Source of the DNA: a virus
Reading direction: 5' to 3' (one strand)
DNA length: 33,093 bases
Virus record (IMG/VR): IMGVR_UViG_3300020473_000009
Location: 1 to 33,093 of that record
Below, piece by piece: positions 1 to 33,093 of this stretch (the first letter of the stretch is position 1; each line of letters begins with the position of its first letter). Below the pieces are notes generated by a model. The model saw only the letters and a list, made by a program, of their open reading frames with translations. It ran no database searches and was not told the origin of the DNA. Made by a program: the position numbers and the translations under genes.

Positions 1-77
1 CCTTGGCGCTTATTGCGCACCACGGCAACGTGTCTGAGCTTTTCAAAGCCACAAAAAACGGCTCCAAATTAAGCCAG
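1..77. repeat. Terminal overlap, left copy (circular contig join)
   Basis: These 77 bases are identical to 33017-33093. The holin reading frame entering at the right end continues in frame through this copy to a stop at 147-149, so the two ends are one locus. The exact 77-base length matches a common assembler k-mer, so I read it as an assembly overlap and not as a biological terminal repeat. Confidence 0.93.
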
Positions 78-149
78 CTTCTTTGCTGGACCAGCCAAAA
101 AAAGAAGCGCAAACCAAAAACCAATAAACACCACGAGGTAAGCCCATGA
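3..149 (+). CDS. Phage holin, 3' part of a gene split by the circular join
   Basis: This is the C-terminal part of the small membrane protein that starts at 32812. Joined across the ends it gives 117 residues. This part carries the basic, lysine-rich cytoplasmic tail (QKKKRKPKTNKHHEVSP). The stop TGA overlaps the endolysin start ATG at 146, an ATGA coupling that supports both the frame and the circular join. Hydrophobic N-terminal segments followed by a charged tail, next to an endolysin, fit a holin of the Phage_holin_3 type. The family name is by recognition only. Confidence 0.8.
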   Translation: MALIAHHGNVSELFKATKNGSKLSQLLCWTSQKKKRKPKTNKHHEVSP

Positions 150-1027
150 AAATTGGAAGCAAAGGACTGGACGTAAGAACACTGCAGCAACGCCTGAACA
201 AAGCCGGCGCAAAACCACAGCTTGTTGTCGACGGCTGGTATGGCGATTCGACCAAGGCCGCCGTAATTGCTTTTCAAAAAACTGCCGGCATCATACCTAT
301 TGGTGTAGCTGGCCCAAGAACCCAGCGCGCGCTACAAGGTGCGGTTGACCCTAAACAGGCCAGCCAGAGCGACCTGCAAAAAGCCGCCGAAAAACTGGGC
401 GTCAGCCTAGCTGTTATGGCAGCCATTGCTGAAGTTGAGTCAGTTGGCGAAGGCTTCTTTCAAACCACTGGCAAGCCGGTTATTTTATTCGAGCGTCATG
501 TATTCCATGGTCGCGCCAAAGAAGCCGGCTTATTTGAAGAAGCGCCCGACCTTGAAAGCAAGTACCCGAACGTTTGCAACCCATCACCGGGTGGCTATGC
601 AGGCGGCACGGCAGAGTACCAGCGCTTTAAGCTTGCCAGCACACTGTCTGCAACAATAGCTAAAGAAAGCTGTAGCTGGGGCATGTTCCAAATCATGGGC
701 TATCACTGGGAGCTGTTAGGTTATGACAGCGTCAAGGATTTTGTCGACGCCATGCACGAGAGCGAGGCTAATCACCTTGATGCCGTCGTTCGCTTTATCC
801 TGGCACAACCAGAAATGCACAGCGCACTGAAGCAAAGAGAGTGGGCTGATTTTGCCTATCGCTACAACGGCCCTGCTTATCACCGCAATTTGTACGACGT
901 GAAGCTGCAGCGCGCCTATGAAGAAAGCCTTGAGGCATTTCCGGAATCAGAGCCCCAGGCACCTGCAAAGGCAAAGCCTGCAACAAAGCGCAAACCAACA
1001 CGTAAAAGCCGGAGCGAACAATCATGA
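146..1027 (+). CDS. Endolysin: peptidoglycan-binding plus N-acetylmuramidase domain
   Basis: This 293-residue enzyme cuts cell-wall glycan strands at lysis. Residues 1-65 are a PG_binding_1-type repeat (the GLDVRTLQQRLN and VDGWYGDSTKAAVIAFQ motifs). Residues about 75-265 match the N-acetylmuramidase (DUF3380) fold, with the likely catalytic glutamate in the AEVES motif (E96/E98) and a conserved YNGPAYHRNLYD segment. A lysine/proline-rich tail follows. There is no signal peptide, so export needs a holin, and holin-like genes lie on both sides. It starts at ATG 146 behind GAGGTAAGCCC and its end overlaps the next gene by 4 nt. It holds the place of P2 gene K but is a different enzyme family. 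Confidence 0.93.
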   Translation: MKIGSKGLDVRTLQQRLNKAGAKPQLVVDGWYGDSTKAAVIAFQKTAGIIPIGVAGPRTQRALQGAVDPKQASQSDLQKAAEKLGVSLAVMAAIAEVESVGEGFFQTTGKPVILFERHVFHGRAKEAGLFEEAPDLESKYPNVCNPSPGGYAGGTAEYQRFKLASTLSATIAKESCSWGMFQIMGYHWELLGYDSVKDFVDAMHESEANHLDAVVRFILAQPEMHSALKQREWADFAYRYNGPAYHRNLYDVKLQRAYEESLEAFPESEPQAPAKAKPATKRKPTRKSRSEQS

Positions 1028-1578
1028 ACTGGTCAGACATAAAAGGCGTTGTTGGTAAAGCAGCGCCACTGCTTGGCTCGTTATTAGGCCCGGCTGGCAC
1101 GGCAGCAGGCGGACTCATAGCGTCCGCCCTGGGCGTTGATGAAAGCCCCGAGGCGGTCATGCAGGCCATCCAGCAAGACCCACAAGCCGCCGTTAAACTG
1201 CAGCAGATAGAGCGCGAGCATGAGCGCGAACTGCGCCGAATGAAAATCGAAGCCGAAACCGCGCAAATTACCCAGATAAACGAAACTATGCGCGCAGAGC
1301 TAAAAGCCGACGGCTGGTTTAAGTCTGGTTGGCGTCCGATGATCGGTTATGTCACCAGCTTTTCATTCGCTGGGCTTATGGCCGGCTTGGTTTATGCGCT
1401 GTTTAAAGAGCCAGGCAATGCCTCCGACATTATTGCCGAGGCATCCATTGTGCTGACTGCCATGCTGACTGTATTGGGCGTTAACATCACCCAGCGCAGT
1501 GGCGATAAACGCGCATCGATAGGCCAAAACACACCCGGAATACTCGGCTCAATTGCCGAGCGTATTCGCAAACGCTGA
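1024..1578 (+). CDS. Holin of the 3TM (gene-transfer-agent) type
   Basis: The protein has 184 residues. The N-terminal 40 residues are small and glycine/alanine-rich (GKAAPLLGSLLGPAGTAAGG). A charged helical stretch with ERELRRMK follows, then a WFKSGWRPMIGY motif and two hydrophobic segments near residues 108-125 and 138-155. This order is typical of the holin_3TM family that accompanies endolysins. It overlaps the endolysin stop (ATGA at 1024). With 32444 and the join-spanning gene there are three small membrane proteins in one lysis block, so one of them may be an antiholin. Confidence 0.8.
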   Translation: MNWSDIKGVVGKAAPLLGSLLGPAGTAAGGLIASALGVDESPEAVMQAIQQDPQAAVKLQQIEREHERELRRMKIEAETAQITQINETMRAELKADGWFKSGWRPMIGYVTSFSFAGLMAGLVYALFKEPGNASDIIAEASIVLTAMLTVLGVNITQRSGDKRASIGQNTPGILGSIAERIRKR

Positions 1579-1587
1579 GGTGCCACC

Positions 1588-1800
1588 ATGAAAGGCAACG
1601 TGAATGTAATCATCCCCAAAGACGGCGCTATTTTGTCGGTGCCTGATGACACACCGACAGAGGCACTAAAAGAATTAAGTGGGCAGCTTCATGCCATTTG
1701 GCCTGACCGCCGCTTTCTGATGGTAGCCGGCGACATTAAGAACGTGTCAGAGGGTGAAATGAACGCCGCCGGTTGGTACAAGCGAGCAAGCGATGAATAA
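1588..1800 (+). CDS. Small hypothetical protein between lysis genes and gene R
   Basis: I do not recognise this 70-residue soluble protein. It has no membrane segment or signal peptide. It starts with ATG behind a GAGGTG ribosome site and its end overlaps gene R by 8 nt, so it is co-translated with tail-completion genes. P2 has the small lysis regulators lysB and lysC at this place. The lack of a membrane anchor or lipobox argues against a spanin role here. Confidence 0.7.
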   Translation: MKGNVNVIIPKDGAILSVPDDTPTEALKELSGQLHAIWPDRRFLMVAGDIKNVSEGEMNAAGWYKRASDE

Positions 1801-2275
1801 GCCAGGCGAACTACGGGAAATCATCAGCAGCGCAGTGCCGCACCTGAAAAAGAACCCCGACGCGCTACACATATTCATCGACAAAGGCAAGCTGTACGCC
1901 ACTGGCGCTAAACAAAACCTGAGCTTTGAATATCAGTTTGACTGTGTCGTACTGGTCACTGACTACCGTGGCCACAGCGATGACATCATGGTGCCCATTC
2001 TTGCCTGGGTAGCGCGTCACCAGCCTGAGCTTTTGAATAACCGAGAGAAGCGCGAAGACGGCATTACCTTTCGGGCAGAGCTTATCAACAAGAATACTGC
2101 TGACATTGAAGTAACCATTAAGATGACCGAGCGCGTAAAAGTGTCTAATGATGGCAGTGGCAATGTGGTTGAGCATCTGCCTGAGCCACCGTTTGACCCT
2201 TATGACGGCTTTGAGTGGGAGCTTTACATTAAGGGCGTTAAAGTAGAAAACACCAGCGAGGACACCAGTGACTGA
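1793..2275 (+). CDS. R: Tail completion protein R-like
   Basis: This 160-residue protein matches P2 gpR by length, order (just before S) and content: an N-terminal LREIISSAVPHLKKNPDALHIFIDKGKL stretch, a FEYQFDCVVLVTDY core, then an acidic tail. gpR and gpS complete the tail and help it join the head. It begins inside the previous gene and overlaps S by 8 nt, so it is translationally coupled. The C-terminus (ENTSEDTSD) is longer and more acidic than usual. Confidence 0.87.
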   Translation: MNKPGELREIISSAVPHLKKNPDALHIFIDKGKLYATGAKQNLSFEYQFDCVVLVTDYRGHSDDIMVPILAWVARHQPELLNNREKREDGITFRAELINKNTADIEVTIKMTERVKVSNDGSGNVVEHLPEPPFDPYDGFEWELYIKGVKVENTSEDTSD

Positions 2276-2732
2276 CGGTGTTCTAGACCCATTCGTTGAC
2301 CGTGTTCAGGCGCTACTAACCCAGCTTGATGCCGGCCAACGCAAAGCACTGGCCAGAGACATTAGCCGGCACCTGCGCGGCAGCCAGGCAAAACGCATAC
2401 GTGAAAATAAGAACCCGGACGGGAGCCCTTACGAAGAACGCAAACCTCAACCTGAAATGCGCAAGCGTAAAGGAAGCCTGCGCATGTTCCGCAAAATACA
2501 CCGCACAAAAAACCTGAAGGCCAGAGCGTCAGCCGATGAAGCCAGCGTGGGCTTTACTGGCTTTGCTAACCAAGTTGCGCGAGTACACCAGTACGGTTTA
2601 CGTGACAGGGTAAATGAACGAGGCCTGCAGCATAAATACCCTGAGCGGGAACTGCTAGGCCTGACCGATGAAGAGCGAGATTACATAGAAGAAACAATGG
2701 TTAAGCACATCGATGATGCGCTTAATGGATAG
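2268..2732 (+). CDS. S: Tail completion / virion morphogenesis protein S
   Basis: This 154-residue protein matches the P2 gpS (phage virion morphogenesis) family: LDAGQRKALARDISRHLRGSQ at residues 18-38, a basic middle with NPDGSPYEERK, and the C-terminal VHQYGLRDR and YPERELLGLTDEE motifs. It starts with GTG overlapping the R stop. It is the last plus-strand gene before the minus-strand accessory cassette, and its last 11 bases overlap the 3' end of the convergent antirepressor gene. No terminator is visible between the two. Confidence 0.9.
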   Translation: MTDGVLDPFVDRVQALLTQLDAGQRKALARDISRHLRGSQAKRIRENKNPDGSPYEERKPQPEMRKRKGSLRMFRKIHRTKNLKARASADEASVGFTGFANQVARVHQYGLRDRVNERGLQHKYPERELLGLTDEERDYIEETMVKHIDDALNG

Positions 2733-3537
2733 CCAAAACACGGAAGATCCAACAGCGCATCGTGCGCTCTTCCAGTTTACTTCTGACCACCTGATTACTG
2801 GCCATAAACTTTGGCTCTTTTGAACCGGCCAACACCCGCCGGCATGCCGACAAACTCGGCATAGACACTTTCGCTTTCGCTGCCACCTTAGCCAGATGCG
2901 GCAAGTTCAATGCAATAAAACCTTCGTCTTTGCTGTGGTCCAGTTTATCCAGGCCAATGTATTCCACCGCATCCCAAAACTCACCCACTAGCGGATCAAC
3001 ATCCGGCTCGACATGTGCGTAGCCCAGCTTGTCAATATCAGGCGTTGGCACATTGAGCATTCTTGAAACCTGATCTAACTGCTGATAAATAGCGTCACGC
3101 TTTTCGGGATTACGCTCAGCCTCTAGCCTATCCAACAGCTTCAACCTTGTATTATGTGCCGCCAGTTGTTGACTAGCCGAAGGAAGGCGGCGGCTATTGA
3201 CCTTGCTTGCTCGCTTTTCGACTTCGATAAAATAGCGCCTTGCTTGGCGACCTTTGTCATTGTTTTCGACCATAGCGAGCTCTTTGGCCATATCTAGCGT
3301 GATATGATATTCCTTTCGGTTGTGCCCACCCTTTCCTTTGCTTCCCAGATTTGGGAAGCAAAGAACGAAATCCTCACCCTCTATAAAATTATATGACTGA
3401 ATTCTTTCAGTTATCCAAGTGGCAAAAACTTTCCCGACCTCTAAAAACCCATGAAGCTTTCTTGCCTCGCAAAGTTGAACGGATTCATTTTGTATTTCAC
3501 CGGTAAACACCGGTACTAACTGTGAAGACATACTCAT
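2722..3537 (-). CDS. AntA/AntB-type antirepressor 1 with a primase-like C-terminal domain
   Basis: The protein has 271 residues. Residues 18-110 form the AntA/AntB antirepressor domain (ARKLHGFLEV, FIEGEDFV, YHITLDMAKELAMVEN, ARRYFIEVEK). Residues about 185-267 form a second domain that resembles the C-terminus of the phage's own primase-helicase (FWD, LDHSKDEGFIALNL, MRCWIF). Antirepressors of this family bind and inactivate phage repressors; the target here is inferred. It is last in the minus-strand operon toxin-antitoxin-P22_AR_N-AntA. The start is at 3537 behind GGAGGTGCTCA, and it overlaps the upstream gene by 4 nt. A 28-bp perfect palindrome lies in the gene at codons 59-67. Confidence 0.85.
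   Translation of the reverse strand: MSMSSQLVPVFTGEIQNESVQLCEARKLHGFLEVGKVFATWITERIQSYNFIEGEDFVLCFPNLGSKGKGGHNRKEYHITLDMAKELAMVENNDKGRQARRYFIEVEKRASKVNSRRLPSASQQLAAHNTRLKLLDRLEAERNPEKRDAIYQQLDQVSRMLNVPTPDIDKLGYAHVEPDVDPLVGEFWDAVEYIGLDKLDHSKDEGFIALNLPHLAKVAAKAKVSMPSLSACRRVLAGSKEPKFMASNQVVRSKLEERTMRCWIFRVLAIH
3336..3363. repeat. Perfect 12-4-12 palindrome inside antirepressor 1
   Basis: The arms CTTTGCTTCCCA and TGGGAAGCAAAG flank the loop GATT. It encodes LCFPNLGSK on the minus strand, the loop between the two conserved halves of the AntA domain. Confidence 0.93.
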
Positions 3538-3851
3538 TGAGCACCTCCGAAATACTGACGCACCTTGTCGCGTAAATGCTCAGCCACTTTATTTGGGTTG
3601 ATAGAGTACAACCACGCCGCTAATTTACGTAATGGTAAACATGTCATTTCTCTGTTTTTTCCATCCAAGCCAACCATCGCGATAATCGCGATCGTTGAAT
3701 TGAACTTGTCACGCAATTTGGCGTGCTGGGATTGCCAGTTTAACCCCATATTCTCAACAACCGATTTCATCGCCACAAAAGGCTGATTGTTGTGATCCAC
3801 CATTACTAAGGTGTCACCGTGAAACGGTACGGGTAGTATCTGCTCTTGCAT
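3534..3851 (-). CDS. P22_AR_N-type antirepressor N-terminal domain protein
   Basis: The 105-residue protein consists of the P22 antirepressor N-terminal domain only: LPVPFHGDTLVMVDH, FVAMKSVVENMGLNWQSQ, then REMTCLPLRKLAAWLYSINPNKV. Full antirepressors normally continue into a C-terminal domain. Here the chain ends after RDKVRQYFGGAQ and the next gene begins, so P22_AR_N and AntA may act as a split pair. I chose ATG 3851 over a GTG at 3857 because GGAGG lies 5 nt before it. It overlaps AntA by 4 nt. A 27-bp near-perfect palindrome lies at codons 52-60. Confidence 0.83.
   Translation of the reverse strand: MQEQILPVPFHGDTLVMVDHNNQPFVAMKSVVENMGLNWQSQHAKLRDKFNSTIAIIAMVGLDGKNREMTCLPLRKLAAWLYSINPNKVAEHLRDKVRQYFGGAQ
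3671..3697. repeat. 27-bp near-perfect palindrome inside the P22_AR_N gene
   Basis: The arms CAACCATCGCGAT and ATCGCGATCGTTG flank a single A, with one mismatched pair. It encodes STIAIIAMV, just before the conserved EMTCLPLRKL motif. Confidence 0.9.
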
Positions 3852-3863
3852 GCTCACCTCCGC

Positions 3864-4157
3864 TTAAGCTGTCTGGCATGCTTTGATGACATGCTCCGGG
3901 TCTTTCTCAATGGCTTGGATAAGAACACGCGCCGGACCAGTCGGCTCACGGCGGCCTTGCTCCCAGTTGCGCAAAGTGGAGACTTCAACCCCAATCAGCT
4001 TTGCAAACTTAGGCTGGCTGAGATTCACCTGTTGGCGAATACGCTTTAAGCGTGTGGACGCAACGAAACGCTCACGCGCCGGAGCCCGCTCCCCTTTTTT
4101 GATTTCGTCCATTTGCTCTACGCTTTCCATCAGTTCGTTAAATAGTGCATCTTTCAT
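3864..4157 (-). CDS. Xre/HigA-type antitoxin (NadS-like)
   Basis: The 97-residue protein has a helix-turn-helix at residues about 38-72 (RLKRIRQQVNLSQPKFAKLIGVEVSTLRNWEQGRREP), followed by a short helical tail. It follows a RelE-family toxin with a 2-nt gap, the toxin-first order typical of higBA pairs. It should neutralise the toxin and repress the promoter at 4501-4529. I chose ATG 4157 over an upstream GTG because AAGGG stands 8 nt before it. It is co-transcribed with both downstream antirepressors, which ties the toxin system to lysogeny control. Confidence 0.87.
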   Translation of the reverse strand: MKDALFNELMESVEQMDEIKKGERAPARERFVASTRLKRIRQQVNLSQPKFAKLIGVEVSTLRNWEQGRREPTGPARVLIQAIEKDPEHVIKACQTA

Positions 4158-4159
4158 GG

Positions 4160-4471
4160 TTACCACCCTTCTACAATGTTGCGCAGCTTCTTCAGTTGCT
4201 CATCGGTTAAGTTGTCTTGTTCGTTCTTGCCAAAAATAAAAATCATCCAGTGCTGGTTCAGCGCTTTGGCGTAATAGTAGATAACGCGGAACCCACCGCT
4301 TTTGCCCTCACCCTCGCGAGCCCACCTAACCTTTCTAAGGCCGCCGCTCTTTTTCATAACGGGACCAAGTTCCGGCTTGTCGGCAAGCGCCTGTTGCATG
4401 TCAGCGTAAGCGTCATCGCTCATCATTTGCTTAATGCGCTTCGTAAATATGGGAGTCTCAACAAATAACAT
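4160..4471 (-). CDS. RelE/HigB-family toxin
   Basis: The 103-residue protein matches RelE/HigB2-like mRNA interferases: an N-terminal ETPIFTKRIKQMMSDDAYADMQQ helix pair, then GGLRKVRWAREGEGKSGGFRVIYYY with the basic and aromatic residues that position mRNA, and WMIFIFGKNEQDNLT near the end. It is first in the minus-strand operon, with the antitoxin 2 nt behind. An upstream TTG at 4501 is open, but ATG 4471 gives the normal length. A phage toxin of this type may stabilise the prophage or block competing phages; the role is inferred. Confidence 0.87.
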   Translation of the reverse strand: MLFVETPIFTKRIKQMMSDDAYADMQQALADKPELGPVMKKSGGLRKVRWAREGEGKSGGFRVIYYYAKALNQHWMIFIFGKNEQDNLTDEQLKKLRNIVEGW

Positions 4472-4500
4472 AAGTAAGCCTTTGGCGTATGGTGGGAACA

Positions 4501-4529
4501 AGTATTGACGTTAAAAAACAGTAAGTCAA
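4501..4529 (-). promoter_or_regulatory. Promoter of the toxin-antitoxin-antirepressor operon
   Basis: On the minus strand TTGACT is followed by a 17-base spacer and AATACT, ending 29 nt before the toxin ATG. A TTGAC/GTCAA inverted repeat overlaps it and may be the antitoxin's operator. Confidence 0.6.
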
Positions 4530-4602
4530 TGGCGCACCTGAAAATAATCTTGTAGACAAGCCCCGCGCCCCGTAAGGTACTTCTCGCGCGCATTTTTACA
4601 CT

Positions 4603-4625
4603 ACCAATCGGTTGGTCTTTTTTTT
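4603..4625 (+). terminator. Hairpin plus T8 run in front of the Ash-like region
   Basis: ACCAA-TCGG-TTGGT is followed by C and eight T. It looks like a short intrinsic terminator or attenuator. No plus-strand gene ends upstream of it, so it more likely acts on the leader of the Ash-like transcript. Confidence 0.5.
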
Positions 4626-4641
4626 ATTGGAGATTCGTAAT

Positions 4642-5121
4642 ATGGAAGTAGTATTCCAACCGGCACGCTTGAACCGTGCTACAAACTGTGCAAGACTATT
4701 GTCAGTTGCTGGACTAGAGACCCAGCAGCCGAGCTGGCGGATTAGAGACCCGCAAGCAGTGACTAAACCAGGGAAAATTTGCACCATACACCCCAATACA
4801 GGCGTTCAATGCCTGTGTTTACCGCTACAGCAGTATTTGGGGGCATGGGTCGGGAGCCAAAGAAAACGCCCCCGCTGTGCCTTCCTTGGTTTGGCACTCT
4901 CTTGCGGCTACCCGATCCGCCTTGGTTTATTTAAATCAAGGAAATTCAACATGATTTACACCTTTATTATTGCTCGCCCTGGGCAAAAACTATCGCAACT
5001 TAAGCGCATTCGCACGGTTAGCGCCTTTGGCCGCACTGAAGCCGAAGCCCGCCGAGCCTTTAAAGGCCTCCCCCTTGTGCTGAAAAGCCGCACTCAGGAC
5101 AACCAGGAGGACGCAGCATGA
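4642..5121 (+). CDS. Ash-like open reading frame (P4/P1-type immunity region)
   Basis: This 159-residue frame starts at ATG 4642 behind GGAG (9-nt spacing). It contains segments I recognise from Ash-family ORFs of prophages and P4-like satellites: ARLNRATNC, GLETQQPSWRIRDPQA, TIHPNTGVQ, KRPRCAFLGLALSCGYPIRLGLF. Its last 56 residues can also be made from an internal start at 4951. In such loci the reading frame overlaps structured RNA, and several hairpins lie in its DNA, so the RNA may matter more than the peptide. The low-complexity, cysteine-rich translation upstream of 4951 fits that view. Function is unproven. Confidence 0.5.
   Translation: MEVVFQPARLNRATNCARLLSVAGLETQQPSWRIRDPQAVTKPGKICTIHPNTGVQCLCLPLQQYLGAWVGSQRKRPRCAFLGLALSCGYPIRLGLFKSRKFNMIYTFIIARPGQKLSQLKRIRTVSAFGRTEAEARRAFKGLPLVLKSRTQDNQEDAA
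4706..4753 (+). ncRNA. Paired hairpins with matching TAGAGAC loops, candidate immunity-type RNA
   Basis: Hairpin 1 (GCTGG/CCAGC, 4708-4726) has the 9-nt loop ACTAGAGAC. Hairpin 2 (GCGG/CCGC, 4737-4753) has ATTAGAGAC. The stems differ while the loops agree. More hairpins follow at 4798-4816 (ACAGGC/GCCTGT), about 4878-4898 (GTGCC/GGCAC) and about 4921-4942 (CCTTG/CAAGG). GGTCTTT at about 4614-4620 can pair with AGAGACC of either loop. This resembles the P4 CI / P1 c4 antisense logic, but no mature RNA ends can be assigned. Confidence 0.45.
4951..5121 (+). CDS. Icd-like small protein (internal start within the Ash frame)
   Basis: The 56-residue product MIYTFIIARPGQKL... starts at ATG 4951 behind AAGGAA, in frame with the Ash-like ORF. 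Its pattern (YTFIIARP, then RTVSAFGRTEAEARRAFKGLPLVLKSRT) is like small proteins annotated as Icd-like host cell division inhibitors next to Ash loci. Whether it blocks division is unknown. Its stop overlaps the next start (ATGA at 5118), with AGGAGG ahead, so this end of the frame is clearly translated. Confidence 0.6.
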   Translation: MIYTFIIARPGQKLSQLKRIRTVSAFGRTEAEARRAFKGLPLVLKSRTQDNQEDAA

Positions 5122-5450
5122 GCCATACAGAAAATATCGATATAGAAACCCCTCATGCCGAGAGGATGAGCATTTATCGCGATAACTCACAATTTGGAGA
5201 CAGTCTTTGCGTAGGGATTGGTCCATTATTCGTTCAAGTTCCATTTGAACAAGCCCAGCTTAAACTCAAGATTAATGGATTAAACGGCGATGAATATGGA
5301 GTGCTTTACCTTGATCTCAAAAACGGGGGAAAAACCATAAACGAGGCCGAAGCAAGAGTTATCCTCTCTCCAACTAAGGTTGAAGAAGTCCGGAAAAACT
5401 TCCCTTCAATTCGTTATGAGGACATCCGCAAGGAGGTGGAGCATGTCTAG
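5118..5450 (+). CDS. Hypothetical accessory protein
   Basis: I do not recognise this 110-residue soluble acidic protein. It has no membrane segment. A strong AGGAGG site precedes the start, the start overlaps the Icd-like stop, and its own end overlaps the next gene by 8 nt. It is thus the middle of a three-gene plus-strand set that ends at a strong terminator. Placement in the S-V accessory slot suggests a lysogenic-conversion or defence role, but nothing in the sequence shows one. Confidence 0.72.
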   Translation: MSHTENIDIETPHAERMSIYRDNSQFGDSLCVGIGPLFVQVPFEQAQLKLKINGLNGDEYGVLYLDLKNGGKTINEAEARVILSPTKVEEVRKNFPSIRYEDIRKEVEHV

Positions 5451-5727
5451 CCAAGGCAAGCAGGTCAACTGCGAAGTGAGTATTGAAGAGATAGCAGAAA
5501 TAGCCGAGCGCCTGAGTGTTGCGAACGACTCGTTATTTGATGCAATAGCGGTTTCCGATGGTATGGCCGCCATTGTAGAAGGCTTTCGGGATAACAACGA
5601 GCCAGGCACCATTAGCCCGGCTCAGGTCTCGATGCTGCTAGAGTCGCTACAGCAGCGGTTATCAACCTCCCTGGTTGATATTATGCAGGCCCTGGGCGAT
5701 GCCTCTGAGGCAATACCGTTCGAGTAA
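5443..5727 (+). CDS. Hypothetical accessory protein, helical
   Basis: The 94-residue acidic, largely helical protein reads MSSQGKQVNCEVSIEEIAEIAERLSV and later PAQVSMLLESLQQRLSTSLVDIMQALG. I chose ATG 5443 (AAGGAGGT upstream, overlap with the previous stop) over an open start further upstream. It is the last gene before the terminator at 5737. I cannot name its family. Confidence 0.72.
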   Translation: MSSQGKQVNCEVSIEEIAEIAERLSVANDSLFDAIAVSDGMAAIVEGFRDNNEPGTISPAQVSMLLESLQQRLSTSLVDIMQALGDASEAIPFE

Positions 5728-5736
5728 CCAGCTAAC

Positions 5737-5765
5737 AGCCCGGCCAAGCGCCGGGCTTTTTGTTT
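5737..5765 (+). terminator. Terminator after the accessory cassette
   Basis: AGCCCGGC and GCCGGGCT flank CAAGC and run into TTTTTGTTT. It isolates the accessory cassette from the late promoter of gene V. Confidence 0.88.
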
Positions 5766-5792
5766 AGTCCCTCGTCAACTCAATTACTTTCA

Positions 5793-5815
5793 GTTGTTTA
5801 TTCTGCTTTTACAAC
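5793..5815 (+). promoter_or_regulatory. Ogr-type late promoter dyad for V-W-J-I and fibre genes
   Basis: GTTGT-N13-ACAAC with TTATT and TTTT inside the spacer. It shares its 23 bases and the next 16 (CGCACCCAATAGCCCA) with the copy at 11314, and GCACACTTAGC recurs at the same spacing (34-40 nt past the dyad), where a -10 element should be. P2 late promoters have a similar TGT/ACA dyad about 55 bp before the transcript start. Confidence 0.8.
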
Positions 5816-5859
5816 CGCACCCAATAGCCCAAACCACACCGCCTCGGCACACTTAGCGC

Positions 5860-6456
5860 ATGAGAGAACACATCGCCGACATCAACCGCCGCCTTGAGAA
5901 TATGCTTCGCCTTGGAATTGTTAAAGAGGTTAGGCAAGGCTATTGCCGTGTAAAAACAGGCAATCTCGTCTTGGACTGGCGACCCTACTGGACTCAGCGA
6001 GCTGGCACCGCAAAGACCAGCTGGCGGCCAAGCGTGGGAGAACAGGTGTTAATTTTTTCGCCAGGTGGTGATTTTCACGGTGCGTTAATTGGGCCGGCGT
6101 TTTACAGCGACGAGAACGACCAGCCGGACGAGCACGAAACTCGCGACTACGTCGAGTACCCAGACGGCGCCAAGATAATCTACGACCCGGAGACCAGCGA
6201 GCTTATTGCCCAGGGCATAAAAACCGCACTGGTCCAGGCATCAGAAAAGGTTACGGTCGACTGCCCGGAAACAGAAACAACCGGCAACCTGACCGTAAAA
6301 GGAAAGCTAACAGTCGACGGTGAGAGCTTACTGAAAGGCGCTAACACAATGAAAGCCGGCACAACCATTACCAGCGGCGCAGAAATTGACGGCATTAAGT
6401 TTGGCGAGCACGTTCACACAGGCGACAGCGGCGGCAAGACAGGAGTTCCTGAGTAA
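5860..6456 (+). CDS. V: Baseplate spike protein V
   Basis: This 198-residue protein aligns along its length with P2 gpV: IADINRRLENMLRLGIVKEV, WTQRAGTAKTSWRPSVGEQV, FPDGA-like YPDGAKIIYDPETSELIAQGIKTA, a repetitive beta-helix middle, and C-terminal HVHTGDSGGKTG. H184 and H186 form the HxH motif that binds iron at the tip of the P2 spike. It pierces the outer membrane. The ATG lies about 5 nt after the putative -10 and has no ribosome site, so the message may be leaderless. It overlaps W by 1 nt. Confidence 0.93.
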   Translation: MREHIADINRRLENMLRLGIVKEVRQGYCRVKTGNLVLDWRPYWTQRAGTAKTSWRPSVGEQVLIFSPGGDFHGALIGPAFYSDENDQPDEHETRDYVEYPDGAKIIYDPETSELIAQGIKTALVQASEKVTVDCPETETTGNLTVKGKLTVDGESLLKGANTMKAGTTITSGAEIDGIKFGEHVHTGDSGGKTGVPE

Positions 6457-6803
6457 TGTGGCAGGGCATGAACAAAAGCACAGGGCGAAAAATTACAGAC
6501 GCTGAGCACATCAGTCAGTCTGTGACTGACATTATCACCACGCCCATTGGTAGCCGTGTCATGCGCCGCAACTACGGCAGCTATGTGCCGCGCTTATTGG
6601 ACTACCCACAGAACAACGCCACACGCATGCGCCTTATTGCCGCAACGGTTATGGCACTAACTGAGTTTGAACCACGCATTCGCGTGCGCAAGGTTGAAAT
6701 CTACGCGGACAAAGGCGGCAAGATGCTAATGACAATTAACGCAGACCGCGCTGATAGCGGTGAAATGCTGACACTAGAAAACATACGGATGACTACCGCA
6801 TGA
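6456..6803 (+). CDS. W: Baseplate wedge protein W (gp25-like)
   Basis: The 115-residue protein has the P2 gpW / T4 gp25-like fold signature: ITDAEHISQSVTDIITTPIGSRVMRRNYGSYVPRLLD, including the conserved SRVMRRNYGS wedge-core motif. It starts on the V stop (TAATG) and overlaps J by 4 nt, within one late operon. It forms the baseplate wedge core with J. Confidence 0.94.
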   Translation: MWQGMNKSTGRKITDAEHISQSVTDIITTPIGSRVMRRNYGSYVPRLLDYPQNNATRMRLIAATVMALTEFEPRIRVRKVEIYADKGGKMLMTINADRADSGEMLTLENIRMTTA

Positions 6804-7735
6804 GCCTTTTTCAACTTATCGACATGAGCAAGGTGCCAGTACCTGACATTATCGAAAAGCCCAGCTTTGAGGATAAGTTCTCAGAGCTAAAGGCATTGGC
6901 TGTGTCACTGCACCCAGAGGTTGAAGCCACCCTTGAGCTAGAGTCAGAGCCACTGACGAAGCTGCTGCAGACCTTCTCATATAGAGAGCTACACCTGATC
7001 GGTTTTTTCAATGACGGCACCCGCGCAAACATGCTGGCATCAGCAACAGAAAAAGACCTTGATGCCGTAGCCTCACGGTACAACATCACTCGCCTGGTTG
7101 TTCAGGAAGAAGATAACTCAGCGACGCCACCAACGCCTGCCGTCATGGAGAGTGACGACGCGCTACGCCGCCGCACCCAAATGGCGTTTGACGGATTAAA
7201 CACCGCCGGCAGTAACGACGGCTACGTGTTCTTTGCGCTCGGTAGCGACGGCCGCGTTCTGGATGCTTACGCGAACAGCCCGGCACCGTGCGAAATGAAT
7301 CTGTATTTACTCAGCCACGAAGGCAATGGACAGCCAAGCCAAAACCTTATTGAAAAGGTTAGGGCAACCTTTGGTTTAACGCCTGACGGATTAAGCCAAT
7401 TACCGGAGCCCAGTAAAATTAGACCACAAGGCGACCGCGTCAGAGTTTTGCCGGCGACAATTATTGAATACCAGATTGAGGCGGAAGTATTTATCAAGCC
7501 CGGCCCTGATGCCGAAGTTGTTTTCTCTAAAGCGATGGATGCACTAAATAAGTACATCGAGGACAACCACAAGTTAGGCAGCGACATTACCCGCTCCGGC
7601 ATCTTCGCTGCCCTGCATCAGCCAGGCACTCACAATGTACAAGTGACCAAGCCAGCCTCAGACCTTTCCATTGACAAGACCGAAGCGCCTTACTGCATTG
7701 CAGTGAACGTGACGTTAGGAGGCATCAGTGAGTAA
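6800..7735 (+). CDS. J: Baseplate assembly protein J
   Basis: This 311-residue protein is a P2 gpJ homologue: an N-terminal FQLIDMSKVPVPDIIE motif, a middle domain with NMLASATEKDLDAVASRYNI and DDALRRRTQMAFDG, and a C-terminal region with IKPGPDAEVVFSKA. It forms the baseplate rim with W and I. It starts at ATG 6800 overlapping the W stop and ends overlapping I by 8 nt. Confidence 0.94.
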   Translation: MSLFQLIDMSKVPVPDIIEKPSFEDKFSELKALAVSLHPEVEATLELESEPLTKLLQTFSYRELHLIGFFNDGTRANMLASATEKDLDAVASRYNITRLVVQEEDNSATPPTPAVMESDDALRRRTQMAFDGLNTAGSNDGYVFFALGSDGRVLDAYANSPAPCEMNLYLLSHEGNGQPSQNLIEKVRATFGLTPDGLSQLPEPSKIRPQGDRVRVLPATIIEYQIEAEVFIKPGPDAEVVFSKAMDALNKYIEDNHKLGSDITRSGIFAALHQPGTHNVQVTKPASDLSIDKTEAPYCIAVNVTLGGISE

Positions 7736-8471
7736 TTCACTTTTACCGCCTAATGCTTCAGAGCTAGACCGCGCTATAGAAAGGGTTATTGAGCACTGCA
7801 CTCAGTTCCCCGTGGACGTTCGTGACCTATGGGACCCTTGGCGCTGCCCGTTTGAATTATTGCCATGGCTTGCTTGGGCGTACTCTGTTGATAGCTGGAG
7901 CGAGCATTGGCCAGAGCAAATCAAGCGGAGCGTCGTTGACAGTAGCTTTCAGGTTCACAAATACAAAGCAACTCCGTTTGCAGTTCAAAGAGCATTAGAA
8001 GCACTGGGAATAAAGACCAATATTGTTGAGTGGTGGGAACAAGCGGGTACCGGCGCACCTGGCACAATGAAAGTGCTGGCACTGCTTAATGAAAACCTGA
8101 CTGGCGACGCTGACGGACTAATAAACGCCAACATGCTGCAGCTGGTAACAGAGTCAATCAACGTGTCGAAGCGCGGCTCTATTCACTTTGATGTTGAGCT
8201 TGGTATTGGCTTGGAAGAGTCGATTGGTCTTGCCGCCGCACCTTCACCCGGATACGGATTGCTTGACCCAGAGCTTGACGAACAACCGGTAACACCTGAT
8301 GCACTGAGCGCAGCCACTGGCTTTTTTGCAGTTGAGCACCAGGTTGTTTGCTCAGACTATGATATGAACTTTGGCAACCAAATGAAGCTGTCTGCAGAGA
8401 CAGAAGTCTTTCTGGCCGCTGGCGTACATCACCTACAACTTATTGATCACGATTTAACAGGAGTTGCTTAA
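7728..8471 (+). CDS. I: Tail protein I
   Basis: The first 150 residues match phage tail protein I (LPPNASELDRAIERV, RDLWDPWRCPFELLPWLAWAYSVDSW, YKATPFAVQRALEALG, GTMKVLALL). At 247 residues it is longer than P2 gpI (about 176). The extra C-terminal part, after residue 160, is unusual for the family and may provide the fibre attachment. It starts with GTG behind TAGGAGG. Its end is separated from the next ATG by one base. Confidence 0.9.
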   Translation: MSNSLLPPNASELDRAIERVIEHCTQFPVDVRDLWDPWRCPFELLPWLAWAYSVDSWSEHWPEQIKRSVVDSSFQVHKYKATPFAVQRALEALGIKTNIVEWWEQAGTGAPGTMKVLALLNENLTGDADGLINANMLQLVTESINVSKRGSIHFDVELGIGLEESIGLAAAPSPGYGLLDPELDEQPVTPDALSAATGFFAVEHQVVCSDYDMNFGNQMKLSAETEVFLAAGVHHLQLIDHDLTGVA

Positions 8472-8472
8472 C

Positions 8473-9012
8473 ATGGCACTGACTCTTCAATTCACCGAAG
8501 CTGGCCTTGACGCCTGCATTGACGCGCAGGCAAAAGGAATAAAAGCGCCCATTACTCACATGGCATTTGGTGACGCAGCTTACACACCAAGCAAAACACA
8601 AAGCCAATTATACAGCGAGAAAGAGCGCATTGAGATTAACGACTGGCAGGATGGAAACAAAAACATCCGCATGGCCGGAATCTTTGACGGCGACCTTGAG
8701 TACGCCATTCGTGAAATTGGCCTATTCCTAGAAGACGGAACCCTGCTGGGCGTTTATTCAGCCCCAGGCAAAACCCTTGGCTACAGAACCCCGGCAGTCA
8801 AGGTCGTTCAATGGTTCACGCTCAACGTTGAAGCGCTGCCATCCGACAGTGTCACCGTGGTTGTGGGCGCAGAGAACCTCAACCTGATTTTAGATAAAGA
8901 GTTCATCGCCGACGGCGCTTCGTACTTACGACAAGGCGCCGCCGTCATTAAAAATGCTCACTGGAATATGAATCTAAGTGAGCGCATTCGTGAAATGGAG
9001 GGCTCCGCGTGA
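8473..9012 (+). CDS. Tail-collar / fibre N-terminal protein (gpH N-terminal domain)
   Basis: The 179-residue protein matches the N-terminal attachment domain of P2-type tail fibre H (LTEAGL-like LQFTEAGLDACIDAQAKGI, ITHMAFGD, REIGLFLEDGTLLGVYS). It ends at residue 179 with RIREMEGSA, while P2 gpH runs to 669 residues. Here the receptor-binding part is a separate downstream gene, so adapter and tip are split. I chose ATG 8473 with AGGAG ahead over an upstream TTG. Confidence 0.88.
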   Translation: MALTLQFTEAGLDACIDAQAKGIKAPITHMAFGDAAYTPSKTQSQLYSEKERIEINDWQDGNKNIRMAGIFDGDLEYAIREIGLFLEDGTLLGVYSAPGKTLGYRTPAVKVVQWFTLNVEALPSDSVTVVVGAENLNLILDKEFIADGASYLRQGAAVIKNAHWNMNLSERIREMEGSA

Positions 9013-10238
9013 GTACTATTGCTGAAGAAATCCAAGCGCTAAAATCTGCCTCCGCAGAGCAAACAAGCGCATCGCAAAGCCTGGCACAAGAAGTGTCGGG
9101 CAAAATGGCTGACATCGACCAGAAGGTTGACCAGTCAATTGACCAGGTTGAACAAACCTATAACCAGAAGGCGAGCGATTTAACCATTATTGCAACCGAC
9201 GGTTACCGCAAGGCAATTGAGGACGCATCCGGCGGACGCAATACGGTTGTTTATGATGCCCAGGGCAACCCTAACATCATGGTTGTAGTGCCACGCTTCA
9301 ACATTGAAGACCTTGGCCTAACTGACCTCGATTTAGGTACAGGCACACACCCTGCATTCTTAACCAACGGCGCACCCCGCGGTGAAATCCTCATTGGCAA
9401 GTACCTGGCATCATCGGCTGCCGGCGGCTCGGCTGTAGTTGGCGGCGCACAACCTCGCGTCAGTGTTAATTACGATGCCGCAAAACAACTGTGCGAGGAT
9501 AAAGGCGCAGGCTGGCACATGATGTCAATTCATGAGTGGGCTGCTGTCGCACTGTGGAGCATGGCGAATGGCACCGTCCCTCGCGGCAACACCAACTGGG
9601 GCCGAGCGCATGATGCCGTTCACGAAACCGCCCGCCGTGCCGATGATGGCCAACCAGGTGACACATCGGGAATCGGCCGCACCGACACAGGGAAAGGCCC
9701 TGCCACATGGAACCATGACCATAGCGAGTTCGGCATTGCTGACTTGGTTGGCAATTGCCTTGAATGGCTAGACCAGATGAAGCTGGAGAACGGTCAAATT
9801 ATAACCACCCTTGATAACGACCCAAGCATTGCCGAAGTTAACTGGCACAAACACCCGGCGTTTTTTGACTCTACATCAAACGCAACTGAAGGCAGCAGTG
9901 TTGGCGGACCGGTACTAAATAACCAGGTAGTTAACCGCAACGGACCACTAAACGACGACAGTCATGACTACGCATACTCATCAGTATCAAACTGGGCTTC
10001 AATTACCAAAGATCCCAGCTACACACCTGTCGAATTATTGCGCAAATTGCTGATTGAATCAGCCGTTACAAGCAACGCCCAAGGCTACCTAACGGTGCGG
10101 AACTATGGCGACCGCTTCCCGCTGCGTGGCGGCAACTGGTACAGCGGCTCGAATGCCGGCCTCGGGTTTCTGTACCTGATTAACGCCCGGTCCAATTCGC
10201 TCAGCAACATCGGTTTCCGTCCGGCTTTATTCCTGTAA
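9009..10238 (+). CDS. Receptor-binding tail fibre tip with C-type-lectin / sulfatase-modifying-like variable domain
   Basis: The 409-residue protein has a coiled-coil N-terminus (residues 1-60, many Q/S heptads), a linker, and a large domain from about residue 115 with formylglycine-generating-enzyme-like features: GEILIGKYLAS, VSVNYDAAKQLCEDKGAGWHMMSIHEWAAVALW, FGIADLVGNCLEWLDQ. The last 40 residues (PLRGGNWYSGSN then NARSNSLSNIGFRPAL) look like the variable region of diversity-generating retroelement targets, where this fold displays hypervariable residues. It starts with GTG behind GGAGG, overlapping the previous stop. No reverse transcriptase is in the window. Confidence 0.82.
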   Translation: MSTIAEEIQALKSASAEQTSASQSLAQEVSGKMADIDQKVDQSIDQVEQTYNQKASDLTIIATDGYRKAIEDASGGRNTVVYDAQGNPNIMVVVPRFNIEDLGLTDLDLGTGTHPAFLTNGAPRGEILIGKYLASSAAGGSAVVGGAQPRVSVNYDAAKQLCEDKGAGWHMMSIHEWAAVALWSMANGTVPRGNTNWGRAHDAVHETARRADDGQPGDTSGIGRTDTGKGPATWNHDHSEFGIADLVGNCLEWLDQMKLENGQIITTLDNDPSIAEVNWHKHPAFFDSTSNATEGSSVGGPVLNNQVVNRNGPLNDDSHDYAYSSVSNWASITKDPSYTPVELLRKLLIESAVTSNAQGYLTVRNYGDRFPLRGGNWYSGSNAGLGFLYLINARSNSLSNIGFRPALFL

Positions 10239-10260
10239 CCTGTTGATTGTTTTTTGTACA

Positions 10261-10278
10261 GGCGCACGGTAGTGCGCC
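10261..10278 (+). repeat. 7-bp hairpin with GGTA tetraloop, 22 nt after the fibre stop
   Basis: GGCGCAC-GGTA-GTGCGCC. There is no T run after it on either strand, so it is not an intrinsic terminator. Such a hairpin just downstream of a variable repeat is a required target feature in the BPP-1 retroelement. Confidence 0.8.
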
Positions 10279-10331
10279 AACACAGCTAAACTAATAAACG
10301 CAATCTTCCAAAAACCGTTTAGGAGAGACTC

Positions 10332-10874
10332 ATGAGTTTTCAATACATTTTCAAAGGTCAGACGCACACAAATACTGATCGCGAATACATGCTGAACATT
10401 GGCATGGACACCGAACAAATTGAATCGGTTCTGCAGCAGCAGGAATACGAATTGGCAGCATCAATTGTAGGTAAAAACTACAGCACCATGACCGATGCCG
10501 AAGTTGAAAAAGCCTGCCGCGACGCCATCGACGAAGCTGCCGGCAACGTTCGCATCGCCTACATTTCAAAAGGCTTGCTGGTTGAAGAGGAATACCGCCT
10601 GGCAAAAACACAAGCCGAGAAATGGATCGCAGATGGAAAGCCAAGCCAGGTGCCTGACGCTGTTCAATCATGGGCTGATGCTGCTGGAATGACACCGGAA
10701 GAAGCAGCTGGCGACATCGCTACCACAGCGTTAAGCTGGGAGGGCGTTTTAGCTACCGTTCGTCAGGCGCGCTTGTCAGGTAAAGCAGCGCTTAATTCAG
10801 CAAGCTCACGCGCCGAACAGGTCGCAGCTGCTGCTGAGCAAGTCGCGCTTATTAACGCGTTAATGCCAGCATAA
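10332..10874 (+). CDS. Tail fibre partner / assembly protein (putative)
   Basis: This is a 180-residue, mostly helical protein behind AGGAGAG. The C-terminal half (EEYRLAKTQAEKWIADGKPSQVPDAVQSWADAAGM then WEGVLATVRQARLSGKAAL) resembles a C-terminal module common in phage fibre chaperone and tip-associated proteins. By position after the receptor-binding gene it takes the place of P2 gpG. I cannot show a chaperone activity from sequence. It overlaps the next gene by 1 base. Confidence 0.62.
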   Translation: MSFQYIFKGQTHTNTDREYMLNIGMDTEQIESVLQQQEYELAASIVGKNYSTMTDAEVEKACRDAIDEAAGNVRIAYISKGLLVEEEYRLAKTQAEKWIADGKPSQVPDAVQSWADAAGMTPEEAAGDIATTALSWEGVLATVRQARLSGKAALNSASSRAEQVAAAAEQVALINALMPA

Positions 10875-11290
10875 TGCACACGGTTGTTATATTCGGCACT
10901 AACAAACTGCCACTAAGCTGGGCCATCCGCTTCTTCACCAGAAGCCGATGGTCCCATGTTGGTGTCGTATCAAATGGCATGGTGTATGAGTCTGTTTTTG
11001 GTGAAGGTGTTCGCATTTCATCGCTCAAATCATTCACCAAGAAGTACCCGCGATACGCAATTGCAGCCATACCGTGCAATCAATCGGTGGCCATAGAGGC
11101 CATCAAGAAAGAGCTCGGCAAACCGTATGACCTTAAAGCTATATTCGGCTTGCTGCTTTGGCGCAAATGGGACAAGAAGAACGCCTGGTTTTGCTCCGAG
11201 CTTGTTGCTCATGCTTCAGGTCTATTCAGAAAGACCGGCATCAAACGGGTGACACCAGAAGATATTTGGAAGGTCTCAACTGATATTTAG
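10874..11290 (+). CDS. YiiX/NlpC-P60-like permuted papain-fold protein
   Basis: The 138-residue protein has the permuted NlpC/P60 (YiiX/YebB-like) layout: a histidine in SHVGVV (H28) before, and a cysteine in WFCSELV (C107) after, the core strands. Members act as amidases or peptidases on cell-wall peptides or lipids. The W-x-S-H-V-G-V-V motif is well preserved. It has no ribosome site and starts on the TAATG overlap with the previous gene, so it depends on coupling. It is the last gene of the V operon, and its stop touches a terminator. Confidence 0.72.
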   Translation: MHTVVIFGTNKLPLSWAIRFFTRSRWSHVGVVSNGMVYESVFGEGVRISSLKSFTKKYPRYAIAAIPCNQSVAIEAIKKELGKPYDLKAIFGLLLWRKWDKKNAWFCSELVAHASGLFRKTGIKRVTPEDIWKVSTDI

Positions 11291-11313
11291 GCGTGAAGTG
11301 TCACGCCTTTTTT
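11290..11313 (+). terminator. Terminator after the V operon
   Basis: GGCGTGA-AGTG-TCACGCC followed by TTTTTT. It lies directly before the next late dyad. Confidence 0.9.
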
Positions 11314-11336
11314 GTTGTTTATTCTGCTTTTACAAC
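11314..11336 (+). promoter_or_regulatory. Ogr-type late promoter dyad for FI-FII-E-T-U-D
   Basis: The 23-bp GTTGT-N13-ACAAC element is identical to that at 5793, and GCACACTTAGC lies at the same distance downstream. The FI start is 88 nt past the dyad and has a CGGAG ribosome site. Confidence 0.8.
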
Positions 11337-11423
11337 CGCACCCAATAGCCCACACGCCCTGCCGAATGCACACTTAGCCTTGCAAATACCAAACTGTATT
11401 AGTCAACCGGACCGGAGATAATC

Positions 11424-12596
11424 ATGACTGAATACCATCACGGTGTGCGCGTCGTTGAAATCAACGAAGGCACACGCACCATTCGTACCGTGGCAACAGC
11501 GGTAATCGGCGCAGTCTGTACTGCATCAGACGCCGATACTGAAATGTTCCCGCTAAATAAACCCGTTCTATTCACACGCCCTAAAGACGCTATTGCCGGT
11601 GCTGGCACTCAAGGCACTTTGCGCAATACGTTGGAAGGTATATCAGATATGGTGAACACTCCCACCATTATTGTTCGCGTAGAGGAAGGCGTGGACGCTG
11701 CAGAGACGACCAGTAATGTCATTGGTACCGTGCAGCCTGATGGCTCTTACACAGGCCTGCAAGCACTGCTTAGTGCCCAAGCGTCACTAGGTGTTAAGCC
11801 TCGAATTCTAGGTGCGCCTGGTCTTGATGAACTGGCTGTGGCAACAGAGCTGGCCGTCATCGCCAAGAAACTTCGCGGGTTTTCCTATGTGAGCAGTGCA
11901 GGTGCAGCAACGAAAGAGGAAGCTATCACCTATCGCGACAACTTCGGTGAGCGAGAATTAATGGTTATTTACGGTGACTTTACGGCATGGGACACAACCA
12001 CCAATCAGTCTGAGCCTAGCTATGCCGTCGGGCGAGCAATGGGCTTGCGCGCTCACATCGACAAGACTATGGGGTGGCATAAAACGCTGTCTAACGTTGC
12101 TGTCAGCGGTGTTGATGGCTTAACCAAGCCTGTATTTTGGGACCTGCAAGACCCGTCAACTGACGCAAACTTGCTGAATGAAAACGAAGTTACTGTTTTG
12201 ATTCGTGAGCAAGGTTTCCGATTCTGGGGTTCTCGAACCTGCTCTTCTGACCCGCTATTTCAGTTCGAGAACTACACGCGGACTGCACAAATTCTTGCAG
12301 ACACCGTTGCAGAAGCGCACATGTGGGCTGTCGACAAACCCATCACACCGACGCTGGTGAAAGATATTGTCGAAGGCATCAATGCCAAGTTCCGCGAGCT
12401 TCGCACCCAGGGCTACATCGTAGACGCCCAAGCCTGGTACAACGAAGAGCTTAACGATAAAGACACGCTGAAAGCAGGCAAGTTATTTATCGATTACGAT
12501 TATACGCCAGTGCCGCCGCTTGAAGATTTAACCTTCCAGCAACGCATCACTGACCGTTACTTAATTAACTTTGCCAGCAGCATTACTGCAGCGTAA
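11424..12596 (+). CDS. FI: Contractile tail sheath FI
   Basis: The 390-residue protein is a P2 FI homologue (FI is 396): EYHHGVRVVEINEGTRTIRTVATAVIG at the N-terminus, FTRPKDAIAGAGTQGTL, and the GFRFWGSRTCSSDPLFQFENYTRT segment and C-terminal ITDRYLINF conserved in sheath proteins. It polymerises around the tube and contracts on infection. It is first in its late operon, 10 nt before the tube gene. Confidence 0.96.
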   Translation: MTEYHHGVRVVEINEGTRTIRTVATAVIGAVCTASDADTEMFPLNKPVLFTRPKDAIAGAGTQGTLRNTLEGISDMVNTPTIIVRVEEGVDAAETTSNVIGTVQPDGSYTGLQALLSAQASLGVKPRILGAPGLDELAVATELAVIAKKLRGFSYVSSAGAATKEEAITYRDNFGERELMVIYGDFTAWDTTTNQSEPSYAVGRAMGLRAHIDKTMGWHKTLSNVAVSGVDGLTKPVFWDLQDPSTDANLLNENEVTVLIREQGFRFWGSRTCSSDPLFQFENYTRTAQILADTVAEAHMWAVDKPITPTLVKDIVEGINAKFRELRTQGYIVDAQAWYNEELNDKDTLKAGKLFIDYDYTPVPPLEDLTFQQRITDRYLINFASSITAA

Positions 12597-12606
12597 GGAG
12601 TAACTC

Positions 12607-13122
12607 ATGGCTTTACCTAAAAAACTAAAACATATGAACGTATTCGTCGATGGCACGAGCTGGGCTGGTGTAGCCGAATCGTTCACACCTGCAAGCTTAG
12701 CTCGTCAAACTGAAGCTTACCGTGGTGGCGGCATGCCGGGCGGCGTAAAAATTGACATGGGCTTTGAAGATGACGCCCTTGACACTCAAGCGGTATTTGG
12801 TGGTTTTGTCGCAGACATGATTCGTCACCAAGCAAAAGAAACAGTTGACGGACTGATGGTTCGTTTTGCTGGTTCTTACCAGCGCGACGACACCGGCGAA
12901 GTAGAAACCGTAGAAGTTGTTCAGCGCGGTCGTATTCTCAATGACGACCAGGGCGAACAGAAAGGCGGAGAAAGCAATCAGATGACTGTGTCATTTGCCA
13001 ACAGCTACTACAAACTAACTGTCAATGGTGCAGTTATTAGAGAGGTCGATTTGGTTGCCATGATTGATATTGTTGATGGCGATGACCGGATGGAGAAGCA
13101 TCGCCAAGCAATTGGCGTTTAA
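12607..13122 (+). CDS. FII: Tail tube FII
   Basis: The 171-residue protein (P2 FII 172) has PKKLKHMNVFVDGTSWAGVAESFTPASL and TEAYRGGGMPGGVKIDMGFE, typical of the major tail tube. The ribosome site is AAGGAG. A terminator follows within 15 nt, so abundant sheath and tube are set apart from low-copy downstream genes. Confidence 0.95.
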   Translation: MALPKKLKHMNVFVDGTSWAGVAESFTPASLARQTEAYRGGGMPGGVKIDMGFEDDALDTQAVFGGFVADMIRHQAKETVDGLMVRFAGSYQRDDTGEVETVEVVQRGRILNDDQGEQKGGESNQMTVSFANSYYKLTVNGAVIREVDLVAMIDIVDGDDRMEKHRQAIGV

Positions 13123-13136
13123 GCTTTGCGTTCATT

Positions 13137-13158
13137 AGCCCCTGCGGGGGCTTCTTTT
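13137..13158 (+). terminator. Internal terminator between FII and E
   Basis: AGCCCC-TGCG-GGGGCT followed by TCTTTTTC. It sits inside a late operon with no new promoter dyad visible after it, so it probably acts as a partial attenuator. Confidence 0.75.
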
Positions 13159-13181
13159 TCTAACCCTTCGAGAATTTAACT

Positions 13182-13505
13182 ATGAATCAAAAAAATGCGC
13201 TGGTTACCGCAACTGTAGAGCTTGACTACCCTATCAAGCGCGGGGACAAAGAAATTAAAACCATTGAGCTGCGTAAGCCTCGTGCTGGCGAAATGCGCGG
13301 GCTATCACTGACTGACGTGCTGCAAATGGAGTACAACGCGTTAAACCGCTTACTTCCTCGCATCACTCAGCCAACGCTCACTGAGCCTGAAATTATGAAC
13401 CTAGACCCAGCTGACTTGCTGCAAATTGGCACAGAGGTGACGTCTTTTTTGTTAAGCAAGAAGATGCGTGGGGAGATGGACGAGGGAGCTCAACCGAGCA
13501 GCTAG
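13182..13505 (+). CDS. E: Tail assembly chaperone E
   Basis: The 107-residue zero-frame product begins VTATVELDYPIKRGDKEIKTIELRKPRAGEMRGLSLTDVL and continues with NRLLPRITQPTLTE, as in P2 gpE. It assists tape-measure assembly. A T TTT TTG slippery site lies in frame at 13445-13451, near the 3' end, from which E+E' is made. It follows an attenuator, so its level is likely below FII. Confidence 0.9.
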   Translation: MNQKNALVTATVELDYPIKRGDKEIKTIELRKPRAGEMRGLSLTDVLQMEYNALNRLLPRITQPTLTEPEIMNLDPADLLQIGTEVTSFLLSKKMRGEMDEGAQPSS

Positions 13506-13666
13506 AGCTGCCCAATAAAGTTGATGACTTGATGGCGGATATTGCCGCCATCTTTCAGTGGCCACTCAGCGACATGTACGAGCTAGAGCTTGACGAACTC
13601 AGCGCGTGGCACGAAAAGGCAATTGACCGGTACAACCGGATGAACGGAGTTAAAAGCCGTGGCTAA
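13182..13666 (+). CDS. E': Tail chaperone E+E' (-1 frameshift fusion)
   Basis: Ribosomes slipping back one base at 13445-13451 continue from 13451 in the new frame for 71 codons to TAA 13664-13666. This gives about 161 residues (P2 E+E' is 142). The extension contains the GpE'-family motif DLMADIAAIFQWPLSDMYELEL and HEKAIDRYN. There is no separate start for E', so the frameshift is the only evident route. The stop lies 3 codons into the tape-measure gene, so T is coupled. The spacer before T is otherwise unexplained by a gene. Confidence 0.92.
13445..13451 (+). promoter_or_regulatory. Slippery site T TTT TTG
   Basis: The heptamer is in the correct frame (TCT TTT TTG read as T TTT TTG) for -1 slippage, the same heptamer as in P2 E/E'. 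Confidence 0.92.
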
Positions 13667-16600
13667 ACAACTAAAGCTTGAAGTGCTGCTGGCAGCAGTC
13701 GACAAAGTAACCCGGCCACTTAAGGCCATGAACGAGACAGCCGGCAAAGTTTCTGCTGAGTTCCGTCAAACCAAAGCGCGTCTGAACGACTTAAACAAGC
13801 AAGCCGGCATGATTGACGGCTACCGCAAAAGCAACAGCGCACTGCAGGCAACATCAGCCAAGCTCGAAAATGCCAGGGAGAAAGCCAGCCGGCTATCCCG
13901 TGAGTTTAAGGCCACTCAAAACCCCACCAAAGCCATGAAGCGTGAGTTGGATAACGCTCGCTCTACGGTGAAAAGTCTCGATAGCTCAAAAACAAAGCTG
14001 ACCAGGACGGTTCAGGAGCAACGCCAAAAGCTTGAGCAAAACGGGGTGTCCACAAAAAACCTATCTGCCGCGCGCTCAAAGTTGCGCAACGAGACCAAGC
14101 GACTGAACAGCGAGCTAGCCCTACAAAAGGATCGGCTCAGCGCAGTTACGAAACAGCAAGAGCGGTTAAATAAAGTCTCTAAAAACTACCAGCATGTCAA
14201 AGAACTACAGGGAAAGCTAGCAGGCACGGGAGCCCAAATGACCGCTACCGGCGGTGGTGCTGTTGCACTTATGGGCGCTCCAGCAATCATGAGTGAACGC
14301 CAAGGTGCTGCCATTGCTGCTCAAATGGGTCAGTCAGAACTAAGTTCAGAATATCAGTTGGTTATTAAAGAGGTTTATGAGTCCGGAGCCGGCGATGGAA
14401 TTGCCGGAATATCCGAGGCCATTTCTGCGGTATCGAGTTCATTGGGTTCCCTCAAAAATACGAGTCAGGCAAGCGTTGTGGAAATGACGCGGCAGGCTCT
14501 AACTTTATCAAGAGCCTATGGTATTGATGTTTCTAGTGCGACACAAACAGCAGCTCTACTTGTTAAAAACGGTCTGGCAAAAAGTGCAAATGAGGCCTTT
14601 GATTTAATGACCAGCGGCATGCAAAACGTGAGCAAAGAAATGCGCGACGAGCTGCCTGACATCATTCAGGAGTACGGCACAAACTTCAGAGCGCTTGGCT
14701 TCTCAGGTGAGCAAGCTTTTAACATGTTGGTTGCTCAGGCTGAAAACGGAAAATACGCCTTAGATAAGACAGGCGATGCGCTAAAAGAATTCACAATTCG
14801 TGGTTCGGACATGTCAAAAGCCAGCACCGAAGCTTACGAGGCGCTTGGCATGAATGCGTTTCGCGCATCAGCTGCAGTTGCTGCTGGGGGTTCTGAAGCA
14901 AGGGCGGTTCTCAACCAGACGGCAGAACGCTTACTAGCAATAGAGAATCCTGCAAGACGTGCAAACTTAGCTATTTCATTGTTCGGCACTCCGCTCGAGG
15001 ACCTGTCAGTTGACCAAATTCCTAGTTTCTTGAAAGGTCTAGGTAATATGGAAAACAAGTTGGGTGACACGTCAGGTTCAACACTTAAGCTTGATTCAGC
15101 ACTTAGGAACAATACAGGCGATGCACTCATTCAAGTGCAACGAATTATTTCCGGCTCGTTCATGACGATCATAAAAGATCTGAGCGACGACATCGTTTCG
15201 CTTAGTAAATCGTTCTCTGCCTGGGCAAAAGAAAACCCTGAACTGCTCGCCACAATCGCTAAAGTTTCAGCCGTTGTTGCGGGGCTTGTTGCTGTTGGCG
15301 GCGCGCTGACGTTAACCATTGCCGGCTTACTTGGGCCTATTGCCGCCGTGCGTATGGCGTTTTCAATACTGCATATTAAGACATTCCCTGGTGTAACCGT
15401 CGCAGCCAAAGCAGCTAGCGGAGCGTTGCTATCAACAGGTAAGTCGGCGCTTATAGCAGCCAAGTCCACAGGCGCAAAAGCCTGGGGCTTATTAACAGGA
15501 AAAATCAAAGCGGCCACGGCCGCCACGATTTCTTATAGAAAGTCAAACGGCTTGCTGGCTACCGTCATGGCTGGCTCAAAAGCCGCACTTCTTGGCGTTG
15601 GTAAAGCCATTACCGGCGCCGTTCTTGCGCCTCTTAAGTTCTTGAAGCTCGCCATCATGGGTGTGACAAAAGCTCTAATCATGAACCCAATTGGCGCAAT
15701 CATTGCCGGCATTGCTGCAGCAGGGCTTCTGATATACAAATTCTGGGAGCCAATAAAAGCCTTCTTCATAGGAATGTGGCAGGGAATAAAAGAGGCTTTC
15801 GCGCCAGTTGGCGAGCTAATAACTGACATATTCTCAGAAGTTGGCCAGGTGCTTGCGCCACTCAAGCCGCTGTGGGATGGCATAGCCTCTGTGCTTGGCA
15901 CTGTGTGGGGCTGGATAAGTCAGTTATTTAAACCATTCCAGGCAACATCAGAGCAGTTAGAAGGCGCAACCAATGCGGGGCGTTCATTCGGGAAAGTTTT
16001 CGCTTCTGTATTTTTATTCATTCCAAAGCTTGTACTGGGTGCAGTGAAGATGGTTATCGGTATATTTAAAAAGATACCGGGAGCTATCAGCGCCGTATGG
16101 GATGGCCTTAAAAAAATCTTTTGGTGGTCGCCTATTGGCTTAATTATTAAAGCTTTCAGCAAGGCTTTCGATTGGCTAACCAGTATCGACTGGTCTGGAA
16201 TTGTTTCTGGCGCCTGGGAAACAATCAAGACCATTTTTAAATGGTCACCATTGGGGCTGATTGTTCGAGGTTTTAGCGCAGCATTTAACTGGATCACAAA
16301 TATTGATTGGGCCGGTTACGCTTCTTCCGCCTGGGACAGTATAAAATCAGTATTCAACTGGTCACCGCTAGCTGCTATTCGGGACCGATTCAACGGCGCC
16401 ATTAACTGGCTAACAAATATTAACTGGGCGGGCTCAGCAGCCAGTACATGGGAAAGCATCAAGTCCGTGTTCAGCTGGTCGCCTTTGGAAACCATCAAGA
16501 ACGGATTTAACGCAGTGCTCGAATTTCTTGGTGGCTTGCCTGCTAAGTTCTCTGAGCTTGGCTCGAACATCTTAAGTGGGCTTGTCGATGGTATTACCGG

Positions 16601-17168
16601 CGCGCTTGGCAAAGTGAAAGACGGCATTGTTGAGGCGGCAAGTTCAGTCAGCAGTTGGTTTAAAGAAACGCTGGGCATTAACTCGCCGAGTAAAGTGTTC
16701 ATGCTGCACGGCGATGACACTATGCGCGGCCTTGCGCTTGGCCTTAGAGGTAACGACGAGCCGGTAAAAGAAGTAAACCGAACCAGCGGTCAGCTAAAAA
16801 AGGCAGCGGCAGGCATGGCTATAACAGCCGCCATTTCGATGCCGGTAGCTGCAGAGCAACCCGCTGACCTGGTGCGGAATATCAAGTACCAGGAAGAATC
16901 GCTTAACCTTCCAGGTATTCAGGACACCGTTCAGCGAATTCAGACCAGAGAGATTGAACGAACTACTGAAGCCCAGCAGGTTACGCAACTCTCTGAGCGC
17001 CCAGTGACAGTTGAAAGCAACCTCAATATCAGCGAGGGGGCAATTGTTATACAGGCCGGAGCGGGGGCAGACCCCAAAGAAATAGCGCAACAAGTACGGC
17101 AAGAACTGCAACGCCTCGAACGCGAGAGGGCTGCAGAGAACCGTTCAAAACTGAGGGACTTAGACTAA
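13659..17168 (+). CDS. T: Tape measure protein T
   Basis: The 1169-residue protein (P2 T is 815) sets tail length. Residues 1-180 are coiled coil with the AVDKVTRPLKAMNETAGKVS start typical of the family. Residues 190-215 and 535-570 and several later stretches are glycine/alanine-rich membrane-like segments (SAVVAGLVAVGGALTLTIAGLLG, IGAIIAGIAAAGLLIYKFW). A 39-residue unit repeats between 16125 and about 16500. The C-terminus is a charged helix. The start is GTG 13659, overlapping the E' stop, with GGAG about 15 nt upstream. A longer tape predicts a tail longer than that of P2. Confidence 0.93.
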   Translation: MAKQLKLEVLLAAVDKVTRPLKAMNETAGKVSAEFRQTKARLNDLNKQAGMIDGYRKSNSALQATSAKLENAREKASRLSREFKATQNPTKAMKRELDNARSTVKSLDSSKTKLTRTVQEQRQKLEQNGVSTKNLSAARSKLRNETKRLNSELALQKDRLSAVTKQQERLNKVSKNYQHVKELQGKLAGTGAQMTATGGGAVALMGAPAIMSERQGAAIAAQMGQSELSSEYQLVIKEVYESGAGDGIAGISEAISAVSSSLGSLKNTSQASVVEMTRQALTLSRAYGIDVSSATQTAALLVKNGLAKSANEAFDLMTSGMQNVSKEMRDELPDIIQEYGTNFRALGFSGEQAFNMLVAQAENGKYALDKTGDALKEFTIRGSDMSKASTEAYEALGMNAFRASAAVAAGGSEARAVLNQTAERLLAIENPARRANLAISLFGTPLEDLSVDQIPSFLKGLGNMENKLGDTSGSTLKLDSALRNNTGDALIQVQRIISGSFMTIIKDLSDDIVSLSKSFSAWAKENPELLATIAKVSAVVAGLVAVGGALTLTIAGLLGPIAAVRMAFSILHIKTFPGVTVAAKAASGALLSTGKSALIAAKSTGAKAWGLLTGKIKAATAATISYRKSNGLLATVMAGSKAALLGVGKAITGAVLAPLKFLKLAIMGVTKALIMNPIGAIIAGIAAAGLLIYKFWEPIKAFFIGMWQGIKEAFAPVGELITDIFSEVGQVLAPLKPLWDGIASVLGTVWGWISQLFKPFQATSEQLEGATNAGRSFGKVFASVFLFIPKLVLGAVKMVIGIFKKIPGAISAVWDGLKKIFWWSPIGLIIKAFSKAFDWLTSIDWSGIVSGAWETIKTIFKWSPLGLIVRGFSAAFNWITNIDWAGYASSAWDSIKSVFNWSPLAAIRDRFNGAINWLTNINWAGSAASTWESIKSVFSWSPLETIKNGFNAVLEFLGGLPAKFSELGSNILSGLVDGITGALGKVKDGIVEAASSVSSWFKETLGINSPSKVFMLHGDDTMRGLALGLRGNDEPVKEVNRTSGQLKKAAAGMAITAAISMPVAAEQPADLVRNIKYQEESLNLPGIQDTVQRIQTREIERTTEAQQVTQLSERPVTVESNLNISEGAIVIQAGAGADPKEIAQQVRQELQRLERERAAENRSKLRDLD
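16125..16530 (+). repeat. 117-nt tandem repeats in the tape measure gene
   Basis: Four units begin with the codons for WSP at 16125, 16242, 16359 and 16476, exactly 117 nt (39 residues) apart. Each unit carries WSP, a phenylalanine-rich helix, [IN]DW or NINW, then [AT]W-x-[TS]IK-x-[IV]F. The last unit drifts into EFLGGLPAKF. Confidence 0.9.
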
Positions 17169-17169
17169 T

Positions 17170-17613
17170 ATGATGGCACTTGGATTCTTTGTTTTTGGTC
17201 TTAAGACCGCATCACCTGACAGTGTTGACGAACAAATTAACTGGCGGCACGCAAGCCAAAATAGGGTTGGCTCTAACCCGTCTTATCAATTCGTTGGACA
17301 AGGCCCACAAACTGCCAAGCTACCCGGTATTCTTTACCCAGAGCTTACCGGTGGCACCGAGCAGCTGGACGAGCTGCGTAAAATGGCAGATACAGGAAAG
17401 GCGTGGCCTTGGATTGATGGCGCTGGTGAGTTAAAAGGCTATTACTTCATTACCGACATAGAGAAAAAATCAACCTCGTTTTTCCCTGATGGTACAGCGC
17501 GAAAAATAGAGTTTTCCGTAAGCATTACCAGAGCAGATGAAAACAACTCTGAAAATTTAGCCGGTAGCGAAATCATTTCAATGTCCGGCGGCATGGGAGG
17601 TCTAGTGGCCTAA
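17170..17613 (+). CDS. U: Tail protein U
   Basis: The 147-residue protein matches P2 gpU: ALGFFVFGLKT, the short WRHASQNRVGSNPSYQFVG motif, GILYPELTGG, and KGYYFITDIEKKSTSFFPDG. It caps tail-tube assembly. It begins one base after the T stop and its stop TAA shares a base with the D start. Confidence 0.94.
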   Translation: MMALGFFVFGLKTASPDSVDEQINWRHASQNRVGSNPSYQFVGQGPQTAKLPGILYPELTGGTEQLDELRKMADTGKAWPWIDGAGELKGYYFITDIEKKSTSFFPDGTARKIEFSVSITRADENNSENLAGSEIISMSGGMGGLVA

Positions 17614-18632
17614 TGCCTGAGTTCGTTAAAATTCCAGACTTCGAAGTGCTGGTTGATGGAAAAGATATCAGTGGGTTGCTGCGCTCTCGACTGGTCAGCC
17701 TATCCATAACTGACAAGCGCGGCTTTGAGGCTGACACCGCCTCAGTAACGATTGATGACGCCGACGGCAAAGTGTCGATACCGCCACGCGGCGCAAAAAT
17801 GCAAATTTCTATTGGGTGGAAAGGCGAACCACTATACAACAAAGGCACCTTTTTCATTGATGACATTGAGCACTCAGGGCCGCCTGACCAGCTAACCATA
17901 CGCGGCAAGTCGGCTGACATTGCCAGTAGCTTTCAAGAGCTGCGCGAAGAGTCGTACCACGAAAAAACGCTGGGTGATATTCTCGAAGAAATCGCGGGAA
18001 GAAACGGCGTCAGTGCGCTTATTGCTGATGAGCTGGCCAGCAAGGCAATTGTGCATATGGACCAGCAAAACGAATCGGACATGGCGTTTATGACTCGTTT
18101 GGGCGAAGAGTTCGACGCGCTGGCCACCATCAAAGAAGGCAAGCTTTTATTCATGCCAAACGGCCAGGGTAAAAGTGGCTCTGGTCAGGCTCTGCCTACG
18201 TTTACCGTTCGTAGAAAGTCAGGAGACCAGCACAACTTCTCAGCCAACGACCGCAGCGAGTACACCGGCGTTAAAGCTCGATGGCAAGACGAGCGTGCTG
18301 CAGAGGTTAAAGCCGACGAAAAAGACGGTGCTCCGACGCAATTTCTAGCAGGCTCTGAGGGTAACGTAAAGGTACTAAGGCACCTATACGCTACCGAAGG
18401 TAATGCCAAGCGCGCTGCAGAAGCGCAATGGTCAAAAATGAAACGCTCAGGCGCAAATTTCAATATGACTCTGGCTATTGGTGAGCCCGGCCTGTTTCCC
18501 GAGGTTCCGGTAGCGGTGTCCGGTTGGAAGCCTGAAATTGACCAAGCTAAATGGATAACCAAGCAAGTCACGCACGAAATAAGCGACTCCGGCTTAACGT
18601 CATCAGTAAGCCTTGAGTCGCTAAAAGACTAG
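17613..18632 (+). CDS. D: Late control / baseplate hub protein D
   Basis: This 339-residue protein corresponds to P2 gpD: FKI-type PDFEVLVDGKDISGLLRSRLVSLSITDKRG, DADGKVSIPPRGAKMQISIGW, KGTFFIDDIEHSGPPDQLTIRGKSAD, and the hub-domain VKARWQDERAAEVKADE. It links the spike to the tail tube. It is the last gene of the late tail operon. Its final 4 bases overlap the 3' end of the convergent repressor gene. Confidence 0.94.
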   Translation: MPEFVKIPDFEVLVDGKDISGLLRSRLVSLSITDKRGFEADTASVTIDDADGKVSIPPRGAKMQISIGWKGEPLYNKGTFFIDDIEHSGPPDQLTIRGKSADIASSFQELREESYHEKTLGDILEEIAGRNGVSALIADELASKAIVHMDQQNESDMAFMTRLGEEFDALATIKEGKLLFMPNGQGKSGSGQALPTFTVRRKSGDQHNFSANDRSEYTGVKARWQDERAAEVKADEKDGAPTQFLAGSEGNVKVLRHLYATEGNAKRAAEAQWSKMKRSGANFNMTLAIGEPGLFPEVPVAVSGWKPEIDQAKWITKQVTHEISDSGLTSSVSLESLKD

Positions 18633-18985
18633 TCTTTCAATAACAGTGTGATCAGTTCCTGGACGATTTGCTGAGCGTGCTGGTCTAGCTCGGCAAATCT
18701 TTTTTCAATGTGTCCCTCCGGGTGAGTCACCCGTTTTCCTGTAAGAATAAAGCAGACATCGGCGCCCGTTTTCTCTAGTTCAAGAAGCTTGTCGGCAGGA
18801 ATAGAACGCTTGCCTTGCTCATACTTCACATAGCTACTTAAGGCGGTGTCTATAGCGTCACAAAAGCTTGTTTGATTCAGCCCTATTCGCTTTCTTTCCT
18901 GTTTTAACCTCACAGAAATTTGTTCATTTGCACCATTTCCGCTTGCATTTTTGTTCATTTGAACTAATAATCCTGATTGTGTCAT
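18629..18985 (-). CDS. HTH (Cro/C1-type) phage repressor
   Basis: The protein is about 118 residues with a helix-turn-helix (SVRLKQERKRIGLNQTSFCDAIDTALSSYVKYEQGKRSIPADKLLELEKTG) and a helical C-terminal tail (HAQQIVQELITLLLKD), probably for dimerisation. There is no peptidase domain, so it cannot self-cleave after DNA damage. That fits a phage with antirepressors. It lies opposite the RHH gene, like P2 C and cox. The start is uncertain: ATGs at 18997, 18985 and 18958 are open and none has a strong ribosome site. A perfect operator-like palindrome covers the 18958 ATG. Confidence 0.8.
   Translation of the reverse strand: MTQSGLLVQMNKNASGNGANEQISVRLKQERKRIGLNQTSFCDAIDTALSSYVKYEQGKRSIPADKLLELEKTGADVCFILTGKRVTHPEGHIEKRFAELDQHAQQIVQELITLLLKD
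18922..18964. promoter_or_regulatory. Pair of operator-like sites at the repressor 5' end
   Basis: GTTCATTTGAAC (18953-18964) is a perfect palindrome (GTTCA-TT-TGAAC). A second, imperfect copy GTTCATTTGCAC lies at 18922-18933, 31 bp away, about three helical turns. Position between divergent regulators suggests repressor binding. Confidence 0.6.
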
Positions 18986-18986
18986 T

Positions 18987-18998
18987 TTATCTTGCATA
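18987..18998. promoter_or_regulatory. TTATCTTGCATA site upstream of the RHH gene
   Basis: This 12-base sequence recurs exactly at 24357-24368 in the att-like region, where CTTGCAT is repeated with 10-bp phasing. It is a candidate RHH protein site. Confidence 0.5.
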
Positions 18999-19018
18999 AT
19001 CATAAAGGTGGTTCTCAC

Positions 19019-19222
19019 ATGAAACAACAACAACCTAAGCGCCTCTACCGCTCGCCCAAAGGAGTTGTAACAAACAAGCCAATTTACGTCCGACTAATGC
19101 CCGATGAGCTGGAAAAAATGCAAAACATTTCCAGTCAAGAGGTCCGGTCAATCAGCGCCCAAGCCCGACTATTTATCGTTGAAGGTATGAACAACTACCT
19201 TGACGAAGCCGAGCACCAGTAA
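19019..19222 (+). CDS. Arc-like ribbon-helix-helix regulator (Cox position)
   Basis: The protein has 67 residues. After a basic N-terminus it has PIYVRLMPDELEKMQNISSQEVRSISAQARLFIVEGMNNYL, a ribbon-helix-helix pattern (beta strand then two helices). It starts at ATG 19019 behind AAAGGTGG. It is first in the rightward early set, divergent from the repressor, the position of P2 cox. A DNA site upstream of it also occurs in the att region, so it may both repress and direct excision. That is inference. Confidence 0.75.
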   Translation: MKQQQPKRLYRSPKGVVTNKPIYVRLMPDELEKMQNISSQEVRSISAQARLFIVEGMNNYLDEAEHQ

Positions 19223-19279
19223 AGCTATCGATAACGTCCCTCAACCGCACTCAACTTAATTTGTTTAAGGATGATGACT

Positions 19280-19570
19280 ATGAACAACAGAACAACAGGA
19301 CGCATAGAGAGTACGCTTCGCAGCGCTCTAAATGGGTCAGAACGGCACAACGTTCGCGAAGCCATTGGCTGGGACGACAGTCAGGTGTCTCGGTTTTTGA
19401 GCGGCCAGCAAGGGATAACGATTGACCGCATCGAGGAAATGTTCAATGCCGTTGGTATTTCCCTGGTTACACGAAAGTACCTGGATGCAATGGCAACCCT
19501 ATGTGAAGTGGGTGCAAGCTGTGAATGCGCCAGAAATGGCAACGGAGAATGCGGAGCAAGACGACAATGA
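19280..19570 (+). CDS. CII-like transcription regulator
   Basis: The 96-residue protein has NNRTTGRIESTLRSALNGSERHNVREAIGWDDSQVSRFLSGQQGITIDRIEEMFNAVGISLV, matching the phage CII family HTH. I chose ATG 19280 because AAGG lies 9 nt before it, while ATGs at 19271 and 19274 sit directly on that site. The C-terminus carries five cysteines (CEVGASCECARNGNGEC), which is unusual for CII. The stop overlaps the Ogr start (ATGA). CII-type proteins activate lysogeny promoters; no target site was identified. Confidence 0.8.
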   Translation: MNNRTTGRIESTLRSALNGSERHNVREAIGWDDSQVSRFLSGQQGITIDRIEEMFNAVGISLVTRKYLDAMATLCEVGASCECARNGNGECGARRQ

Positions 19571-19803
19571 GTAGAAGAGTTTCATCAGTATGTCCACACT
19601 GCGGTGAAATGGCCAAAATACGCACCAGTAAAAGCATAAGTGCGCTGGTAACCCAACGTTACTACGCTTGCCAGAATCACCTGTGTGGTCACACCTATTC
19701 AGCTATTGAAGAAGTGACCCACTCTATTTCCCCATCGGCATCACCTAATGCGCAGGTTCATCTTGAGGTTAGGCCGGTTACACGAACAGCAAAGCAAAAC
19801 TAA
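19567..19803 (+). CDS. ogr: Ogr/Delta-type late gene activator
   Basis: The 78-residue zinc protein has the Ogr spacing C9-x2-C12-x22-C35-x4-C40 (CPHC then CQNHLC) with RTSKSISALVTQRYYACQN between. Ogr binds TGT/ACA dyads and recruits RNA polymerase to late promoters. Three matching dyads are present (5793, 11314, 28981). The start is ATG 19567 (GGAG 11 nt before). It lies directly before the replication gene, not beside D as in P2. Confidence 0.92.
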   Translation: MSRRVSSVCPHCGEMAKIRTSKSISALVTQRYYACQNHLCGHTYSAIEEVTHSISPSASPNAQVHLEVRPVTRTAKQN

Positions 19804-19838
19804 ACCTGGTGCGCGGGTAAGCCTTCATCGGAGGGAGA

Positions 19839-22523
19839 ATGAACGTACAACTAAGAGAAGAGGTGGTAACACGCCTCCTGCGAGACTTTGAATTTAAAAC
19901 AAATAACAAAGAATTTTTTCAGCAAGGCCGTTGTCCAAGCTGTGGCAAAAAAGAATTATACGCGCCGGCTGAAACCCCTTGGGTAGTTCGTTGCGGTCGC
20001 ATGAATAAATGCGCTGCCGAATACCACATTAAAGAGTTATACCCCGAACTTTTCGAATCATGGTCTGACCGATACAAGCCAACACCTAAAAGCCCGAATG
20101 CATCGGCAGAAGCCTATTTGCATACTGGACGAGGCTTTGATGTTTCCAAAATAAAAGGTTGGTACACGCAAGGTAGTTACTACTGCACTGAACGGCAAAT
20201 TGGTACCGCCACAGTTAAGTTTGAGTTACCCAATGGGGCATCGTGGGAGCGCTTCATTGATAAGCCTCAGCGCTTTGGAAAAATGAAGGCTAACTTTGTG
20301 GGTAAATACAAAGGCCAGTGGTGGCAACCACCAAGCGGCATTCCTGAAGACACCAAAGACGTATGGTTAACCGAGGGTATCTTTGATGCAATAGCGCTGA
20401 TCCAGTCCGGCATTACTGCAGTCAGTTTAATGAGCTGCAACAACTACCCAAATGACGCTCTTGATGCGCTGGAAAAGGCCTGTAAAAAACAAGGCCGTGA
20501 ATTGCCTAAGCTTGTATTTGCTCTCGATGACGGCCCTGCCGGTGAGTCTTTCACACGCAAGTTCGTCAACTACGCACGTAAAGCGGGCTTCCGGGCAACG
20601 GCAGCACAGCCACCCAAAGGAAAAGTAAAGCTGGACTGGAACGAGTTGTTTCAGCGCGGGCGACTGACAGATAAACACGTAAAAGATTACCTTTATCTGG
20701 GCAGTTTACTGATCGCAAAAACAGCGACTGAGAAAGCCCGGTTAATGCACCAGAAAACGCAGCAAAAAGATTTTCCATTTCGATTCGATAACCGTCTATT
20801 CTGGTTCAAAATTGATTCCGACCGCTACGTAAAAGCAATGAGTTCGCTGGGATATAGCGCAGAAGACGGCATAGAAGCCAGTGAAAAAGATATTGAGAGC
20901 GCTTTAAAAGAGTCTTCATCGGTTGTCGAATTAGCTGCTTGTTATCCGGAAGCGCTCTATTACCAAGCGCACGAAGTCACTGACGAAAGCTGGTACTATT
21001 TTCGTGTTAGTTTTCCGCACGACAATGCGCCTATTAAAAACACCTTTAGCGGCGGTCAGTTATCCAGTGCCAGCGAATTTAAAAAGCGTTTAATGAGTGT
21101 TGCGCCTGGCGCGGTATGGAGCGGCTCCAGTGGTCAGCTAGACCGACTTATGAAACAGCAATTATACGACATTAAGCGCGTTCAGGGTGTGGACTTCGTC
21201 GGTTATTCACGAGAATACGGCATTTACATACTGGGCGACCTGGCCGTTAAAGACGGTGTTACCAAGCCGCTTAATGACGAAGATTTTTTTGACTTTGGCA
21301 AGCTCAACATTAAGACGTTGAACAAATCAGTTTCTCTTAATGTTAATTCGGACTTAAAAGAGCTCAACCCAGTATGGGAAAAAAACCTTTACACCGCGTT
21401 TAAAGAGAACGGTTTAATTTCACTGGCTTTCTGGTTCGGCTCGCTATACGCCGAGCAGATTCGGGCGCTTGATAAAACCTACCCGTTCCTTGAGCTTATT
21501 GGTGAGCCGGGCTCTGGTAAGTCAACGCTAATCGAATTTATGTGGCGGCTTTGCGGACGTCCAGACGAAGAAGGTTTTGACCCAGTGAAGTCGACTGCCG
21601 CTGCACGCGCACGGCGATTGTCCCAGGTGGCCAACTTACCCGTTGTTCTAATTGAGGGTGACCGTGGCGATGAAAAAGACATGAAGCAAAAAAGTTTTGA
21701 CTGGGACGAATTAAAGACCGCCTACAACGGTCGTTCGCCGCGAAGTCGAGGCGTAAAGAATGCGGGCAACGAAACCTATGAGCCGCCTTTCAGAGGCACA
21801 ATAGTCATATCGCAAAACGCAGAGGTTCAGGCTTCGCAAGCTGTACTCGAGCGTATCATTCACATAAAAACAGACCGTAAAGGCCACAACACCGATACAC
21901 GACAGGCAGCGAGAGCGCTAGAAACCATGCCGATTGAACAGGTGTCTGGCTTTATTCTTAAGTGCGCCATAGCTGAGAAACGAGTGATTGCGTTGTACAA
22001 AGAAAAAGTGCCGCATTACGAATCCCTGCTTGCTGAAAATGACGACCTGAAAACCCACAGGATAATAAAAAATCACGCACAAATAATGGCCATGCTTGAC
22101 TGCCTGACATTGGTCACTGATTTTAAAGTTAGCCAGATTGAAGCAGCGAAAGAGAAGTTGGTTGAACTGGCGTTGCAGCGACAGCTAGCCATAAGCGCAG
22201 ACCATAAATCGGTTCAGCAATTCTGGGACGTGTTCGACTACCTAGAAGAAAAGTTTGAGTGGCCAGTAGTCAACCACTCAAAAGACGACGGTTTAATAGC
22301 CGTGAATTTAAACCACATGGAAGAAGAAGCTGGCGAGTTCCGTCAGAAACTTCCACCGCTTCCTGACCTTAAAAAGCACCTTAAAGCGTGTAAGTCTCGC
22401 AAGTTCCTTGAGGTTAAAACCGTGCGCAGTGCGGTGAACGAGTACATAAATAAAGGTAGTGGAATAACCGGGCCAAGGAAGCCGGCTAGTGTTAAATGTT
22501 GGGTATTCGAAAGGGAGCGTTAA
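19839..22523 (+). CDS. Toprim primase-helicase (replication protein)
   Basis: The 894-residue protein has an N-terminal zinc ribbon (C32, C35, C52, C58), a Toprim domain (TEGIFDAIAL with E179 and D183; FALDD with D230/D231), and an ATPase with Walker A GEPGSGKST at 555-563 and a probable Walker B near VVLIEGD. It should prime and unwind for theta-type replication, as in P4 alpha-like systems, instead of P2 gpA rolling circle. Residues about 791-893 form a C-terminal domain also found in antirepressor 1. The ribosome site is GGAGGGAG. The likely origin is the iteron region at 25588-25902. Confidence 0.9.
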   Translation: MNVQLREEVVTRLLRDFEFKTNNKEFFQQGRCPSCGKKELYAPAETPWVVRCGRMNKCAAEYHIKELYPELFESWSDRYKPTPKSPNASAEAYLHTGRGFDVSKIKGWYTQGSYYCTERQIGTATVKFELPNGASWERFIDKPQRFGKMKANFVGKYKGQWWQPPSGIPEDTKDVWLTEGIFDAIALIQSGITAVSLMSCNNYPNDALDALEKACKKQGRELPKLVFALDDGPAGESFTRKFVNYARKAGFRATAAQPPKGKVKLDWNELFQRGRLTDKHVKDYLYLGSLLIAKTATEKARLMHQKTQQKDFPFRFDNRLFWFKIDSDRYVKAMSSLGYSAEDGIEASEKDIESALKESSSVVELAACYPEALYYQAHEVTDESWYYFRVSFPHDNAPIKNTFSGGQLSSASEFKKRLMSVAPGAVWSGSSGQLDRLMKQQLYDIKRVQGVDFVGYSREYGIYILGDLAVKDGVTKPLNDEDFFDFGKLNIKTLNKSVSLNVNSDLKELNPVWEKNLYTAFKENGLISLAFWFGSLYAEQIRALDKTYPFLELIGEPGSGKSTLIEFMWRLCGRPDEEGFDPVKSTAAARARRLSQVANLPVVLIEGDRGDEKDMKQKSFDWDELKTAYNGRSPRSRGVKNAGNETYEPPFRGTIVISQNAEVQASQAVLERIIHIKTDRKGHNTDTRQAARALETMPIEQVSGFILKCAIAEKRVIALYKEKVPHYESLLAENDDLKTHRIIKNHAQIMAMLDCLTLVTDFKVSQIEAAKEKLVELALQRQLAISADHKSVQQFWDVFDYLEEKFEWPVVNHSKDDGLIAVNLNHMEEEAGEFRQKLPPLPDLKKHLKACKSRKFLEVKTVRSAVNEYINKGSGITGPRKPASVKCWVFERER

Positions 22524-22525
22524 CA

Positions 22526-22780
22526 GTGAATACAGTGTTTTTGCTATTGGCCAGGTACGAACGTTCACCGGTACCACTGGGTGAAGTGTGCGAAGAGTTC
22601 TTTGGCATAAAGGAAAAACACGCTTCCATGTTGGCCGCCTCGCAATCGCTGCCAGTACCAACGTTCAAGCTTCGAGACTCTGAGCGCGCAAAGTGGATGG
22701 TCGACTTACGCGACTTAGCCGAACACATCGATAACAAACGCCGGCAGGCGTTAAAAGATTACACAGAGGTGAGAACATGA
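22526..22780 (+). CDS. PrtN-like (pyocin activator family) regulator
   Basis: The 84-residue protein matches the small pyocin-activator PrtN family: NTVFLLLARYERSPVPLGEVCEEFFGIKEKHASMLAASQSLPVPTF, then DSERAKWMVDLRDLAEHID. It starts with GTG behind AGGGAG, 2 nt after the primase stop, and its own stop overlaps a 27-codon ORF. Members activate pyocin genes in Pseudomonas; in phages their targets are unknown. Confidence 0.8.
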   Translation: MNTVFLLLARYERSPVPLGEVCEEFFGIKEKHASMLAASQSLPVPTFKLRDSERAKWMVDLRDLAEHIDNKRRQALKDYTEVRT

Positions 22781-22860
22781 GTGAGTTCATTAACACCCAG
22801 TTTTATGCTGAGGTTGAAAGCTTGAAAGAAGAGAACTCGAAAGAGAATTGGATTGCTTAA
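22777..22860 (+). CDS. 27-codon ORF, possible leader peptide
   Basis: The peptide MSEFINTQFYAEVESLKEEN... ends NWIA. It starts with an ATGA overlap and has AGAGGTGAG ahead. It stops immediately before the three tandem palindromes upstream of antirepressor 2, so it could be a leader peptide for that region. Confidence 0.5.
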   Translation: MSEFINTQFYAEVESLKEENSKENWIA

Positions 22861-22868
22861 AGTTTGAT

Positions 22869-22964
22869 CTCCCCCGTTTGGGGGAGCTCGAATTTTATAC
22901 ACAAATAGTTTTCCCCAAAACTGGGGAAAAATCCCAATAAGGTTTTCGCCAGATTTGGCGAAAA
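22869..22964 (+). repeat. Three tandem palindromes upstream of antirepressor 2
   Basis: 22869-22886 is CTCCCCC-GTTT-GGGGGAG. 22909-22930 is TTTTCCCCA-AAAC-TGGGGAAAA. 22943-22964 is TTTTCGCCA-GATT-TGGCGAAAA. All are perfect and have 4-nt loops. The third shares its 14-base core with the palindrome in the following gene. None is followed by a T run. Confidence 0.92.
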
Positions 22965-22978
22965 GTATGGAGAGAATT

Positions 22979-23563
22979 ATGACTAACTTAGTGAAAGTTT
23001 TTGAATATCAAATAACCGACGAGTTTGTTCAGTCGTGCAATGCGCGTGACCTTCACAATTTCCTTGAAGTGCGTCGAGATTTTACAAACTGGGTTAAGGC
23101 TAGAATTGAAAAATATGGGTTTATTGAAGGAGAGGATTACTCAATTGTTCAAAATTTGACCTCGCCAGATTTGGCGAGCTCAAAATCCCGCCAACGGGTA
23201 TTAACTGACTACTACATAACACTCGATATGGCCAAAGAATTGGCAATGGTAGAAAACAACGAGGTCGGCCGAAAAGTCCGGAAGTACTTCATCGAAGTAG
23301 AAAAGCAGGCCATGAAAGAACTCGAAATGAGAGCTAACCGCAGCCTTTCCATTGACGAAGCTCGAGTAAAAGTCAAAGACACCCCATCACTTAAAACGCT
23401 AACCGTACTGCAGAAGCAGGCGGTAGATATGGCGCGCAGGATAGACGCGGCGAAAGGTGAAAGCGAACGCAAAACCGCTTACTCCATTCTCTGCTACATA
23501 AACGACGCCAGAGGACAACCAACACCCAGCCTTAAAAAACTACTAGGAAAAGATGATGACTGA
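22979..23563 (+). CDS. AntA/AntB-type antirepressor 2
   Basis: The protein has 194 residues. The AntA/AntB domain (ARDLHNFLEVRRDFTNWVKARI, GFIEGEDYSIV, DYYITLDMAKELAMVENNEVGRKVRKYFIEVEK) is followed by a helical tail ending in [14 protein letters not shown]. It is a paralogue of 2722-3537 but lacks that protein's primase-like domain. The region between the conserved halves (NLTSPDLASSKSRQR) differs fully from the paralogue and contains a palindrome. The start is ATG 22979 with GGAGAG ahead. It lies in the early operon between the PrtN-like regulator and SSB. Confidence 0.85.
   Translation: MTNLVKVFEYQITDEFVQSCNARDLHNFLEVRRDFTNWVKARIEKYGFIEGEDYSIVQNLTSPDLASSKSRQRVLTDYYITLDMAKELAMVENNEVGRKVRKYFIEVEKQAMKELEMRANRSLSIDEARVKVKDTPSLKTLTVLQKQAVDMARRIDAAKGESERKTAYSILCYINDARGQPTPSLKKLLGKDDD
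23161..23178. repeat. Palindrome inside antirepressor 2
   Basis: CTCGCCA-GATT-TGGCGAG, extendable by TTTGA/TCAAA beyond one mismatched pair. It encodes SPDLAS at codons 61-66, the same protein loop as the palindrome in antirepressor 1. Confidence 0.92.
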
Positions 23564-23756
23564 CAATGTAGATAGAGCAAACGAAATAACAGAGCAAATG
23601 CAAGCGTGGCAAATAAAAAAAGCCAGAGCTAATACCTCAGTTGCTAACGCGACGGGCTACTGCCTGAATTGCGGTGAGACTTTAAACGGTGAACGTCGCT
23701 GGTGTGACGCAAGCTGTAGGGACGACTGGGAAAAACTAGAGTTAACAGGAAATTAA
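23553..23756 (+). CDS. Small zinc-binding protein (DksA/TraR-like or Zn-ribbon)
   Basis: The 67-residue protein has four cysteines arranged C37-x2-C40-x10-C51-x3-C55 (YCLNCGE then WCDASC) after a helical N-terminus. Similar small zinc proteins occur in P2-like phages near replication genes and are often called DksA/TraR-type, though the spacing here is closer to a simple zinc ribbon. ATG 23553 or 23556 may be used; AGGA precedes both. The start overlaps the antirepressor 3' end. Confidence 0.7.
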
Positions 23757-23758
23757 GT

Positions 23759-24139
23759 ATGAGCAAGGGATTAAACAAAGTGTTGATTATCGGCAACCTA
23801 GGCACAGCCCCCGAAGTCCGATACACGCAAAACGGGACGGCAATTGCAGTGCTTTCAGTGGCCACTACAGAAACGTGGAAGGACAAACAAACAGGAGAGC
23901 AGCGCGAACAAACCGAGTGGCATCGTGTCGTTATGTATCGACGCCTGGCAGAGATAGTCGAAAAATACTTGCGCAAGGGTTCAAAGGTCTACATTGAAGG
24001 TAAGTTGCAAACTCGTAAGTGGACAGGTGAAGACAATATTGAGCGCTACACGACCGAGGTTTTAGCCAATGAAATGCAGATGCTGGACGGACCGCGTAAC
24101 GACAGCCAGCCTCAAAGCTACGGTGGTGGCTATGCTTAA
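23759..24139 (+). CDS. ssb: Single-stranded DNA-binding protein
   Basis: The 126-residue OB-fold SSB reads [76 protein letters not shown] and ends GGGYA. It covers single strands during replication. The linker is very short and the usual acidic tip (DDDIPF type), which recruits host repair and replication proteins, is absent. It begins 2 nt after the zinc protein. P2 itself has no ssb, so this goes with the primase-helicase replication module. Confidence 0.93.
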
Positions 24140-24263
24140 GTTAATTAGAATAACACTCTCAATTGGCTTGGCTGGTTTTTTTATGTTAAGGCCGGAAAAC
24201 CGGTCACTCAAGAAGATGCAGCAATCACCCAATAGTCACCCAAAATTCACTACAGCCCTTTAA
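24132..24263 (+). CDS. Short ORF with one hydrophobic segment, doubtful
   Basis: The 43-residue frame [19 protein letters not shown]... overlaps the ssb stop. A single hydrophobic helix is predicted at residues 3-19. The second half reads through the first copy of the integrase-region repeat, so coding here may be accidental. No ribosome site is evident. Confidence 0.35.
24225..24243. repeat. 19-bp direct repeat, left copy
   Basis: TCACCCAATAGTCACCCAA, identical to 24421-24439. Each copy holds TCACCCA twice, 11 bp apart. Its position near int suggests integrase arm-type sites. Confidence 0.9.
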
Positions 24264-24295
24264 AATCAAGAAAGTATTACCAATCCAGCATTGGG

Positions 24296-24325
24296 GCCAC
24301 TGAGAATCGGTGGCTTTTATTTTTT
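24296..24325 (+). terminator. Terminator after the early operon
   Basis: GCCAC and GTGGC flank TGAGAATCG, followed by TTTTATTTTTT. Confidence 0.7.
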
Positions 24326-24420
24326 CTTACATCACGCTTCATACTTGCCTCTTGCATTATCTTGCATAGTTTCCAAATTGCCGCGAATTGCTGTAAATTG
24401 CCGTTTGTTTCAGTACCCGG

Positions 24421-24439
24421 TCACCCAATAGTCACCCAA
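24421..24439. repeat. 19-bp direct repeat, right copy
   Basis: This is the second copy of TCACCCAATAGTCACCCAA, ending 13 nt before the integrase start. Binding here could also repress int. Confidence 0.9.
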
Positions 24440-24452
24440 GAAAGGTTGGACA

Positions 24453-25529
24453 ATGGCAAGCTTAAGCATCGAAAAACGAAAACGAAAAACAGGTGAGCCC
24501 ACCTATCGCGCAATTATTCGAGTTAAAAAAAACAAAAAGATTATACATCAAGAAAGCAAAACCTTCAGAGAAGATAAACTAGCTAGGGCATGGGGCAAGC
24601 GGCGGCTAAGTCTCATTGAGGCTGAATTTGCGTTTGGCCAACCATCTAGGCGGCCATGCTCTATTGGTGAAATGTTCGATCGCTACATCTCCGATGAACA
24701 GTTATGGGAAAAAGTTAAACGCTCTAGGCGCTATGTGGTCAACATTTTACGAGACTCCACGCTTTCGAAAATTCAGACTGACGAACTCAGCACACAAAAC
24801 CTAATTGAATACTGCCGATTGAGGAACGTAGCCGGCGCATCGCCTTCTACTGTTCGCATCGATATTAGTGTTCTTCGCTCAACAATGCGAGTCATGTCTT
24901 CGGCGTATTCGATGGCCGTCGACCTTAGTGTTTTTGAGGACGCTATGCCCGTGCTTTTTGAGTTAGGGCTTGTATCAAAGTCTCAACGCAGAAGCCGACG
25001 TCCTTCAGAGAAGGAGGTTGAACAGATAAAAAAAGAGCTGGCAAAGCGACAAAGCAAACGCCAGTCTAAAATTCCACTCACTGACATATTTGATTTTTCT
25101 ATATTGTCCTGTATGCGCATTGGTGAAGTCTGCAAGCTCCGATGGGATGACTTAGACAAAATCAATAAAGCAATACTTGTGCGAGACCGTAAAGACCCCC
25201 GTAAAAAAGAAGGTAATCACATGTGGTGCCCGCTTCTTGGAGGTGCATTTGAAATTGTTACTAGGCAACCAAGGAAAGGTGAACTGATATTCCCTTATCA
25301 ATCGCGTTCAGTTACTGCAGCGTTTCAGCGTGTCCGAAAGAAGCTCGGCATCGAGAACCTTCGCTATCATGACCTCCGTAGAGAGGGGGCCAGTAGACTA
25401 TTCGAACGCGGCTACTCTATTGATGAGGTAGCAAGGGTCACAGGCCACAGAAACATCAACATGCTTTGGCAGGTTTATGCAGAGCTTTATCCTGGCAAGA
25501 TGAGAGATTTATTCAAAGCAGATAGATGA
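24453..25529 (+). CDS. int: Tyrosine-family phage integrase
   Basis: The 358-residue protein has a DNA arm-binding N-terminus (basic, residues 1-60), a SAM-like core-binding domain (about 68-170), and a catalytic domain with R222 (SCMRIGE), H306 and R309 (HDLRR), H332 (TGH) and nucleophile Y342 (VYAEL). It integrates and excises the prophage at the att site just upstream. The start ATG follows AAAGG. Unlike P2, int is not co-transcribed with the repressor. It sits over 5 kb away on the plus strand. Confidence 0.95.
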   Translation: MASLSIEKRKRKTGEPTYRAIIRVKKNKKIIHQESKTFREDKLARAWGKRRLSLIEAEFAFGQPSRRPCSIGEMFDRYISDEQLWEKVKRSRRYVVNILRDSTLSKIQTDELSTQNLIEYCRLRNVAGASPSTVRIDISVLRSTMRVMSSAYSMAVDLSVFEDAMPVLFELGLVSKSQRRSRRPSEKEVEQIKKELAKRQSKRQSKIPLTDIFDFSILSCMRIGEVCKLRWDDLDKINKAILVRDRKDPRKKEGNHMWCPLLGGAFEIVTRQPRKGELIFPYQSRSVTAAFQRVRKKLGIENLRYHDLRREGASRLFERGYSIDEVARVTGHRNINMLWQVYAELYPGKMRDLFKADR

Positions 25530-25587
25530 TGAATTTAAACACTAAATTAAGTGGTTTTTAACGTGTATATAAGGGGGAAAATAAAGT

Positions 25588-25902
25588 CAGGGGGGGCATC
25601 GGAAAAAGGTAACATTGGTAACATTTTTTGAAAACAGGCTCGCAGCCCTTTAAAAATAAGGCTTTCAGAAAACTAGCAAAAGGTAACATAAGGGTAACTA
25701 AAGAGTTACATGTTACCTTTTAGAATGGTAACTTTTCTATTTTTACAAACCCAATAAAATCAAACACTTAATTTTATGTTACCTTTTGTGTTACCTTTTG
25801 TTACCCTAAAAGGTAACATTTTAAATCTATAAAAATCATGAACTTAACGCCTTATTTTGCTACCTGTTACCAATGTTACCTTTTTCCGATGCCCCCCCCC
25901 TG
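25588..25902. repeat. GGTAAC iteron array in a 36-bp inverted repeat, candidate replication origin
   Basis: The outer arms 25588-25623 and 25865-25902 are inverted copies (CAG-G7-CATCGG... against G9). Between and within them are 12 copies of GGTAAC: forward at 25608, 25617, 25682, 25693, 25727 and 25812; reverse at 25712, 25778, 25790, 25800, 25866 and 25875. The spacers are AT-rich. ATGTTACCTTTT/AAAAGGTAACAT (25776/25808) forms an inner hairpin. An iteron array near a primase-helicase system fits an origin. Confidence 0.65.
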
Positions 25903-26060
25903 TACTAAAATTCTCTGGACGAACAAAAAACACAGTTTTAGCCGTTACTATTCGTTTGAAACCGTTATAAATAAAGGCATGCAGGGCTATATTCATACGT
26001 TTAAATTTACGGGTTGACGACATTTCGTTTGCTCGAATAATTTAATAGCAAAAGCGCGCA

Positions 26061-26079
26061 GGCGAGGCGGGGTTAGCAC
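26061..26079 (+). other. cos site (cohesive end sequence)
   Basis: GGCGAGGCGGGGTTAGCAC matches the 19-nt P2 cohesive end (GGCGAGGCGGGGAAAGCAC as I recall it) at 17 of 19 bases. As in P2 it lies just beyond the 3' end of the portal gene. GCGCGC and CGCGC flank it as short inverted repeats, and GCGCAGTTT occurs twice beside it (26081, 26092). Virion DNA ends should map here. Confidence 0.88.
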
Positions 26080-26112
26080 CGCGCAGTTTCAGCGCAGTTT
26101 TGTGGTTTTCAG

Positions 26113-26141
26113 GCAAAAAAAGACCCGGCGGGTGCCGGGCC
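26113..26141 (-). terminator. Terminator of the portal-terminase transcript
   Basis: On the minus strand GCCCGGC-ACCC-GCCGGG is followed by TC and seven T. It stops transcription before cos. Confidence 0.88.
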
Positions 26142-26183
26142 AACTTGCAGGTACTGGAAAAGACTGCATCACGGGAGAACACT

Positions 26184-27170
26184 TTACTCTTTGTCTTTGG
26201 ACAGCGTGTAAGGCTTGAACCTAACGATTTGCTCGCCTGCCCAGTCGTTTATTGATGTGAATATAGCTCTCAAAGACTCCATTTCGTTTGCATCGAACAC
26301 TTCAGCTGCCTTACCTGAGTCACCAAAGCCGCCAGTGTTATTGGGAACGATACCCATCAGCTGTGGAGGTACTCGGTGAGCTGCCAACTGATCATCACGA
26401 GACACATTTTTAACGTTCAGGAACTCGTCTTTAGCTGCCACTTCAGAGACTGGCATCAGCTTTATACCGTCTTTGTTGCCGCCTGGAGCGTAAAGCAACA
26501 AGTTGCGGAAGTTGCCAGGGCCTTTACTGTCTTTTAACGCCTTGCGAAGCGCGTCAACGTCATCTTCTTTTTGAAGCGCGTCTGTCATATAGAGAATGAA
26601 GCCAGCGTGTGACCCGTTCTCGTAGTACTTGCGGCGAAACAGGGTTGCCGATTCATTCAGAAGTGAAGAGTTCATCGAAGCGGCGTAGTCTGGTATGCCG
26701 TAAAGCTCCTGGTTAATGTCAGATTCGGTTAGCTGAAATACAGAGTCTGCAGCAAACTCTCGAGACTCATGGAAGTTAGGCACCCACCAGTAGTTGTCAG
26801 ACTTGTAACCTTTGCGCGTGTACTTAGCCGGAGACCTCTTGTACTGCAATGTTTTACCAGTCCGACTCTTCACCCGCTCAACATAGGCGTTAGCAAATAT
26901 AAGAAAGTCGATAGCCAACCCAGTGAACTCTGCAGTGCTCAGTTTGGGGTGAGGAATAAAGCAGCTTCTTAGAATGTTTCGTTTCACCTGGATGGCGCTT
27001 GCATGGTGAACCGCCGCCCGGTAAATACGGGATAACCCATCGGGTGATAACGGCATTTCATACCACTTGCCGTTGTGCATGGCTTCTAGGTAGTCAAATA
27101 TGTCACGGCTGTTCAGAACTGGCGAAGGCTCGCCAAAAGTGAATGCTTCCATTGTTTGCTGTTTGCTCAT
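26184..27170 (-). CDS. Q: Portal protein Q
   Basis: The 328-residue protein is a P2 gpQ homologue (344): FTFGEPSPVLNSRDIFDYLEAMHNGKWYEMPLSPDGLSRIYRAAVHHASAI, DFLIFANAYVE, YGIPDYAASMNSSLLNESATLFRRKYYENGSHAGFILYMTD, and the C-terminal RVPPQLMGIVPNNTGGFGD. It forms the head portal ring. Its start shares one base with the terminase stop, so the two are coupled. It is followed by a terminator and cos. Confidence 0.96.
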   Translation of the reverse strand: MSKQQTMEAFTFGEPSPVLNSRDIFDYLEAMHNGKWYEMPLSPDGLSRIYRAAVHHASAIQVKRNILRSCFIPHPKLSTAEFTGLAIDFLIFANAYVERVKSRTGKTLQYKRSPAKYTRKGYKSDNYWWVPNFHESREFAADSVFQLTESDINQELYGIPDYAASMNSSLLNESATLFRRKYYENGSHAGFILYMTDALQKEDDVDALRKALKDSKGPGNFRNLLLYAPGGNKDGIKLMPVSEVAAKDEFLNVKNVSRDDQLAAHRVPPQLMGIVPNNTGGFGDSGKAAEVFDANEMESLRAIFTSINDWAGEQIVRFKPYTLSKDKE

Positions 27171-28936
27171 TAGTCGTATAACTCCATAAATCCGGATTTG
27201 CTCCCGCTGCTACCTTCCAACGGCTCGTTGTGTAATGCGTGCATAATTGCCCAGGCTAAATCTGCATGACTAGCTTCTTTGGAACGACCAGCCTCATAGG
27301 TTGGCGCCCTGCCTGATGCAGTCACTGACTTGCGAATACTGATGAATGACTGGGCGATGTCAGTGCTACCGGCGTCAAATTCCAACCGACCTTTGCTGAT
27401 CACGTCATGGCCTTTCATAACCAGGCGACCCTTCACCACTGGCGAGTATTGGAAAGGTGTTGCTTGAGGGAAGAACTGTTTAACCAGTTGGAAAACGCCC
27501 TCACCAATACCAGTAATATCGATACCGATATAAGTCACCCGGTACCGCTTGGTAATATCTTTGATTGCATCAGCCTGAGCCTTGAAATCCTTGCCTCTCC
27601 ACTGGTACTTCTCGAGCACTCTAAACTTCCCGCCTTCAGTTACCGGCGGAGCAATGACAGCACAACCGGCGCTATCACCAATACCGCCTTTGGCGGGGTC
27701 GTAACCAATCCAAACCTCACGGTTAGCCAGCGGACGTCCAGCCAGTGGCTTGAAGTCTTCCCAAACTTCCCAGCTGTCCACCATGCAGCGTTGCATCATA
27801 GGCATTGAGAAAACAGAAGACGTGTCATCGATGAACTGACACATCAACAGGTTTTGGTATTCATCGGGACTGTATTCAAGCTTTAACTGGTCGAGGTCGA
27901 ACAGGTCACAACCACCGCGAACTGCGTCTTCAACCGTAATAATCTGACGCCAGTGTCCATCATCACACTTTTTGCCATCGACTAGGTTAGGGTGAGACAG
28001 GTCCAATTTTATTTTGTCTGCTTTCGCGCGGCCACGGTTGAAGTGGTCACCCGACCAGAACGGGTAGGCATCGTGCTCGAGGCTGGAAGGTGTCGAAAAG
28101 TAGGTTTGACGCCATTTTTTGTGAAGCGCCATACCTGACGCCACCTTTCTGAATTCCTGAAACTTGTGGATCCAAAAATATTCATCTAGGTACAGATTAC
28201 CGTGATAACTTTGCGCCGTTCTGGCGTTGGTACCTAGAAAATAAAGGTGGGCGCCATTGGGCAATACAATAGGGTCGCCGCGCAGCTCAACGCCAGCCGT
28301 ATCTTTTACAAACTGAACGATATACTGACGAAATACGTGTGCCTGAGCCTTACTGGCAGACAGAAAGATTTGGTTGCGCCCCGTTTCCAACGCATCAATA
28401 AATGCTTCGTGAGCAAAATAAAAGGTCGCCCCGATTTGGCGCGACTTAAGAATGTTGCGAATACGGTGCTTCAGCCCTGCCTGGTACCAGCCCTTTTGAT
28501 ATTCAAACATCGTTTCATGAAAGGACTCAACCAGCTTAGTTTGCTGATCATCATCAATGGCATTTCGTTCAGGTTTTTTGCGAGGCCCTTTGTTGCGGTT
28601 AGCAACATTTGGGTTAAGGTCCACTTCATTGCCGCTGCGATTGTATTTGTGAACTCTGGCCATGCGTTCTTGCTGACGCATAAGAAGGTCAATCTCTTTA
28701 AAGTCCTTACCTTCTTTGTGTTCCTTATTGATAAGAGTAATCAGCCTAGCCTCAAGGTTAGCCTCTACTCTGTCCAGCGGCTTAACCTTGTCCCATTGCT
28801 CACTGTTCTTCCAGGTACTAATGGTCGACTCTGGAATTTTGAGCATTTCAGAGATTCGGCGCAGCCGATAGCCCTGCCAATATAAATTTCTGGCCTGCAG
28901 CTTCGGGTCTAAATCGGGGTTGGTTCTTATTTTCAT
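27170..28936 (-). CDS. P: Terminase large subunit P
   Basis: The 588-residue packaging motor has an N-terminal HTH (residues 18-47, LYWQGYRLRRISEMLKIPESTISTWK), a Walker A-type SRQIGAT at 165-171, Walker B LYLDEY at 248-253, and a C-terminal nuclease starting near WIGYDPAKGG. It translocates DNA and cuts at cos. The ATG is 45 nt beyond the late dyad at 28981-29003, read leftwards, with no ribosome site, the same distance as for V. It overlaps the portal start by one base. Confidence 0.95.
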   Translation of the reverse strand: MKIRTNPDLDPKLQARNLYWQGYRLRRISEMLKIPESTISTWKNSEQWDKVKPLDRVEANLEARLITLINKEHKEGKDFKEIDLLMRQQERMARVHKYNRSGNEVDLNPNVANRNKGPRKKPERNAIDDDQQTKLVESFHETMFEYQKGWYQAGLKHRIRNILKSRQIGATFYFAHEAFIDALETGRNQIFLSASKAQAHVFRQYIVQFVKDTAGVELRGDPIVLPNGAHLYFLGTNARTAQSYHGNLYLDEYFWIHKFQEFRKVASGMALHKKWRQTYFSTPSSLEHDAYPFWSGDHFNRGRAKADKIKLDLSHPNLVDGKKCDDGHWRQIITVEDAVRGGCDLFDLDQLKLEYSPDEYQNLLMCQFIDDTSSVFSMPMMQRCMVDSWEVWEDFKPLAGRPLANREVWIGYDPAKGGIGDSAGCAVIAPPVTEGGKFRVLEKYQWRGKDFKAQADAIKDITKRYRVTYIGIDITGIGEGVFQLVKQFFPQATPFQYSPVVKGRLVMKGHDVISKGRLEFDAGSTDIAQSFISIRKSVTASGRAPTYEAGRSKEASHADLAWAIMHALHNEPLEGSSGSKSGFMELYD

Positions 28937-28980
28937 GCGGTCAGTCTACAAGCCGCAAAGCCACGTCCTATGCACTTTCA

Positions 28981-29003
28981 GTTGTTTATTAGCCTTTTAC
29001 AAC
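28981..29003. promoter_or_regulatory. Ogr-type late dyad between divergent P and O
   Basis: GTTGT-N13-ACAAC, with the same TTATT and TTTT flanks as the other two copies. A single dyad lies between the divergent terminase and scaffold genes. ACCATAC lies 34-40 nt past it rightwards and AGACTGA at the same distance leftwards, so it may drive both operons. Confidence 0.78.
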
Positions 29004-29077
29004 CCCAGTAAATTGACCGCACGCGCCTGGCTACTGACCATACCGATTAAAAACCCGAAACCGACAGGACCCTGACC

Positions 29078-29911
29078 ATGGCTAAAAGTAAATTCTTTCG
29101 TGTAGCAACTGAAGGCGGCACGACCGATGGCCGAGTTATCGAGCGCAGCTGGCTTGAACAGATAGCTGCCAACTACGACCAGGACAAATACGGCGCTCGC
29201 GTATGGCTTGAGCACATTCGCGGACTACGACCAGACAGCGACTTTAAAGCTTACGGCGATGTTGTTGCCGTTAAGACAGAAGAGAACAGCGAAGGCAAAT
29301 TGGTGCTTTACGCACAAATAGAGCCGACTGAAAGCCTTGTTAAGCTTAACCGCGACAAGCAAAAAATTTACACGTCTATTGAAGTTGAACCTAACTTCTC
29401 CGACACCGGCGAAGCTTACCTGATGGGCCTAGCGGTAACTGATAGCCCGGCAAGCCTTGGCACTGAAATGCTGTCATTTTCTGCAAAGGCAGACAACAGC
29501 CCTCTGGCAGGCCGCAAGCAGAGCCCGACCACTTTATTCAGCGCTGCCGTTGAATTTGAATTAGAGCTTGAAGAGGAAGGCTCTGAGAGCAAAACATCAG
29601 AATCCCCTTCTTTGCTAAGCCGCGTAAAAACACTTTTGAGTAAACACAAGAAAGCATCGACTGCAGACTTCACTGAAGTGCATTCAGCAGTTGAGGAAAT
29701 TGCCACGCAGACCAGCGAGCTAATGGGTCAATATAAGACCGAAATTGCCAAGCAGGATAAGCTGCAAAATGACTTTAACGCACTCAAAAAAGAGTACGAC
29801 GATACAGCATCAGCATTCACCAAGCTGAAAAACCAGCTAGACAGCGAGCCAGCTGGAACACAGCGCCCTCCTGCAACTGGTGGCGGTGACACTGTAGCCA
29901 CCGACTGCTAA
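29078..29911 (+). CDS. O: Scaffold and capsid maturation protease O
   Basis: The 277-residue protein matches P2 gpO (284): SKFFRVATEGGTTDGRVIERSWLEQIAANYDQDKYGARVWLEHIRG. The catalytic triad is D17, H46 and S100 (YTSIEVEPNF), in line with P2 D19/H48/S107. The C-terminal half is a charged coiled coil for scaffolding. It assembles the prohead and trims N and itself. It leads the rightward head operon, and its ATG has AGGACCCTG ahead. Confidence 0.94.
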   Translation: MAKSKFFRVATEGGTTDGRVIERSWLEQIAANYDQDKYGARVWLEHIRGLRPDSDFKAYGDVVAVKTEENSEGKLVLYAQIEPTESLVKLNRDKQKIYTSIEVEPNFSDTGEAYLMGLAVTDSPASLGTEMLSFSAKADNSPLAGRKQSPTTLFSAAVEFELELEEEGSESKTSESPSLLSRVKTLLSKHKKASTADFTEVHSAVEEIATQTSELMGQYKTEIAKQDKLQNDFNALKKEYDDTASAFTKLKNQLDSEPAGTQRPPATGGGDTVATDC

Positions 29912-29950
29912 CGCGGCCAAGCAATCAACTGTTAATTAAGGAAAACAGAA

Positions 29951-30958
29951 ATGCGCAACGAGACACGAAAGCTTTTTAACGACTTCCAAAATAGGCTCGC
30001 CACCCTGAATGGTGTAGAAAGTGTTGGAGCAAAATTCACTGTTGAACCAAGCATTCAGCAAACGCTAGAAACCCGCATGCAAGAGAGCTCAGAGTTCTTG
30101 AACAGCATTAACGTAATTGGCGTGAATGAACAGCAAGGCGAGAAGTTGGGATTAGGTATCAGCGGCACCATTGCGGGCCGTACTGACACCAACCAGAACG
30201 ACCGCCAGCCAACTGACCCAACCGACATGGAAGGCAGCTCTTACTTCTGTAAGCAGACGAACTTCGATACAGCTTTACGCTATGGCAAGCTGGACGCTTG
30301 GGCTAAGTTCCAGGACTTCCAGACGCGCATTCGCGACGCTATTTTAAAACGCCAGGCATTAGACCGCATCATGATTGGTTTCAACGGCACATCTGCAGCA
30401 GCTCAGTCTGACCGAATAACGAATCCACTACTGCAGGATGTGAACATTGGTTGGCTGCAAAAAATGCGCGACCACGCAGCAGAGCGCGTGATGACTGAAG
30501 TGGTTGACGCCTCTGGTAAAATAACCATAGGCATAAGTGGCGACTATAAAAACCTAGACGCTTTGGTTTATGACATGGTTAATACCCTGATTGACCCTTG
30601 GTATCAGGACGATACCGAACTGGTTGTTTTAACCGGCCGCAAACTACTTTCAGACAAGTACTTCCCACTGGTTAACTCCGACCTGGTACCAACTGAGAAA
30701 ACAGCCGCCGACATGATGATTAGCCAGAAGCGTATTGGCGGTCTGCAGGCGGTACGAGTTCCACACTTCCCTGCAAACACCATTATGGTGACACGCCTGG
30801 ACAACCTCAGCCTTTACTGGCAGGAAGGCTCACGCCGCCGCAACATCATCGACAACCCGAAACGCGACCAAATCGAAAACTACGAGTCAAGCAACGACGC
30901 TTACGTGGTTGAAGACTACGGTTGTGCCGCGGTTGCTGAGAACATTGAGCTGTCTTAA
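29951..30958 (+). CDS. N: Major capsid protein N
   Basis: The 335-residue protein (P2 N 357) begins RNETRKLFNDFQNRLATLNGVESVGAKFTVEPSIQQTLETRMQESSEFL and holds LGLGISGTIAGRTDTNQNDRQP and YFCKQTNFDTALRYGKLDAWAKF, typical of the family with the HK97-like fold. N-terminal processing by O is expected. A hairpin terminator overlaps its stop codon. Confidence 0.96.
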   Translation: MRNETRKLFNDFQNRLATLNGVESVGAKFTVEPSIQQTLETRMQESSEFLNSINVIGVNEQQGEKLGLGISGTIAGRTDTNQNDRQPTDPTDMEGSSYFCKQTNFDTALRYGKLDAWAKFQDFQTRIRDAILKRQALDRIMIGFNGTSAAAQSDRITNPLLQDVNIGWLQKMRDHAAERVMTEVVDASGKITIGISGDYKNLDALVYDMVNTLIDPWYQDDTELVVLTGRKLLSDKYFPLVNSDLVPTEKTAADMMISQKRIGGLQAVRVPHFPANTIMVTRLDNLSLYWQEGSRRRNIIDNPKRDQIENYESSNDAYVVEDYGCAAVAENIELS

Positions 30959-30978
30959 TTGACAGCTCTGCCTTTTTT
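30947..30978 (+). terminator. Internal terminator at the end of the capsid gene
   Basis: GAGCTGTC-TTAATT-GACAGCTC, then TGCC and six T. The stem includes the N stop codon. It probably lowers read-through into M and beyond. Confidence 0.82.
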
Positions 30979-30997
30979 CTAAATTAGGAAGCGAGCT

Positions 30998-31639
30998 ATG
31001 ACCCCCGCCGAAAAACACCGCCAGCGCGTACTGGCAGGAAAACGCACAAGCGAGGATGAAAACGCGTCACGCAAAGGTGCGAACCAGTACGAGCTGATGT
31101 TAATGCAATTGGCTGAGCATAAGCGCAGCCTGAAACAAGCGCAGAGCATTGAGCGCAAAAAAGAAATGAAGTCAAAACTTGTGGCCGAGTATGACAGCTA
31201 CATTGACGGCGTTCTTGAAGCGCAATCAGGTCAGCAGGATGACGTATTGATGACGCTGCTCATTTGGCATATTGATGCCGGCAATTACGACCGAGCATTA
31301 GAAATTGCTGAGTATGCCATCATTCACGACCTGCAAACACCTGACCAGTACGAGCGCACCACTGGCTGCTTAATTGTTGAAGAAATTGCAACAGCCGCTT
31401 TGGCATCAGAAAACGACGAAACACCGTTTAGCCTGGAAACACTGAACCGTGTGCAGGACCTTACGGCTGAACTCGATATGTTTGACCAGGTGCGAGCAAA
31501 GTTCTTCCGCGCATTAGCTGAAGCGCATGAGCGTGAAGGCAATGACGAAGAAGCCATTAGCTACTACGAGAAGGCGTTAAAGCTGCATGACCGTGTTGGC
31601 TGTAAACAGGCGTTAACAGCCCTTAAGAAGAAAGTTTAA
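30998..31639 (+). CDS. M: Terminase small subunit M
   Basis: The 213-residue protein matches P2 gpM: TPAEKHRQRVLAGK near the start, QYELMLMQLAEHKRSLKQAQSIERKKEMKSKLVAEYDSYIDGVLE, and WHIDAGNYDRALEIAEYAI. It binds cos and hands DNA to P. The charged C-terminus (AEAHEREGNDEEAISYYEKALKLHDRVGCKQALTALKKK) includes a TPR-like pattern. The ribosome site AGGAAGCG precedes the ATG. Confidence 0.93.
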   Translation: MTPAEKHRQRVLAGKRTSEDENASRKGANQYELMLMQLAEHKRSLKQAQSIERKKEMKSKLVAEYDSYIDGVLEAQSGQQDDVLMTLLIWHIDAGNYDRALEIAEYAIIHDLQTPDQYERTTGCLIVEEIATAALASENDETPFSLETLNRVQDLTAELDMFDQVRAKFFRALAEAHEREGNDEEAISYYEKALKLHDRVGCKQALTALKKKV

Positions 31640-31654
31640 AAAGACAGTGAGAGC

Positions 31655-31753
31655 AAAGGCTAAGCCTTTACTCGCTAACCGAGCGTAACCCGCGCGTCAG
31701 GCCGGCTCACTCCCTAATTTCTGCTCGCTGAATGACGGGAGTGATCACCGGCC
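31655..31753 (+). other. Structured non-coding spacer between M and L
   Basis: The 130-nt gap between M and L holds AAAGGCT-A-AGCCTTT (31655-31669) and a long imperfect hairpin (GGCCGG..TCACTCCC at 31700-31714 against GGGAGTGA..CCGGCC at 31737-31753). No T run follows, so these are not terminators. They may control L translation or RNA stability. Confidence 0.6.
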
Positions 31754-31769
31754 ATCTACGGAGGTAAAT

Positions 31770-32234
31770 GTGAGTTTCTTTGCAGTAGAGCCAACACAAG
31801 ACAGCCAGCAGATAATTCAAAGCTCAGCCTTTTGGCCTGACATCGACACCGCCAAACTCAGGGCAACTATGCGTCTGGATGGCACCGTGACTAACGAGCG
31901 CTTAATTCACTCAACCATCAATGCCGTATCGTCTGTTAATAGCGAGCTTAAAGAGTGGCGTCAGGGAAAGCTAACTGAAGGCTATGAGTCGCTTGAAGCG
32001 GTACCGGCAGAGCAAATCAACAGCGAAAGCGTGTATGTGCACCTGTACGCTCGCGCCATTTACTCATTGACCAGAGCTAACCTGATAGAGCGCCTGCGCG
32101 ACTACGACACCACCGGTGCCGGCGACAATGACGTTGACGCGCTGGCTGACACCATCACTAACCTTCACCGTGACGCTCGATTTGCCATCCGGGATATTTT
32201 AGGCAAGAACCACTCAACAGTGGAGCTTATCTGA
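31770..32234 (+). CDS. L: Head completion protein L
   Basis: The 154-residue protein matches P2 gpL (169): FWPDIDTAKLRATMRLDGTVTNERLIHSTINAVSSVNSELKEWRQ and YARAIYSLTRANLIERLRDYDTTGAGD. It closes the filled head before tail joining. The start is GTG 31770 behind GGAGG; the ATG overlapping it is read in another frame into TGA. It overlaps X by 1 base. Confidence 0.92.
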   Translation: MSFFAVEPTQDSQQIIQSSAFWPDIDTAKLRATMRLDGTVTNERLIHSTINAVSSVNSELKEWRQGKLTEGYESLEAVPAEQINSESVYVHLYARAIYSLTRANLIERLRDYDTTGAGDNDVDALADTITNLHRDARFAIRDILGKNHSTVELI

Positions 32235-32437
32235 TGGAAGTTCGGGCAAGACAGGGCGACACCGTCGACGCCATTTGTCAGCGCCATTTAAGGCGCACCG
32301 CCGGCGTTACTGAACAAACACTAGAACTTAATCCGGGCCTTGCCGAACTGGGGCCTGTAATTCCGAGAGGGACGCTAATTACACTGCCAGAAGTGACAGC
32401 GCCCCCTCGCAAAAAAATGATACAACTATGGGAATAG
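32234..32437 (+). CDS. X: Tail protein X (LysM-like)
   Basis: This 67-residue LysM-like protein (VRARQGDTVDAICQRHLRRTAGVTEQTLELNPGLAELGPVIPRGTLITLPEV) is equal in length to P2 gpX. It belongs to the tail or baseplate. The TGATG overlap with L gives coupling. Confidence 0.93.
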   Translation: MEVRARQGDTVDAICQRHLRRTAGVTEQTLELNPGLAELGPVIPRGTLITLPEVTAPPRKKMIQLWE

Positions 32438-32443
32438 GCAGCG

Positions 32444-32815
32444 ATGAATGAACCAGTAGGCGCAACCGCAGCGACAACAACAGCAACGACCGCCGCCTTG
32501 GCCGCCCCACTGCTAGGCATTGACCCGCTCATTGCCATTGGCGCCGTAACTGGTGCCGGTATTTTTATTATGAACGAGCAAGGTCACAGCAAAATAAAAG
32601 CCGTGTCCCTGTTCCTTATCTCGGTGGCTTGCGGCTGCCTTGGCGCAAGCATCGCAGCCGACTTAATTGCCACCTTGTTGCCAGGGAAGGTAGAAGTAAG
32701 CCACGGAGTCGGCGCCATTCTCTCAAGCGCCGTATCAGTCCGGATTGTGCAAAAGGTTATAGCGCTGACTGAAACTCAGGCGCTACAAAATCTGATAAAG
32801 GGCAAAACCAAATGA
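32444..32815 (+). CDS. Putative holin or antiholin-like membrane protein
   Basis: The 123-residue protein has three or four hydrophobic segments (about residues 15-30, 32-45, 52-75, 82-105) and a short charged tail. It follows X at 6 nt and overlaps the next membrane protein gene (ATGA at 32812), the place of P2 Y. With two further small membrane proteins nearby, its exact lysis role cannot be decided from sequence. Confidence 0.72.
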   Translation: MNEPVGATAATTTATTAALAAPLLGIDPLIAIGAVTGAGIFIMNEQGHSKIKAVSLFLISVACGCLGASIAADLIATLLPGKVEVSHGVGAILSSAVSVRIVQKVIALTETQALQNLIKGKTK

Positions 32816-33093
32816 CAATTCTCGGTATTGTTCACATTCTTGTTCTGACCATTGTTGCCTTCAGGATAATGCTGTTCACCCGCTCCGGAAGGCACAAGCC
32901 CGTCATATCCGTGCTGGCTTATATCATCATGGTATCGGCCTTTACTGAAGTGATCGTGTACATCACCATACCAGCCTCGGTCAGCCTTGCTCAAATCATG
33001 ATGGAAGCCGCCCTAGCCTTGGCGCTTATTGCGCACCACGGCAACGTGTCTGAGCTTTTCAAAGCCACAAAAAACGGCTCCAAATTAAGCCAG
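32812..33093 (+). CDS. Phage holin, 5' part of a gene split by the circular join
   Basis: The gene starts at ATG 32812 overlapping the previous stop. Two or three hydrophobic segments are visible (ILGIVHILVLTIVAFRIMLF; SVLAYIIMVSAFTEVIVYITI; IMMEAALALALIAHHG). It runs off the right end and continues in frame at position 78 to the stop at 147-149, 117 residues in all. The pattern fits a class of holins found in P2-like phages of gammaproteobacteria. Confidence 0.82.
   Translation, partial: MTILGIVHILVLTIVAFRIMLFTRSGRHKPVISVLAYIIMVSAFTEVIVYITIPASVSLAQIMMEAALALALIAHHGNVSELFKATKNGSKLSQ
33017..33093. repeat. Terminal overlap, right copy
   Basis: Identical to 1-77; see that entry. Unique sequence ends at 33016. 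Confidence 0.93.

Follow-up and report, generated by a model that had tools for sequence, protein, structure and literature searches.

Genes of the AntA, P22_AR_N, Bro-N (including DinD), KilA-N and ORF6N families contain palindromes with arms of about 8-17 bp in the stretch that encodes a single variable hairpin segment, and the position of these palindromes is constant within each family, whatever the host, phage or chromosomal context. This nucleotide signal recurs in the same place, family by family, in five families with DNA-binding or presumed DNA-binding domains, in phages and chromosomes and across phyla, and it suggests that antirepressor genes have a built-in DNA-level function or mutation mechanism that has gone unrecognised. 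Our leading explanation, a tentative one, is that the palindrome inside the gene may be the binding site of the gene's own protein and may be rewritten through template switching or recombination. The signal could explain the hypervariable antirepressor loop, may reveal either a portable operator hidden in the gene or a natural device for diversification built into it, and warns against interpreting variation in the loops of these families as ordinary selection on amino acids.

Palindromes in the window

The window is the whole 33,093-nt stretch of viral DNA that was analysed. The original prediction placed palindromes with 4-nt centres at 22869-22886, 22909-22930, 22943-22964 and 23161-23178, and each of these proved to be exact. 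Likewise, the 14-base core CGCCAGATTTGGCG is common to the third leader unit and the internal copy, as had been proposed, and the leader units do translate to the claimed peptides IVFPKTGEKSQ and VFARFGEK. Exact matches to TCSCCANNNNTGGSGA occur in the window at 22912, 22946 and 23162 only. The strongest short-loop palindrome of the window, at 3336-3363, is additional to the four first noted. The relevant features are as follows, where L003 denotes the nearest relative of the window.

2722-3537, minus strand: second AntA-family gene (antirepressor 1); PF08346, E 1.9e-24
3336-3363, minus strand: coding palindrome of antirepressor 1; CTTTGCTTCCCAAATCTGGGAAGCAAAG in gene sense; 12-bp arms; AntA loop matching that of antirepressor 2
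3534-3857, minus strand: P22_AR_N antirepressor domain gene; PF10547, E 1.3e-36
3671-3697, minus strand: coding near-palindrome of 27 nt in the P22_AR_N hairpin; CAACGATCGCGATTATCGCGATGGTTG; perfect homologues in L336, L337 and L352
22863-22892 (extension approximate), plus strand: leader unit 1; TTTGATCTCCCCCGTTTGGGGGAGCTCGAA; decayed TTTGAGCTC-type element; perfect core 22869-22886; homologous unit in the L003 leader
22909-22930, plus strand: leader unit 2; TTTTCCCCAAAACTGGGGAAAA; identical unit in the L003 leader
22943-22964, plus strand: leader unit 3; TTTTCGCCAGATTTGGCGAAAA; matches the internal element of L003 in type
22979-23563, plus strand: AntA-family antirepressor gene (antirepressor 2); PF08346, E 5.5e-26
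23155-23184, plus strand: internal coding palindrome of antirepressor 2; TTTGACCTCGCCAGATTTGGCGAGCTCAAA; one mismatch; perfect core 23161-23178; codons of a predicted beta-hairpin tip (low-confidence model)

The two AntA genes score 91.4 and 86.5 bits against PF08346 (Pfam cut-off 27), and the gene at 3534-3857 scores 125.7 bits against PF10547 (cut-off 30.7). Compared with dinucleotide shuffles, the window is enriched in perfect hairpins, with 18 versus 10.7 expected for arms of at least 7, 9 versus 2.75 for arms of at least 8, and 4 versus 0.75 for arms of at least 9. The excess is thus strongest at long arms, and three of the four hairpins in the last class are at AntA loci.

Two neighbouring loci were also observed. 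The gene directly 5' of the AntA leader, at 22496-22780, is of the pyocin-activator PrtN family (PF11112, E 1.1e-19), and a regulatory link is possible. On the minus strand at 3864-4501, the P22_AR_N and AntA genes are preceded by a small gene and an HTH gene that together resemble a HigA/HigB-type toxin-antitoxin pair.

The palindrome in AntA relatives

We sampled AntA loci from viral contigs and bacterial genomes by similarity search, and found a palindrome in most of them, in the equivalent loop and mostly about 60-80 nt 5' of the DMAKELAM codons. The palindrome sequences are diverse (ACTTTTCGCC..GGCGAAAAGT, CTATTCCCC..GGGGAATAG, TTTGAGCTCGCC..GGCGAGCTCAAA and TTTTACTCA..TGAGTAAAA), with family-specific cores that are partly conserved (CGCC or CCCC in AntA, CGAATTCG in KilA-N). 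When compared with synonymous-codon shuffles, 123 of 179 distinct AntA loops were significant at p<=0.05, with a mean best score of 8.45 versus 4.74. Named phages with the AntA-loop palindrome include those of Pseudomonas, Bordetella, Lactobacillus, Ruminococcus, Acinetobacter and a cyanobacterium; the palindrome falls below significance in several others, such as phiLC3, A118 and Staphylococcus phage 71. Two or more tandem units are present in the loops of L005, L026, L027, L035, L075 and L079.

In an AF2 model of the AntA domain (mean pLDDT 68, low confidence), the palindrome codons correspond to residues 37-47, which are predicted to form the end of a strand (32-38) and the turn before the next strand (52-59). 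A Foldseek search with this model returned no credible match, and a sequence search returned no credible solved homologue.

Three further loci have features of their own. L297 contains a non-coding copy of the element at 1983-2004, about 600 bases 3' of the AntA loop copy. In L296 (5376-5564), a single reading frame contains four strong palindromes, one of them TTTTCGCCAAAATTGGCGAAAA, in a span of about 190 bases that is outside any recognised AntA domain. L137, which is titled Chryseobacterium, has an enterobacterial-type AntA loop, possibly through contamination.

Family specificity of the signal

The suggestion that the palindromes are tied to antirepressor genes and that their structure is conserved more than their sequence holds across several families. 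In a 120-nt test that matches the one applied to the other families, 127 of 184 AntA loops were significant at p<=0.05 against synonymous-codon shuffles. Mid-domain windows of Bro-N genes, including the DinD type, were significant in 56 of 79 cases (examples are GACCATTTTGCTGACGTCAGCAAAATGGTC and CCAAAGGGTGGGTACAAATTGTACCCACCCTTTGG), as were 18 of 24 KilA-N and 13 of 16 ORF6N sequences compared with synonymous-codon shuffles. The P22_AR_N genes of L336, L337 and L352 contain palindromes with 11-13 bp arms, and the one tested, L337, gave p 0.00. Rha shows a weak signal (2/8). By comparison, the controls gave 8 of 224 for flanking-gene windows, 1 of 29 for integrases and 3 of 26 for HTH_3 regulators. 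These counts come from similarity searches, so that the sample is phylogenetically unbalanced and counts related sequences repeatedly; the shuffles used uniform synonymous codons in most tests, and short motifs are the basis of family assignment for some loci. About 30% of family members have no significant palindrome, and E. coli dinD has a degraded version only.

A scan for coding palindromes whose arms measure at least 11, run over all collected loci, placed 95 in a Bro-like group, as judged by a motif test. The remaining 44 include further AntA genes, two KilA-N and one ORF6N, and many of the others look like chance occurrences or antisense frames.

Several Bro-N loci stand out individually. 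In L376, a DinD-type gene contains a perfect coding palindrome of 30 bp, and the gene adjoins a sequence resembling a type I restriction S subunit. The 17-bp-arm palindrome in the Bro-N gene of L379 contains an in-frame TAG, which may mean that the palindrome has grown through the reading frame or that the gene is a pseudogene. The 2.9 Mb L150 genome (Pasteurellaceae bacterium Macca) gave 22 Bro-N and 21 Rha matches, many of them identical, which suggests repeated prophages.

Concerted change of the two arms

A gapless alignment of the Bro-N palindromes shows that 96.8% of cells pair, and that pairing is lost when one arm is shifted by 1-3 columns. Relative to the commonest pair, 83 cells differ by a two-sided change and only 2 by a one-sided change. 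The same pattern is seen in the AntA DFSPxLAKS group (18 two-sided versus 0 one-sided changes), and KilA-N has 77 two-sided changes. Among the six-base centres of AntA palindromes, 12 of 35 distinct sequences have their reverse complement in the set and none has its reverse or complement, a control that coding limits make imperfect.

Closely related genes often differ mainly at the palindrome. In one AntA gene group, flanks that are roughly 90-99% identical surround a hypervariable island in which both the palindromes and the unit numbers differ. L012 and L028 are mosaics in which arms of two types are combined. In E. coli prophages, sequence matches often start just 3' of the palindrome, and alleles that are alike downstream have different palindromes. 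By sequence comparison, then, these elements have the features of quasi-palindromes remodelled by template switching, in that the arms change jointly and inverted spacers are found. Template switching is reported to homogenise arms and to invert spacers (PMC8604942), and the mechanism has been described in yeast genes and RNA genes (PMC8604942, PMC8794818). The pattern of change is what template switching or cassette exchange would leave.

These results bear on an explanation that we consider possible and rank close behind self-binding, namely that the palindrome is a diversification device only. It would have no binding partner; template switching between the arms would keep the palindrome perfect while producing multi-base in-frame changes of the loop, and lineages with such a device would persist. 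The concerted double changes with hardly any intermediates, the loop centres found in both orientations, the expansion of tandem units and the mosaic arms (L005, L012 and L028), the unlike leader units of L003 and the precedent in yeast genes and RNA genes (PMC8604942, PMC8794818) are all consistent with this explanation. Diversification alone, however, leaves unexplained both the persistence of the palindrome across phyla and its restriction to DNA-binding families, given that flanking genes, integrases and HTH_3 regulators lack the signal.

Complementarity without sequence conservation, arms of up to 17 bp and variable centres would also be expected of a structure-specific DNA element, that is, an extruded cruciform or single-stranded hairpin that is recognised whatever its sequence and that acts in recombination, replication or regulation. 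The partly conserved family cores argue against such an element, which is also a candidate without a known partner, and we regard it as improbable.

The level of constraint

Since protein-preserving shuffles abolish the signal, the palindrome is not a property of the peptide. Symmetry at the peptide level was rejected: reading frame and codon phase vary between genes and families, and a single DNA element has two readings among AntA genes, FSPNLAK or VFAKFGEN.

An RNA element, by which we mean an mRNA hairpin that controls translation or stability or that pairs with a leader or antisense RNA in c4-type control, is also an improbable explanation. Selection on RNA should favour G.T pairs, yet the non-Watson-Crick cells of AntA, Bro-N and P22_AR_N comprise 11 G.T versus 17 A.C in about 1646 pairs, which is no wobble excess. 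KilA-N, with 18 G.T versus 5 A.C, is more compatible with an RNA element, although 11 of the 18 G.T cells are at the two outermost positions, the site of a Lys/Arg codon choice. Because G.T is no commoner than A.C outside KilA-N, a sense-strand RNA switch is not favoured. Thus, the constraint is more probably on the DNA than on RNA. The leader RNA of the window does fold far better than shuffles (z -5.1), which any set of palindromes would do likewise. No Rfam family, c4 antisense RNA included, matches anywhere in the window at gathering score, and leader copies of the element are exceptional.

Leader units of the window and L003

The element is normally within the coding region and has no leader copies. 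Second copies of the core outside the loop occur at about chance level, except for tandem loop units and the leaders of the window and L003. The L003 leader has about six units compared with three in the window. Unit 2 is identical in sequence between the two. The element type in the window gene (TTTGA.CTCGCC) is that of unit 1 in the L003 leader, and the type in the L003 gene (GTTTTCGCC) is that of unit 3 in the window leader. The upstream units, judged by their sequences, look like copies of the loop element.

It had been proposed that the leader units are stored loop cassettes or, alternatively, an RNA switch or operator set. The first proposal gains from the loop-like units and from the types swapped between leader and gene in the window and L003, a comparison of two genomes that is no proof of exchange. 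As for the second, the RNA switch is not supported as a general explanation, given the lack of a wobble excess in AntA, Bro-N and P22_AR_N and the rarity of leader copies, and the cores of the six L003 leader units differ from one another, which makes a specific operator set doubtful.

A proposed self-encoded binding site

The explanation that we place first is that the palindrome would act in cis, as a DNA site belonging to the protein encoded around it. The gene product, presumably a dimer, would bind the palindrome in its own gene and so limit its own transcription; the palindrome would then be a portable operator, inherited along with the gene. Since site and loop consist of the same bases, a template switch from one arm to the other, or a swap of loop segments among genes, would rewrite both in a single step. 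The three leader units of the window would be extra, partly decayed copies that arose by the same local process.

We favour self-binding because the protein itself is the partner common to all cases, and the Bro domain has been reported to confer DNA binding on the antirepressor ANT8 (PMC4257102). The family specificity relative to controls, the constant position, the concerted changes, the hypervariable island and the two loop orientations are consistent with it. Several observations argue against it. Copies of the core at the promoter, as expected of an operator, are no commoner than about chance level outside the window and L003 leaders, and the six L003 units have unlike cores. Ordinary operator binding needs no complementarity at fully variable positions. 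About 30% of members have no significant palindrome. Moreover, as one DNA sequence is read in two frames, site recognition cannot be a simple readout of the loop residues. Self-binding can explain the family specificity and template-switch diversification can explain complementarity at freely varying positions, and both may hold. A broader proposal, which we put forward as a less likely possibility, is that several phage-type DNA-binding families carry their own target in the codons of the recognition hairpin, so that one mutational event would alter target and reader together and specificity would be self-encoded and co-inherited.

Comparison with dispersed repeats and known palindromic systems

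Tandem and leader copies give the element a unit-like appearance, as would be expected if these genes were the insertion sites of a mobile palindromic repeat akin to REP or the Rickettsia palindromic element. A single unit, however, overlies native loop codons and adds no length. The exact pattern TTTTCSCCANNNNTGGSGAAAA matched 67 IMG/VR stretches, and most of the matches are in AntA genes at the loop (about 49 of about 70 for one exact version), which is not the distribution of a scattered generic repeat. A looser pattern was rare in 12 bacterial genomes, often no commoner than a control read backwards. A dispersed palindromic repeat of the REP or Rickettsia type was rejected, as many copies in unrelated or intergenic places were not found, and we consider insertion of a mobile repeat very unlikely.

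The Rickettsia palindromic element is a palindromic unit of coding sequence that is read in more than one frame; the palindromes described here differ in being confined to one functional gene class and in lying over native loop codons. In P1/P7-type phages, the structured c4 antisense RNA is linked to the antirepressor, whereas the window has no Rfam match and leader copies are not general. Autoregulatory operators are likewise palindromes associated with genes for DNA-binding proteins, but here the site is within the codons of the presumed recognition hairpin, is hypervariable in sequence and has no repeat at the promoter. A literature search found no description of palindromes in AntA, Bro-N, KilA-N or ORF6N genes; since it covered open-access papers, the novelty is provisional. 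Template-switch quasi-palindromes (PMC8604942, PMC8794818) share arm homogenisation, spacer inversion and multi-base concerted change with our elements, but the published descriptions are of a mutation process at scattered sites, not of a conserved element with a fixed place in particular gene families. Finally, mitochondrial genes of Nematomorpha contain perfect inverted repeats of up to 284 bp inside functional protein-coding genes (PMC6649704). Those repeats are mitochondrial and belong to one animal phylum, whereas the palindromes reported here are about 20-40 bp long and occupy one site in specific gene families across bacteria and phages.
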